64,000 nucleotides of DNA from an uncultured Fidelibacterota bacterium (GTDB taxonomy: Bacteria; Fidelibacterota; Marinisomatia; Marinisomatales; UBA8229). Positions 1 through 64,000 of this stretch are shown in pieces. Below the pieces are notes generated by a model that was not told the origin of the DNA, did no database searches, and saw only the letters and a program-made list of their open reading frames with translations. Each line of letters starts with the position of its first letter. Position 1 is the stretch's first letter. Where the stretch lies: contig CAJWIT010000001.1 of assembly GCA_913041945.1 (NCBI GenBank), positions 1-64,000 of the forward strand. The letters are read 5' to 3'. The position numbers and the translations under genes are program-made.

Positions 1-51
1 ATCCCCTCTACCATGTATCCATATAGGTTAATTAAGTGGTAAAGACTCTTG

Positions 52-124
52 CTCCGGAGGAGGGACTCGAACCCCCGACAAAGTGGTTAACAGCCACCTG
101 CTCTACCAACTGAGCTACTCCGGA
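52..124 (-). tRNA. tRNA-Asn (anticodon GTT)
   Basis: Reverse complement TCCGGAGTAGCTCAGTTGGTAGAGCAGGTGGCTGTTAACCACTTTGTCGGGGGTTCGAGTCCCTCCTCCGGAG folds as a cloverleaf; acceptor TCCGGAG/CTCCGGA, anticodon loop CTGTTAA; no encoded CCA. Confidence 0.95.
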
Positions 125-186
125 ATTGGTAAATTGTCCTGTATGAAAAGCTGGCGAATTTATTACAATATTTCAGGTCCTCAAAA

Positions 187-2298
187 CTACATTTCTTTTT
201 CTGCTTCTAATATTCTCCCGGGAACAAATAATCCATGACCAATCTGTTCACCGGTTATGTAAACCACGCCAGGTTCATCATGCGGTTCTCCAAATACTGA
301 ATGGATTGACTTTAATCCACCAAGCCATTTTCGCTTATCAGACAGGTATACAAGGTCTCCAGGCTGGGCTTTCATCTTTGCCATATCCTCTGTCGAAAAA
401 CGGACGACAGCAGTATCACCGTCAATCTGTTTCCAATGGACAAACACCTTCTCCCCTTCTTCATCATTTGGCTCACCGTCTTTGAAATACCTTCGGGCCT
501 CACCAATTGAACCTGCTATCAACCCTTTTGTGTTTTTCTCCTCATCATATTGCACAAAATAAGTTACAACAAATGGAACGAGAATAATGATGCCAAGCGC
601 AGCAAGAATCTGAAAATCGATACTCGCAATATTGAACGTAACCAATACAATTAAAAAGATAACGAATCCTGTTAAAACGTTCATTGCTGTTTTTCCATTC
701 TGTTTATTCTGCAATACTGAAACTGTTTTAGCCTGCCATGGACCAGTAAAAACAGCTAAAATAGCCACCCCAAGGCAAACAAGTGTATTGTACGATGCAC
801 GAATATATGAATATGGATGCGATTGGTTCATCTCGATCCCGTGATCAAATGGTGCAATCAGGATTCCAGGATATCTTGCTCCAAGAATCATCAGCGCAAC
901 TCCTCCAACAAAAGTGGTGATTACTCCAGCAGGAGTAAATTTTTTCCAGAATACACCAAGAAAAATTCCAACAACAAGCGGTGGTGTCAGGGTGGAGTGG
1001 AAGTAACCGTGCGCTTCGTAAACAGTGGGAAAATTTTTAAACGCCAAAACAGCCAGCACACCAAGTACTGTTACACCAATCGATGCATAACGCGCTGCAC
1101 CCAGTTCTTGGCGTTCTCTTTCGCTTTTCGTCCGAATCGTCTTTTTTAAAAACTTCTGCACTGGTCGGTACACATCATTGATAAAAATCGCTGCTGTGGC
1201 ATTGATGAGTGTGTCCACCGTGCTCATGAGAGCAGCTGTCAGCGCTGCCATGATGAACCCGAATATCCCTGGACTTGCAATGATGTTTGCTACAACCACA
1301 AAGATTTGGTCTGGAGAAACGGCAGGGCTTATTACATCAGGATTTGCAATGGATATTGCCTTCCCCACCCAACCTGCGTTGCCAACTACAATTGCTGATA
1401 TGGGCAGGACAAACAAAATATTTACCGCTGCCGCCTTGCGCCCCTCATTCACATTCTTACACGCCATAAAGCGCATAATTAATCCCTGATTCATAAATAA
1501 AAATCCGATAGACCCTGCAATGGCATCCTGCCAGAATATTCCTACAAAGTTAAAATTCGCCGGCTGATTAAAATCCGCCAGCGGCAGTTTCCATTCCACC
1601 GGAAGCAAATTCCAGAAAATATCAAATCCGCCAAGGTAGGTAATACCAAAAAAGAAAAGCAGCAGGCCAGCGAAAAGAAGGATGAATCCCTGGAGCAAAT
1701 CGGTGAAAATAACAGCTGTTTGACCGCCAAATGTAATGTAAATCCCCGTGATGATTGCGATCACAACAATCGCCCCCATAAGCGTAATCGGAACTGTAGT
1801 TCCAAAGATCACAAATGCTTGTGGAAGCATCGGTATCACCGCTTTTCCCAATGTGAGAAAACCAATGCCGATATATCCGATCATATACAGAAGAAGTAGG
1901 ATGGTTGCCAGAAATCGTGCGGATGGACTAAAACGTTTTTCAAAATATTCAGGTATTGAACGAACCTTTGAATACACAATAATTGGCAACCAGCCAAACA
2001 TGAAAAAGGCAATAAAAAACCAGTCATTTAAATACGTCATGGACGAAGAAATCCCGTGCTGAAATCCTTTAGCGGAGTACTTCACAAAGCTGTGACTGCC
2101 CACACCGGTTGCCACAATAGACATTGTGATCAGCCACCATGAGAATCGACGTCCACCAAAGAAAAAATCTGATGTATTTTTTGTATACCGTCCGAAATAA
2201 CTGCCAAAAAGCATAATCGCAATGAAATAAACCACCATGACAATCCAGTCCGTGGTCGTTCCGATATTATGGAAAGTTTGTGCAGCGGTGTGTTCCAT
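187..2298 (-). CDS. Sodium:solute symporter family (SSS) transporter with C-terminal soluble extension
   Basis: Multi-TM protein with SSS-like N-terminus (FFFGGRRFSWWLITMSIVATGVGSHSFV) and a hydrophilic C-terminal ~100 aa. Confidence 0.85.
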   Translation of the reverse strand: MEHTAAQTFHNIGTTTDWIVMVVYFIAIMLFGSYFGRYTKNTSDFFFGGRRFSWWLITMSIVATGVGSHSFVKYSAKGFQHGISSSMTYLNDWFFIAFFMFGWLPIIVYSKVRSIPEYFEKRFSPSARFLATILLLLYMIGYIGIGFLTLGKAVIPMLPQAFVIFGTTVPITLMGAIVVIAIITGIYITFGGQTAVIFTDLLQGFILLFAGLLLFFFGITYLGGFDIFWNLLPVEWKLPLADFNQPANFNFVGIFWQDAIAGSIGFLFMNQGLIMRFMACKNVNEGRKAAAVNILFVLPISAIVVGNAGWVGKAISIANPDVISPAVSPDQIFVVVANIIASPGIFGFIMAALTAALMSTVDTLINATAAIFINDVYRPVQKFLKKTIRTKSERERQELGAARYASIGVTVLGVLAVLAFKNFPTVYEAHGYFHSTLTPPLVVGIFLGVFWKKFTPAGVITTFVGGVALMILGARYPGILIAPFDHGIEMNQSHPYSYIRASYNTLVCLGVAILAVFTGPWQAKTVSVLQNKQNGKTAMNVLTGFVIFLIVLVTFNIASIDFQILAALGIIILVPFVVTYFVQYDEEKNTKGLIAGSIGEARRYFKDGEPNDEEGEKVFVHWKQIDGDTAVVRFSTEDMAKMKAQPGDLVYLSDKRKWLGGLKSIHSVFGEPHDEPGVVYITGEQIGHGLFVPGRILEAEKEM

Positions 2299-2600
2299 TA
2301 TACCCCTGTTTTCTTTCTAAGAATAACCGTTACAATGATAAATACCACTGCCAACAGCAGCAAGATAATTGGCACCGCATATACAGAAATCATACCAAGG
2401 GCAGCAAGCGTCATAAGAAAATGCATTGCTAAATACCAGACAAAACCAAACAGCAGAACCCACATCCATTTTTTATGAGAATATCGGCGCAAATCAAATG
2501 ATCCAGCTTTCAAGGTTATAATGATTCCAAAAACGAAGAGGAATCCTCCCAATCCATACAGATAAATGAAAGGCAGCCAGGAATGTGAAAAAAGATCCAT
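2298..2600 (-). CDS. Small membrane protein, overlaps start of SSS transporter
   Basis: 100 aa with about three hydrophobic segments; TAATG stop/start overlap with downstream transporter. Confidence 0.6.
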   Translation of the reverse strand: MDLFSHSWLPFIYLYGLGGFLFVFGIIITLKAGSFDLRRYSHKKWMWVLLFGFVWYLAMHFLMTLAALGMISVYAVPIILLLLAVVFIIVTVILRKKTGV

Positions 2601-2610
2601 AAATAGTTAC

Positions 2611-3102
2611 TTATCTATTTTTGATACGGTCAAAATGAGGCCTCAATAAATCATAACATTCCTGAAGTCCCTGGACCTCCACTTTTGTGTGCCCTAAAAC
2701 CGGCATGAAGTTGGTATCTCCAGCCCATCTTGGAACAATATGGAAGTGGATATGCTCTTTAATTCCGGCCCCGGCGGCTGCACCAATATTTGCTCCAAAA
2801 TTAAATCCCTGCGCATCCATGGTTTCCTTAAGGATTGCCATGGATTGATCTGCCAGCACCATTATCTCTTTGTATGTGTCCGCATCAAGTTCCTTGGTAT
2901 TATCCACATGAATATAGGGTGCTAACATAAGATGCGCATTATTGTAGGGATAGAGATTCATAAGAATAAAGACCTTCTCTCCACGATAAAGAATCAAATC
3001 TTCCCTGTCATTATCCCCGGCTGGTTTATCGCAGAAAATACAGCCATCCTCTTTCGGGGAACGGATATACTCAATCCGCCACGGAGCCCAAAGTTTTTTC
3101 AT
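2611..3102 (-). CDS. HIT family hydrolase / AP4A phosphorylase-like
   Basis: CIFCDKP zinc motif and HIHFHIVPRW (HxHxHxx) histidine triad. Confidence 0.9.
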   Translation of the reverse strand: MKKLWAPWRIEYIRSPKEDGCIFCDKPAGDNDREDLILYRGEKVFILMNLYPYNNAHLMLAPYIHVDNTKELDADTYKEIMVLADQSMAILKETMDAQGFNFGANIGAAAGAGIKEHIHFHIVPRWAGDTNFMPVLGHTKVEVQGLQECYDLLRPHFDRIKNR

Positions 3103-3132
3103 GGGGAAAGGAAATAACTTAAAACGATTAGT

Positions 3133-5214
3133 TTATTCTTCTCTTTGACGTTTATAAGCTGCAATGACTTTCTGTTCAAACTCCCTTGGTAGATTTTCGT
3201 AATGGCTGTGTGTTTCGGTATGAAAGCCGCGGCCACCGGTCAGAGATCGTATCTTGGTTGCATAATTATGGAGTTCAGCTTGTGGAAGTTGGGCTTTTAC
3301 TTTTTGAAAATGTCCATCAGAATCCACTCCCATGATTTTGCCCCTCCGACCAGAAATATCACCCATCACATCTCCCATATACTCCTCCGGAACTTTCACT
3401 TCCACATTGGTAATCGGTTCCAGTAATCCGGGCTCGGCAGCCATAAATGATTCCTTGAATGCATTTTTCCCCGCAGTTTGAAAGGCGATATCCTTGGAGT
3501 CAACCGGGTGCTGTTTTCCATCATAGAAATCCACTTTTAAATCCACAACCCGGTACCCTGCAAGAATCCCTTCATCACAGGCTGCTTTTACCCCTTTTCC
3601 CACAGATGGGACAAAAACACGATCCACATTCTGTCCGCGAAGTGAATCAACAAATTCAATTCCTTCGCCACGATCTTTTGGTTCAATGCGCATCCACACT
3701 TCAGCAAACTGACCGGCTCCGCCAGACTGTTTTTTATGACGGTATTTGGATTCACCTTTTCCGCGAATAGTCTCACGATACGGAATTTTTGGTTCAATAA
3801 GATCAATATCAACATTAAATCGCCGTTTTAGACGTTCAACTGAAGTCTTGATATGAAGTTCTCCCTGACCGGATATAATTGTTTGTCTCACTTCACTATC
3901 AACACGATATACAAACGTCGGATCTTCTTCATGAAGAGTTGCCAAACCCATAGATATTTTTTCTTCGTCCCCTTTTGCTTTGAGGACAATTGCAGAGTGA
4001 ATATTCGGATTTGGATATTCAATTTCCGGTATTACTACTTTAAACTTCGGACTGCACAGGGTATTTCCAGCATGAGTATCCTTCAATTTAACAACGGCAC
4101 CGATATCACCTGGATTTAATGAGTTTACACTTATCCTATTCTTCCCGTTTAAAACAAAAAGCTGTCCAAACCGCTCAGTCGTTCCACGGGATGTGTTGAA
4201 CATATCCATCCCTGTTGTTACCTTGCCGGAATAGACTCTGAAAAAAGAAAGATCACCAACGTGAGCTTCGCTAATGGTTTTAAACACCTGCACCACTGGA
4301 TTACTGTTTTCCAGTTCAACATCTATATTTTCATCTGAGCGAGGAGCTTTTGCAACAATTTTTGCTCTGTCCACAGGTGAAGAACCATATTTCGCAATAA
4401 AATCCAACAACCGCGAAACACCCACGTTTGTTGTTGCGGATGTGCAGAATAGCGGAACGATAGTTTGGCTCTGAATCGCTTCGTGAATTCCACTGCGCAT
4501 TTCATCTTCAGAAAGTCCACCTTCTTCAAAAAACTTTTCAAGAAGAGAATCGTCTGATTCCGCTACATATTCAATCAGTTCTTCATGCAGGGCTTCAACT
4601 CTATCACTCCATTCACCTTCTGCGGTATCTTCTGTGAATTTCCCGCTTCCGTCTGTTTGATATGTGATTATTTCTTTCCGCATTACATCAATGACTTTAT
4701 TAAATCCCGGACCTGCACTAACAGAGATTTGCATCGGGAATACGTTTTTCCCGAACCGTTCTCTAGCAGAAGACAAAATTTCATCAAATTTTGTATGCTC
4801 TCTGTCAAAACCATTCACAACAATAACTTTAGAAATACCCTGGTTGGTTGCATGGGTCCACATTTGTTCTGTACCCACTTCAATACCATTTACGGCATGA
4901 ACAACGATCATCGCAAGGTCGGCTACACTGATTGCTCCAATTGCTTCGCCGACAAAATCCATGTATCCCGGTGCATCAAGCAGGTTAAACTTTTTCTCCT
5001 GCCAAGACAAATATAATGGCGCAGCATGAATAGATATTTGTCTTTCCTTTTCGCCGGGATGATAATCTGACGTGGTTGTCCCCGCTTCAATAGAACCTAT
5101 GCGGTTAATTTGCCCCCCGCACATAAGCATGGCTTCGCATAAAATTGTCTTTCCACTGTCTCCGTGTCCTACGACAGCAATATTTCGTATGTCAGCAGGT
5201 TGATAGTCTTTCAC
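3133..5214 (-). CDS. Elongation factor G-like GTPase (EF-G paralog)
   Basis: G1 GHGDSGKT, G3 DAPGYMDF, EF-G domain IV/V signature (RRGKIMGVDSDGHFQKVKAQLPQAELHNYATKIRSLTGGRGFH). Confidence 0.9.
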   Translation of the reverse strand: MKDYQPADIRNIAVVGHGDSGKTILCEAMLMCGGQINRIGSIEAGTTTSDYHPGEKERQISIHAAPLYLSWQEKKFNLLDAPGYMDFVGEAIGAISVADLAMIVVHAVNGIEVGTEQMWTHATNQGISKVIVVNGFDREHTKFDEILSSARERFGKNVFPMQISVSAGPGFNKVIDVMRKEIITYQTDGSGKFTEDTAEGEWSDRVEALHEELIEYVAESDDSLLEKFFEEGGLSEDEMRSGIHEAIQSQTIVPLFCTSATTNVGVSRLLDFIAKYGSSPVDRAKIVAKAPRSDENIDVELENSNPVVQVFKTISEAHVGDLSFFRVYSGKVTTGMDMFNTSRGTTERFGQLFVLNGKNRISVNSLNPGDIGAVVKLKDTHAGNTLCSPKFKVVIPEIEYPNPNIHSAIVLKAKGDEEKISMGLATLHEEDPTFVYRVDSEVRQTIISGQGELHIKTSVERLKRRFNVDIDLIEPKIPYRETIRGKGESKYRHKKQSGGAGQFAEVWMRIEPKDRGEGIEFVDSLRGQNVDRVFVPSVGKGVKAACDEGILAGYRVVDLKVDFYDGKQHPVDSKDIAFQTAGKNAFKESFMAAEPGLLEPITNVEVKVPEEYMGDVMGDISGRRGKIMGVDSDGHFQKVKAQLPQAELHNYATKIRSLTGGRGFHTETHSHYENLPREFEQKVIAAYKRQREE

Positions 5215-5284
5215 AATAGTAATCCTTTATTAATTCATTCTATTCAAAAACGAGCAGGATTGTAGCCTTTATATCCTTTCAAAA

Positions 5285-5569
5285 TCAAGGCTTTTCCACC
5301 TGACCCATTTCAAAAAGATCCAACCCTTTTTCATTTATATATTCTCTAAGTACCGGGACAATATAAACTCCGGTTAAATCAATATCTGCAAATTCACGGG
5401 CCAAAACTCGAAGTCTTTGTTCGATAGGCTTCAATTTATTCAATACAATGACCTTATCTTGTTTCAAGATACATGAGCCCCCATAAAAATCACCCTTTCC
5501 CTGGACAATTCGCAATCCCAATTTTTTTGCTAAAGACACAAAATGTTCTAATAATTGTTTCTGTTTCAT
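5285..5569 (-). CDS. Conserved hypothetical small protein
   Basis: 94 aa ORF directly abutting the manC-like gene, same strand; no recognised family. Confidence 0.5.
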   Translation of the reverse strand: MKQKQLLEHFVSLAKKLGLRIVQGKGDFYGGSCILKQDKVIVLNKLKPIEQRLRVLAREFADIDLTGVYIVPVLREYINEKGLDLFEMGQVEKP

Positions 5570-6631
5570 TTACAACAAGTCATCCCGGGCAGTTTTACCC
5601 ATTTTTTCCACCAACAATTTGACTTCTTCTGCCTGATCCTTATGGACAACTAGTGTAGCATCTTCCGTATGGACAACTACAATGTTATCAAGTCCCAAAA
5701 CTGCCGTAAAATGATCGTAAGAATGAATAAAATTTTCTTTTCCATTAAGAACCAGTCCATTCCCTCTCACCACATTCCTCTTCTTATTTTTTTGCAGGAT
5801 GTCACACACTGCATTCCATGACCCAACATCATTCCAGTCAAAATCTGCCCGAACAACATAGGCATTTGACGTTACTTTTTCCATTATCCCGTAATCGATG
5901 GATTGAGGGATTATATCTTCCCATATGGCGGTGATATCTTTTTTTTGATTCAACAAGGATTTCATTTTTTGCAACCGATCATGAAGGTCCGGCGAGTGTG
6001 TTTTCATCAGATCCATCAGTACATCCACACGCCAAAAGAAAATCCCTGAATTCCATAAAAAATCTCCACTCTCTATAAACCGTTCTGCTAATCTTAAATG
6101 GGGTTTTTCTGCAAATGCCTTCAAAGAGTGTGCATCTAAATAATGTGCGGTACTCTCTTTTGCGTGCTGGATGTAGCCATATGCGGTTGAGGGGAATGTA
6201 GGTATAATGCCGATCGTTACCACAGTTTGGTTCTGTTTAGCCAAACGATTAGATGTACTAATTGCTCTCACAAATTTCCGATGGCCAACTATTAGATGAT
6301 CCGCGGGAAACACTCCTATAACCGCATCTTTTTGTAACTCACCAATACGAAGAGCGGCCAAGCCAATACAGGGTGCAGTGTTTTTCCCACTTGGCTCTAT
6401 TATTATATTCTCAGCACTGATCCCCTTAATGGATTTCAATATCTTTTCAGCCAGTTCCGCTCCAGTAACAATAAAGATATCTTCCACGACCTTCAATTTT
6501 TTAAGACGGTCAACAGTCATCTGCAGCATAGATTTATCACCAACAATATCCAGAAGTTGTTTCGGCTTTACTCTGCGGCTCAGAGGCCAGAAACGTGTCC
6601 CGCTTCCACCGGCCATGATCACACAATACAT
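5570..6631 (-). CDS. manC: Mannose-1-phosphate guanylyltransferase
   Basis: MAGGSGTRFWPLSRRVKPKQ nucleotidyltransferase motif, FAEKP, WNSGIFFWR, DWNDVGSW. Confidence 0.9.
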   Translation of the reverse strand: MYCVIMAGGSGTRFWPLSRRVKPKQLLDIVGDKSMLQMTVDRLKKLKVVEDIFIVTGAELAEKILKSIKGISAENIIIEPSGKNTAPCIGLAALRIGELQKDAVIGVFPADHLIVGHRKFVRAISTSNRLAKQNQTVVTIGIIPTFPSTAYGYIQHAKESTAHYLDAHSLKAFAEKPHLRLAERFIESGDFLWNSGIFFWRVDVLMDLMKTHSPDLHDRLQKMKSLLNQKKDITAIWEDIIPQSIDYGIMEKVTSNAYVVRADFDWNDVGSWNAVCDILQKNKKRNVVRGNGLVLNGKENFIHSYDHFTAVLGLDNIVVVHTEDATLVVHKDQAEEVKLLVEKMGKTARDDLL

Positions 6632-8341
6632 TCAGAATGTCCTCAAAAATAAAATTTTATCAAGATCTATATCCCAATTAGCCCGTATCTCTAAAGTGTC
6701 CGGCATCATTAAAAATGATTCCGATGGAGAATAGGGTACTGCTTTCCCATATGTATAGTTGTGATCTTGATCTCTGTCTTCAAATATCATCAGAAAATAA
6801 TGCCCTTCTGGAATCATTACTAATTCAAATCCAGACTCTAAGTTTACAACTGATGTCCATTTATTTTCAGGATTTTCAAGAGATTTTAATTCAACAACCA
6901 GATGCGACTTTTCACCAGATTCAACAGTTCCATACAGATTGCCATAGCCTATAAAATCTTCAGTTTGAATATGTATGTTTGTGAGAGAATCTTCAAATGT
7001 CATTCTTCCAGCTTCTTTATTACTAATTAATTGTAAAAAATAAATTTGATTTGGTTCCCAATCATTAACTGTTGCCACATTGATCTTGAGTGGACTAATA
7101 AAATTTGTTACAAATTCTACGGAATCAGAATCTCCCTGTATAAATTCGATGCTTTGAAAAACCATTCCCTGCTGTACAGGTTTAGAAAAAATAAGTGAAA
7201 CCGGGGGCTTATTCCCCAGTTCAGGCTGAACGATTACCCTGCTGCCCGGGAAAATCAGTTCAAGAAAGGACGAATCAGGTGTCTCCGGCATTGTAATTTT
7301 TATGAAAGATGTATCAAGAATTACATGCTCTTCCTGGGACAAATACTCCAGGTGAATTTCAATTGTCTTTCCTGCCAAACTATCTAAGACAGTAATAATT
7401 AAGTTTTTACTATCAAGGGGGTCATGAAAAAAATCTACTGGCACAGATACACTATCTTCGGTTACAAGTATAATTTTACCTTCCAGTTTTTCCGTTGGTA
7501 ATCCCCGATTGAAAAATAACCTTCCCCATCTGGATGAATTCCATTCTCCTTTAACAAGGCGGAAAGGTTGCGGCTCTTTTCGAACAATCATATTTATCTC
7601 TGTTAAGGAATCATTTTCCCCAAGCTCAAGGTGATCCTTCCAATAAAGACCGTACCGCATTCTCTTCGTGTCAAGAGGCAGCCCTGCGCCTTCATTACCG
7701 ATGGAAAGAATTTGATATCTGCCGGGAGATAAATATTTAAACTGATAGTAATCATCATCCGTTACGTCAGTTACATAATCAGGCTTTGTAAAAAATAATG
7801 AATCAATATCTTCATCATTAAACCGCCATAAGTGGACAGCAATATCATTTTCATTAAATACCTGTCCTGAAATCTGACCCCGGGCGATTTCACTGCCGGT
7901 ACTATAAGCCATATGAACAGGTTCTGCCAATGGGACACCATGTTCGTCTTTCAAGCCTCTTCCAGCTGTAATGACGTAGGTCTGGTTTGGTGCTAAATCG
8001 TGAGGAAGCTCTAAAAACAATTCATCCCCTTTAAAGCGAATATCCAATTGTTCATTCAGTCTGGGGAAAACTCGGAATCCATGTTCTACGGTGGATTCAT
8101 CCATGTATTCTGAAAATCGGAGATGGATTTCACCTCCACGAAATTGTATTGTCCCGCTGGGAGGAGTCACCGCAACCAGCTCCGGGGGTGTTGTGTCAAC
8201 TGGTCCTCCAGATGGTGCCTGAACAGCTGCACATGAAAGCAGAATAAAAAACAAAACATGTACAATCAGATAAATAAATAGTGTTTTATTAGGAATAATA
8301 AATTCTTTCCTTCTCAATACCTGTTTTTTCCCCTTAATCAA
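6632..8341 (-). CDS. Lipoprotein with SbsA/Ig-like domain
   Basis: N-terminal lipobox-like LLSCAAVQAPSGG then DTTPPELVAVTPPSGT Ig-like start typical of FCB-group lipoproteins. Confidence 0.7.
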   Translation of the reverse strand: MIKGKKQVLRRKEFIIPNKTLFIYLIVHVLFFILLSCAAVQAPSGGPVDTTPPELVAVTPPSGTIQFRGGEIHLRFSEYMDESTVEHGFRVFPRLNEQLDIRFKGDELFLELPHDLAPNQTYVITAGRGLKDEHGVPLAEPVHMAYSTGSEIARGQISGQVFNENDIAVHLWRFNDEDIDSLFFTKPDYVTDVTDDDYYQFKYLSPGRYQILSIGNEGAGLPLDTKRMRYGLYWKDHLELGENDSLTEINMIVRKEPQPFRLVKGEWNSSRWGRLFFNRGLPTEKLEGKIILVTEDSVSVPVDFFHDPLDSKNLIITVLDSLAGKTIEIHLEYLSQEEHVILDTSFIKITMPETPDSSFLELIFPGSRVIVQPELGNKPPVSLIFSKPVQQGMVFQSIEFIQGDSDSVEFVTNFISPLKINVATVNDWEPNQIYFLQLISNKEAGRMTFEDSLTNIHIQTEDFIGYGNLYGTVESGEKSHLVVELKSLENPENKWTSVVNLESGFELVMIPEGHYFLMIFEDRDQDHNYTYGKAVPYSPSESFLMMPDTLEIRANWDIDLDKILFLRTF

Positions 8342-9038
8342 TATTTAAATTTACGGGAATTTCCCGTAAAAAAGTGATTTCTTCTAAAGTCACATTAACT
8401 GTAATACACCATATTCTCACTCCAGTTTCGAATGCGCTTTGCAATGCCTTCCCAAATTTTGGATCGCGATCCCACATAGGTCTGAATTCGTGTGCATCCG
8501 GACGCTGGCACACAAACAAAATACCCGCTCTTTTGCCGGACTCCACTAATTTTTGGAGCGCCATGGCATGCCGACGTCCCCGCTCTGTTACAGCATCTGG
8601 AAATGCTGCAATTCCATTTTCTGCATAAGTAACCGATTTTACTTCTAAATAGAATTCATGCTTATCACTATCCTCCAGTAAAAAGTCAAACCTGTGACGG
8701 CCAACTGTGTATTCCGGTCTTAAGATTTTATAATCAGTAAACATTGAAAGTTCGCCTGACTCAAGGGCTTCCTTAACAAATTGATTTGGAAGAGCAGAAA
8801 CCAGGGACACAAGAGTGCCATTGTACCGAACCATCCTGGTTGTATATTGAGTTTTTCGATGTGTATTTTTCGGAACGGAAGATATATATAATTCCGCCCC
8901 CGGGGTTAATAACTCCTTCAGCCGCCCAGGGTCCGGCAAATGACTCTCCACTACTAAGCCGTCCATATCCACTACAGTTAAAAATCTGTTTGGTCTTTCA
9001 ATAAATTTGCCTTTGAGAAGCTGTTCTCTGATTTTCAA
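8334..9038 (-). CDS. sfsA: DNA/RNA nuclease SfsA family
   Basis: FIERPNRF, HLPDPGRLKELL, FYLEVKSVTY, FPDAVTERGRRH. Confidence 0.93.
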   Translation of the reverse strand: MKIREQLLKGKFIERPNRFLTVVDMDGLVVESHLPDPGRLKELLTPGAELYISSVPKNTHRKTQYTTRMVRYNGTLVSLVSALPNQFVKEALESGELSMFTDYKILRPEYTVGRHRFDFLLEDSDKHEFYLEVKSVTYAENGIAAFPDAVTERGRRHAMALQKLVESGKRAGILFVCQRPDAHEFRPMWDRDPKFGKALQSAFETGVRIWCITVNVTLEEITFLREIPVNLNID

Positions 9039-9088
9039 GTTCGGATGGTTTTATTCTGAATTCAACGTGTAAATTTGCTCATATTATA

Positions 9089-10021
9089 ATGAACAAAACA
9101 AATCTGGAAAAACGAATCTATAACGCTCAATGCTATGGCAATATTGAACCCATTGAATACATGGTGCCATACCCGAATCTCCATGCTCTCGTGGAGGGAC
9201 AAAATGTAAAATATAAAGATCATCTTCTGTATCATGACTTGAGTATGACAAATGAGGATTTTTTCATTCGGGTTCAGAAAACCGCCCATTGGCTGAAAGC
9301 CTCAGGTGTCCGTCCAAAAGACAGAGTGATGATGGCTGGACTTCCCTTTCCAACTGCGGAAATTATTGCTTTTGGTATCTGGACGATGGGCGCAACCCTT
9401 GTACTTACCGCACAAAATGATCTCAAAACAGCAAGAACAGCCTGCCAACCAATTTTTATAGTTCAGCCTGAATTAGATCTGGAAAAGGAAATTGATGTTT
9501 TTGATGAACAATTTATACCAGCTTTTAAACCCAATCTCCATGAAGAGGCAGCAATCTATTGGAAAGACGGAAAAGCCATTCGGCTCAGTCATTATAACCT
9601 GCTGGTAAATGCAAATGGAATCCAAAAAATACTCGATTTATTTGAGCAGGATACTTTTTTGATTCAACTGAAAGCGGAATCAACCGCCTGGGTTGTTCTT
9701 CAGGCAATTCTCCCATTATACACTGGGGCAGGAATTACTTCAAAAAATCCGAAAATTACCATCAGTCTTCCAACTCAATTTGATTCAGCAGATTATATTG
9801 TTGATTTTGACTGGACTGAATTAAAAACCACAACCCCACTCCATCTATATATAAAACCTGAGAACACGGCTGTTCTCGCGATAGGTTCCTCACCGGTTCA
9901 TATGACTGCTATTGAGAAAGATAATCAGCATCTAAAAATATCTGGACACTCTGTTATGATGGGATACCTCAATGATAAAAACAACCAAAAAATATTTATT
10001 AAAGGAAAAATGAATATCTAA
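9089..10021 (+). CDS. Shortened ANL-superfamily (AMP-binding/acyl-CoA synthetase-like) protein lacking P-loop and C-terminal subdomain
   Basis: N-terminal AMP-binding-like layout (VRPKDRVMMAGLPFPTAEIIAFGIWTMGATLVL), LSHYNLLVNANGI after where the TSGTTG P-loop should be, ISGHSVMMGYLND near C-terminus. Confidence 0.55.
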   Translation: MNKTNLEKRIYNAQCYGNIEPIEYMVPYPNLHALVEGQNVKYKDHLLYHDLSMTNEDFFIRVQKTAHWLKASGVRPKDRVMMAGLPFPTAEIIAFGIWTMGATLVLTAQNDLKTARTACQPIFIVQPELDLEKEIDVFDEQFIPAFKPNLHEEAAIYWKDGKAIRLSHYNLLVNANGIQKILDLFEQDTFLIQLKAESTAWVVLQAILPLYTGAGITSKNPKITISLPTQFDSADYIVDFDWTELKTTTPLHLYIKPENTAVLAIGSSPVHMTAIEKDNQHLKISGHSVMMGYLNDKNNQKIFIKGKMNI

Positions 10022-10070
10022 TTATATATTGAAAAGTCTACACTCCTTTCAAATTTAAGCAGTGCAAAAA

Positions 10071-10526
10071 TCAGTCCAGATCTGAAAGAATATCCTTCGC
10101 ATGAGTTTTTGTTTTTACTTTTGAATATACCCTCTCAATAGTGCCATTTTCATCAATAAGATAAGAATATCTGAAAATTCCTTCATATTCCCTCCCCATA
10201 AATTTTTTCGGTCCCCAGGCACCGTATGCCTTGATGGTTTCTTTTGAAGGGTCGCTGAGCAGTGAGAAAGGAAATTCCTGTTTGTCACAAAAAGACTTCT
10301 GAGCTTTCACAGAATCTGCACTCATACCAAGAATCACCACATTGTTATCCTGAAATTTTTGGAACTCATCACGGAGCCCCTGTCCTTGGACCGTTCATCC
10401 AGGGGTGCTTGCTTTTGGAAAAAACCAAAGCAGCACTTTTTTCCCTTTTAAACTTTCGAGAGATATAAGATCTCCATCCTGATTCATCGACGAAAATTCC
10501 GGCGCAGTATCACCAACTTTTAACAT
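10071..10526 (-). CDS. BCP/PrxQ-type peroxiredoxin, predicted selenoprotein (UGA at 10395..10397 read as Sec)
   Basis: Translation from ATG at 10524..10526: MLKVGDTAPEFSSMNQDGDLISLESLKGKKVLLWFFPKASTPG(U)TVQGQGLRDEFQKFQDNNVVILGMSADSVKAQKSFCDKQEFPFSLLSDPSKETIKAYGAWGPKKFMGREYEGIFRYSYLIDENGTIERVYSKVKTKTHAKDILSDLD. Same frame on both sides of UGA; matches BCP PKxxTPGCTVQxxGLRD. Confidence 0.85.
10361..10380 (-). promoter_or_regulatory. Candidate bacterial SECIS element
   Basis: RNA after UGA: ACGGUCCAAGGACA-GGGGCUC-CGUGAU-GAGUUCC; 7-bp stem (two G-U pairs), 6-nt loop starting 21 nt after UGA with G at loop position 2. Confidence 0.55.
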
Positions 10527-10567
10527 AATTTCCTCCAGTTTTTGTTTTGAACACTTTCATAAAGTTT

Positions 10568-11692
10568 CTACTCATCATCCCATTTTCTCAAAAATGATTT
10601 TGACCATTTGAAAAATTCACCACATTCTATTTTTGATCGGATCGTTTTCATTAATTTCATATAAAAAGCAATATTCAAGGCGCTGGAAATCCGCACTCCA
10701 AGGATCTCATTCACATTAAACAAATGCCGGACGTATGCTTTTGAGAACTGAGCTCCAAAAGGCGAACTACTTATTGCATCAATGGGACTGAAATCCGATT
10801 TATATTTACTGTTTTTAATATTAATAATTCCCTCATCTGTGAAAATATGCCCGTTTCTCCCATTCCGTGTAGGGATGACACAATCGAACATATCCATTCC
10901 CATTGCTACTGCATTCACAATATCTGCCGGTTTACCCACACCCATCAAATACCTAGGTTGGTCAATCGGTAAATGTTCATCACATAAACTGACCATTTCC
11001 AACATGGCAGATTTATCTTCACCTACTGCCAAACCTCCAATTGCCATACCGCATGAAGCAAGGGCGACTAATTCATCTAAACTTTGTTTTCTCAGTTCTG
11101 GATAAATATTCCCCTGTACTATAGGAAAAAATATTTGGTCCCACTCAAAATGGGAAGGATTTTCATCAAGATATTGAACACAGGATTTTGCCCACATGGT
11201 TGTTCTTTTAACAGACTGGCCCACTGTTTTTTTATCACTTTTTCCCGGAGGACATTCATCGAAAGCCATAATGATATCTGCACCTAAATTCCGCTGGATA
11301 CTCATGGATTTTTCCGGAGTGAAAAAATGTTTACTCCCGTCTATATGAGATTGAAACTCCACTCCTTCATCCGAAATTTTATTCAATCGTGCTAAAGAAA
11401 ATACTTGAAATCCACCACTGTCTGTTAACATCGGTCCTTTCCAGCTTGAAAAGGAATGAAGCCCTCCGGCATCCTTTACTATATCATCTCCCGGTTTTAG
11501 GTAAAGGTGATACGTATTCCCCAATATTATTTCTGTATCAAGAGATGTTAATTCTTGTGGTGTAAAAGTTTTAACCGTTCCCAATGTCCCCACAGGCATG
11601 AAAACCGGTGTGTGGATGATGCCATGATGAGTGTCTAACAATCCCGTCCTGGCTGAAGTTTCTTTGTCAGAATGTAAAAGAGTAAATTGCAA
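10568..11692 (-). CDS. tgt: Queuine tRNA-ribosyltransferase
   Basis: HTPVFMPVGTLGTVK, LTDSGGFQVFSLA, GGLAVGE, MGVGKPADI, FDCVIPTRNGRNG. Confidence 0.95.
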   Translation of the reverse strand: MQFTLLHSDKETSARTGLLDTHHGIIHTPVFMPVGTLGTVKTFTPQELTSLDTEIILGNTYHLYLKPGDDIVKDAGGLHSFSSWKGPMLTDSGGFQVFSLARLNKISDEGVEFQSHIDGSKHFFTPEKSMSIQRNLGADIIMAFDECPPGKSDKKTVGQSVKRTTMWAKSCVQYLDENPSHFEWDQIFFPIVQGNIYPELRKQSLDELVALASCGMAIGGLAVGEDKSAMLEMVSLCDEHLPIDQPRYLMGVGKPADIVNAVAMGMDMFDCVIPTRNGRNGHIFTDEGIINIKNSKYKSDFSPIDAISSSPFGAQFSKAYVRHLFNVNEILGVRISSALNIAFYMKLMKTIRSKIECGEFFKWSKSFLRKWDDE

Positions 11693-11696
11693 TACT

Positions 11697-13049
11697 TCAG
11701 AACAGAATATTAAACGCTTCCTGAACAGTGGAAACAGGTCTGACTGTCAAGCCTTTTGGAAGAGGCTTGATGGATCGTTTGCCGGAATGAGGAATCAATG
11801 CCTGGGTGAACCCAAGGGCTTTTGCTTCTTTTAGGCGTTTTTTCAATTGACCGACAGATCTCACTTCACCGGCCAATCCCACTTCTCCTATAAGGACAAA
11901 GTCCGGTGGAATTGCCTTTTCTAGTGCACTGGATGCCACGGCGCTGATAATGCCAAGGTCTGCCGCCGGATCATTTACTTTCAGCCCTCCAACAAGATTT
12001 ACAAACACATCCCTGGTCCCCATAATAATTTTCATCCTTTTTTCAAGTACTGCTAAAAGCATTGATAATCGTCGATAATCAAATCCGTTCACATTCCGCT
12101 GAGGAGTACCAAAATTTGCGGCAGACACCAGTGCTTGCACTTCTACCAAGATTGGCCTTGTTCCTTCTAATGAAGGATAAATAGCTGTCCCGGCTACATT
12201 GGTTGACCGCTCTTCAAGAAATAGCTCCGAAGGATTGCTGACTTCCAGGAGCCCTTTTTCATCCATCATAAAAATGCCCACTTCGTTTGTAGCACCAAAA
12301 CGATTTTTCACACATCGGAGGATTCGATGGTCATAGCGTCCATCTCCTTCAAGATACAGAACAGTATCCACCATATGTTCGAGCATTTTAGGTCCAGCAA
12401 TAACACCTTCCTTGGTCACATGGCCTATAATAATTACGGAGACACCTCTCTGTTTGGCCATCTGAAGCAATTGTTGACCGCTTTCCCGAATCTGGGTGGG
12501 AGACCCAGGAAGAGAATCAATTCCCATACTGAACACAGTCTGAATTGAATCTATAATAACCAATTCTGGTTTCAACAAAGATATGTGTTCGAGAATTCTT
12601 TCTATCTGGTTTTCACCGGAAATTTGCAAGTCATCAGATTGAATATTCAATCGTTTTGCCCGCATGGCAACCTGATCCTCACTTTCTTCTGCAGATACAA
12701 ACAAAGACGGCACTCCGCATCCCACGACAATCTGGAGAGCAAGAGTTGATTTCCCTATCCCGGGGCTTCCTCCAAGAAGGATGACCGATCCTTTCAGTAA
12801 ACCCCCACCCAGTACCCGGTCCACCTCTTGAAGTTTTGCTGAAAACCGCTCTGTAGATTGCTTATACAGGATTTCAGTCAGGGATGCGGGCTTCCGTCTG
12901 TTTTCACTTACAGTCTTTTTAGACCTCTTTGAAATTTTGAATTCACTAAGGGTTCCCCATTCATTGCATGCTGGACATTGACCATGCCACTTGGGAAAAT
13001 CATTCCCGCATCCTGAACATAGAAATGCCGTTTTCACTGCTGATTTCAT
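11697..13049 (-). CDS. radA: DNA repair protein RadA
   Basis: CxxC zinc finger (CSGCGNDFPKWHGQCPACNEW), Walker A GGSPGIGKST, KNRFG motif. Confidence 0.96.
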   Translation of the reverse strand: MKSAVKTAFLCSGCGNDFPKWHGQCPACNEWGTLSEFKISKRSKKTVSENRRKPASLTEILYKQSTERFSAKLQEVDRVLGGGLLKGSVILLGGSPGIGKSTLALQIVVGCGVPSLFVSAEESEDQVAMRAKRLNIQSDDLQISGENQIERILEHISLLKPELVIIDSIQTVFSMGIDSLPGSPTQIRESGQQLLQMAKQRGVSVIIIGHVTKEGVIAGPKMLEHMVDTVLYLEGDGRYDHRILRCVKNRFGATNEVGIFMMDEKGLLEVSNPSELFLEERSTNVAGTAIYPSLEGTRPILVEVQALVSAANFGTPQRNVNGFDYRRLSMLLAVLEKRMKIIMGTRDVFVNLVGGLKVNDPAADLGIISAVASSALEKAIPPDFVLIGEVGLAGEVRSVGQLKKRLKEAKALGFTQALIPHSGKRSIKPLPKGLTVRPVSTVQEAFNILF

Positions 13050-13102
13050 GATGCTGGCAGGGTTAATATTTATATTTCAATTAAAGGATTTGCTCTTCTT
13101 TT

Positions 13103-16100
13103 CTACCAATCAGGACCAAAGGAAAAAAGATACTGTGGCCGTGAATAACTTCCGTCGGGTTTTATATCCCAGGCTGTATCAACCCGGAGCAATCCCAGCG
13201 GTGTGAAAAGTTTGAATCCTATTCCAAATCCTGCTACCTTTGGAGACGTTACGCTAGTCATATCTCCATATTTATCTTCGATTATTAGTTGGTCACTGAA
13301 CTCTTCATATTCATCCCAGGCAGCACCGACATCTAAGAAGGCATGACCAAACAAATAAGTGGCTGCCACCCGGGAAGGAGGTCCAAACGCAAAAATAAAA
13401 GGAAATCGAAATTCAAAATTAGCCAGGGCAACATTTGTTCCCATCCGCTCGGCATAACGTGCTCCCCGAACCGGCATGGCATATTCAGTAAAATAGATAT
13501 CCTTCAACAGGTTATCATTTTCCTCATCCAGCATCACTTCTCTAAACTGGCCTGAATCGTCTTTCCCATCGGTTTCTCCTCTCCCAAAATACCAGTTATG
13601 TGCCCCTCCAAGAAAAAATTTCTGTGGATCATGCCCCATACTTTTTCCAATCATCAAGCGCCCTGCAAAAGAATAATATTTCCAGAGCCTAATATATTTA
13701 CGTATATCCCATACCACTGTCTGAAATTTAATTTCTCCCGTACCAATCCCCGGTGTGGCAGTTACAGAAATATTTTGACGGAATCCATCCAATGGCCCTG
13801 TGTATCCAAAAACAGAATTATCATAGACCCAGCTTACCATAGGCAAAACGGTTGACAATTTTTCTTCATCCTCAAGGGCATATTCTCCGGTTAAAAATTC
13901 ATCTATAAAAATTTCATATCTAAAAATATGATATGACAATCCCACGTCAATCCGGTTAAAACGGTTGAATGGATGGGACAGAAAACTCCCAATCCCAATA
14001 TGACGCAGTCTCCCGAATCTTTGATAACCTAATGAGAAAAAATTAGCAGTTTGAGAAAAATTAAAGTAGAGGTCAGTCCGGTTTTTTAAATACGCATAGG
14101 ATAAAAAATAGTCGCTGTTTTCAAGGGTCAAAACCATTTCAGTCCCAAAAAATATTTTATGATCCCCCATAAGATCACTCCAGGAGAAAAAGGTCATCCC
14201 TTGGGCTCCAAACACACTGCTGATCATCATATTGCCCCCGATCATATCCAGGGTAAAATGCGTTTTGTATAACTGGGGAAGATAGGTGTCCTCTTGCCGA
14301 AGACTATCATGAAACGCACTCTTTTTTTCTTCTCTCTGGTTTAGAATCGTATCATTGTATTGATCATATTGCCGTGCAAAAATATATTGAGAATAATCAT
14401 CCACACCTCTGCTGCTCTTCATTTGTTTGTCTTTATTCCATCTAAGATCAGCTAATGATTCGTCTTGATCTTTATTTTGTGTATAATTTGTCAACGGGAT
14501 TTCCTTTTTAGATAATCCTCCCGGATTCGTCAAACTATAAATATCCCACCCGCCTTTACTGTAACCAGCAAACACTAGGAGCTGATCATCATTTGATAAA
14601 CTCAATTGCTGAATCCCAGTCAATACATTGCTGACCGGTATCTGTGTGCCTGAATCCAAATCACGATAAAATATATTCCATACACCGTTATAGTCTGCCG
14701 TAAAAAAAAGGGCATTTCTTTTATGCATCCAAACAGGATAGTTTTCATTGTAATCTGTATTGGTGACCCGAATAATCTCTTTTGTCTGTGCATCTATTAC
14801 ATAGATATCATCTTGCGAGAAATCATGTGTAAACATATCTACTTCAAGCGTCTCACCAGTCGTGTTGTCTGCACCAACCCGAAGGTAATCACCACGATCA
14901 GAAATGAAAGCGATTTTCTTCCCATCCGGGCTCCAAACTGGTTCTGAATCGGAAAAAATATCATCAGTCAAGTTCACTAGTTTTTTTGTGGAAAAATCAT
15001 AGAGATAAACATCACTCGCTCTGCCTTTATTCCCAATAAAAGCCAGCTGTGTTCCCTCCGGGCTCCACGAAGCGGTAAAAAGTCCATCCAATTCAAGGGA
15101 TATTTTTTCAGATTTCCCGCTGGCTACATCAATTAAATGAAAGACATCTCCTTTTCCTGCTTTAGATGCGATCACAATTTTTTTACTGTCGGGCGCCCAG
15201 GATATCCCCGGTTGAAGCCATTTCAATTCTTCAAAATCAATAGAGCGGTTTCCCTTAACCAGCCGCCTGATTACCTTTCCATTCAAGGCATCAATCAAAT
15301 AAATGTCCGCATATCCTTCCCGGTCTGACAAGATCGCAATTTTGCTTCCATCTGGAGAGAGTGCCGGAGAAATATTGTAAAAATTCCCTTTTTCTTTATG
15401 GTCAGTCAATTGTTTGGAGATATCTTCAAGTTCATCCCGTCCGGCCACATCCGGCCAGTACTCTTTCTTCAAATATTTTTTCCATTGTTTGCTCAGTTCT
15501 TCAAAATCAAAGCCCAGAGCTTTTTCATACCCTTTTTCAGCATTCTGATACTTTTTCATCTTGGTAAATATCTCACCAACTTTTTCACGTCCATATTTTT
15601 CAGAAATAAATCGCCATACTGATTGCCCACCCTTATAGGCCATGTAGGATTCCAACCTTTTCACCTGAGGTATTTCATCATGAATTGCCATATCCCGAAT
15701 AATCATATCCGCTTTGGTATCCCAATTGGAAGAGAGATATTCTGCAAGCCCTTCATTAGTCCAAAGAGGTATATTGAGCCTAATCCTCCCTGAAATGATT
15801 CCCTGAACGTTCCCTCCATAAATCATATCGTTGATTACAGCGTGCACCAGTTCATGATGAATAACATGCCTAAATTCTTTATAAGATCCATCAAATGGTA
15901 AGACCACACGGTTCTTAAATAATTCTGTGACCCCACCAATTCCTTCAGACATGTACGTATCCACTACATTTGTTTGTTGAAAGTCATTGTGAGAATTATA
16001 TACAATGACTGAAACCGGTTTTTTTAATGTCCATCGAAGGTGGATCGAAATTTGTTCATATGCTTCTTCCGCTGCATTTGCCGTAAACTCTGCCAACTCA

Positions 16101-16249
16101 AATTCATTTGCATAATAATAAACATCAAAATGGGGAGACTTAATAAATTTCCAGTCAAAGTCCCTGTATTGAACTTTATTTTTTCCAAAAGACTGCCCAA
16201 AAACAATCTGAATACAAAGAAAAACTAATAATATGAATCTATGGTTCAT
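13103..16249 (-). CDS. Secreted peptidase-MA-like / TolB-like beta-propeller / outer-membrane beta-barrel fusion
   Basis: Signal peptide; HHELVHA (HExxH) motif; repeated SPDGSKIAILSDR/WSPDGKKIAFISDR propeller blades; C-terminal aromatic-rich barrel resembling surface antigen/Omp85. Confidence 0.75.
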   Translation of the reverse strand: MNHRFILLVFLCIQIVFGQSFGKNKVQYRDFDWKFIKSPHFDVYYYANEFELAEFTANAAEEAYEQISIHLRWTLKKPVSVIVYNSHNDFQQTNVVDTYMSEGIGGVTELFKNRVVLPFDGSYKEFRHVIHHELVHAVINDMIYGGNVQGIISGRIRLNIPLWTNEGLAEYLSSNWDTKADMIIRDMAIHDEIPQVKRLESYMAYKGGQSVWRFISEKYGREKVGEIFTKMKKYQNAEKGYEKALGFDFEELSKQWKKYLKKEYWPDVAGRDELEDISKQLTDHKEKGNFYNISPALSPDGSKIAILSDREGYADIYLIDALNGKVIRRLVKGNRSIDFEELKWLQPGISWAPDSKKIVIASKAGKGDVFHLIDVASGKSEKISLELDGLFTASWSPEGTQLAFIGNKGRASDVYLYDFSTKKLVNLTDDIFSDSEPVWSPDGKKIAFISDRGDYLRVGADNTTGETLEVDMFTHDFSQDDIYVIDAQTKEIIRVTNTDYNENYPVWMHKRNALFFTADYNGVWNIFYRDLDSGTQIPVSNVLTGIQQLSLSNDDQLLVFAGYSKGGWDIYSLTNPGGLSKKEIPLTNYTQNKDQDESLADLRWNKDKQMKSSRGVDDYSQYIFARQYDQYNDTILNQREEKKSAFHDSLRQEDTYLPQLYKTHFTLDMIGGNMMISSVFGAQGMTFFSWSDLMGDHKIFFGTEMVLTLENSDYFLSYAYLKNRTDLYFNFSQTANFFSLGYQRFGRLRHIGIGSFLSHPFNRFNRIDVGLSYHIFRYEIFIDEFLTGEYALEDEEKLSTVLPMVSWVYDNSVFGYTGPLDGFRQNISVTATPGIGTGEIKFQTVVWDIRKYIRLWKYYSFAGRLMIGKSMGHDPQKFFLGGAHNWYFGRGETDGKDDSGQFREVMLDEENDNLLKDIYFTEYAMPVRGARYAERMGTNVALANFEFRFPFIFAFGPPSRVAATYLFGHAFLDVGAAWDEYEEFSDQLIIEDKYGDMTSVTSPKVAGFGIGFKLFTPLGLLRVDTAWDIKPDGSYSRPQYLFSFGPDW

Positions 16250-16382
16250 TATTCTATCTACGTTACATTTGACACTGTTAATTTACAATAGGTTAAGATA
16301 AACCAATCGTATTTTCAAGATAAAGTTACGAATAACATTTTAATTTGTCTTAATCCTTGGGTAGCAGTAAGTTTTCTCACTT

Positions 16383-17123
16383 ATGGATTTACCAGTCTAT
16401 TTTATTTCTGATGCCCATTTGGCAATACAGTCATCCGAAGAGGAACATCAAAAACAACAGAGGTTATTCCAGTTCTTCCATCACGTTGCCCATACGGGAG
16501 GTACTCTATTTATTTTAGGAGACCTTTTTGATTTCTACTTTGAATATCCTCATGTAATCCCTAAAATGTACTTTCAGATTTATCACGAACTTTTTCATCT
16601 TAAAAGTAAAGGTGTTGCACTGCATTTTATGGTTGGGAACCACGATTACTGGTTTCAGGATTTTATTTCGGACAGACTGTTTGATAAAACCTACACTGAT
16701 AACACAATTGCTGAAGTCAACGGAAAAAAATTCTACCTGACCCATGGTGACGGAATCCTATCCTGGGACCGGGGATATCAACTGTTAAAAATGATCATCA
16801 GAAATCCGGTCTTTATCTGGCTGTATCGTTGGGTGCATCCAACCATTGGGTACAGCATTGCAAATTGGATTTCAAAGAAAGGTCAACATTATGAGCACTC
16901 TGATGAATACAATGAGCGAGTTCTCAGTGAGTTGGAAGCATTTACAAAACCATATATAGCCAATGGATTTGATTATGTGATTACCGGGCATTATCACCAA
17001 GCAACAGAAAAAATGATAAACGGTGGAAAGCTTTTGATTCTTGGTGATTGGATTCAGTATTTTTCATATGGATATTTCAACGGAAATGATTTATCCTTAA
17101 AGTTTTGGGAGACCGATGAATAA
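16383..17123 (+). CDS. UDP-2,3-diacylglucosamine diphosphatase-like metallophosphoesterase
   Basis: SDAHL, LGDLFDFYFEYP, MVGNHDYWF, LTHGDG, ITGHYH metallophosphoesterase motifs as in LpxH. Confidence 0.85.
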   Translation: MDLPVYFISDAHLAIQSSEEEHQKQQRLFQFFHHVAHTGGTLFILGDLFDFYFEYPHVIPKMYFQIYHELFHLKSKGVALHFMVGNHDYWFQDFISDRLFDKTYTDNTIAEVNGKKFYLTHGDGILSWDRGYQLLKMIIRNPVFIWLYRWVHPTIGYSIANWISKKGQHYEHSDEYNERVLSELEAFTKPYIANGFDYVITGHYHQATEKMINGGKLLILGDWIQYFSYGYFNGNDLSLKFWETDE

Positions 17124-18252
17124 AACACTTATTCTTTTCCTTATTTCGATCCTGATGTTTGAAGGATGTTCAAAAATCAAATCCCTTCTTCCTTTTTTCG
17201 GAAAAAAGAAAGAAGGGACTACAACAATTCAACATGGCGATGTAGAAAAACTGCACACTGCTTTCCAAGATGGACGCATTCAGGCTTTGGAAGAACTCAT
17301 TAGTATTTATCAGGATTCAAATCAATCTTATGATGTCCGGCTTGCAGCAGGTGAATCCCTTGCGGAAACTCATCATCCAAATGCGTTAAATGCGATCGCG
17401 GAAACCGTTGCCAGCTCAGCGGCAATAGACCTTTCCTTTATGGAATTTTCTATTGATTTACTTGCCAAGTTTAAAGAAAACCCAAAAGCTGCTGAAGCTA
17501 TGATCCGGGCAATGCACACCATCCAGAAAAAAACAAATAAATTGCATCTTTACCTAGTGAAAAATTTGGGGAAAGTTCGCATTAAAGATCAGGTTTACGC
17601 ATTAATGGATCTTTATGAAGTCGCCAAGTCTAACCTGTCTCGGACTGAAGAATTGCTCACGAAAACTCTTGGAACTATTGGTGATGACAAAGTCATCCCT
17701 GCCCTGGTAGATATTGCCAAGGATCCTTATATAAATGTAGGCATCCGAAACCGGGCTGTTGAAATCCTGGGGAAGAAAGAAACAACCGAAATTGTAGGTG
17801 CATTCACGGAATTGCTTGGTGATCCAAATACAAATCTTGAAGTCAGAGAATTTGCCCTCAATACCATGGAGGGTGTTACAGAAGAAAAGCTGATTCTCAC
17901 ACTTTTAGACACATACAATGTTGGGAAAAAGCAATACTTTAGTCTGCTCAATACCTTGATCGACGCTCTGGGGGATTTTAAGGATCCGAAAATACGTAAT
18001 GCTTTAACGGAAATCGCCCTGAACAATGATCATGATCTTGCCCTGAGAAAAAAAGCCATAAACAAACTGGGTGAGTCGGGAAATGTGTCTGTAATTCCAG
18101 CCTTTTTACCTCTTTTAAGTCACCCTGATAATTACAATATATATAATGAAATCACTACTCTGGTTAAAACCCTTGGTGTAACTGACAAATACCAGGAGGA
18201 AATACGCAGACTGGCTTTTAAAGCGCACTTAAATAGTGAACTCTATGAATAA
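17116..18252 (+). CDS. HEAT-repeat lipoprotein
   Basis: Lipobox-like LMFEGCSK; multiple alpha-helical HEAT-like repeats. Confidence 0.65.
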   Translation: MNKTLILFLISILMFEGCSKIKSLLPFFGKKKEGTTTIQHGDVEKLHTAFQDGRIQALEELISIYQDSNQSYDVRLAAGESLAETHHPNALNAIAETVASSAAIDLSFMEFSIDLLAKFKENPKAAEAMIRAMHTIQKKTNKLHLYLVKNLGKVRIKDQVYALMDLYEVAKSNLSRTEELLTKTLGTIGDDKVIPALVDIAKDPYINVGIRNRAVEILGKKETTEIVGAFTELLGDPNTNLEVREFALNTMEGVTEEKLILTLLDTYNVGKKQYFSLLNTLIDALGDFKDPKIRNALTEIALNNDHDLALRKKAINKLGESGNVSVIPAFLPLLSHPDNYNIYNEITTLVKTLGVTDKYQEEIRRLAFKAHLNSELYE

Positions 18253-19060
18253 ACAGGTTCTGATAACTTTAGGACTTTTTATCACTCAATTCGGTATGGC
18301 TCAATTGCCGGATACGGTAAAAACCGATATCCCATTAACTCCCTCCAAATCGGATACGTTGAAAACCGATACCCCATTGATAACTCCTTCCCAAAAGATC
18401 CCCCTTCCCCCTTTCCGCGATGATGACACTACCTCCAAAGCGGAAGAAGAACCTTTTTTCGATTATAAGTCTAAAATCCCTGATATACAGTCCCAAATAG
18501 ATTCACTAAAAAAAATAATGAGGCTATATGAAAAAACACGGGAAATGCCTACAATCAAGGAAGAACTGCTTGATCTTATCAAAGTACCGAACCGCTTGCA
18601 CCGGATCACATTGCACAATGGAAGTATTGTCCTGGGAGAAATCATTGAAGAGAGACTTGATAAAATAGTCCTAAAAACCAAAATCGGGCTGCTTGTCCTT
18701 GATCAAGAGTCCATAATGATGATAGAGGAAGAACTTCCACCCGTTGCCGTGGTTGCATTTATTGAAGAACCTCAGGTTGAAATCTTTTCCGGGAAAGAAG
18801 TAATCACCGGATCTGTGATAAACACTGGGAAAAAGCGTGGAGATTTCGTCCGGGTTATAGCAAATCTCTGGACCAAAACTACAGAACTTGCTGCCAAGGA
18901 CTCCGCATTTATAAACGGAATAAAAATGACATATAATACTGGAGTCAAGACTGATACAGCACTGGAGCCTGATCAAACCGCCTCATTCAGGGTCGAGGTG
19001 CATCTCTCAGATTCACTTAAAGTTCAATATCGAACCTTTGACATCCGCTGGGAAGAATAA
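18236..19060 (+). CDS. Hypothetical secreted protein
   Basis: N-terminal signal-like segment (MNKQVLITLGLFITQFGMAQ); overlaps upstream HEAT-repeat gene. Confidence 0.55.
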   Translation: MNSMNKQVLITLGLFITQFGMAQLPDTVKTDIPLTPSKSDTLKTDTPLITPSQKIPLPPFRDDDTTSKAEEEPFFDYKSKIPDIQSQIDSLKKIMRLYEKTREMPTIKEELLDLIKVPNRLHRITLHNGSIVLGEIIEERLDKIVLKTKIGLLVLDQESIMMIEEELPPVAVVAFIEEPQVEIFSGKEVITGSVINTGKKRGDFVRVIANLWTKTTELAAKDSAFINGIKMTYNTGVKTDTALEPDQTASFRVEVHLSDSLKVQYRTFDIRWEE

Positions 19061-19088
19061 TAAAACAGTAGATTCCCAATATAATAAA

Positions 19089-19361
19089 ATGGTTCTTTAT
19101 CCTGCATTCCCAAACCCATTCAATCCAGTAACAATATTACGCTATAATTTGCCCAAGGATGGTTTGGTCAATATCACTATCTATGATATGATGGGCAGAA
19201 TAGTCAGAACTCTGGAAAATGGCAAACAGGCTGCTGGCTTAAAATCAATCCAATGGAATGCTACCAATGATGTCGGACATCCAGTTAGTGCTGGTCCCTA
19301 CCTCTACACAATACAATCAGGGTACTTTAAGCAAACCAAGAAGATAGTATTACTTAAATAA
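19089..19361 (+). pseudogene. Orphan type IX secretion C-terminal sorting domain (cargo-less fragment)
   Basis: MVLYPAFPNPFNPVTILRYNLPKDGLVNITIYDMMGRIVRTLENGKQAAGLKSIQWNATNDVGHPVSAGPYLYTIQSGYFKQTKKIVLLK; no signal peptide or cargo domain. The listed ORF 19038..19361 begins with TTG. Confidence 0.6.
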
Positions 19362-19384
19362 TTCTACCCTTTACACAATATCAA

Positions 19385-19410
19385 GTCCCACTTTCGTGGG
19401 GTTTTTTGTT
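19385..19410 (+). terminator. Rho-independent terminator
   Basis: CCCAC-TTTC-GTGGG stem-loop followed by GTTTTTTG. Confidence 0.75.
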
Positions 19411-19451
19411 TGTGAGATGATGTTGTAAATTGGGGGATAGCGAAATGAATC

Positions 19452-19553
19452 ATGGAGCAAAAACTCACTAGATTTGACACTGTTCCCAGCATTATAGCCG
19501 GACTCATCAATGGGATTCTTCTCATTGTGATAGCCATGGGCCTGATACAATAA
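19452..19553 (+). CDS. 33-aa hydrophobic small ORF, stop overlaps next start (TAATG)
   Basis: MEQKLTRFDTVPSIIAGLINGILLIVIAMGLIQ*, with one predicted TM-like segment. Confidence 0.4.
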   Translation: MEQKLTRFDTVPSIIAGLINGILLIVIAMGLIQ

Positions 19554-21463
19554 TGATAAATATAATTAAATCACATTCTTGGTGGTTAATCCGCTTAGCA
19601 TGCAGTCCCTTTTTATTCTCAATACTAATAGCAGGACACCCCATTAATATTGATGGACAATTCCACGATTGGGACAATGTAGGAATAGCCTATTCCGATA
19701 TGGAAGGTGATGGCATGGGTGCAGATTTTGGTGATATAAAGATTACCTACGATATGGAATTTCTGTTCATCTATTTCAATTTTCATAATGGCGAATATCT
19801 CATGCAGGACTGGAACGCATTTCATCTTTACATTGATGCAGATAATAATGCATCCACCGGACTCGATTTTCATGGTATTGGCGCAGAACTGGATTGGACC
19901 TTTGGTCAGCGGGAGGGCGTATTTTATATTAATGGAGGCAGTGAAACTGTTTGGCAGAATGACTTAACATTGCGGATCGGCCCCACCATCACATCCACAG
20001 AATTTGAAGTAGCCATCGCCCGTGATTCTGATATTATGACCTTGAATGGATCCCAGATTTTATCGGAAGGAAAGATCGTGATCGCAGAGGCACCGTCAAA
20101 CTCAGACACTGTGCCAAATGAAGACGGCGGAATCTATTTTAGTATCGGGGAAGATACTGTACCATTGCCAGATCCAATTCCGTTAGAACGCAAACATGAA
20201 GATGATATTCGTATTGTAACCTATAATACTTGGAATGACGGATTTTTAGACGAGGAACGCCAGCCCCATTTTATGCGGATCATTCAGGCTTTAGATCCTG
20301 ACGTAATTGCGCTTCAAGAACATTCTGATTGGGATGAAATTAATGATATTATTCAATCATGGTTTCCAAATGAACCGTGGTATGCCAGTTGGACCCATCG
20401 GGATATGGTGGTTTTATCCAGATTTTTCATCATTGATGATGCCAGTTTGATCAGTTCAGAAAGAACCATGTGTGCGTTATTAGATACAGAAGAAGAATTG
20501 GGAAAAAATCTATTGATCGTCAATTCTCACTTATCTTGCTGTGCTAATAACGAAGATCGTCAACAACAGGCGGATGAATTCTCGTCTGTCTGGCGTGAAT
20601 GGATTTCCAATGGAAATGGGCCCTTTGATTTGGAAGATGAAACACCTTTTGTCCATGTAGGGGATTTCAATTTTGTTGGGTACCGCCAGCAGGTGGAAAC
20701 TATCCGCATTGGGGATATTGAAGATGAAAATGAATATGGCGTAGATTTCCTCCCAGACTGGGACTCCACAGCAATCGTGGATCTTTTTTCCCGTCATACT
20801 CACAAGCGCATGGGTTACACGTGGCGGAAGGATGGTAGCTCATTTAATCCAGGGAAACTGGATTACGTATTTTATTCCGATGCCACCATTGATACAGGCA
20901 GACATTTTACTCTCAATACCCTAGCTATGGAAGAGGCAACGTTAACGGAATATGGATTGGAATGGGACGACACCCAGGAGGCATCCGATCATCTACCAAG
21001 AGTGTTTGATATTACAGTAAATGATTTAGACATTGGAGTTGATTTCAATGCAGGCTGGAACCTGGTTGGTTTACCGCTTGAGGTTGATGATGCTTACTAT
21101 CAAATACTCTTTCCCGAAAGTGTAGAAGGGACTTTGTATTCCTTTGATGGTGGTTATGTGCAAGAAAATGAATTATTACATGGTTCTGGTTATTGGCTTC
21201 TCTTTGAAAATTCCGGGAATGTTACTATAACTGGCAATGGGTTAAATCAACTTATCATTGAATTAAACCAAGGATGGAATCTCATATCAGGGATTTCTAT
21301 TGAGCTTCCTTTAGAAAACATAGAAGATCCTGAAAACCTTATTATTCCGGGGACGGTTTATAGCTTTGAGAACGTGTATGTGCAGACAGACAGTTTTCAA
21401 CCCGGAAATGGATACTGGCTCAGGTCATCAGGAACGGGTGCCATTATACTAAATCAAAATTGA
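19553..21463 (+). CDS. Secreted endonuclease/exonuclease/phosphatase family protein with C-terminal repeat domains
   Basis: N-terminal signal; EEP-family features (RIVTYNTWNDG, DVIALQEHSDW, HVGDFNFVG, KLDYVFYS, ASDHLPRVFDI); duplicated GWNLVGLPLE / GWNLISGISIE modules. Confidence 0.8.
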   Translation: MINIIKSHSWWLIRLACSPFLFSILIAGHPINIDGQFHDWDNVGIAYSDMEGDGMGADFGDIKITYDMEFLFIYFNFHNGEYLMQDWNAFHLYIDADNNASTGLDFHGIGAELDWTFGQREGVFYINGGSETVWQNDLTLRIGPTITSTEFEVAIARDSDIMTLNGSQILSEGKIVIAEAPSNSDTVPNEDGGIYFSIGEDTVPLPDPIPLERKHEDDIRIVTYNTWNDGFLDEERQPHFMRIIQALDPDVIALQEHSDWDEINDIIQSWFPNEPWYASWTHRDMVVLSRFFIIDDASLISSERTMCALLDTEEELGKNLLIVNSHLSCCANNEDRQQQADEFSSVWREWISNGNGPFDLEDETPFVHVGDFNFVGYRQQVETIRIGDIEDENEYGVDFLPDWDSTAIVDLFSRHTHKRMGYTWRKDGSSFNPGKLDYVFYSDATIDTGRHFTLNTLAMEEATLTEYGLEWDDTQEASDHLPRVFDITVNDLDIGVDFNAGWNLVGLPLEVDDAYYQILFPESVEGTLYSFDGGYVQENELLHGSGYWLLFENSGNVTITGNGLNQLIIELNQGWNLISGISIELPLENIEDPENLIIPGTVYSFENVYVQTDSFQPGNGYWLRSSGTGAIILNQN

Positions 21464-21476
21464 AAAGGACGAAAAC

Positions 21477-23483
21477 TTACTGGGCTATTTCCAATAACTG
21501 GTCTGGCGTGATAACGTCTCCATATTCCGCTTGAAGTCTATTGAGTTTATCAATTTGTGCTTGGAGTTCAGTAAAGTATAAATCCGGAATTTTCTGAGAG
21601 CTTTTAATTTTACCATATTCTTCCATCTGATACTTTAGCCTAGAAATAATATTTCCAAGGTAAAGAGAAAACTGTTTATCATAAAGACTTTTCGTGTAGT
21701 TCTTATCAATCAATTCATTAAATAAGTCTTTTAATTTTTCATAGGTTGGAATTTCCCCAATTGGAGTATCTACTGCTTCAGCCTCACCGTGTTTAAATCT
21801 TTCTAACCAGGCAAGCCACACTTTTACATCCTGCTTTTCTCCAAGTAACTTATCAGATTCCCCACCCCTTGCTTTATCTGTTAAGAAGTAGTTAAGCCCG
21901 GCCATAAGCGGTTTTTCTTTCAATTTTTCATTATTGAATACTCCAAACTGAGATTGCATATATGCACCAAGTTCACTTGGAACAAATGGTGCATTTGCCC
22001 ATGGAGCTCGTTTAAGAGAACCGTCAGCGCCAACTTCAGTTGCAGTTGTAGCTGAAACAATGTTCGCTCCAATTAATACGCCTTCATTTGCTGAATTCGC
22101 AATCCATACTGGAGGCATTGTGTCTGGATCTCTACCACTATACGTAATGATTTTTGCTTCAACTCCAGTCGAAGCTTCAGCTTTTGCCTTCGCAAAGTTA
22201 GCAATATCTGCAGAATTTAAAGTGACCCGTGCATTCCCATGTGATATTGGTGTGTCTGGCAACATCGTTTTTGTCCAATTCCCCTGAAAATTTATTCCCT
22301 CCTCCGGGATAGGCCTGCCATCATTAGTCCATCTTGCTTCACCTTTTGGAGTGATTAAAACATTAGAGAAGATAACTTCTTTGCCTAGTGTCTTTAGTAG
22401 GTTAATGATGTTAGGATCACTTTCTGCAGTCATATCTTTCACGATTCCAAAGATGCCGCATTCTGGGTTTATAACTGCTAGCATATTATCTACAAGTAAG
22501 AACTGGGCAAGGTCATCACCGATGAACTGATCTCCTGCCATTGCAGTGGTTGTTTTTCCACAACCACTTGGGGCAGCACCCACAATCCATGTCAGGCGAT
22601 TAGTGTCTTTTGGTCCTTTAACACCAGTAATAAACATATGTTCAGACAAAGTGTCAAACTCACCTTCTTCAATTGCACGTTTAACCGCTCTGTTAACAGC
22701 CAATCTATGGTGACCTTTTTTCATAAGAAGTGCGTTGCCGGCATAGGATACTTCAAATGCAATTGTCGTTTCTTTTTTCAGATCCATGAAAATACGTCCC
22801 TTTTCAGTATCAAGGGTTCCGGTACTATGAAGATTTGTGAAATAAGTGTCTGTTAGATCCATTTGTTCAAAGAAACCTTCAAAATCATTTCTGTAAAGAA
22901 TCCCTGCGCTGTGTGCTACATATGCAGAGTCAGTCATTTGTACAACAGGGAATGAGAGAGGGAATCCTTTGGGGCCTCTCGTATATAATGATATATACAT
23001 GGTCCTGCCGTTCATAATATTTGTCATACCGTTCCTAATTTCCTTAACAGCATCTTCTCTATCCATACCCTTTGCTAAAGCACTGAGGTTGCTTCCTTCG
23101 TCTTTAATGTAGTATGTATTAGCAACTATTCTCCCCTGTTCTTTCACTGGATCCATGTGGTAGGTGTGGCCCTCTTGAGTCATTGCTGTTTCTTCTCCAC
23201 TGTCAATAGCTGCTTGTCTAATTGCGGCTTTATCCGTTGCACCCATATCTATGAAGATTTTTTCAGGTCCAGTTAGCTCAATAGCTTCGGCGATTCGATC
23301 TAACAGCTTCGCGCTTGGTATCCGGACTAGCTTGCCTAAATTAAAATCATCCATCTTGCTTGCAATAAATGCGATTTGCTGTAAAATGCTCTCTTCGGTG
23401 GTATCTGCTTTTAGCGAAAGGCCTAAAATTCCAAGCCTTGTATTAAGAACGTTAACGAGGTCTGTTGTATCAGTAGAGATCAC
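21477..23483 (-). CDS. GTP-dependent phosphoenolpyruvate carboxykinase homolog (divergent)
   Basis: GRTMYISLYTRGPKGFPLSFPVVQMTDSAYV and GAAPSGCGKTTTAM correspond to GTP-PEPCK motifs. Confidence 0.75.
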   Translation of the reverse strand: MISTDTTDLVNVLNTRLGILGLSLKADTTEESILQQIAFIASKMDDFNLGKLVRIPSAKLLDRIAEAIELTGPEKIFIDMGATDKAAIRQAAIDSGEETAMTQEGHTYHMDPVKEQGRIVANTYYIKDEGSNLSALAKGMDREDAVKEIRNGMTNIMNGRTMYISLYTRGPKGFPLSFPVVQMTDSAYVAHSAGILYRNDFEGFFEQMDLTDTYFTNLHSTGTLDTEKGRIFMDLKKETTIAFEVSYAGNALLMKKGHHRLAVNRAVKRAIEEGEFDTLSEHMFITGVKGPKDTNRLTWIVGAAPSGCGKTTTAMAGDQFIGDDLAQFLLVDNMLAVINPECGIFGIVKDMTAESDPNIINLLKTLGKEVIFSNVLITPKGEARWTNDGRPIPEEGINFQGNWTKTMLPDTPISHGNARVTLNSADIANFAKAKAEASTGVEAKIITYSGRDPDTMPPVWIANSANEGVLIGANIVSATTATEVGADGSLKRAPWANAPFVPSELGAYMQSQFGVFNNEKLKEKPLMAGLNYFLTDKARGGESDKLLGEKQDVKVWLAWLERFKHGEAEAVDTPIGEIPTYEKLKDLFNELIDKNYTKSLYDKQFSLYLGNIISRLKYQMEEYGKIKSSQKIPDLYFTELQAQIDKLNRLQAEYGDVITPDQLLEIAQ

Positions 23484-23726
23484 GTTTGTTTTTGATGTCA
23501 GTTTATATTTATGAGTGAAATGTCGTTGCTGTTAACTTCTTAATATACATGAAATGCTTATTTCAGTTTAAATATTTAATGTTTGATTGAAAAATAGGGC
23601 GGTTTCTTCGTGCTCCACAAATAAGAATTGGTAAACTATTTTATTAACAATGCTAATAGCATTATGATCTAACCTATAGGTTGAATAATCTTCCCATTCA
23701 TACTGGAGAAAAAAACTCCTCCGTGA

Positions 23727-24674
23727 TCAGTGGTTAATTTGGTCTTCAATGACTATCCTTCCGCTTGTAATTGGATGATCCAGTCCTTCAATGAGCAATC
23801 CCAAATTATCACCAATGCCGGTGACTTTCCCTTTGGCTATTTCTTCACTCTGTTCTATTGAAGTGTCCGTAAATACTCTCACCTTTTTCCCAATTACATA
23901 GGAACGATCCTGATAAATATTTAGAAGGTTTGAATGTTTGTTTTTTAATAACTGCTGATAGTTATCATCCAAAATAGGGACCAGCCGATCCAGTATAATC
24001 TTTTCTGAACAGTAGTTTTTCTCCGCTACAAAATCAAATAAAGAAGCCGCTACCTGATTGAGTCTGCTGGGAGGTATCTGGGGGGTCGTTTCTACATTTA
24101 GTCCGATTCCAAGCACAGCTCCTGTGATAATATCTCCCATTGTGTGTGTATGAGCCAGAACACCACATACTTTTTTTGAATCAATAATAATATCATTAAC
24201 CCATTTAATCGATGCTCTTCCAGTCAATTCTTTTATGGAATCAATTGTCTGGATTACTGATACCGCCGATAAAATGATGAACCCGCCTGCAAAATATTCT
24301 ATCTCCTGGTTTGGTGAAAGATAAGCAGATAGGTGGATATTTCCGGGTAAGGTCTCCCATGGTCGATTTTTAAAACCATGAAAATATTTTCCTGATCCAG
24401 CAAGGCAGAGTATTCCACCTGGAAGCTCTGGTTCAGACTGAGAAATTTTAATCAGGGTATCATACTGCGAGGTGAGAGCAAATTCTAAAATAAAAAAATG
24501 TTTCCAGTTGCCTTGCCTATTGATTTCACCCATGAAAAATGTATTATTTTTTATCAATTTTTCTGCCAGGGATTTGATATTTTTATTCAATGATTTCTGC
24601 CCGATATTTCTCCAATTAGGCTTTTGATCTAAGATACCTTCAGCATAATCTGTATTATCTGTGTAGACTAACAT
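23727..24674 (-). CDS. birA: Biotin--[acetyl-CoA-carboxylase] ligase
   Basis: MGEINRQGNWKHFF, IKWVNDIIIDSKKVCGVLAHTHTMGD, GIGLNVE. Confidence 0.85.
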   Translation of the reverse strand: MLVYTDNTDYAEGILDQKPNWRNIGQKSLNKNIKSLAEKLIKNNTFFMGEINRQGNWKHFFILEFALTSQYDTLIKISQSEPELPGGILCLAGSGKYFHGFKNRPWETLPGNIHLSAYLSPNQEIEYFAGGFIILSAVSVIQTIDSIKELTGRASIKWVNDIIIDSKKVCGVLAHTHTMGDIITGAVLGIGLNVETTPQIPPSRLNQVAASLFDFVAEKNYCSEKIILDRLVPILDDNYQQLLKNKHSNLLNIYQDRSYVIGKKVRVFTDTSIEQSEEIAKGKVTGIGDNLGLLIEGLDHPITSGRIVIEDQINH

Positions 24675-24801
24675 ATTCTGTGTTAAGGATTTTTTTTAAA
24701 CAGTTACAGTATTCAAATTAAATCTTTCGGCCGAAGCAAAGGGGGAGGTTAATTAAATACGAAGAAAATAAGCCGGGCCCATAGCCCGAAGAGCATGGGT
24801 T

Positions 24802-25719
24802 TTAACCCTTGCCTGCCAATGTTGCCATTATGGAATTCTGTATATGGAGGCGGTTTTCTGCCTGACTAAAGACAATAGAAGTATCTGATTCAATGACCTC
24901 GTCCGTTACTTCCCGCCCTCTCTCAGCGGGAAGACAGTGCATAAACAAAGTTTCTTTTCCTGCTGACTCCATCAGTTTTTCATTCACCTGAAAATCTTTG
25001 AACAGCTTTTCTCTTTCCTCCACCTCTTCTTTCTGACCCATTGAGGCCCACACATCGGTATAAACCACATCTGCATTTTGCACTGCCGTATGAGGGTCAT
25101 GACTAATCTCAATTTCGGAACATCCGCCTTTTCTTGCTAATTCAACTGTCTGTTCCTCCGGCGTATAGTCTTCCGGGCAAATACAGACAAACTTTATGGA
25201 TATTTTTGAAGCAAGGTTCAGCCAGGAATGAACAATATTATTCCCGTCACCTACATAACATATTTTTAAGTCATCGATCCTGTTTTTTGATTCCCATATG
25301 GAAAAAATATCTGCCATAATCTGGCAGGGATGATTGTAATCAGTCAGCCCATTGATTACCGGGATAGACGAATATTGTGCTAATTCTAAAATATGTTTAT
25401 GATCAAAAAGTCGTGCCATTATCATATCATTGTACCGGCTAAATAGACGGGAAATATCTTTGATTGCTTCCCGCTTTCCAATGCCTATATCATTGGGGCC
25501 TAAAAACAGTGCACTGCCGCCCATCCATTCAAATCCTGTTTCAAATGAGACGCGGGTCCGTGCAGAAGGCTTAGCAAATATCATAGCTAAAGAACAATTT
25601 TTGAATGGCGTATAGTCTTCACGATTTCGAAATTTTATTTTTAGTTCTTTTGCCAAATGAAGTATATCTAACAGCTCTTCCTTCGAATAATCTGATATAT
25701 GTAAAAAATGTTTTGCCAT
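24802..25719 (-). CDS. argF: Ornithine carbamoyltransferase
   Basis: KPSARTRVSFETGF, HPCQIMADIFSI, DVWASMGQKEE, FMHCLPAERGREV. Confidence 0.9.
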   Translation of the reverse strand: MAKHFLHISDYSKEELLDILHLAKELKIKFRNREDYTPFKNCSLAMIFAKPSARTRVSFETGFEWMGGSALFLGPNDIGIGKREAIKDISRLFSRYNDMIMARLFDHKHILELAQYSSIPVINGLTDYNHPCQIMADIFSIWESKNRIDDLKICYVGDGNNIVHSWLNLASKISIKFVCICPEDYTPEEQTVELARKGGCSEIEISHDPHTAVQNADVVYTDVWASMGQKEEVEEREKLFKDFQVNEKLMESAGKETLFMHCLPAERGREVTDEVIESDTSIVFSQAENRLHIQNSIMATLAGKG

Positions 25720-27059
25720 TACAAAATATACCGGCTTAAATCCTGGTCACTGGCAATACCTGCCAGTTTTTCTTCTACAACATTTTTTGTAATAACAATA
25801 TTCTGTTTTTTCCTTCCAGTCTGTTCATATAAATGGTCATCTAAAAGGGTAGTCATAATTGTATGGAGGCGGCGGGCTCCAATATTCTCAGTTTTATTAT
25901 TAACTTCTGTTGCAATCTGTGCAATAGCATTTATGGCAGTTTTTTCAAATTTCAAATCCACACTTTCCGCTGCAAGTAAGGCCTGATATTGTTTTATCAA
26001 TGCCGATTTTGGATGGGTGAGAATTTTTATAAAATCATTGGTGGATAGTTTGTTCATTTCCACCCTGATGGGGAATCGGCCCTGAAACTCAGGAATCATA
26101 TCTGATGGTGTAGAAATATGGAAGGCGCCGGCAGCAATAAATAAAATATGATCTGTTTTTACCATACCATATTTTGTGGGTACAGAACTCCCTTCAATGA
26201 TAGGTAGCAAATCCCTCTGAACTCCTTCCCGGCTTACGTCAGGACCAACACCTTTATTACTTCCTGCAATTTTATCTATCTCATCAAGGAATACAATTCC
26301 ATTGTTCTCAACAGATTCTTTTGCTAGACGAATAACTTCATCCTGATCAATCAAATTATGGGCCTCTGCATCAGTAAGAATTTTTCGGGCAGCTTTTATA
26401 CTCATCTTTCGCCTTTTTTTCTGACCAGGCATGATATTGGACAGCATATCTTTCAAATTGGTTCCAATTTCTTCCATCCCAAACGGGCCGAACACTTGCA
26501 TCTGAGTCGCAAAATCACTGGAAATATCTAATTCCACTACCTTGTCTTCAAAATCCCCCTTTTCCAGTTTTTTCTTTAATCGCTGACGATTCCTCTGGTA
26601 TCGTTGCTCCACCTCAGGTGATTTTTTTCTTTCGGTCTGCCTGTCCACCGGAAAAAGTATATCAAGGATTTTTTCCTGAGCCAATTTTTCAGCCTGCTGA
26701 ACGACTTCTATTTCTTTTTCTGACCGAACCATATTAACTGCAATATCTATAAGATCCCTTATAATCGACTCCACATCTCTTCCAACGTACCCAACTTCCG
26801 TAAATTTGCTTGCTTCCACTTTCATAAAAGGAGCATTTGCCAGATTTGCCAGGCGCCGAGCAATTTCTGTTTTACCAACACCAGTAGTCCCAATCAAAAT
26901 TATGTTATTTGGGACAATTTCATCTCGCATATATTCTGCAACCTGTTGTCGACGCCATCGGTTTCTCAAAGCAATCGCAACAGCTCTTTTGGCATCTTTC
27001 TGTCCAACAACAAATTGGTTTAATTCCCGGACGATTTGTTTCGGTGTCAGTTCATTCAT
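25719..27059 (-). CDS. hslU: ATP-dependent protease ATPase subunit HslU
   Basis: LNQFVVGQKDAKRAVAIALRNRWRR, GTTGVGKTEIARRLA, SREGVQRDLLPIIEG. Confidence 0.97.
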   Translation of the reverse strand: MNELTPKQIVRELNQFVVGQKDAKRAVAIALRNRWRRQQVAEYMRDEIVPNNIILIGTTGVGKTEIARRLANLANAPFMKVEASKFTEVGYVGRDVESIIRDLIDIAVNMVRSEKEIEVVQQAEKLAQEKILDILFPVDRQTERKKSPEVEQRYQRNRQRLKKKLEKGDFEDKVVELDISSDFATQMQVFGPFGMEEIGTNLKDMLSNIMPGQKKRRKMSIKAARKILTDAEAHNLIDQDEVIRLAKESVENNGIVFLDEIDKIAGSNKGVGPDVSREGVQRDLLPIIEGSSVPTKYGMVKTDHILFIAAGAFHISTPSDMIPEFQGRFPIRVEMNKLSTNDFIKILTHPKSALIKQYQALLAAESVDLKFEKTAINAIAQIATEVNNKTENIGARRLHTIMTTLLDDHLYEQTGRKKQNIVITKNVVEEKLAGIASDQDLSRYIL

Positions 27060-27601
27060 TTTATTTCCATAACCGTTATGGCATCATTGGTATAAATGCA
27101 AAGATCTGAAGCAATCTTGAGTGATTTGTTTACAATTTCCCCTGATTTCAATTTCGTGTTTTCAAGAAAGGCAGCGGCAGCTGAATGGGCAAAACCGCCA
27201 CCGGAACCAATAGCAATAATCGGTCCGTCTGGTTCTATAACGTTGCCATCTCCTGACACAATAAAACTGGATTTTTTATCCATGAGTGCCAAAAGTGCAT
27301 CTAAATGACGAAGATATTTGTCTGTGCGCCATTCTTTTGCTAACTCCACGACTGATCGTTTCAGATCACCGCCATATTCATCAAGCTTTTGCTCAAACTT
27401 TTCAAATAAAGTCAGCGCATCTGCTGCTGCGCCGGCAAAACCGCCCAGCAACTTGTTCGAATCCGTTTCAAACTTACGAACTTTCACCGCTTTTTGTTTG
27501 AGTGCCATATCTCCAAATGTAACCTGTCCGTCTCCTCCTAAAGCGATGGAAGTATTTCTTCGGACTCCCAAAATTGTGGTGGAACGAAATTGCTTTTCCA
27601 T
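27056..27601 (-). CDS. hslV: ATP-dependent protease subunit HslV
   Basis: STTILGVRRNTSIALGGDGQVTFG, GFAGAAADALTLFEKFE, IGSGGGFAHSAA. Confidence 0.97.
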   Translation of the reverse strand: MEKQFRSTTILGVRRNTSIALGGDGQVTFGDMALKQKAVKVRKFETDSNKLLGGFAGAAADALTLFEKFEQKLDEYGGDLKRSVVELAKEWRTDKYLRHLDALLALMDKKSSFIVSGDGNVIEPDGPIIAIGSGGGFAHSAAAAFLENTKLKSGEIVNKSLKIASDLCIYTNDAITVMEIK

Positions 27602-27607
27602 ACTATC

Positions 27608-28459
27608 TTAATCTCCCTTTTGAAGCAAATCAAAAAGCTTTGAATTGGAAGGAAGAACCAACGTGGTTTTCTCACCCAATATCTTTTTGTATGTTTCAAG
27701 AGTCCGGACAAATTCATAGAAATCGGGGTCAGCACTGAATGCCTTCGCATATATTTCCAGAGCCTCGGCCTCTCCCTCACCCCGCCGTTCTTCCGATTCC
27801 TTATAAGCATTTGCAAGAATAATTGTTTTATCTTTGTCTGTTGAGGCACGAATTTTCTGTGCTTCTTCTTCTCCTTCAGATCGGAATTTATTTGCTTGCC
27901 TGTTTCGTTCCGCCTTCATCCGGGCATATATGGATTCTTCATTTTCCCTTGGAAGATCTACTCTCTTGATGCGCACATCAATTAATTCGATTCCGTAGGG
28001 ACGGGTTGCCTTTTGACTTTTTTCAGTCACCTTTTCCATGATCAATTCCCTGTTTTCTGAAATGATTTCAACCATATCATGGGTTCCTAATTCCTGCCGA
28101 AGCTGAGAATAAACTATGTCATCTAACCGTGTCATTGCAGTAGGAATTGCCTGTACTGTTTGGAGAAACAACAGAGGATCAGCAATACGCCAACGTACAT
28201 AATTATCCACTATCAGGGTTTTTTTATCTTTGCTCAGAACTTCCTCAGGCGGGACATCATATTCCAACAGTCGTTTGTCAAAAACAACTTTGTTCTGAAA
28301 GGGCACCGGCAGTTTGAAGTTCAAACCGGGTTCCTGAATGGTTCTGACCGGTTTCCCAAACTGAAGAATGACCACCTGTTCGGTCATATCTACGGTAAAG
28401 ACGGTGGTCCATATACCAACCACTATAATAATAATAAATCCAATAAGTACTTTTTTCAT
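27608..28459 (-). CDS. hflC: Protease modulator HflC
   Basis: SPFH/band 7 protein in tandem with hflK; VVILQFGKPVRTI, DVRIKRVDLP. Confidence 0.93.
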   Translation of the reverse strand: MKKVLIGFIIIIVVGIWTTVFTVDMTEQVVILQFGKPVRTIQEPGLNFKLPVPFQNKVVFDKRLLEYDVPPEEVLSKDKKTLIVDNYVRWRIADPLLFLQTVQAIPTAMTRLDDIVYSQLRQELGTHDMVEIISENRELIMEKVTEKSQKATRPYGIELIDVRIKRVDLPRENEESIYARMKAERNRQANKFRSEGEEEAQKIRASTDKDKTIILANAYKESEERRGEGEAEALEIYAKAFSADPDFYEFVRTLETYKKILGEKTTLVLPSNSKLFDLLQKGD

Positions 28460-29436
28460 TATTTTATGCTTCCTTTCTCTGTACTGCCAAGATTGAGAAG
28501 ATTGAGAAGATTCCCATCTTTTCCATCAGGAATAATATATTTTTGTACATTTGGTAATATATTTTCCATTGCCTCCAGGTACAATCGCGTTCTGGTGACA
28601 GCCTTTGATTTTCGGTATTCCTTCAAGACAGCCCTAAATTTTGCCACATCTCCTTCAGCGCGCTTCACCCGAGCTTCCATAAACCCTTCAGCTTCTCGGA
28701 TCATGGCTTGAGCCTCACCCCGGGCTTTCGGGATAACATCATTCCGATACCCTTCCGCCTGATTAATCATTCGGTTTTTGTCTTCCTTGGCGGACGCAAC
28801 ATCTTTGAACGCTGCGATAACCGGTTTCGGTGGAGAAACATCCTGAAGCTGGGCAGCAACAACAAGAATTCCTGTGTCGTATTTATCCAGAATAGACTGA
28901 AGCAGTGCCTTTGTTTCTTCCTGAATCACGAATTTACCTGCTGTAAGCACTACATCAATGCCATGACGCCCCACCACCGTTCTCAATGAAGCTTCTGCTG
29001 CTTCTTTAACTGTCAATTGAGGTCGGACAAAGTTGAAAAGAAAAGCTTCTGGATCCTTTATCTTATACTGAACAATCAACTCTGCATCCACAATATTCTC
29101 ATCTCCGGTAAGCATATTACTTTCTTTTTCAATTGTTCGAAATTGGCCATTTCCAAGGCTTCGGAATCCTATTTCAATCCTTTTCACCTCGGTAACTTTA
29201 GGTGTATTCCGTACTTCTATTGGATAGGGGAGATGGTATGACAGCCCTGGCTGAGCAACCCTGCTGACCTTTCCAAAAGTCCTTATGACCCCTACTTCAT
29301 CGGGTCCGACACTGTACACCCCCGTCAGCAACCATAGCACCAGTATGGTTCCTACAACGGGGAGAGCTCCCAGTTTAATTAACTTATCAGATATCCGGAT
29401 TTCCTGATCCCCAATAATGATTCTTTTTGCTGTCAT
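28459..29436 (-). CDS. hflK: Protease modulator HflK
   Basis: SPFH protein; VGPDEVGVIRTFGKVSRVAQPGLSYHLPYPIE, QLQDVSPPKPVIAAFKDVASAKEDKNRMINQAEGY. Confidence 0.93.
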   Translation of the reverse strand: MTAKRIIIGDQEIRISDKLIKLGALPVVGTILVLWLLTGVYSVGPDEVGVIRTFGKVSRVAQPGLSYHLPYPIEVRNTPKVTEVKRIEIGFRSLGNGQFRTIEKESNMLTGDENIVDAELIVQYKIKDPEAFLFNFVRPQLTVKEAAEASLRTVVGRHGIDVVLTAGKFVIQEETKALLQSILDKYDTGILVVAAQLQDVSPPKPVIAAFKDVASAKEDKNRMINQAEGYRNDVIPKARGEAQAMIREAEGFMEARVKRAEGDVAKFRAVLKEYRKSKAVTRTRLYLEAMENILPNVQKYIIPDGKDGNLLNLLNLGSTEKGSIK

Positions 29437-29459
29437 TAGTGTATCCTCCTAATCATTCA

Positions 29460-30809
29460 TTAAAGTTGCCGCCTGAGGCGAGCAACAGGAACATTCATTT
29501 GTTCACGGTATTTTGCGACCGTTCTCCGTGATAAGGGGTATCCCTTCTGTTTTAATAATTCCACAAGCCTTTGGTCATTTATTGGATGCTGTTTATCCTC
29601 TTCTTCGACAATTTTCTTCAGCGCCTGCTTTATGATATGATTACTTATCATCTGACCATTCTCAAGTTTAATCCCCTCGGAAAAAAAAGATTTTAATTCA
29701 AACACTCCATAAGGTGTATCAACATATTTCCCCCGGGTCGAACGACTAATGGTGGAAATATCCAATTTTATATCTTCCGCAATGTCCAGGAGCTTCATTG
29801 GGCGTAACTCATGGATCTGTCCAGAAAAAAACTCCGGTTGGCGATCAATAATGGAACGCATCACTCTTTTTAGCGTTTGCTTCCGTTGTTCAATGGCTTG
29901 GATAAACCAATTTGCTGAATAAATTCTCTGTTTTAAAAACCGTTGGGCCTCTGTTTTTTTCGTTCCCTGTTCTTCCATCATAGCAACATAATCCGGACTG
30001 ACCCTAAGGTCCGGCAGTCCGCTATCGTTCGTATAAATAACCCAGTTTTCTCCCTGTTCCCTTACAATTAAATCAGGGATTACTACTTCATCTTTGGTAA
30101 ACCTGGTGCCCTCACCAGGCCTGGGGTTCAAATGGGAAATAATATTGACTGCTTCTGCCAGTTGTTCTCCGGAACAATTCATCTTTTTTTTAATCACTTC
30201 AAACCGTTTATTAGCGAAATCTTCAAAATGGTCATCAATAATATCATAGGCAAGGGATTCATTGTCTTTTTCCAGTTGAATTAATAAACATTCCCGTATA
30301 TTTCGCGCTGCAATCCCCAGGGGCTCTAAACACTGAACTGCCCTCAAAATAGATTCAATCTCTGTTCCATCCTTGTTAAAACGATCTGCAATCACATAAA
30401 GGTCTGTAGCTAAATAGCCCCGCTCATCTAAATTCCATAGAATTTCTTCCGCAATAATTCTTTCAGAATCATTCAGATCAATAAGTTTTAACTGATTTAG
30501 GAGAGTCTCTATAAAGTCCTGTTCCTCTTTTACAGGAAGATCAATGGGTTTCTTTGATCTGTCATAAAAATTTACCGGCTCATACGCATCATCATCTGAT
30601 GATAAATCAAGAGAATCATCAACTCCTTCATCCAAATCTTGTTCTTTATCATTTGTTGATTCAACCTGTTCAAGAACAGGATTTTCTTCCAATTCATTCA
30701 AGATTTTCTCTTCCAGTTTTATCGTGCTTAACTGCAATAATCTTGCTTGAAGAATCTGCTGTGGTGATAAAACTTGCTTCTGGGAAAGCTTTTGCTCAAA
30801 CTTTAACAT
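29460..30809 (-). CDS. rpoN: RNA polymerase sigma-54 factor
   Basis: N-terminal Q-rich start, and RpoN box KRRTVAKYREQMNVP-like SRRTVAKYREQMNVPVARLRRQL. Confidence 0.96.
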   Translation of the reverse strand: MLKFEQKLSQKQVLSPQQILQARLLQLSTIKLEEKILNELEENPVLEQVESTNDKEQDLDEGVDDSLDLSSDDDAYEPVNFYDRSKKPIDLPVKEEQDFIETLLNQLKLIDLNDSERIIAEEILWNLDERGYLATDLYVIADRFNKDGTEIESILRAVQCLEPLGIAARNIRECLLIQLEKDNESLAYDIIDDHFEDFANKRFEVIKKKMNCSGEQLAEAVNIISHLNPRPGEGTRFTKDEVVIPDLIVREQGENWVIYTNDSGLPDLRVSPDYVAMMEEQGTKKTEAQRFLKQRIYSANWFIQAIEQRKQTLKRVMRSIIDRQPEFFSGQIHELRPMKLLDIAEDIKLDISTISRSTRGKYVDTPYGVFELKSFFSEGIKLENGQMISNHIIKQALKKIVEEEDKQHPINDQRLVELLKQKGYPLSRRTVAKYREQMNVPVARLRRQL

Positions 30810-31546
30810 CAGTCAAGCCTGAATTTTTCCCCAAGATATAAACGACGTGCTTCTTCATCGTTCGCCAGATCACTGGAGGTGCCTGACTTCAAAATTTCTC
30901 CTTCAAAAAGTAAATATGCCCTGTCGGTTATTGAAAGGGTTTCCCGAACATTATGATCTGTAATTAGTACCCCAATATTTTGATTTTTTAATGATTGGAC
31001 AATGAACTGAATATCTTCAACAGCAATGGGATCGACACCTGCAAAAGGCTCATCTAAAAGGATAAAATCCGGATCAATAGCAAGGGAACGGCAGATTTCT
31101 ACCCTTCGCCGTTCACCCCCGGACAAGCTGTTCCCCTTGTTGTTCCTGAGGTGTTGAATTGTCAGGCCTTCCAACAGTTGTTCAATTTTTGTTTGTTGAT
31201 CTTTTTTGGACAAATCAGTCATTTCCAGAACAAGTTTCAAATTGTCCTCAACGGATAGTTTCCCAAAAATAGATGGCTCCTGAGCAAGATATCCAATCCC
31301 CTGACGTGAACGTTTGTACATGGCATCCTGAGTAATTTCCTTTTTATCCAGAAAAATTCTCCCCTTAGTTGGCTTTATCATCCCTGTGATCATATAAAAA
31401 GTTGTGGTTTTTCCGGCACCATTTGGACCAAGCAATCCTACAATCTCTCCCTTTTTTACTTCAATATCCACTGCCCGCACAACCCAGCGTTTACCATACT
31501 GTTTATGGAGGTTTTCTGCTGTTAGCACATGATTGCTATTTTTCAT
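30809..31546 (-). CDS. lptB: LPS export ABC transporter ATP-binding protein
   Basis: GLLGPNGAGKTTTFYMITG, LSGGERRRVEICRSLA, FILLDEPFAGVDPIAV; internal Met of ORF 30809..31555 chosen as start. Confidence 0.93.
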   Translation of the reverse strand: MKNSNHVLTAENLHKQYGKRWVVRAVDIEVKKGEIVGLLGPNGAGKTTTFYMITGMIKPTKGRIFLDKKEITQDAMYKRSRQGIGYLAQEPSIFGKLSVEDNLKLVLEMTDLSKKDQQTKIEQLLEGLTIQHLRNNKGNSLSGGERRRVEICRSLAIDPDFILLDEPFAGVDPIAVEDIQFIVQSLKNQNIGVLITDHNVRETLSITDRAYLLFEGEILKSGTSSDLANDEEARRLYLGEKFRLD

Positions 31547-32099
31547 CGTCACCACGATTTGTCACTCCGGAAGGATGTAAAATTTTCCAGTGTTCCATCT
31601 GAACATCTGATTCAAATCCAATCCCATAGAGTGTGTCCTGTTTTGCTGTTGTTATTTTAACAGAATCGTCAGTATAGATCGTTCCCTGGGCATGATCCCA
31701 TGATAATGTGTCAGTAAAAAGAGTCACACCGCTATCCGATTTTACAACCACGTTTTGAATCGCGCGCATGAAATCTGATTTTTCATCAACCTCCGCTAGC
31801 TGCGAGGTCAGACGGGAGGTATGCCTTTCTTCCATATCAAAAAAATCCACTTCAACCTTCTGGTCCAGCAAAACATAAAGACGATCATTGAATTTCTCTA
31901 AATGACCAGCCTGCACGATAGCCCGCTGCAGGCCTGCATCAGTCATGGAAATGGTTACCTCCCAGCTTTCCTGGTCAGGTCGCCCTTCACTGGTTTCTCC
32001 TGTCCCTGCTGAAGTAGGCGATGAACAACTGGGGGAAAATAACATCAACATAATAACAAACGGTGTAATAGACATAACAATGGGTATGCGCATTTTCAT
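31536..32099 (-). CDS. lptC: LPS export periplasmic protein LptC-like lipoprotein
   Basis: Lipobox-like FSPSCSS; located between kdsC and lptB; OstA/LptC-like beta repeat sequence. Confidence 0.75.
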   Translation of the reverse strand: MKMRIPIVMSITPFVIMLMLFSPSCSSPTSAGTGETSEGRPDQESWEVTISMTDAGLQRAIVQAGHLEKFNDRLYVLLDQKVEVDFFDMEERHTSRLTSQLAEVDEKSDFMRAIQNVVVKSDSGVTLFTDTLSWDHAQGTIYTDDSVKITTAKQDTLYGIGFESDVQMEHWKILHPSGVTNRGDDEK

Positions 32100-32650
32100 C
32101 CACTGGAAGTCTTGATAATCTTTTTTGTCATACGCTTAATAGCTTCCTCATACAATCCTTTCGCTTGAAGAATCAAATCAACGGCTTCCCGAAGTGCACC
32201 ACTCCCACCATTTTTATCGGTAATATACAGTGCAGCCTTCTTCACAGGTGGATAGGCATTCCGAACAGAAATGGGGACACCGGATTTTTCCATCACAGGA
32301 AGATCAATCAATCCATCACCAATATAAGCTATTTCCGAATCCTCCAAATTATATTTCTGTTTCAATTCCTCATACGCAGGAATTTTATTGAGCATCCCAT
32401 TATAAATATCCTCAATTTTTAATTCCTTTGCACGTGTGTCTGTTGCAGGTGAATACCTCCCAGACAAAAGTGCAATTTGTAATCCAGCAGCCCTGGCAAG
32501 CGCAACTCCGGCACCATCTTCTACAGAAAATCTCTTCATTTCTTCACCACCAGCACCAATATAAATGGATCCATCCGTGAGTACCCCATCAACATCAGAA
32601 ATGATCAGTTTTACGTTTTTCAGCTTTTGTTTTAATCGGTCGTTCACCAT
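32096..32650 (-). CDS. kdsC: 3-deoxy-D-manno-octulosonate 8-phosphate phosphatase (HAD)
   Basis: IISDVDGVLTDGSIYIG, FSVEDGAGVALARAAGLQIALLSGR, YIGDGLIDLPVM. Confidence 0.9.
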   Translation of the reverse strand: MVNDRLKQKLKNVKLIISDVDGVLTDGSIYIGAGGEEMKRFSVEDGAGVALARAAGLQIALLSGRYSPATDTRAKELKIEDIYNGMLNKIPAYEELKQKYNLEDSEIAYIGDGLIDLPVMEKSGVPISVRNAYPPVKKAALYITDKNGGSGALREAVDLILQAKGLYEEAIKRMTKKIIKTSSG

Positions 32651-32669
32651 GATTCCTGACTTTCTACTT

Positions 32670-33484
32670 TTATATAAATGCTGCCCTGATAGCTTTCACC
32701 GATCTCAGCAAGGATTCTAATTGCTCAAGAGGCCATTGGGTGTCCGCATCAGACTTGGCTTTTTCCACATTATCATGGACCTCAAGGAAAAGACCATCAC
32801 AGCCCGCAGCTACTGCTGCTTTCGCCAGCGTTGGAATATATTCCCTGAATCCTCCTGTTTTGCCGCCTTTCATACCAGGATTCTGAGCGCTGTGGGTAGC
32901 ATCAAAAACCACAGGATACCCAGTCTTTTTCATGACAGGAATTGATCGCATATCAGACACTAAACTTTCATAACCAAAAGTTGTTCCACGTTCTGTAAGT
33001 AAAATATCAGTGTTCCCCGTTTCCTCAAGCTTCAGAACAATACTTGATACTTTCCATGGAGGCAGGAATTGTCCCTTTTTTACATTGACGGGTTTGCCCG
33101 TCTCACCTGCTGCTATCAACAAATCTGTCTGACGGCAAAGAAAAGCAGGAATCTGGAGCAGATCAACCACTTGAGAAACTGCTTTCGCATGTTCTGGTAA
33201 ATGGATGTCCGTAGTAACCGGGATATTAAAAGACGTTTTAACTTCTTCAAAAATCCGCAGTCCTTCCTCAAGTCCCTGACCACGGAAAGACTGAATTGAC
33301 GTCCGATTGGCTTTGTCAAAAGAGCTTTTAAATATGAAGGACATACCAATTTTTTCTGTGATTGTTTTAATAGATGCAGCCATCTTCAGGCTGTGATCTA
33401 ACGATTCAATTACGCAGGGACCAGCAATCAATGGCAGTGTATCACTACCAAAAATAACATTTCCAACTTTAACCTGTTTACCCA

Positions 33485-33485
<1 letters not shown>
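32670..33485 (-). CDS. kdsA: 3-deoxy-8-phosphooctulonate synthase
   Basis: [49 protein letters not shown]; start chosen at MGKQVKVGN. Confidence 0.95.
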
Positions 33486-35826
<2,341 letters not shown>

Positions 35827-36044
35827 TTCTCCTCCCGGGGAATTTTGTTCCTATACAACTTAGTCAAAATTAAATATTTCTAAATAATAAAAATATACGG
35901 TGAATTTACAGTGAATTTAATTATTATACAGATTTACTCTTCCAGTAATTATGTATAAATTTCTGAATTGAAGTAGTTTTTTGTTAGGAGATAATCCAGC
36001 AATTTATCTTCAAAAAATTAATCGAACGTTAATACTGGATCAAA

Positions 36045-37463
36045 TCAATTGATATACACATCCTTAATTTTCATCATGTAATCATACGCTGCATTATAGC
36101 TATTTTCTATTTCACCCTCTAAAATCGCTTCTTCAATAGCAGTTTTAATTTCCCCGACAATTCTCCCTTCAGTAAGACCACATACGTCCATGATTTCATT
36201 CCCCCTTACAGGTGATTGGAAGTCTCTCAAGGCATCTTGTTCCTTTACATCCTGCATCAACTTCTCCACCCGTTCAAAGTTTCCCATATATTTCTTAACC
36301 AGATGAGGGTTTTTGCTGGTAATATCCGCACGACAAAGAATCAAGAGGTCATTAATCTCTTCCCCTGCAGTCACCATAACTCGCCTCACAGCTGAATCTG
36401 TTATCCCTTCTTTAGCCAGGGCAATTGGGCGTAAATGCAGCAGTGTCATTTTTTTCAAGTAGTCCCGCAGTTCGTTAGACAGCCTCATCCGTTTTGCAAC
36501 TTTGTCAAGCATTTGTGCCCCAATATTATCATGCCCGTGAAACGTGTACCCTTTTCGGGAGTCTATACGGCGTGTTCGGGGTTTCGCAATGTCATGAACC
36601 AAAGCAGCAAACCGAACCGCCATCTTATCCGACAATTCCGCAGCATTATCTACTACCTGAAGAGTGTGGTAAAATACATCCTTGTGATGCCATTCTTTTA
36701 CCTGTTCCATTCCATGCATAGCACTAACTTCCGGGAAAACGTGTTTCATCAAATCAGTATCCTGAAGAATGGAAAGCCCTATGGAAGGTTTTCTTGTTTT
36801 GAGTATTTTCTTCAGTTCCATTGTGATGCGTTCCCATGAAACAATGGTAATTCGACCAGCCTGGTTTTTCATGGACGTGAGGCATTCTTTAGTAAGGATA
36901 AATCCTAATTTCGCTGAAAAATATGCTGCCCTTATCATCCGAAGAGGATCATCGGAAAAGGTCACATCTGGATCCAGAGGTGTCCGCAACTGTTTTTTCT
37001 TAAGATCAGTAATTCCCCCCAGGGGATCGTGTAAATCTCCAAAAATTTTGGGGAGTATGTCCATAGCCATTGCATTAATTGTAAAATCTCTTCGAAGTAA
37101 ATCCCCCTGCAAATCTGTATAGCTCACCTTAGTGGGTTTCCGAGAATTTTCTTTATATGATTCAGTACGGGCAGAAGCAACCTCTACTGGGAGATCTTTT
37201 CGTGGTATCATGGCTGTTCCAAACTGTTCAAAAGGGATAATCTTTTTTGCTTTTAAACGGGTTCCTAGTTCTTGGGCAAATGCGATTCCATCTCCCACAA
37301 CCATGATATCAACTTCCATTATTTTTCTATGGAGAAAAAGATCCCGAACTGCCCCGCCCACCACATAACATTCAAGACCCAAGTCTTCTCCTAGGTTTCC
37401 TGCACACCTGAGTGTTTTGTATAATATTTTATGAGGATGGATAAGTTCTTTGATGTTTGCCAT
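36045..37463 (-). CDS. cca: CCA tRNA nucleotidyltransferase / poly(A) polymerase family with HD domain
   Basis: YVVGGAVRDLFLHRKIMEVDIMV, RRDFTINAMAMDI, DPLRMIRAAYFSAKLGF, HDIAKPRTR. Confidence 0.9.
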   Translation of the reverse strand: MANIKELIHPHKILYKTLRCAGNLGEDLGLECYVVGGAVRDLFLHRKIMEVDIMVVGDGIAFAQELGTRLKAKKIIPFEQFGTAMIPRKDLPVEVASARTESYKENSRKPTKVSYTDLQGDLLRRDFTINAMAMDILPKIFGDLHDPLGGITDLKKKQLRTPLDPDVTFSDDPLRMIRAAYFSAKLGFILTKECLTSMKNQAGRITIVSWERITMELKKILKTRKPSIGLSILQDTDLMKHVFPEVSAMHGMEQVKEWHHKDVFYHTLQVVDNAAELSDKMAVRFAALVHDIAKPRTRRIDSRKGYTFHGHDNIGAQMLDKVAKRMRLSNELRDYLKKMTLLHLRPIALAKEGITDSAVRRVMVTAGEEINDLLILCRADITSKNPHLVKKYMGNFERVEKLMQDVKEQDALRDFQSPVRGNEIMDVCGLTEGRIVGEIKTAIEEAILEGEIENSYNAAYDYMMKIKDVYIN

Positions 37464-37564
37464 TGTTGAAATTAATAAAAATAAATGAGAACCTCAGGAT
37501 TTAGCAATCCCAAATACAATAATTTCCATCTTTCCCTTGTCTACAACCAAAGTACAGTCTATTT

Positions 37565-38428
37565 TTGATTATAATGCTTTTCCGCCGAATCATACAAATC
37601 ACTGTTTTTTGCTTTTTTTATTCTGTTCCTCTCTATGCTCAATTTGGACAGATAGAAGTTACTTTTGACGAACAGTTATTAAAAAGCAACATTCGTCAAT
37701 TTATTCTGCCCCTCCGGGACGAAATAAAACGGTTTTATTCTACAACAGTTTGGAATGAAGAGTTTAGTGATCTGAATATCCCCCTCAATATTCATTTCGT
37801 TTTCGAGGGCGTCTCTCAAAAAGGATCAAACCAGACGTTTCTTGCTCAGGCTTTGTTCTCAAATAGAAGTGACTTGCGCTTTTTTGATAAAGGAGTCCAA
37901 TTCATTTACAATGACAGCGGAACTCTGTACTATGATCCTGTTATTTTTGACCCTCTTGCAAGTTTTCTCGCTTTTTACGGCAACCTTATCCTTGCTGGTG
38001 AAATCGATACATATACACCTGAGGGTGGAACTTCCGAGCTAGAAATGTGCCGATCAATTGCCATACGTGGAAATGCCTCTGATAATCCTCGCGGATGGAT
38101 GGACCGAATTCAGTTAATCAATGAACTAAGTACTAACTCCGGACTCCGAAAAGCGCGATTTGCCTTTTATTATGCGGTTGATCTCTTTAGACAAGGGAAA
38201 ATTGAGATATCCATTTCTGAATTTAGAAATATGATTGTGGGACTTGATGAAGTGTATGAAATCACACCAAGAAACCACCATACACTTATGTTTCTCAAAG
38301 TCCATGCAGATACATTGACCCGCGTGCTTACAGTTTTAGCCCAGAAAGATATTCTTATGGATTTGACCGAACTAGATCCTGATAACGAAAAAACCTATAC
38401 AAAAGGTTTAGAGGAAATTTCGGAATAA
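37565..38428 (+). CDS. DUF4835/PorD-like protein
   Basis: Signal peptide and overall layout (FDEQL..., YYDPVIFDPLASFLAFYGNLILAGEIDTY, RGWMDRIQLINEL) resembling DUF4835/PorD proteins. Confidence 0.75.
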   Translation: MIIMLFRRIIQITVFCFFYSVPLYAQFGQIEVTFDEQLLKSNIRQFILPLRDEIKRFYSTTVWNEEFSDLNIPLNIHFVFEGVSQKGSNQTFLAQALFSNRSDLRFFDKGVQFIYNDSGTLYYDPVIFDPLASFLAFYGNLILAGEIDTYTPEGGTSELEMCRSIAIRGNASDNPRGWMDRIQLINELSTNSGLRKARFAFYYAVDLFRQGKIEISISEFRNMIVGLDEVYEITPRNHHTLMFLKVHADTLTRVLTVLAQKDILMDLTELDPDNEKTYTKGLEEISE

Positions 38429-39450
38429 ACATTTCTTCGCCTGATGTAATGTGTCAAAACTATGCTCCCCCTATAGAGCCTTGACATAATCGAACGATCC
38501 CTTTTTACCCGAATAGAGCCTGTCCTGAAATGTTTCTTCCAAATAACATGAGGATGAAATAAAAGCCACACCTGTGCATTAATAATTCCTAACATATGTT
38601 TAAAATCTAATTTAAAAAGAGCATAACCAAAAGCTACCCACTCCAACGCAAAACGGATTGAGAAAAGATACATGGCAACAGGTAATGAATAATTGCCCAA
38701 GAGCATTAAGAGCGAATTTTTGTGATTAAGATAATATTTCTTATAGCTGTTCATAGGTAAGGTTACAGCATTTTTATGAAAAACAACCGATTGGGGTTCT
38801 GCCCAAATCTCGTATCCCATCAATTGAAAGCGCCAACACAAATCAATTTCTTCCATATGAGCAAAAAAGGTTTCATCAAATTCTCCCGCTGCCTGAAACA
38901 ATTCCTTCTGAACAATAAATGCAGTACCTGATGCCCAGAAGATTTGTTCAGGGTTGTCATACTGTCCTTGATCTTCTTCCTGCTCAAGGAAAATACGACC
39001 ACGGGCAAAAGGGAAACAGAACACATCCAAGTGTCCCCCCGAACCGCCGGCGTAATCAAATATTTTCCTTTGGTAATAATTTAAAATCTTTGGTTGGACT
39101 GCTGCAATTTTCTTGTTCCTCATCATCCGGTCTACCAGGGGTTCAATCCATCCAGGTTCCATAATTGTATCATTGTTTAAAAAAAGAATAAAACTTCCTT
39201 TTGTATGAGAAATTCCTCTGTTGCACCCACCAGCATAACCATAATTCTTATCATTTTGAATCAAAACAATATCCGGATGATGCTCTTTGATCCAAGCTGA
39301 ACTATCGTCCGTAGAGGCATTGTCTACTACAATAATTTCAAGGGCAGGATAAGTAGTTTGTTTCAGAGAATCCAGGCACTCCGACAGGACCTCAATACCA
39401 TTCCAGTGGGGAATAATAACCGAAACAGCGGGATAAGATTTATGAGACAA
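38395..39450 (-). CDS. Glycosyltransferase family 2
   Basis: VSVIIPHWNGIEVLSECLDSL, VVDNASTDDS, FLNNDTIMEPGWIEPL. Confidence 0.9.
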   Translation of the reverse strand: MSHKSYPAVSVIIPHWNGIEVLSECLDSLKQTTYPALEIIVVDNASTDDSSAWIKEHHPDIVLIQNDKNYGYAGGCNRGISHTKGSFILFLNNDTIMEPGWIEPLVDRMMRNKKIAAVQPKILNYYQRKIFDYAGGSGGHLDVFCFPFARGRIFLEQEEDQGQYDNPEQIFWASGTAFIVQKELFQAAGEFDETFFAHMEEIDLCWRFQLMGYEIWAEPQSVVFHKNAVTLPMNSYKKYYLNHKNSLLMLLGNYSLPVAMYLFSIRFALEWVAFGYALFKLDFKHMLGIINAQVWLLFHPHVIWKKHFRTGSIRVKRDRSIMSRLYRGSIVLTHYIRRRNVYSEISSKPFV

Positions 39451-39499
39451 TGGGTTTGTATCAAATAAGATTATGAAGGAAATAAATTAGATCAAGACA

Positions 39500-42439
39500 C
39501 TATTTTTGAACATCCTCTAACATCTTTTTTGCATTTATATCTCCAGGATTCCTCTCCAGCCAGGACGTGAGAACTAACTCTGCTTCACTTTTCATGTTCA
39601 TTTCCTGATAAGTGAGAACCAGGGTGGAAACGATATCTCCATAGTTTTTCTGCCATTCATTCCACGTTTTCTGATTTATCCCCGTCCGTTTCAGTCCAGA
39701 ACTTTTTACAGCATTTTCAATTTCAAGATAGGAATCATATAAATCCTTAAATATCTTTTTGGCCTTCTCATAATCCTCCAGGTCCTGAATATAGGTTTGA
39801 CCATATCGAATCCTGTCTTGGACAGATAGGTTTCTGCGGGACTCCAGATTGTCAAGAATGTGCCTGAGCCTCACTTTTTCACCAATCTCACTGTATATTT
39901 GGCCTATCTGAAAATATAAATCTTTCGATTCGATCGCTATGGTTCTTTCCGGGAGATTTTTTTCCATCTGATCCAGGGTTTCCTTTACCCTCAACCTGAG
40001 TATTTCAACCTCATCTGGGTTTGCATCTTCCCTGCGGTTTAATCTTTGATAATCAAAGAAATAGTGAACGGCCAACTGCATATAGGCACTTCGATAATTC
40101 TGGAGTAATCTTATGATTTGAGGATTGTAATGAACATTCTCATTTCCAAGGTTTCTGAAAAGATATCCCGGTTGATAATCCTTTGACCAAAATGATTTAT
40201 TTTGACCGCCATCAACTCGCAGAAGTGATGACTGGGAGAAATTTGTTGACCATGTACTGTCGCCCAATTCTGTCATCAAATAATCCTGCATTTTCCCCGG
40301 ATTTATAGCATCCACTTTATGACTTTGAAGTCGAAAAGTCAATCCTTCCATATCCAAATATTTGTCTAAACCAATTTTATTCGTTGGCGATACAGTCACA
40401 GCAAAATATATTGGATATTTCCATTTTGCATCGTTGATGATTCGTAAAATCATCATGTCTTGAACTTTCAGTGCTTGGTTTGCAAACGTCGGTTTCAATA
40501 CCCATTCAATATATCCATCTGCATTTTGGGGGTCACCCTCCACAGCAATCTGTATTTTCTGAGTTTTCCAGGGTGTCAGACCTGATGTTAAACCTAGAAT
40601 CTGGCCATCAGTCAAATTGATAAACCCTTCTCCTTTTGGGCGTGAATCCCGAAGTTGCCTGATATACCATGGTGTATTCAACAGGCTCAGGTTGGCAACA
40701 GTTACATCCTTGCGCATACCTTCTACTTCCTGCAAATACCATAAGGGGAATGTATCATTGTCGCCGTTAGTAAAAATAATACCATGAGGCTCACATGATT
40801 GAAGCATATTATAACTCATATCCCAAGCAACATAATTTCCGCTTCGATCATGTTCATGATAATTCGCACGTACCATGGCAAACGGAATAAGAACAACTTG
40901 CAATAAAATAACAGCTATGCCCAGGCGATGTCCTATGTTTTCTGTTTTTATTTTTTTGATAATATTTTCGACAATTGCTGCTGCACCAACTCCAATCCAG
41001 ACAGAAAAAGCCAAAAAACTCCCCACATAAGAATAGTCTCTTTCTCGAGGCTGTGGATTATCTTGGTTCAGGTAGATTATTACAGCAAGGCCTGTGAGAA
41101 AAAACAGGGTCATCATTGAAAATGCCTCTTTTTCATCCCTGTAGAAATGATAAACCATACCAACCAAACCAATAATAAATGCCAACGGGAGGCCGAATTG
41201 TGACCAATCAACTCCATCCTGCCTGTTATTTGCTCCAAATGCTGCTACTCCCGGTTCCGTTGAATTTCCTCTGCCTGCAAACTGCCATAGAAAATATCTC
41301 CAGTACATTTTTTTAACCTGGTAATCCCAGAAAAAATCCCACTGTTTCGCCACATTATAAAACATGTACTTCCGTTTTTGAGATAAACTGTATTTCTGCC
41401 CATTAGCAGGGGCTCCTACAACCTCATGTTGCGCTGGTATTCCTTTATATCTTCTTGGGAATCGTCCCACCTGACCATACTGTTCTCTCTCCAGATATGA
41501 AACCGCAGCTGTAACAGTTTCAGGATCATTTTCATCAATAACAGGATCCTGTCCGGATCTAATAAAAATGATTGTGTAACTGGAATATCCAATCAAGATC
41601 AGGACCATCGAAGTAAAAACAATTGAAAGTAATTGCTGTTTATTCACAATAGACCAAATCATGATACCAAACACAATCAGAACTGCCACCACGACACCAA
41701 AAACTCCTATCTCACCTGCCAGTTTCGGAAGTCCTTTAATGACTCCATTGTGGATAATAACAAACGTAACTCCCGTAATCCCAATCGTGATTAAAAATGA
41801 TTTCCATTCAAAAGACTGCTTCCGGAAATAGATAATGAGAGCAATAAAAGGTAACGCCAGCAAATTTAATAAATGTATTCCAATTGCAAGCCCAATCATA
41901 TACGCGATGATAAGGATATATCGTTCATTTCCTGGTTCTTCAGCTCTTTCTGACCAGTGAAGAATTAACCACACAACAATCGCGGTAAAAAAGGTGCTCA
42001 TAGAATAAACTTCAGCTTCCACAGCATTAAACCAGTGACTATCCGTAAAAGCGAAGGTAAGTGTTCCTACCAAGGCTCCTCCAAAAGCAATAATCACATC
42101 CGAGTTCTCTTTGATGCCACCGCGCCAGTGCGCTATTACCTTCACTATAATCAGGTAAAGCAGCATGACTGCGAATGCACTGACAAGAACAGAAATCAAG
42201 TTCACGCGGAACGCAATATCCGGACTGAATGGGATCATGGAAAATACCCGTCCAATAATCAGAAAAAGGGGGCTGCCAGGCGGATGAGGTACGCCGAGGG
42301 TATGAGATGTAGCAATGAACTCGCCGCAGTCCCAAAAAGAGACAGTAGGTGCCATCGTATCATAATATACAAGAAACGAAACAAGAAAAACGATTCCTGC
42401 TATTATACGGTTCAAACGGTTATTTCTTGAATTGATCAT
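39500..42439 (-). CDS. DUF2723 membrane protein (glycosyltransferase-like) with C-terminal TPR-like region
   Basis: VSFWDCGEFIATSHTLGVPHPPGSPLFLIIGR signature of DUF2723 family; helical repeats at C-terminus. Confidence 0.85.
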   Translation of the reverse strand: MINSRNNRLNRIIAGIVFLVSFLVYYDTMAPTVSFWDCGEFIATSHTLGVPHPPGSPLFLIIGRVFSMIPFSPDIAFRVNLISVLVSAFAVMLLYLIIVKVIAHWRGGIKENSDVIIAFGGALVGTLTFAFTDSHWFNAVEAEVYSMSTFFTAIVVWLILHWSERAEEPGNERYILIIAYMIGLAIGIHLLNLLALPFIALIIYFRKQSFEWKSFLITIGITGVTFVIIHNGVIKGLPKLAGEIGVFGVVVAVLIVFGIMIWSIVNKQQLLSIVFTSMVLILIGYSSYTIIFIRSGQDPVIDENDPETVTAAVSYLEREQYGQVGRFPRRYKGIPAQHEVVGAPANGQKYSLSQKRKYMFYNVAKQWDFFWDYQVKKMYWRYFLWQFAGRGNSTEPGVAAFGANNRQDGVDWSQFGLPLAFIIGLVGMVYHFYRDEKEAFSMMTLFFLTGLAVIIYLNQDNPQPRERDYSYVGSFLAFSVWIGVGAAAIVENIIKKIKTENIGHRLGIAVILLQVVLIPFAMVRANYHEHDRSGNYVAWDMSYNMLQSCEPHGIIFTNGDNDTFPLWYLQEVEGMRKDVTVANLSLLNTPWYIRQLRDSRPKGEGFINLTDGQILGLTSGLTPWKTQKIQIAVEGDPQNADGYIEWVLKPTFANQALKVQDMMILRIINDAKWKYPIYFAVTVSPTNKIGLDKYLDMEGLTFRLQSHKVDAINPGKMQDYLMTELGDSTWSTNFSQSSLLRVDGGQNKSFWSKDYQPGYLFRNLGNENVHYNPQIIRLLQNYRSAYMQLAVHYFFDYQRLNRREDANPDEVEILRLRVKETLDQMEKNLPERTIAIESKDLYFQIGQIYSEIGEKVRLRHILDNLESRRNLSVQDRIRYGQTYIQDLEDYEKAKKIFKDLYDSYLEIENAVKSSGLKRTGINQKTWNEWQKNYGDIVSTLVLTYQEMNMKSEAELVLTSWLERNPGDINAKKMLEDVQK

Positions 42440-42698
42440 TAATGCTCTAGGTTAAATATTTATTATACAGTGTTCACAAAATTATGAAGAACCAAAAATA
42501 TGGTATTTTACAATACATTTCAGCTATTATTTGATGTCCAAAAGTCATATCATACTTTTTATTTTATCTTCAAAAACCTACGTTGAATCACACCTTATGT
42601 TCCATCAGAAATAAATACAATATCTTTGTCTGAATAAGGAGTGGAATATAGGCTAAATAAAATTGAAGGAGCGAAAACTTAATACAATCTTTTTCTAA

Positions 42699-44780
42699 CT
42701 AGCTAATATTTACAAAATCGAGCATATGCTGGTATTTTTTCAGGAAATGACGTCGCAATTCAATAAAAGACCGATTCCGCAGATGTGGATCTTTTGCAAC
42801 CAGATCAAAAGCTGCTTTTCGTGCCGATTTAATGATAGGTCCATCCATAACCAAATCAGCGATTTTATATTTAAAGAATCCGCTTTGCTTTATTCCAAAA
42901 AATACGCCTGGACCACGCAATTTTAAATCTTCATCCGAAATAACAAATCCATCATTTGTTCTTTCCATAATATCCAACCGCTTCCTGCTATTTTCTGTAA
43001 TATCCCTCTGAACAAAAATACAGTAGCTTTTTTCACTTCCACGCCCAACTCGCCCACGGAGCTGATGAAGCTGGATTAGCCCAAAACGATCTGCATGTTC
43101 CACTAACATAACTGTAGCATTAGGGACATCGATTCCTACCTCTATAACAGTAGTTGAAACCAGTATCTGGATTCTATTATCTGAAAACTCGTTCATTATA
43201 TTGTCTTTTTCTTCTTTTTTCATTCTGCCATGGATCAATCCAATGTTCACATCTGAAAAAGCGGTGCGAGATAGCGTTTCATATGCTTCCACAGCTGCTG
43301 CTAAATCTGATTTTTCTGTTTCTTCTACCAAAGGATATACAATCATACACTGTCTCCCTTTGGATACTTCATTTTTCATAAAATTATATACATTTTTCAA
43401 CCGCTCAGGACCAATCTTTTTTGTAATGACCAGTTTGCGGTGTTTGGGTAATTCATCAATAATAGACAAGTCCATGTCACCGTGATAGGTGATTGCAAGT
43501 GTACGTGGAATTGGTGTCGCTGTCATGGCAAGAAAATGGGGATTCAATCCTTTTTCAACCAAATCACCCCGCTGGACAACACCAAAACGGTGCTGTTCAT
43601 CAACAATGACAAGCCCCAGGTTTTTAAATTTTATATCTTTCTGAATGAGAGCATGGGTTCCTACAATTAAATCAATTCGACCTGTTTTTAAAGCATCTAT
43701 TACTTTTTTTCGTTCACTCTCTTTTGTGTTTCCTACAAGAATGGCACAAGTGATTTTCCCTATTTCAGAAAATGTTTTGAAGGATTCATAATGCTGGTGA
43801 ACCAAAATTTCCGTTGGAGCCATTACCGCAACCTGAACATTATTCCCTATCGCAATCGCCGCTGCCAACACAGCAACAATAGTTTTCCCCGACCCTACAT
43901 CACCCTGAAGCAGTCGATTCATTGTAATGGGTTTCCCTAAATCCGTTCTTATTTCTTTTAATACCCGGTTCTGGGCATCTGTCAGCTCAAAATTCAATTG
44001 ATCGTAAATCAGTTTTACATGCGGTCCCGTTTTATCCAATGGTTTTGTTCCAACACGACAATTGGATTCTTTCTTTAGTGCCATGAGCAACTGGAGAAAA
44101 AAGTGCTCATCAAATTTCAAGCGGTAAATAGCTCTCTTCACATCTTTTTCTTTTTCAGCAAAGTGGATCCAATGAAGTGCTTCATATCTACTAACTAATT
44201 TGTGCTTCTGTAAAAATTCAGGGGGAAAGAAATCCGGGATATTATTGATTCCCTTTAACATTCTCCGGATTATCTTTCTAAAAAAACGATTTTCAATTCC
44301 AGCCTTTTGCAATTCTTGCGTAAGCGGGTACAGAGGAATGACAGAACCGGTGCTCAGAGGATCATCGTCTATATTTAATTTATCATATTCTGGATGCACA
44401 ATCTGCAATCCGTTATAAAATTCAATTTTTCCATGAACAGCAAACTGATCTCCAATTTCAATTGACTTTTTTATATATGGAATACCATTAAACCAGAGGA
44501 GGGTCAAAAAACCTGTCCCGTCGGATAAGACAGCTTGAAATAATTTTCCTTTCCTTGTTTTTCTTTCTCCACAGGCCTCCACTTTCCCTACAATTGTAGT
44601 AATCATATCCTTTTTAAGTAAACTGATAGCTGTGACTGTGGTCCTATCTAGGTGACGACGGGGAAAATAATACAGTAAGTCTTCCGAGTCCTCCAGGCCC
44701 ATTTCAGATAAAACCTTTGCTCTCTCGGGTCCAACATTTTTTATATATTGCAGGGATGTAGAGAGATTGATTTCAGTCAT
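42699..44780 (-). CDS. recG: ATP-dependent DNA helicase RecG
   Basis: MNRLLQGDVGSGKTIVA, VDEQHRFGVVQR, FLAMTATPIPRTLA, LHQLRGRVGRG. Confidence 0.97.
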   Translation of the reverse strand: MTEINLSTSLQYIKNVGPERAKVLSEMGLEDSEDLLYYFPRRHLDRTTVTAISLLKKDMITTIVGKVEACGERKTRKGKLFQAVLSDGTGFLTLLWFNGIPYIKKSIEIGDQFAVHGKIEFYNGLQIVHPEYDKLNIDDDPLSTGSVIPLYPLTQELQKAGIENRFFRKIIRRMLKGINNIPDFFPPEFLQKHKLVSRYEALHWIHFAEKEKDVKRAIYRLKFDEHFFLQLLMALKKESNCRVGTKPLDKTGPHVKLIYDQLNFELTDAQNRVLKEIRTDLGKPITMNRLLQGDVGSGKTIVAVLAAAIAIGNNVQVAVMAPTEILVHQHYESFKTFSEIGKITCAILVGNTKESERKKVIDALKTGRIDLIVGTHALIQKDIKFKNLGLVIVDEQHRFGVVQRGDLVEKGLNPHFLAMTATPIPRTLAITYHGDMDLSIIDELPKHRKLVITKKIGPERLKNVYNFMKNEVSKGRQCMIVYPLVEETEKSDLAAAVEAYETLSRTAFSDVNIGLIHGRMKKEEKDNIMNEFSDNRIQILVSTTVIEVGIDVPNATVMLVEHADRFGLIQLHQLRGRVGRGSEKSYCIFVQRDITENSRKRLDIMERTNDGFVISDEDLKLRGPGVFFGIKQSGFFKYKIADLVMDGPIIKSARKAAFDLVAKDPHLRNRSFIELRRHFLKKYQHMLDFVNIS

Positions 44781-44898
44781 TTAGATAGAAAGAGTACAAA
44801 AAAATAAAAATTTTACAGATCCGTTGGATATGAATTGTACTGACTACAAGCACATTATCCAGATAACAACTAAAAAACAAACTAGTCAATTATAGGTA

Positions 44899-46251
44899 TT
44901 ATTTCCATTCTTTACGGTAGGTATAGGTTATAATTTTATTGTCTTCGGCATCGATGTTCAAAGGAAAATAAATCGTTGTAGCATCTTCTTTGGTATACAT
45001 ACTTGAGGCATCTCGTATTACCCAATCACCAGAGATATGTTCGACAACCCGCACTTGGATATCTTCATCATCAATATTTTTTATCTGGATTTGAATGGAA
45101 GCTTCTTCGCTGTTTCTCTGGCGGTCATAATTCAGAATTGTTCGTTTTCCAGTTATATCAAAAGCCCGACCTGCAGTGAGCAAAACTGTACCCTCCTTTG
45201 GGGTTTGCACCAAATAATCTTCACCTGAAAATTCTAGCGATCCTTCCTTTGATGCCAAATACATTTCTACCTTTCCAGCTGGCAAAGGAATGCCAAGACC
45301 GTTTTCTTCAGAATTAATGATTTTTAGTTCAACAACCAAAGGTTCTTCCCGCTGGCTTCGTTCCTTGTTTTCAAAAATATATGTTTTTTCGTAATTTATC
45401 ACTCGCGGATTGTAGAGTTGAACTGTAATATTATCGTCTCCCATAAAATCTAAAACTTCCGATAAGGTATAGATATGATAGTCCCCAAGAGATTTTTGAT
45501 CTGCAGAGACTGGACTACTTGCTACTCTACTGGATTGGGCTCGAAGATACTGCTGACTTCCAGAGCTAATCTTCTTTTGGCCGGCGCGATGAAGTTCTCC
45601 TTCAACAAGTTGTAGCGTTAAATCGCTAAAATCTACATCGCTTCGATTTGATATTATTGCTTCCGGAATTAAATTTGCCTGGTTATCCTTACCATTCATA
45701 ACCAAACGATAGACTGCATTCCAATCAAATCCAGTGCTTAAATAAATTAATTCGCCTTGAACCTGCATTGATTTTTCCAGATTAATTTCCCAAATCAGGG
45801 TAGGTTTAAACTGGGGATTTTCTATCTTATCTTCAGTTGAAATTAACTCGATCTTATCTCGGGGGATAGACAAAACCTCTGATTTTTTCTGAAGTGTTAC
45901 CTTGGCATTATTGTATTCCAAAAGGATTCCTTCATGGGTTTTGCCTCCTAAAATCTTTATTTCAACATATTCACCAAGTTTCCTAGAAAAAAACTCTTCT
46001 CCAGAAAAGATATTTGAATTAATTCTCTGCCATCGGACAACAATCTCATCCTGTAATGTAAGGAATGGGGAATCAGTAAATAATCCATAGGGAAGCTGGT
46101 CATACTCTATAGTGCTGACGCCAGAGGGGACATTGGACCAGTTTACCGGTTGTTTCACAAGAACAAATCCGTCTTTGTATAGAGTCATGATTGCTTGGTC
46201 AGCTTGTCCAAGCAAAAGAGAAAACATTAATAGACACATACTCTTTATCAT
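44899..46251 (-). CDS. DUF4139 domain-containing protein
   Basis: VTLYKDG-type start, FDWNAVYRLVMN, LPAGKVEMYL and C-terminal beta-rich layout typical of DUF4139. Confidence 0.75.
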   Translation of the reverse strand: MIKSMCLLMFSLLLGQADQAIMTLYKDGFVLVKQPVNWSNVPSGVSTIEYDQLPYGLFTDSPFLTLQDEIVVRWQRINSNIFSGEEFFSRKLGEYVEIKILGGKTHEGILLEYNNAKVTLQKKSEVLSIPRDKIELISTEDKIENPQFKPTLIWEINLEKSMQVQGELIYLSTGFDWNAVYRLVMNGKDNQANLIPEAIISNRSDVDFSDLTLQLVEGELHRAGQKKISSGSQQYLRAQSSRVASSPVSADQKSLGDYHIYTLSEVLDFMGDDNITVQLYNPRVINYEKTYIFENKERSQREEPLVVELKIINSEENGLGIPLPAGKVEMYLASKEGSLEFSGEDYLVQTPKEGTVLLTAGRAFDITGKRTILNYDRQRNSEEASIQIQIKNIDDEDIQVRVVEHISGDWVIRDASSMYTKEDATTIYFPLNIDAEDNKIITYTYRKEWK

Positions 46252-48869
46252 TGCAACATCTCCAAATTTATGGTCAACATTTTAAGCTCGTTATTCATTT
46301 CTATCAATTTTTTTTCCTCTCTTTCTACTACTTCTTTAGGTGCACGACTTAAAAAATCTCTTTTTGATAACTTTTTCTGTATATTAGATATATAGACCTT
46401 AAGATCTGTTTTCCTTTTCTCCAATCTTTCCTGCTCTAAAACAACATCTATTAGTCCTTCAAGGGGGATAAAAATTTCCATATCCCGTATAACTGCCACA
46501 GCAGAATGCGGGGGTTTATCTAAAGACTCTCCAATTGAAATTTCTCTGATCCCACATAAATTTTTTATTACACCATCATATTTTTCAAGAACAAATTTTG
46601 AGGCCCCATGCATCCGAACCACCATATCAGCTTTTTTGCCTGGAGGAACATTCATTTGACCTCGGATAGTTCGTACAGCAATAATAATATCCTGAAGAAA
46701 CCCCATTGTCTTTTCAGTTTTACTGTCTACCAGTCCCGGATGATAGTCTGGCCAAGGTGAAACAATGAGCTCTAAATCTTTTTCGGCTTTAAATTGGCTC
46801 CAAAGTTCTTCCGTAATAAATGGAGCATAAGGATGTAAAAGTGCCAAAATTGTTTTTAAAACATGAACGATAACTCCCCGGACAACATCTCCTTCTCGAG
46901 AATCCTTCTCACGAAAGTGTATTTTAGTAATTTCAATGTACCAGTCACAAAAATCATTCCATGTAAAATCATAAAGCACTTTTGCCGCTTCATTAAAATG
47001 GAATCTTTCCAATTGGCGGTTATAGGCTTGAATGGACTTCTGCATTTTGCTCAATATCCATTGTTCTGGCAGACCTAATTTTTCTTTTGCAAAATCAATG
47101 TCCAGGGCCTGGCCATCTTTCAGATTCATGAGCACAAAACGGGAGGCATTCCACAATTTGTTCATAAAATTACGTCCCACTTCAAGTCTGTTCGATGAAA
47201 ACAAAACATCCAAACCTTGGGGCGCCATGAGCATGGTTCCAAAACGAACGGCATCAGTACCATATTCATCAAAAAGTTCAAATGGGTCTGGTGAGTTACC
47301 CAATGATTTGCTGAATTTTCGTCCGGTTTTATCTCTAAGGATCGATGTGAAGTACACATCTTTAAATGGCAGATCGCTTTTGAATTCATAACCTGCCATG
47401 ATCATTCGTGCTACCCAAAAGAAAATAATATCCGGCCCCGTCACCAGAACATCTGTGGGATAAAAATAATCCAGATCGGCACTTTCTTCTGGCCAATCGT
47501 GAACCGCCAAAGGCCACAACCACGAGCTGGCCCATGTATCCAATACATCTGGATCTCTATACCAATTTTCAGGGTCTTCTGGTGATTCAATGGACACATG
47601 CATTTTTTGTGGGTCTTCCTTATGATACCAAACCGGTATCTGGTGTCCCCACCATAATTGACGGCTGATGCACCAGTCTTTGATATTTTCCATCCAATGC
47701 TTATAGGTCTTAACCCAATATTCTGGGTGAAATTTGATTTTTCCATCAGCCACTGCATGCAGTGCCGGTTTGGCCAGTTCGCCCATTTTCATGAACCACT
47801 GTTCAGACATGTAAAATTCAATAGGCACTTGCCCGCGTTCTGAATAACCTACTTTATGAACATAATCTTCGGTCTTGACTAGAAAATCCTGTTCTTCAAG
47901 ATCTTTAACAACCGTTTTCCTGGCATCATCACGAGATAAGTTCTGGTATGCATCAGGGGCATTGTCATTGATAGATGCATCTTCATTCATGATACTCACC
48001 AATTCAAGACCATGGCGTTCACCCATAGAAAAATCATTGGGATCGTGAGCTGGAGTAACTTTAACACAGCCTGTTCCAAATTCTGGATCTACATGGTTAT
48101 CAGCTATTACAGGTAACTCCCTTCCCACCAATGGTAAAATCACCGTTTTACCTACTAAATGTGAATAGCGCTTATCTTTTGGATGAACTGCTACCGCAGT
48201 ATCACCAAGCATTGTTTCCGGTCTTGTTGTAGCCACAACCACAAATTCGTCACTGTCCTTAAGCGGATATTTAAAGTGCCAGAGATGTCCGTTGACCTCC
48301 TGGTGATTTACCTCTTCATCGCTGATCGCTGATCTGGAAACAGGACACCAGTTCACAAGCCGGTGACCTTTATAAATAAATCCTTTTTCATATAATTTTA
48401 CAAAAGCTGACAACACAGCTTTCGTATAGCCCTTATCCATGGTAAACCGTTCCCGCTCCCAGTCACAGGAACAACCCAGTTTTTTCAACTGTTGGATAAT
48501 AATACCACCATATTTCTCCTTCCATTCCCAGGCGTGGTTTAAAAACTCATCTCTGGAAAGACTTTGCTTTTCGACACCTTGCTCTTTAAGCATCTCAACC
48601 ACTTTTCTCTCAGTGGCGATAGAGGCATGATCTGTGCCGGGAATCCAGCAGACTTCTTTCCCTTCCATCCGGGCTTTACGAATAAGGATATCCTGAATCG
48701 TGTTATTCAAAACATGCCCCATAGTAAGTATGCCAGTTATATTGGGTGGGGGAATTACTATAGCGAAAGGTGTTTTTTTGGGGTTAGGTTCCCCGTGGAA
48801 ATAATTTTTTTCCCCCCAAATCTTATACCAATAATCCTCAACCTCGGCAGGTTTAAACACTTTATCCAT
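46248..48869 (-). CDS. valS: Valyl-tRNA synthetase
   Basis: PPPNITGILTMGHVLN, PGTDHASIATE, GRKFSKSLGNSPDP. Confidence 0.98.
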   Translation of the reverse strand: MDKVFKPAEVEDYWYKIWGEKNYFHGEPNPKKTPFAIVIPPPNITGILTMGHVLNNTIQDILIRKARMEGKEVCWIPGTDHASIATERKVVEMLKEQGVEKQSLSRDEFLNHAWEWKEKYGGIIIQQLKKLGCSCDWERERFTMDKGYTKAVLSAFVKLYEKGFIYKGHRLVNWCPVSRSAISDEEVNHQEVNGHLWHFKYPLKDSDEFVVVATTRPETMLGDTAVAVHPKDKRYSHLVGKTVILPLVGRELPVIADNHVDPEFGTGCVKVTPAHDPNDFSMGERHGLELVSIMNEDASINDNAPDAYQNLSRDDARKTVVKDLEEQDFLVKTEDYVHKVGYSERGQVPIEFYMSEQWFMKMGELAKPALHAVADGKIKFHPEYWVKTYKHWMENIKDWCISRQLWWGHQIPVWYHKEDPQKMHVSIESPEDPENWYRDPDVLDTWASSWLWPLAVHDWPEESADLDYFYPTDVLVTGPDIIFFWVARMIMAGYEFKSDLPFKDVYFTSILRDKTGRKFSKSLGNSPDPFELFDEYGTDAVRFGTMLMAPQGLDVLFSSNRLEVGRNFMNKLWNASRFVLMNLKDGQALDIDFAKEKLGLPEQWILSKMQKSIQAYNRQLERFHFNEAAKVLYDFTWNDFCDWYIEITKIHFREKDSREGDVVRGVIVHVLKTILALLHPYAPFITEELWSQFKAEKDLELIVSPWPDYHPGLVDSKTEKTMGFLQDIIIAVRTIRGQMNVPPGKKADMVVRMHGASKFVLEKYDGVIKNLCGIREISIGESLDKPPHSAVAVIRDMEIFIPLEGLIDVVLEQERLEKRKTDLKVYISNIQKKLSKRDFLSRAPKEVVEREEKKLIEMNNELKMLTINLEMLQ

Positions 48870-48916
48870 CTAGAATCTTCACCACTGCCAATTCTGGAAT
48901 AAATATTGCTTTCTTT

Positions 48917-49426
48917 TTATCGTTCCAATACCAATGAGAAAGCAGTGGTTAACTTTAGGACATTGTCATTGGCATTTACAAGGCGTATACACAAGACCCT
49001 ACAGAGGGCTAACATAATTTTATATCCAGTATCGGGGTAGGTATCACAAACCTGAAGAAAATCGTCCTTCATAATTTTGAGCAAATGACAATCTGTCAGT
49101 GCTTTTACATTTGCAGTTCGTAGGTCATTTTCATTGAACAGAGACATCTCGCCAAAAAGAGGCGGTGGCAATTGGTCACTGCTGAATTTTGTGAGTGCCT
49201 TTTCGCGATGATCTTTCCCCTGTCGGTCCAAATTCAATGTTAATGCTTGGCTAACTTCAACTTTTCCATCCACTAACATATACATTGAATCTCCAACTTC
49301 ACCTTCCTTAATAAATATGTTCCCTTCTGATATTTGTACTTCCTCTGTTATGTCAAAGAAATATTTTGCTTCCTCATCAACAATATTCTGAAAAACTGAA
49401 AAACTTTTCAACTGTTTAATATCCAT
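48917..49426 (-). CDS. Cyclic nucleotide-binding domain protein
   Basis: CNB/CRP-like beta-roll: IFIKEGEVGDSMYMLVDGKVEV, LFGEMSLFNENDLRTANVKAL. Confidence 0.85.
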   Translation of the reverse strand: MDIKQLKSFSVFQNIVDEEAKYFFDITEEVQISEGNIFIKEGEVGDSMYMLVDGKVEVSQALTLNLDRQGKDHREKALTKFSSDQLPPPLFGEMSLFNENDLRTANVKALTDCHLLKIMKDDFLQVCDTYPDTGYKIMLALCRVLCIRLVNANDNVLKLTTAFSLVLER

Positions 49427-49433
49427 ATTATCC

Positions 49434-50555
49434 TCAAGAAATCACGACGGCTTGTTCACCGTCACTAATTAAATATTCTTCATGCGGATTTATTACCGTG
49501 CTAACCTTTTCCGCCTCTTGGAGAGATATTCCTCCCTCTTTTAATTTGTGTTCAATAAATGCATCTAGAGATGAGGAATCCGCTGATAAAATTGAATTAA
49601 TTCCAAGGTTTTCCTCTATGGAGAATACACCCACTAGTATCAAACCATGCTCATTACGAAAATGGTCGGATAAAGCTGAAAAAGGTCTCCCTATGAAATC
49701 TTCAGGAATTTTCTGACATACAAACCTTGATGAAGCTGTTTCATCCAATAAGTGTGATACAGTCTGGGGCACCCCTGTTTCAATTACATGTGAAGCAACC
49801 ATATATGCCCCAAAGTCATCGCTCACTACAACCTCATCAACATTTGTCCGTTTCATATGAGTAAGGTTCTCCTTATCCATTAGATAAGCCACAACGCGAA
49901 TATTCGGGTCTATGCTTTTAATAGTCATCGTAGCAAAAATGGTTTTTTCATCGGGACTGCTCAACGCTGTATCAGTCTCATTTGGAATAACGACCACCGT
50001 TTGTGAATCCCTGATACTGGCTTTTTCAAGAATATTTTCTCTTGTAAAATCACCCGACACAAAATGGAGCTTGATCTGTCGGAACCGGGACCTTAACGCA
50101 GTGACTTTTTCTTCGCTCAAATCATTTATCAACACAATCTCTTTCTCTCCATGAGCTAAATTATCAATGGTTCGTATAATTCTTCTCCCGTGTTTATTCC
50201 AACCACATAAAACCACATGATTTGTTATATTGATTTTTTCCAAACCTTTACCCTCCCGGATTTTCTTTGCTACAAATATAGACGAAATCGTTGCTGTCAA
50301 CAGTGAAATCAGAGATATCCCGCCAAACATTACAACTATAGAAAATACCCTCCCAGCAGTTGTTACAGGTGCAAAATCACCATATCCTACTGTAGTCATG
50401 GTGACGATTGCCCACCAAAAAGGATTCTCTCCTTTAGTAATATCTCCAGTTTCCAACAGTTTTAATACTATTCCACCAAAAACCATAATAATAAGAATAC
50501 CAATACCAACTTGAAAAAAACTGTTGCGAAGTAATGTTCTAAACCACAGCTGCAT
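49434..50555 (-). CDS. 2-TM potassium channel with TrkA-N/RCK domains
   Basis: Selectivity filter TTVGYGDFAP; GWNKHGRRIIRTI Rossmann NAD-binding region. Confidence 0.9.
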   Translation of the reverse strand: MQLWFRTLLRNSFFQVGIGILIIMVFGGIVLKLLETGDITKGENPFWWAIVTMTTVGYGDFAPVTTAGRVFSIVVMFGGISLISLLTATISSIFVAKKIREGKGLEKINITNHVVLCGWNKHGRRIIRTIDNLAHGEKEIVLINDLSEEKVTALRSRFRQIKLHFVSGDFTRENILEKASIRDSQTVVVIPNETDTALSSPDEKTIFATMTIKSIDPNIRVVAYLMDKENLTHMKRTNVDEVVVSDDFGAYMVASHVIETGVPQTVSHLLDETASSRFVCQKIPEDFIGRPFSALSDHFRNEHGLILVGVFSIEENLGINSILSADSSSLDAFIEHKLKEGGISLQEAEKVSTVINPHEEYLISDGEQAVVIS

Positions 50556-50637
50556 AAACTGAAGTTAAGGTTTTCATATGAAAAATTAAATGAGAGAAAT
50601 TGGAAAGATAAAAAAATATTAATTCGGGACAAAAATA

Positions 50638-52050
50638 CTATTTTTCAAACAATGTCACCACTTCAATATGAGGCGTGTGGGGAAACATATCCACCAGAAT
50701 AGAGCGACGAATTGTGTATCCGTTTTCCGTTAATATCCTTGAATCGCGTGCCTGTGTCGTTGGGTTACAAGAGACATAAACAATCTTATCAGCTTTAAGC
50801 TTTGGTAAGTAATGAGTCAAATGAGGATGCATACCTGCTCTCGGAGGATCTACGATTACTACGTTCGGTTTTGGTACTCTTTTTGGTAGTTGGCCTTTTT
50901 TAAAGTATGTATCCAGATTGGCCTTGAAAAACCAAACATTAGAAACGCCATTTTTTTCTGCATTTTTTTCTGCATTCTCCAAAGCAGATCGGATTATTTC
51001 AAATCCATAAACCTTTTTCGCATGGGGAGCCAAATACAAAGAAATAGAACCAATACCACAATATAAATCATAGACAATTTCTTCGCCGAAAAGTCGGGCA
51101 GCTTCAACAATTTGTTCATAGAGATTTTCTCCCTGAATGGTATTGGTTTGAAAAAATGAATTAGCAGAAATATCAATAGTAAAATTACCTATGTTCTCTT
51201 TAATAGTTGGCTGACCATAGAGTAAAATTTCATATTCACCAAAAGCAGAATCAGCTTTTCGTGTATTCACATTGTTTACCATGGATGTGATTTCAGAAAT
51301 ATCATTCAGGAGTCCATCTACCAAAGGGGAAAGTTTATCCATATCCTCATAGGCAGTTACAATATTCACCATCACCTGATGAGTCCGCACACCAAAACGC
51401 AACATAAGATGACGTAAAAACCCGTTATGTGTTTTAGGATCAAAAGGGGCTAATTCCGGATGGGCGCGGCATATCTTCTGAGCCTTATTCAGAATACGGT
51501 TTCCAATTTCAGGTTGAATGTGGCATTCCTTAATGTCTAAAATTTTATCAAATCGACCAGGGATGTGAAGTCCCAAAGCAATAGATTTTGGCGTATCTTC
51601 AGGTTCATCAGACAACAACCAGCGATTGGGTGAAAAGGTAAATTCCATTTTATTCCTGTAATGATACACATTTTCTGCCGGAATTACTTCGTCAAGTTCA
51701 AATTTAGGATATCTTCCAAGTCGGCGAAAAATATCTTCAACCTGATGGACTTTTTGATTCAGTTGTTCTTTATACACTAAATTTTGAGTTTTGCATCCAC
51801 CACATACACCAAAATGCGTGCAAGGTGGTTGCACTGCATTAGGAGAATCTTCTAACACTTCAAGAACACGTGCTTCAGCATACCCTTGTTTTTTCCGATA
51901 GACTAATGTTTTTACTGTTTGTCCGGGAATTGCATCCTTTACAAAAACAACAAAATCGTTATACCGTGCAAGTCCCCGACCTCCAAAAGCCAGCGACTCA
52001 ATTTTGAGTGTAAGCTCTGCACCTTTTTTAACAAAGTTAGAATCTGGCAT
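50638..52050 (-). CDS. rlmD: 23S rRNA (uracil-5-)-methyltransferase RlmD/RumA family
   Basis: TRAM domain, CxxxxxCGGCKTQ cluster, YDLYCGIGSISLYLA, DPPRAGMHP, YVSCNPTTQARD. Confidence 0.9.
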   Translation of the reverse strand: MPDSNFVKKGAELTLKIESLAFGGRGLARYNDFVVFVKDAIPGQTVKTLVYRKKQGYAEARVLEVLEDSPNAVQPPCTHFGVCGGCKTQNLVYKEQLNQKVHQVEDIFRRLGRYPKFELDEVIPAENVYHYRNKMEFTFSPNRWLLSDEPEDTPKSIALGLHIPGRFDKILDIKECHIQPEIGNRILNKAQKICRAHPELAPFDPKTHNGFLRHLMLRFGVRTHQVMVNIVTAYEDMDKLSPLVDGLLNDISEITSMVNNVNTRKADSAFGEYEILLYGQPTIKENIGNFTIDISANSFFQTNTIQGENLYEQIVEAARLFGEEIVYDLYCGIGSISLYLAPHAKKVYGFEIIRSALENAEKNAEKNGVSNVWFFKANLDTYFKKGQLPKRVPKPNVVIVDPPRAGMHPHLTHYLPKLKADKIVYVSCNPTTQARDSRILTENGYTIRRSILVDMFPHTPHIEVVTLFEK

Positions 52051-52079
52051 TGAATAGTTTAGTAAATATCAGGAAAAGG

Positions 52080-52943
52080 TTACACCCCGACGGGATGCCA
52101 AGTTGTCTTCATTTCCTGGGTTTCTAATATATAATATGGTCCCTGAGATGTTTTTTTAGACCAACCCTCATTTTTGTAAATAACAGTACGTTTTACATTA
52201 AGGGCGGCATTTTCTTCCACCATTTTGATTTCCTGAAGATTCTCCCCACAATAAATCATGGAGTTTACATCCATATGCGATGAAAAATGTTCAAGCAATT
52301 CAGTCCGTAAACCTGTGAGAATATTCACCACACCTGCAGGAACATCGGAAGAATGCAAAATCTCCGCACACGAGATAGAACAAAGAGGCCGTGATTGAGA
52401 AGCTAAAATCACACAGGTATTACCACCTGCAATTACGGGCACAAGCACGGAGACAAACCCCAACAAAGAGGATTCTTCAGGTGCACAGACAGCCACAACA
52501 CCAGTGGCCTCCGGAACCGTAAAATTAAAATAGGGCATGGAGACTGGGTTTACCCGGCTAAATATCTGCTGATATTTATCCGCCCATCCAGCATAGTAAA
52601 TAAATCTGTCTATGGTTTGTGTAATTTCTTTCTCTGCAGCTCTCTTTGTTAAACCCTGAAGTATCAGTTCGCCAATGAATTGGTCACGATGCCCTTCAAG
52701 AATCTCGCCGATTCGATATAAAATCTGTCCCCGGTTATAAGCAGTTCGGCTGGACCAACCCTCAAAAGCCTTTCTAGCTGCCACAACTGCATTTCGGAAA
52801 TCCTTCCTGGATCCACGACACATGTTCATGATTGCAGTTTTTTTCTCATCAGTCCATTTATAGTATCTCCCTGATTCCGTTCTGGGAAATTTTCCATTTA
52901 TATACAGTTTATACGTTTTACGAATGCCTAATCGTTTGCTCAT
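52080..52943 (-). CDS. Truncated aldehyde dehydrogenase-like protein (no catalytic domain)
   Basis: N-terminal ALDH-like (YINGKFPRTESGRYYKW, YYAGWADKYQQIF, VPAGVVNILTG) but ends before the catalytic Cys region. Confidence 0.8.
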   Translation of the reverse strand: MSKRLGIRKTYKLYINGKFPRTESGRYYKWTDEKKTAIMNMCRGSRKDFRNAVVAARKAFEGWSSRTAYNRGQILYRIGEILEGHRDQFIGELILQGLTKRAAEKEITQTIDRFIYYAGWADKYQQIFSRVNPVSMPYFNFTVPEATGVVAVCAPEESSLLGFVSVLVPVIAGGNTCVILASQSRPLCSISCAEILHSSDVPAGVVNILTGLRTELLEHFSSHMDVNSMIYCGENLQEIKMVEENAALNVKRTVIYKNEGWSKKTSQGPYYILETQEMKTTWHPVGV

Positions 52944-52958
52944 TTTTCAACTCCCCCG

Positions 52959-54425
52959 TTAGACCAATTCAACATATGAATGGAGTCCTTCAACACCGCC
53001 TTCTCTTCCCATGCCACTTTCCTTATATCCACCAAAAGGAGACCCTGGATCAAATTTATTAAACGTATTTGCCCAAATAACTCCTGCCCGAATTTCTCTT
53101 GTTACTTTGAATAGTTTTGAACCCTTATCTGTCCACACACCGCCAGAGAGACCAAAAGGGGTATTGTTTGCTTTTGTAATTGCTTCATCCACTGTACGGA
53201 ACGTTTGAATAGCCAATACAGGTCCAAAAATTTCTTCCTGAACAATACGATGGGATTGGGAAACGTCAGTAAAAAGAGTGGGAGCATGCCAAAAACCCTT
53301 CCCCGGCAGTTTACAAGATGGTTGGTAAATCAATCCTCCTTCTTTTTTGCCGATATCCACATATGTACATATTTTTTCCAGCTGCGGCCTGGAATTAATC
53401 GCACCAATATCTGTATTTTTATCTAGCGGATCTCCAATCACTAGAGTTTCCATCCTGTCTTTCAGTTTACTAAGGACTTCCATTGCCACACTTTCCTGCA
53501 CATAAAGCCGGGAACCGGCACAGCATACATGCCCTTGATTAAAAAAGATAGCATTGATAATGCCTTCGACAGCTTGGTCTAAAGCCGCATCCTCAAAAAT
53601 AATATTGGCTGCTTTTCCGCCCAGTTCAAGAGTGTACTTTTTTTCAGACCCCGCCACTGCTTTCATAATATATTTCCCGACCTCAGTGGATCCAGTAAAC
53701 GCCACTTTATTCACACAAGGATGCTGCACCAGCATTTGTCCTGTTTTACTACCCCCGGTTATAATATTCACAACACCCGGAGGCAAATCTGCCTCCTGAA
53801 TCACCTCTGCAAGTTTCAATGCAGTGAGAGGTGTGGTTTCTGCCGGTTTCAGAACTACCGTATTACCTGTAGCTAGGGCTGGCGCAATTTTCCATGCTGC
53901 CATCAACAAAGGAAAATTCCAGGGAATTATTTGCCCGGCAACTCCCAACGATTTTGTGTTGCGGCCTGGGAAAGCATAATCCAGCTTATCCGCCCAACCT
54001 GCATAATAAAAAAAATGTGCTGCTGCCAGCGGAACATCCACATCCCGGGACTCCCTGATTGGCTTACCGCCATCCATGGATTCAATCACTGCAAACTCCC
54101 GCGCCCGTTCCTGAATTAAACGTGCAATGCGAAAAATGTATTTTCCCCGTTCAGAGGGATTCATTTTTGACCACACTTTTTCATAGGATTGCTGAGCTGC
54201 CTTAACAGCCTTATCCACATCTTTCTCATTGGCTTCCGAAACTTCAGAAAGCTTCTTCTCATTGGCAGGATTAATTGTATCAAAATAATTGCCCCCTTTT
54301 GAGGATGTGAATTTTCCGTCAATGAATAATCCATACCGATCTTTCAGCTCTATGTGATCTGTGCTTTCAAGCGCAGGACTGTATGACCAGTTCGTATCAA
54401 ACTTTAATGTCTTTGTTTTATTCAT
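52959..54425 (-). CDS. Aldehyde dehydrogenase
   Basis: FTGSTEVGKYI, LELGGKAANIIF, NQGHVCCAGSRLYV, EEIFGPVLAI. Confidence 0.95.
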   Translation of the reverse strand: MNKTKTLKFDTNWSYSPALESTDHIELKDRYGLFIDGKFTSSKGGNYFDTINPANEKKLSEVSEANEKDVDKAVKAAQQSYEKVWSKMNPSERGKYIFRIARLIQERAREFAVIESMDGGKPIRESRDVDVPLAAAHFFYYAGWADKLDYAFPGRNTKSLGVAGQIIPWNFPLLMAAWKIAPALATGNTVVLKPAETTPLTALKLAEVIQEADLPPGVVNIITGGSKTGQMLVQHPCVNKVAFTGSTEVGKYIMKAVAGSEKKYTLELGGKAANIIFEDAALDQAVEGIINAIFFNQGHVCCAGSRLYVQESVAMEVLSKLKDRMETLVIGDPLDKNTDIGAINSRPQLEKICTYVDIGKKEGGLIYQPSCKLPGKGFWHAPTLFTDVSQSHRIVQEEIFGPVLAIQTFRTVDEAITKANNTPFGLSGGVWTDKGSKLFKVTREIRAGVIWANTFNKFDPGSPFGGYKESGMGREGGVEGLHSYVELV

Positions 54426-54437
54426 TTGTTTTATTCT

Positions 54438-55331
54438 CTAATCAATAGAATAATAATTGATGGATTGATAAACACCTGTCGACTGTTTGACAATTTGCAT
54501 CAAAACATCATTCGCCAAAGAACTGGCTCCAAACCGAAACCTGTCTGCAGTCATCCATCCCTGCCCCAGAGTTTCCCTCACCATAACCAGATATTGGATG
54601 GCAAGTTTCGCAGTACTGACTCCCCCGGCTGGTTTCATCCCGACCATTCTTCCTGTCCTTTTATAATAATCCCGAATGGCTTCCAGCATGACTAGTACCA
54701 CAGACGGTGTGGCAGCTGGCTTTACTTTTCCTGTTGATGTTTTGATAAAGTCTGCTCCCGCCTCCATAACCAAATCACTTGCCTTGCGCACATTGTCCAA
54801 TGTAACCAATTCTCCCGTTTCCAAAATTACTTTTAGAAGGGCTGAACCACATGTTTTTTTTACCTTAGCTACCTCATCAAAAACATAAGAATAATCTCCC
54901 TGTAAAAATCGTCCCCTGGAAATTACCATGTCCACTTCATTGGCACCTGCACCTACAACGGACTTTACCTCTTCAAGCTTTGTGTCTAAGGTTGTCATTC
55001 CACTGGGGAATGCCGTGGCAACAGATGCTATGTTAATTGAACTTCCTTTCAATGCTTTTTTAGCTACTTTCACCATGCTAGGATATACACACACTGCAGC
55101 CACCTGGGGAAGTTTTGGAAACTGGTCGTGCAGATGAACCGCCTTGTAACAGAGCTGCTTTACTTTTCCCGGAGAATCCTTACCTTCGAGGGTGGTCAGG
55201 TCAATCATGCTTAAAACCAATTTCAAAGCCTTGATTTTAGATTCTTTTTTTATACTTCGGGAAAATAATCGGGAGGCTCTCTCTCCTACACCTATCTGAT
55301 CAATTGGGTGGATTTGAGGATGGTAGTTCAT
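54438..55331 (-). CDS. deoC: Deoxyribose-phosphate aldolase
   Basis: DLTTLEGKDSP, ANEVDMVISRG, FIKTSTGK, GMKPAGGVST. Confidence 0.95.
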   Translation of the reverse strand: MNYHPQIHPIDQIGVGERASRLFSRSIKKESKIKALKLVLSMIDLTTLEGKDSPGKVKQLCYKAVHLHDQFPKLPQVAAVCVYPSMVKVAKKALKGSSINIASVATAFPSGMTTLDTKLEEVKSVVGAGANEVDMVISRGRFLQGDYSYVFDEVAKVKKTCGSALLKVILETGELVTLDNVRKASDLVMEAGADFIKTSTGKVKPAATPSVVLVMLEAIRDYYKRTGRMVGMKPAGGVSTAKLAIQYLVMVRETLGQGWMTADRFRFGASSLANDVLMQIVKQSTGVYQSINYYSID

Positions 55332-55360
55332 TATAACATGTTTTCCGTTTACTGTTCTTG

Positions 55361-56698
55361 TTACAGGGTAGATTTTACACTTTCTACCAGGTTTAGGGCT
55401 TCAGAATTATTAGGCGCTTCAGCATAGATACGTAAAATGGGTTCAGTGTTGGATTTCCGCAAGTGAACCCAGCGGTCATCCCAGATAAATTTCAACCCAT
55501 CCTTGTCATTCGTCTCAACATCACTGTATTTCTCCCTCACACTTTTTAGAACGGATTCTACATCCATATCGCCCAAGTTTATTTTATCTTTAACTATTTT
55601 AAACTGAGGCAACGCCGAATAAATCTCACTCAAAGGTTTTTTATTCTGTGCCATCCGATTCAAGACCATAGTAACTCCGACAAGGGAATCCCGTCCCAGG
55701 TGTGCTTCCTTCAGGATTACACCGCCGTTCCCTTCTCCTCCAAATTTTGCTTTCAATTCAATCATCTTTTCTACAACATTAATTTCTCCCACAGGGGTTC
55801 TTTCCACCCTGCATTTGTACTTTTCTGCTGTTTTTTCCAATGCCATGCTGGTTGAGAGATTCACAACAAATGTTTCGGATGTACCCATTTTTTTCATATA
55901 TCCTTCTGCAGCCAGCACCAATGTGTATTCCTCTCCCAATGGCACACCCTTCTCAGAAACGACAGCCAGGCGGTCAGCGTCTGGGTCCACAGCAAAACCT
56001 ACATCCGCACTGTTGGCGATAACGGACTGACAGAGGTCAGTTAGATTTTCCGGTAACGGTTCCGTGCCCCGGGTAAATTCCCCGGAAGGTTCACAGTTTA
56101 AAGGCACTACATCACAACCAAGCGCCTCTAACATGGCCGGCAAGGCTACCGCACCGGCCCCGTTTACTGCATCTATTACAACCTTAAATTTGCGACGACG
56201 AATTCTATTTATATTAACACAGTTCAAACTAACATTATGGATTATATGTTTTTGAATTGAATTTTTATCTTTCCAATATATTCCGTTTGGTTGGGATGGC
56301 TCCTTTTTCAAATGATCGTCTACGAAGGAAAACAGCTCTTCACATTCCTTAGGATAGAAAAAGATACCGTCTTCGCGGACAAATTTCAAACCATTCCATT
56401 CAATTGGATTGTGGCTTGCTGTCACTATAATTCCCCCGGCAGAATCCGTCTCGCCAACCAAAAATTGGATGGTGGGAGTTGGAACAATGCCACAATCAAT
56501 TACATCTCTTCCCAATTGAATTAACTTGTCAACAATTCCCATGACTATTTCATGCCCTGATGGACGGCTATCACGTCCAACGATAATCACTCCATTTTGT
56601 TGAAGGGAATGTACCGCTTCTGCATATCGTCTTGCTTTTCGAGGAGTTAAATGGGTTCCAACCAGACCCCGTACACCTGATATATTCTGAATCAGCAT
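55361..56698 (-). CDS. Phosphoglucosamine mutase/phosphomannomutase family
   Basis: TASHNPIEWNGLKF active site, DPDADRLAVV metal site, GEGNGGVI sugar loop, RKSNTEPILRIYAE. Confidence 0.93.
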   Translation of the reverse strand: MLIQNISGVRGLVGTHLTPRKARRYAEAVHSLQQNGVIIVGRDSRPSGHEIVMGIVDKLIQLGRDVIDCGIVPTPTIQFLVGETDSAGGIIVTASHNPIEWNGLKFVREDGIFFYPKECEELFSFVDDHLKKEPSQPNGIYWKDKNSIQKHIIHNVSLNCVNINRIRRRKFKVVIDAVNGAGAVALPAMLEALGCDVVPLNCEPSGEFTRGTEPLPENLTDLCQSVIANSADVGFAVDPDADRLAVVSEKGVPLGEEYTLVLAAEGYMKKMGTSETFVVNLSTSMALEKTAEKYKCRVERTPVGEINVVEKMIELKAKFGGEGNGGVILKEAHLGRDSLVGVTMVLNRMAQNKKPLSEIYSALPQFKIVKDKINLGDMDVESVLKSVREKYSDVETNDKDGLKFIWDDRWVHLRKSNTEPILRIYAEAPNNSEALNLVESVKSTL

Positions 56699-56734
56699 TG
56701 TGTATACATTTTAATAATAAACAGATAAAAATAA

Positions 56735-56764
56735 AAAAGGTTCGGTATATTTACCGAACCTTTT
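56735..56764 (-). terminator. Rho-independent terminator downstream of rpsU
   Basis: Perfect 13-bp stem AAAAGGTTCGGTA/TACCGAACCTTTT, 4-nt loop, followed on minus strand by a T-run. Confidence 0.9.
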
Positions 56765-56786
56765 ACATGACTTATCAAATAGATAT

Positions 56787-56984
56787 CTAATAAGAAGCAT
56801 ATCTGGCAAATCTTGCCAGTCTTCTCATAGTTTTTTTCCGTTCTACCCTTTTTTCATCACTTGGTTTTACATAGTAAGCTTTTCGCCTGACTTCTCTCAA
56901 TATTCCTGCCCGTTCCCACTTTTTTTTAAATCGTCGTAAGGCTCGCTCTAGCTGTTCTCCATCACGCACTTTAACTCCTACCAA
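56787..56984 (-). CDS. rpsU: 30S ribosomal protein S21
   Basis: VGVKVRDGEQLERALRRFKKKWERAGILREVRRKAYYVKPSDEKRVERKK. Confidence 0.96.
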   Translation of the reverse strand: MVGVKVRDGEQLERALRRFKKKWERAGILREVRRKAYYVKPSDEKRVERKKTMRRLARFARYASY

Positions 56985-57006
56985 TTTATTGCCTCCTTCA
57001 TATAGA

Positions 57007-57861
57007 TTATCCTAAATAGGTTCTCAAGGCTTTGCTCCGTGAACGATGGCGCAATCTCCTGATTGCCTTTTCCTTGATTTGTCGCACCCGTTCCCGGGTT
57101 AAATTAAATTCTTCACCAATCTCATTCAGGGTCAAAGCGTAATCCCGATCAATTCCAAAGTACATTTTGATCACATCTCTTTCCCTTTCTTTTAATGTGT
57201 TTAGCGAATGACGAATTTCATCTTTTAATGAATCACTCATGAGCGGAGTATCTGGTGGTATTTGTTTATCATCCTCAATGACATCAATGAGTGCATTTTT
57301 TTCTCCATCTTTAAAGGGTGCGTTTAAAGAATGGTGTCTCCGTGAGATTCTCATTGCATCAAGGACATCACCAGAGGACATTTCTAATTGGCGTCCAAGT
57401 TCATCTTCGTTCGGGGTTCTTTCTACTTCTGCTTCTAGTTTTTCAGCTCTTTTCGTGATTTTACTAATTGTCCCAACCCTGTTTAATGGAAGACGTACAA
57501 TTCTGGAATGCTCAGCTAAAGCCTGAAGAATGGACTGCCGAATCCACCAAACTGCATAGGATATGAATTTAAATCCCCGAGTTTCATCAAACCGCCCTGC
57601 AGCTTTTATCAACCCAAGATTGCCTTCATTAATCAGATCTGTTAGAGGAAGTCCTTGCCCTTGATAATCTTTTGCTACTGACACAACAAACCTTAGATTT
57701 GCTTCTGTTAATTTTTTCAATGCCGGATAGTTGCCCTTTTTTATTAATTGAGCACATACAATCTCTTCCTCCGGAGGAAGGGGTTCATACTTTCCAATTT
57801 CTTCTAAATAACGACTTAAACTTCGGTTTGATTCGTTGATAGCTCTTCCAGCCTTGGCCAT
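57007..57861 (-). CDS. rpoD: Primary sigma-70 family factor (RpoD/SigA)
   Basis: [66 protein letters not shown]. Confidence 0.95.
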
Positions 57862-57936
57862 AAAGATTCCCTATTTTTATTTCAAGAATAGCTTACAAGT
57901 ATACAAAATTCTCGACAAGAATACAAGCTTTGTCAT

Positions 57937-58701
57937 TTATCTGCTTTGAAGAAGTTTTACAAACTCCTGAATCAGTAAAGTTTCTGGTCTTCTGCTGAAA
58001 TCAATTTTTTCCTGGATCTTCAAATGAAAATCAAATTCTTTCAGAGAATTTCTGAGCATCTTCCGTCTTTGAGAAAATGCCGATTGTACAATTTTCCCAA
58101 ATCGTTTAAACTGATCATCTCGAATTAATGGTTTCGGTTTCTTCACTAACTGAATAATTGATGATTCAACTTTTGGTTTTGGAATAAATACATTCGGAGA
58201 AATATTAAAACAAATTTTCACATCTATAAATACTCCAATCATTACAGTGAGACGACCATATGCTTTTGTCCCCACTTTCCCCGTCAGCCGTTCCGCCATT
58301 TCTTTCTGTACCATCAAATATGCATCTGACCAGTGGCTCCGTTGCTTAATTAACCAGAACAATATCGGGGAAGTAATATTGTACGGAATATTTCCTATAA
58401 CCCTTACAGGTGGTGCAAGGGGAAGTGAAACCAAATCCAGCAAAAGAATATCCTTATGGAGAAAATGACACGACTGTAAATGTTTCAAAGATTGTAAATA
58501 AGCTACAAGCTCGGGGTCAATTTCCACCGCTGTCATTTGTTCCACAGCGGGTAACATCAACTCCGTCAGAGCGCCCTCACCGGGGCCGATTTCAAGAATC
58601 CTATCTTCGCTTTTAAGATTGAGAATGCTAACAATTTTCTTAAGTAAATTCTTGTCCACAAGAAAATTCTGCCCCCATTTCTTTTTTGCATACCGCACCA
58701 A
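57937..58701 (-). CDS. rsmA: 16S rRNA (adenine1518/1519-N6)-dimethyltransferase
   Basis: KKWGQNFLVDKNLLKKIV, ILEIGPGEGALTE, VIGNIPYNITSPILF. Confidence 0.96.
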   Translation of the reverse strand: MVRYAKKKWGQNFLVDKNLLKKIVSILNLKSEDRILEIGPGEGALTELMLPAVEQMTAVEIDPELVAYLQSLKHLQSCHFLHKDILLLDLVSLPLAPPVRVIGNIPYNITSPILFWLIKQRSHWSDAYLMVQKEMAERLTGKVGTKAYGRLTVMIGVFIDVKICFNISPNVFIPKPKVESSIIQLVKKPKPLIRDDQFKRFGKIVQSAFSQRRKMLRNSLKEFDFHLKIQEKIDFSRRPETLLIQEFVKLLQSR

Positions 58702-58767
58702 AATAATCTATCCTTTTTTCATAAAAATAAATAGGTTTCGGCTCATACCTTTACAGGATAATTCTTC

Positions 58768-59538
58768 TTAAGAGAGTTCTGATTTTAGACCAAAAAGACA
58801 TTTTGCATTTTCACTGGTTTGGGAAGCCACTATCTCAATTGATATCCCCTGGATTTCCGCTAGTGTTTCCGCTACAAAACGAGTCCGTCCTGGTTCATTT
58901 GGTTTTCCACGAAAAGGGACGGGACTGAGATAAGGTGAATCTGTTTCAACCATCAATCTTTCAAGGGGAAGCTGTTTTGCCACCCCAGGCAAATTGCTGT
59001 TTTTAAAAGTCAGGTTACCGGCAAATGAGATATAATATCCCAGTTTTAAAAACAAATTAGCTATCGCCAAATCACCAGAGAAACAATGGGCAACCCCATT
59101 CATGCCTGGATAGCCTGAAAGGATTCTGACCACATCATCGTCTGCTTCACGGTTGTGAAAAATAACCGGTTTTTTCATTTCTTGTGCCAATTCAACTTGT
59201 TCTCGAAACACCTTAACTTGAATTGTTGGTTCAGAAATATTTCGAAAGAAATCCAATCCCATTTCACCGCAGGCAACTACTTTAGGATGTTCTAATAATT
59301 CCTCCAGTTCTCGCAAATACCCATCTTTCACATTCTTTGTATCATAGGGATGGACACCGGCTGAAGCATAAATAGGTTCATATTTTTCGGCAAGCTCCAA
59401 ACTTTCCCTGGAATCTCCCAGGTTTGTTCCCACACAAATAAAGCGAGTAACACCAAGCTCATTGGCTCTTTCAAGAACTCCTGGAAGATCATTCTTTAGG
59501 TCATCATAAAAAAGATGGCAGTGTGTATCAATTAACAA
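58768..59538 (-). CDS. TatD family hydrolase
   Basis: LIDTHCHLFYDD, YASAGVHPYDT, CGEMGLDFFRN, METDSPYLSPVPFRGKPNEP. Confidence 0.95.
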   Translation of the reverse strand: MLIDTHCHLFYDDLKNDLPGVLERANELGVTRFICVGTNLGDSRESLELAEKYEPIYASAGVHPYDTKNVKDGYLRELEELLEHPKVVACGEMGLDFFRNISEPTIQVKVFREQVELAQEMKKPVIFHNREADDDVVRILSGYPGMNGVAHCFSGDLAIANLFLKLGYYISFAGNLTFKNSNLPGVAKQLPLERLMVETDSPYLSPVPFRGKPNEPGRTRFVAETLAEIQGISIEIVASQTSENAKCLFGLKSELS

Positions 59539-59680
59539 GGTTGGCCTTCACTGTATATATAATAAAAAAAACTATTAAGCAGTGATTACTTTAAAACTTC
59601 CCAATTGATTGGAGTTGCCTTTATTAAACATATCAATTAAGCCTAACCTTTCCCCCTTGTCCTTCTTTTTATCCAATACC

Positions 59681-61198
59681 TTAAGTATTCACTTCAATTC
59701 TTGGGAATAGCGATGGATGTTCTTTCAGTTCACTCCCAGGTTTAAGCTGTCCCCACGCTAAGCTTGTATGTTCAGCATTTAGAGTTTCCAATACAATCAA
59801 TGTCCGGTTGGGCATAACCGGCTGCAATAATAACGCCCCCAGTCGCATTGCTTCTGCTGCAGTAATCAACACTCTTCCTGCTGCTGATTTATCCTCTTTT
59901 ACTCGTTTCCAGGGCACCTGCTGTTCCATGTACCGATTTACACTGCGGATAAACTGCATTGTCTCTTCGATAGCTTCATTGATCCGCATGTTATGAATCA
60001 GTTTGTTCACTTTTTCAATAGTACCTTCCGCTTGTTTTTTCATCTCATTCTCAGCAGATGTTGGTTCTCCCCACTTAGGCATTTTTCCATCAAAGTTTTT
60101 TTGGATTAACCGGCTCACACGGCTCAGCAAATTCCCAAAATCGTTGGCAAGATCGCTGTTATATCGCTTAGTGAAGGATTCCATAGTAAAATTAGAATCC
60201 TGCCCCAGCACCATTTCACGCATGAGGTAATACCGCACCGGATCTACACCATACTCATCTATGAGCTCCATAGGATCCACCACATTCCCCATAGATTTAC
60301 TCATTTTCGATTTTTCCATTAGCCACCAGCCATGTGCGAAGATGGTTTTCGGTAGAGGAATACCGGCGGACATAAGCATCGTGGGCCAGTATACGGCATG
60401 GGTCATTAAAATATCTTTACCAATAAGATGAACTGCCTGGGACCACCATTTTTCAAAGACTTCCGGGTCACTACCGTAGCCGGGGCTGGTAACATAATTT
60501 AGGAGTGCATCGAACCAAACGTACGTCACATAATTATGATCAAAAGGCAGTTCTACCCCCCAGTTCAGTCGGTTTTTCGGGCGTGAAATACAAAGATCTT
60601 CCAATGGTTGACTCAGAAATCCAAGAATCTCATTTTTCCGATGCTGTGGTTGAATAAACTCCAGATTTTTATTGATATAATCAATGAGTTCCTTCTGGTA
60701 CTTGCTCATTTTGAAAAAGTAATTTTTCTCCGTTATGTATTCCAGTTCTTTTTCATGTTGAGGGCATTTCCCGTCTTCCAGCTCCTTTTCCGTATAAAAC
60801 CGTTCACAACCAATACAATAGCTGCCACCGTACTCATCCATATAAATATCCCCAGAATCCTTTACCGCATTCAAAACAGCTTTTACCACTTTTTCATGGC
60901 GAGGTTCAGTAGTACGAATGAAATCATCGTATTGAATATGCAGTTTCTCCCACAGATGTTTCCATTTCGGAGCCATTTCATCACAATGTTGCTGTGGATC
61001 AATCCCCCGCTCTTCCGCTACCTGCTGCACCTTTTGTCCATGTTCATCAAGACCTGTGAGGAAAAACACCTCCTGTCCCATAGAGCGGTGATATCTGGAT
61101 AATACATCCGCTAAAATAGTTGTATATGAATGCCCAATATGAGGTTCATCGTTCGCATAATAAATTGGAGTCGTAATGTAAAAAGTGTTCTCAGCCAT
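59681..61198 (-). CDS. metG: Methionyl-tRNA synthetase
   Basis: TTPIYYANDEPHIGHSYTT, GLDEHGQKVQQVAEERG, KMSKSMGN; start at MAENTFYITT. Confidence 0.97.
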   Translation of the reverse strand: MAENTFYITTPIYYANDEPHIGHSYTTILADVLSRYHRSMGQEVFFLTGLDEHGQKVQQVAEERGIDPQQHCDEMAPKWKHLWEKLHIQYDDFIRTTEPRHEKVVKAVLNAVKDSGDIYMDEYGGSYCIGCERFYTEKELEDGKCPQHEKELEYITEKNYFFKMSKYQKELIDYINKNLEFIQPQHRKNEILGFLSQPLEDLCISRPKNRLNWGVELPFDHNYVTYVWFDALLNYVTSPGYGSDPEVFEKWWSQAVHLIGKDILMTHAVYWPTMLMSAGIPLPKTIFAHGWWLMEKSKMSKSMGNVVDPMELIDEYGVDPVRYYLMREMVLGQDSNFTMESFTKRYNSDLANDFGNLLSRVSRLIQKNFDGKMPKWGEPTSAENEMKKQAEGTIEKVNKLIHNMRINEAIEETMQFIRSVNRYMEQQVPWKRVKEDKSAAGRVLITAAEAMRLGALLLQPVMPNRTLIVLETLNAEHTSLAWGQLKPGSELKEHPSLFPRIEVNT

Positions 61199-62336
61199 AT
61201 AGCCTGCCTTCATTCATTTCTCGATGTAATTTGATCAATAAATTAGTCAATGCTATGGATGTATTCAAATTTCGAGTCATTCCAGTCAGTATTTCTTCCA
61301 GATATGTATCAATTCGAAGGAAGTCAATTTCCCGAAGTTTTTGAACCAACGATAGGGATCCTTCATCCAGCCCTACTAAAGATACATCACTGGATAGACC
61401 TAATTTCCCCCTGTATGCGCTTCGGAGCCAAAGTTGAAGTAGGTGAAATTTAAATATGAACTCTTGGGGATCATTTAAAGCCAGCCGGGAATATTCATTG
61501 ATAAATTGTCTCCAGTTTGAACCATCTTCTGTAAAAATTGATACAACCATATCCTTTATCATAACCAAAATATTTTCTGTAGATTTATCTAATAGAGAGT
61601 AGGCTCTATGCATATTGCCCTGAGAAATTTCTGTAACAACAGGAACCAGTTCAGAACTAATACCCATTTTTTCAAGGTACAGTGTCATAACTTCCGGATC
61701 TAGCGGGGGAAAATTAACCTGTTGGCAGCGGGATGAAAGTGTTGGCAAAAGTTGTTCTTTATAATCTGTCACTAAAATCAAAGTTGTATTATTAGGGGGC
61801 TCTTCTAAAATTTTCAAAAGTGCATTCCCTGCAGCACCTTGACCAATAGAAAGAAGATGGGCATCAAAAATCAAAACAGTTTTTCGACCCTGAATATGAG
61901 ATTTTAAATAAAGTGTTTTTCTAAGGTCTCTAATGGAACTGATTAAAATTTGTTTTGCTTTTGGAAAAGCAATTTTAAAAAATGGATTCGTCGCTTTTTC
62001 TTGAATAGCCGCCTGAAATAATCCTATGTTTTCTCTGTCTTCTTTCAGTTGCCCCTTTCCACCAGCAACAGTACTTGCGCTACCGGGAAGAGGTACAATA
62101 AAAGTAAGATGTTCATGCTGAAGTGTCCTAAATCGTTTACAGGACCCGCATTCACCGCACGGGCCCTTAGGTTTCTTTTCACAATTAAGTCCAGCGGAAA
62201 ATGCTATTGCAATGCCTTCTTTTCCACAGCCGGAAGGACCAGAAAAAAGGTATGAACTTCCTACTCTTCCTGTGGCAATAATTCCCTGAAGTCTTTCCCA
62301 AATTTTTGGCTGTAAAGATATGGAAGCAGAAATCAT
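61191..62336 (-). CDS. holB: DNA polymerase III delta' subunit
   Basis: SSYLFSGPSGCGKEGIA, CGECGSCKRF, GNALLKILEEPPNNTTLILVT; start MISASISLQ gives ATGA overlap with upstream gene. Confidence 0.9.
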   Translation of the reverse strand: MISASISLQPKIWERLQGIIATGRVGSSYLFSGPSGCGKEGIAIAFSAGLNCEKKPKGPCGECGSCKRFRTLQHEHLTFIVPLPGSASTVAGGKGQLKEDRENIGLFQAAIQEKATNPFFKIAFPKAKQILISSIRDLRKTLYLKSHIQGRKTVLIFDAHLLSIGQGAAGNALLKILEEPPNNTTLILVTDYKEQLLPTLSSRCQQVNFPPLDPEVMTLYLEKMGISSELVPVVTEISQGNMHRAYSLLDKSTENILVMIKDMVVSIFTEDGSNWRQFINEYSRLALNDPQEFIFKFHLLQLWLRSAYRGKLGLSSDVSLVGLDEGSLSLVQKLREIDFLRIDTYLEEILTGMTRNLNTSIALTNLLIKLHREMNEGRLYG

Positions 62337-63616
62337 TTTTTCACCAGCCATTTTTCCGGATTCAGTTTTTGATTCTTTCCCCAAATTTCAAAATGAAGGG
62401 TGGCACCATTTATAGAGCCCGAATCTCCCATATAGGCGATTACATCTCCAGCCTGTACTTCACTATCTATACTGGTCTGAATATCGGACACATGACTGTA
62501 CACTGTATAAAAATCTCCCCCATGATCAATAATGATCATAGTACCGTATCCGCGAATATAGGTGATGGTTGTAACCACTCCTCCTAAAACAGATCGAATA
62601 GGCGAACCCAATTTCCCCTTAATATCAATCCCAAGGCTTTCTGTGACCGTTTTGAGTTCCGGATTCCGATGTTTGCCAAATTTAGTGACAACTTTCCCTT
62701 CCGCAGGCCAGGGGAGCAGGCCCTCAACTTCGGCAAAGGTTTTTGATTTTAATAATTCTTGTTGACGGCGAATGCGCTCTGCTCTCTCGAACCGGGCTTT
62801 ATCCTCTAATATTTTCTTTCGGAGTATTTCTAATTCTTTTAATCCTACCTGCTTTTCCTCTATATAATGTGTCAGCTCCACCTTGTTTTCTTTTATTTTT
62901 TTAAGTTCTTTTTCCTTGGATCCCTTCTTCTTTTTCAACACGCCTTTCTGCCGTTTTCGTTCTTCTGCAAGGACCTGGGATCTACGTAACGCTGATTTCT
63001 GTTTTGATTTTAAAGTGACTTTTTCCTGCAGTAACTCTGCAAGACCTTCCTTTTGTTTATTAATTTCCGCTAGCAGAGTCTTTAACCTATCCTGGATTTG
63101 TGATTCAATTTCGGAAATCAGAAATAAATAATGTGATCTGTAAACAGCCTGCCTCCAAGATGTAGAGCTTAATAATTTTTCCAGTATTGAGAGGGTTCCT
63201 CTTTTATAGGTATATACAGCACGGTTTGCATACCGATCCCGTACAAAGGATAATTCTTCTTCATTCTTTGCTATTTTTTCTTCCGTTTTTGTAATCTTAG
63301 CACGGATATTTTTTTCTTCTCTTTCATGTCTGGTTATTGCCCTGCGTATTGACTGTATTTCTTTTTCAATTTCTGTTAGTAAGCGGTTAATGAGAAAAAT
63401 TTCTTCTCCAAGAATTGTAACTTTCCTAGCAACAGTTTTTTCCTTTTTTTCTTCCTTTATTATCCTTTTTTTTGTGCGTTCAATCTCTTTTTTTATGGAC
63501 TCAATCTTATTTTTTTGTGAATCCAATTCCTCATCAAAGTCCTGAGCGGAGGATTGACAATATCCTCCGAAAGATACAAAAAAAATGAAAACAGTGAATA
63601 TTTGATAAATCTTCAT
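62333..63616 (-). CDS. EnvC-like murein hydrolase activator, coiled-coil plus M23 domain
   Basis: Signal peptide, long coiled-coil, LPWPAEGKVVTKFGKHRNPEL..., IIIDHGGDFYTVYSHVSDI, GATLHFEIW. Confidence 0.93.
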   Translation of the reverse strand: MKIYQIFTVFIFFVSFGGYCQSSAQDFDEELDSQKNKIESIKKEIERTKKRIIKEEKKEKTVARKVTILGEEIFLINRLLTEIEKEIQSIRRAITRHEREEKNIRAKITKTEEKIAKNEEELSFVRDRYANRAVYTYKRGTLSILEKLLSSTSWRQAVYRSHYLFLISEIESQIQDRLKTLLAEINKQKEGLAELLQEKVTLKSKQKSALRRSQVLAEERKRQKGVLKKKKGSKEKELKKIKENKVELTHYIEEKQVGLKELEILRKKILEDKARFERAERIRRQQELLKSKTFAEVEGLLPWPAEGKVVTKFGKHRNPELKTVTESLGIDIKGKLGSPIRSVLGGVVTTITYIRGYGTMIIIDHGGDFYTVYSHVSDIQTSIDSEVQAGDVIAYMGDSGSINGATLHFEIWGKNQKLNPEKWLVKK

Positions 63617-63712
63617 CGTTCAAAATACCCCGTCTTAAAATGGTATACCAACTGTGTTTTAAGGGGTTATAGAAAATTCTTTTTTATATATTAAACTCGC
63701 TTTAAATATATC

Positions 63713-64000
63713 CTAACCCCTTTCAATTTTAAAGAGTATAAACTCCAAGAATGATAATTGCAGCACTGTATCTACGTCTGATCCGTACAGCCATAACTGC
63801 ATATCTTCCCCTTTTTTATTCGTTTTGTGGATAATTTCCATCGGTTCTCCCAAAATTTCCTGCACCTGGGGAATGGTCATACCAATTTGAAGGGTCGGGC
63901 GCAAACGCTCTTCTCTTTTTTCTCTCTCATCAGCCATACGTCTATCAATATCCTTTTGGATGCTGATTTCCTCTAACCTGATAACTTTTTCCTTTAAAGC
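63713..64000 (-). CDS. SmpA/OmlA-like hypothetical protein, truncated by window edge
   Basis: IGMTIPQVQEILGEP motif; frame stays open upstream of the listed Met to 64000 (ALKEKVIRLEEISIQKDIDRR-MADERE...). Confidence 0.55.
   Translation of the reverse strand, partial: ALKEKVIRLEEISIQKDIDRRMADEREKREERLRPTLQIGMTIPQVQEILGEPMEIIHKTNKKGEDMQLWLYGSDVDTVLQLSFLEFILFKIERG

Follow-up and report, generated by a model that had tools for sequence, protein, structure and literature searches.

COG1225, which we take to be the Bcp group, has members that carry selenocysteine (Sec). These Sec peroxiredoxins (COG1225/PF00578, TxxU motif) were described from marine metagenomes, with 43 sequences from the Sargasso Sea (2005) and 253 from GOS (2008) (PMC1088965, PMC2398784), i.e., they were already a known class, as the original prediction for the locus studied here had said. 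Another Sec peroxiredoxin, PrxU of Eubacterium acidaminophilum, is represented by the model NF040737. Our literature search on selenocysteine in Marinimicrobia and on selenoproteins in SAR406 found no paper on the enzyme studied here for the marine phylum concerned (Neomarinimicrobiota); a table of PMC5029168 names three SAR406 single-cell genomes.

We studied a peroxiredoxin (Prx) gene that is interrupted by one in-frame TGA. It is located in a stretch of 64,000 nt from an uncultured bacterium of this phylum (called the window in the following). The relevant features are:

10071..10526, minus strand: predicted Sec-containing BCP/PrxQ peroxiredoxin gene, 151 aa, ATG start, TGA stop at 10073..10071
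10395..10397, minus strand: in-frame UGA, predicted Sec44 codon at the peroxidatic position (PKASTPG-U), from translation, relatives and alignment
10361..10380, minus strand: SECIS-like hairpin GGGGCUC, loop CGUGAU, GAGUUCC, from folding, conservation and covariation
10287..10289, minus strand: Cys80 codon, candidate alpha3 resolving cysteine, from the alignment with Xanthomonas campestris PrxQ (XcPrxQ)
10531..10536, minus strand: Shine-Dalgarno GGAGGA before the ATG; relatives have similar sites
10568..11692, minus strand: tgt (queuine tRNA-ribosyltransferase), the upstream neighbour, ending 41 nt before the Prx ATG

Reading frame, family and fold

The original prediction was that of a complete 151-residue frame with a single TGA, of which the ORF track holds only the C-terminal 89 aa. 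Translation of the minus strand agrees: the read-through product is MLKVGDTAPEF...FFPKASTPG*TVQGQGLRDEF...ILSDLD*, with the sole internal TGA at 10397..10395, and the mechanical ORF list contains only the 89-aa piece (10071..10340). Among the frames of the whole window that are broken by a single TGA and have room on both sides, only the Prx frame resembles a split gene. Of the remaining two, one is a stop with the ATG of the next gene directly behind it, and the other a gene with a run of 52 codons after it. The tgt gene is found upstream of the Prx gene at other loci of the phylum, too. Convergent with the Prx gene lies a frame for a 310-aa protein (9089-10021, plus strand) with a partial AMP-binding match over residues 46-106; its product looks like a shortened acyl-CoA-synthetase-like protein.

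The existence of an ORF with a GTG start at 10340 would also fit the production of two polypeptides, i.e., an N-terminal peptide of 43 aa and a C-terminal protein of 89 aa made by re-initiation. Against this, the GTG is located inside the fold and past the active-site helix, neither the catalytic residue nor the first strands are part of the C-terminal piece, and the residues between the TGA and the GTG are conserved at the protein level. We thus rejected re-initiation, to which we give next to no credence, and treat the frame as one gene.

For the read-through protein, the thioredoxin-dependent thiol peroxidase model of NCBIfam (NF006960, cut-off 140) gives 181 bits, and PF00578 gives 118 bits. 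With the PrxU model NF040737, only 38 bits are reached (cut-off 270), which places the protein in a different subfamily. The motif Pxxx(T/S)xxC is present as P37-K-A-S-T41-P-G-U44, where 59 homologs show no variation at T41, G43 and position 44 (Sec or Cys, both treated as Cys). The AlphaFold model (pLDDT 97.5) has the PrxQ fold, and the best solved matches from Foldseek are BCP/PrxQ structures including XcPrxQ, with TM scores up to 0.95. On its sequence, we therefore assign the protein to the BCP/PrxQ peroxiredoxins, with a predicted thioredoxin-dependent peroxidase activity.

Sec machinery and the downstream hairpin

The genome of the window comprises 1.83 Mb in 119 contigs and is 87% complete. 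The original prediction had proposed to search it for selA, selB, selD and a tRNA-Sec with UCA anticodon, and to align the protein with Cys-containing BCP/PrxQ. All four genes are present: tRNA-Sec with 63.3 bits (gathering threshold 47; anticodon TCA), selB with 354.6 bits (cut-off 242), selA with 509.7 bits, adjoining selB on contig 5, and selD with 387 bits and an in-frame TGA of its own. In the alignment, the UGA codon is found opposite Cys.

These results also bear on a genome-wide reassignment of UGA (to Trp or Gly) or a read-through without selenium, for which we found no support. As had been argued beforehand, TGA is a normal stop in the window: it terminates 13 of the 50 main ORFs as well as the Prx gene itself. 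Furthermore, a tRNA-Sec with UCA anticodon exists, and residue 44 of relatives without the TGA is Cys, not Trp or Gly. We consequently rejected recoding, whose probability we consider negligible, and keep the reading of this UGA as a Sec codon.

Further candidate selenoprotein genes are found in the same genome. In selD (L096/L189, contig 17), the motif GSGUACK is followed by a strong GGUCC-GGA-GGACC hairpin. Two targeted searches of the genome identified two more TGA-interrupted genes. The first (L192; contig 25, 17187-17627, minus strand) encodes a second PrxQ/BCP paralog with the TGA at the peroxidatic position and Cys at +5 (GTPGU-IKEAC), and adjoins an msrB-like frame. Across the phylum, this second PrxQ has Sec in many genomes and Cys in others. 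The second (L199; contig 43, 8705-8923, plus strand) encodes a SelW-like 82-aa protein with a CNAU (TGA) motif. With the Prx gene, this brings the candidate selenoproteins of the genome to at least four. A copy of its second PrxQ with 99% identity occurs in a genome of another family (G158, contig 18, 3348-3788), where contig 18 is probably a contaminating contig of that MAG.

The hairpin of the window gene starts 14 nt past the UGA (UGA+15..+34) and has 7 bp and a 6-nt apical loop with a conserved G. Considered alone, it is not unusually stable (z-scores of -0.8 and -1.3 against dinucleotide shuffles), such that folding of the window sequence was undecided and we took conservation as basis. 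The hairpin is found with 6-7 of its 7 pairs in 63/65 Sec genes, while in the Cys set it has largely decayed, most of all in the family f9. The apical loop follows CG[G/U]GA[U/C] in all 65 sequences counted, and the stem occupies columns 18-24/31-37.

For the covariation analysis, L132 and L143, the two Sec genes lacking the hairpin, were left out. In the resulting Sec-gene alignment, 95.2% of the pair cells are paired, and five of the seven pairs show changes on both sides. The covariation score is 0.351 compared to 0.210+-0.014 for shuffled data (0/500 as high), a comparison that we did not use alone since the shuffles ignore relatedness. When the pairing partner is slid by one to three bases, the covariation is at most 0.20. 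Shuffling of synonymous codons yields a mean z of -1.43 for 66 Sec genes versus -0.43 for 22 Cys genes, which is a modest gap with wide scatter.

Codon usage points to the same region. Phe51 is encoded by TTC in 47/47 cases, although TTT is preferred elsewhere in these genes (395:176), and for Arg52 only CGG or CGT are used (68/68), even though AGA and CGG are equally frequent elsewhere. Synonymous sites are near saturation between most of these genomes, so this uniformity needs a reason; the codons in question fall in the apical loop and the upper stem. The coupling of Leu51/Phe51 with GAG/GAA (Fisher test, 1e-14) traces back to about 1-2 independent events on the tree, such that its p-value is overstated and we do not count it as independent evidence.

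Sec and Cys forms in the phylum

We surveyed 245 genomes of the phylum, with E <= 1e-15 as homolog threshold. A homolog of the Prx gene is found in 194 of them, and in 101 genomes the gene contains exactly one TGA. All 68 Sec genes that were inspected base by base have it at residue 44. A TGA-less ortholog is present in 19 genomes of the same class.

We also compared the window gene with its nearest relatives (L100 and L101, respectively) separately for both sides of the UGA. The dN/dS values are 0.12 and 0.18 before and 0.13 and 0.09 after the UGA, i.e., purifying selection acts on either half. Such equal constraint is expected if the downstream part is made and used as a protein. In favor of a pseudogene, i.e., a BCP with a nonsense mutation or a one-base sequencing error, only the splitting of the gene by standard gene finding can be cited. 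This reading is contradicted by the TGA itself, shared at this codon by 68 inspected genes and present once in the gene of 101 genomes, by dN/dS of about 0.1 on both sides, and by the conserved hairpin and the presence of the Sec machinery. Given the conserved TGA and the selection on both sides, we rejected pseudogene and sequencing error, the chance of which we regard as vanishingly small.

In 97 of the 101 TGA genomes, selA or tRNA-Sec was detected. The four with neither at the thresholds used are G098, G132, G133 and G168, where G132 and G133 are only 55-60% complete. Among the Cys genomes of the class, 14 have neither selA nor tRNA-Sec; all belong to f9 and are 0.7-1.0 Mb in size. Five Cys genomes outside f9 (G033, G115, G116, G122, G123) still have Sec machinery, therefore reversion occurs also where Sec decoding is kept. 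The association between Sec/Cys state and machinery (Fisher test, 4e-11) is phylogenetically clumped, i.e., the machinery-less Cys genomes are this one family.

Taken together, the machinery, the conserved TGA and hairpin, the selection on both halves of an intact gene, the fold, and Cys homologs where the machinery is gone leave us in hardly any doubt that the window gene is an intact selenoprotein gene encoding a BCP/PrxQ with Sec at the peroxidatic residue 44, as originally predicted. It is a clean case, from a marine phylum that is mostly uncultured, of a selenoprotein gene that standard annotation splits or labels a pseudogene.

On the tree, many branches of which are weakly supported, six Sec/Cys changes are needed, and starred branches force at least four of these. 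Outside the phylum, nearly all related loci are Cys forms; the sole Sec example is L062. These data would fit a history in which Sec arose once at the base of the class, reverted to Cys four times (f9; L120/L187; L124/L188; L174) and was gained separately in L062, where parsimony counts alone cannot separate gain from loss. The Sec form extends through most of the class, and reversion to Cys seems to have occurred about four times, one case being the streamlined genomes that lost the machinery.

Two of these loci deserve description. L062 (3001-3450, a Verrucomicrobiota ETNP MAG) is a BCP with the TGA at the same position and with Cys49 retained, and seems to represent a separate acquisition of Sec outside Neomarinimicrobiota. 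L174 (G033) is a Cys form without Cys49 and without Cys80, in a genome that keeps selA and tRNA-Sec; it would thus be a Sec-to-Cys reversion without any resolving Cys.

With its Sec forms and apparent reversions, the class lends itself to asking at what point selenium in a peroxidase repays its cost, and also whether a resolving cysteine must precede giving up Sec.

Resolving cysteine and comparison with known systems

In the phmmer alignment, residues 19-149 of the window protein match residues 23-153 of XcPrxQ without gaps, such that Sec44 corresponds to C48 and Cys80 to C84. PDB entry titles that name C48S and C84S mutants mark both as the studied cysteines of XcPrxQ, whose established resolving Cys is C84. 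Cys80 is the only Cys of the window protein and located 36 residues after Sec44, i.e., the spacing is that of the alpha3 type (C48/C84). At the position of the alpha2 (E. coli) type, five residues after the peroxidatic one, the protein has Gln49. The Gln at this site was correctly noted in the original prediction, while its conclusion that the enzyme would be 1-Sec, drawn from this Gln alone, is not supported for the window protein given the alignment of Cys80 with C84.

Among the 68 Sec forms of the tree set, Cys80 is present in 26, Cys49 in 4 and neither in 38, and several contain no further Cys. The family can therefore function without a resolving Cys, and 1-Sec and Sec/Cys forms probably both exist in it. 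BCPs with about 38 residues between both Cys have been described (PMC8945050), and 1-Cys BCPs reduced directly by thioredoxin (Trx) or by GSH/glutaredoxin (Grx) are known (PMC8945050, citing Clarke 2010). A true 1-Sec enzyme, in which thioredoxin, glutaredoxin or a small thiol directly reduces the Sec-OH and Cys80 is unused, is accordingly a serious possibility for the window protein as well, if not the one we would expect. It has to be weighed against the exact location of the sole Cys at the alpha3 resolving position of PrxQ and the retention of Cys80 in 15/16 Cys forms of the class. Since the sole Cys is at the C84 position, we consider a Sec44-Cys80 selenenylsulfide at least as likely, and lean towards Cys80 as the candidate residue that resolves the selenenic intermediate.

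For a mechanism with Cys80 as resolving residue, decoding efficiency, peroxidase activity, Cys80 resolution and the electron donor of the window enzyme are what we infer. UGA codon 44 would be decoded as Sec by SelB/tRNA-Sec, steered by the putative in-gene bacterial SECIS hairpin just downstream. Sec44 would then attack H2O2 or alkyl hydroperoxides, yielding a selenenic acid that Cys80 would probably resolve to a selenenylsulfide, the bond of which would be reduced by thioredoxin in an XcPrxQ-like manner. In relatives without a second Cys, an external thiol or thioredoxin would have to reduce the selenenic acid directly.

For the class, one could envisage that a swap from Cys to Sec went along with the loss of the alpha2 Cys49 (1-Sec stage), that some lineages gained Cys80, and that Sec was replaced by Cys from there. 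We regard this order of events as rather doubtful, and for the idea that Cys80 came before reversion, about four reversions are too few as a test. If true, the staged history would provide a visible route of selenoenzyme gain and loss, with the window protein as the Sec44-Cys80 form of the intermediate stage.

Compared to X. campestris PrxQ/BCP (PDB 5iiz, 3gkn; C48/C84), the window protein has the same fold (TM about 0.9), the same peroxidatic position and the same resolving Cys spacing of +36, but Sec in place of the peroxidatic Cys. With E. coli BCP, it shares the PK-xx-TPG-[C/U] motif and the overall fold, while E. coli BCP has a peroxidatic Cys and its resolving Cys at +5, where the window protein has Sec44 and Gln49. 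PrxU of E. acidaminophilum is likewise a Sec peroxiredoxin, of another subfamily. The Sec peroxiredoxins from marine metagenomes agree with it in COG group, TxxU motif (here T41-P-G-U44), peroxidatic UGA and downstream SECIS. The kind of enzyme is not new, its family being known since 2005. Those metagenome proteins are unassigned sequences, likened here by their description, while the window gene can be assigned to a class of Neomarinimicrobiota genomes and is known together with its machinery, the covariation of its hairpin and its history. What is added is a class-wide lineage with at least four Sec-to-Cys reversions and the loss of the usual resolving Cys.
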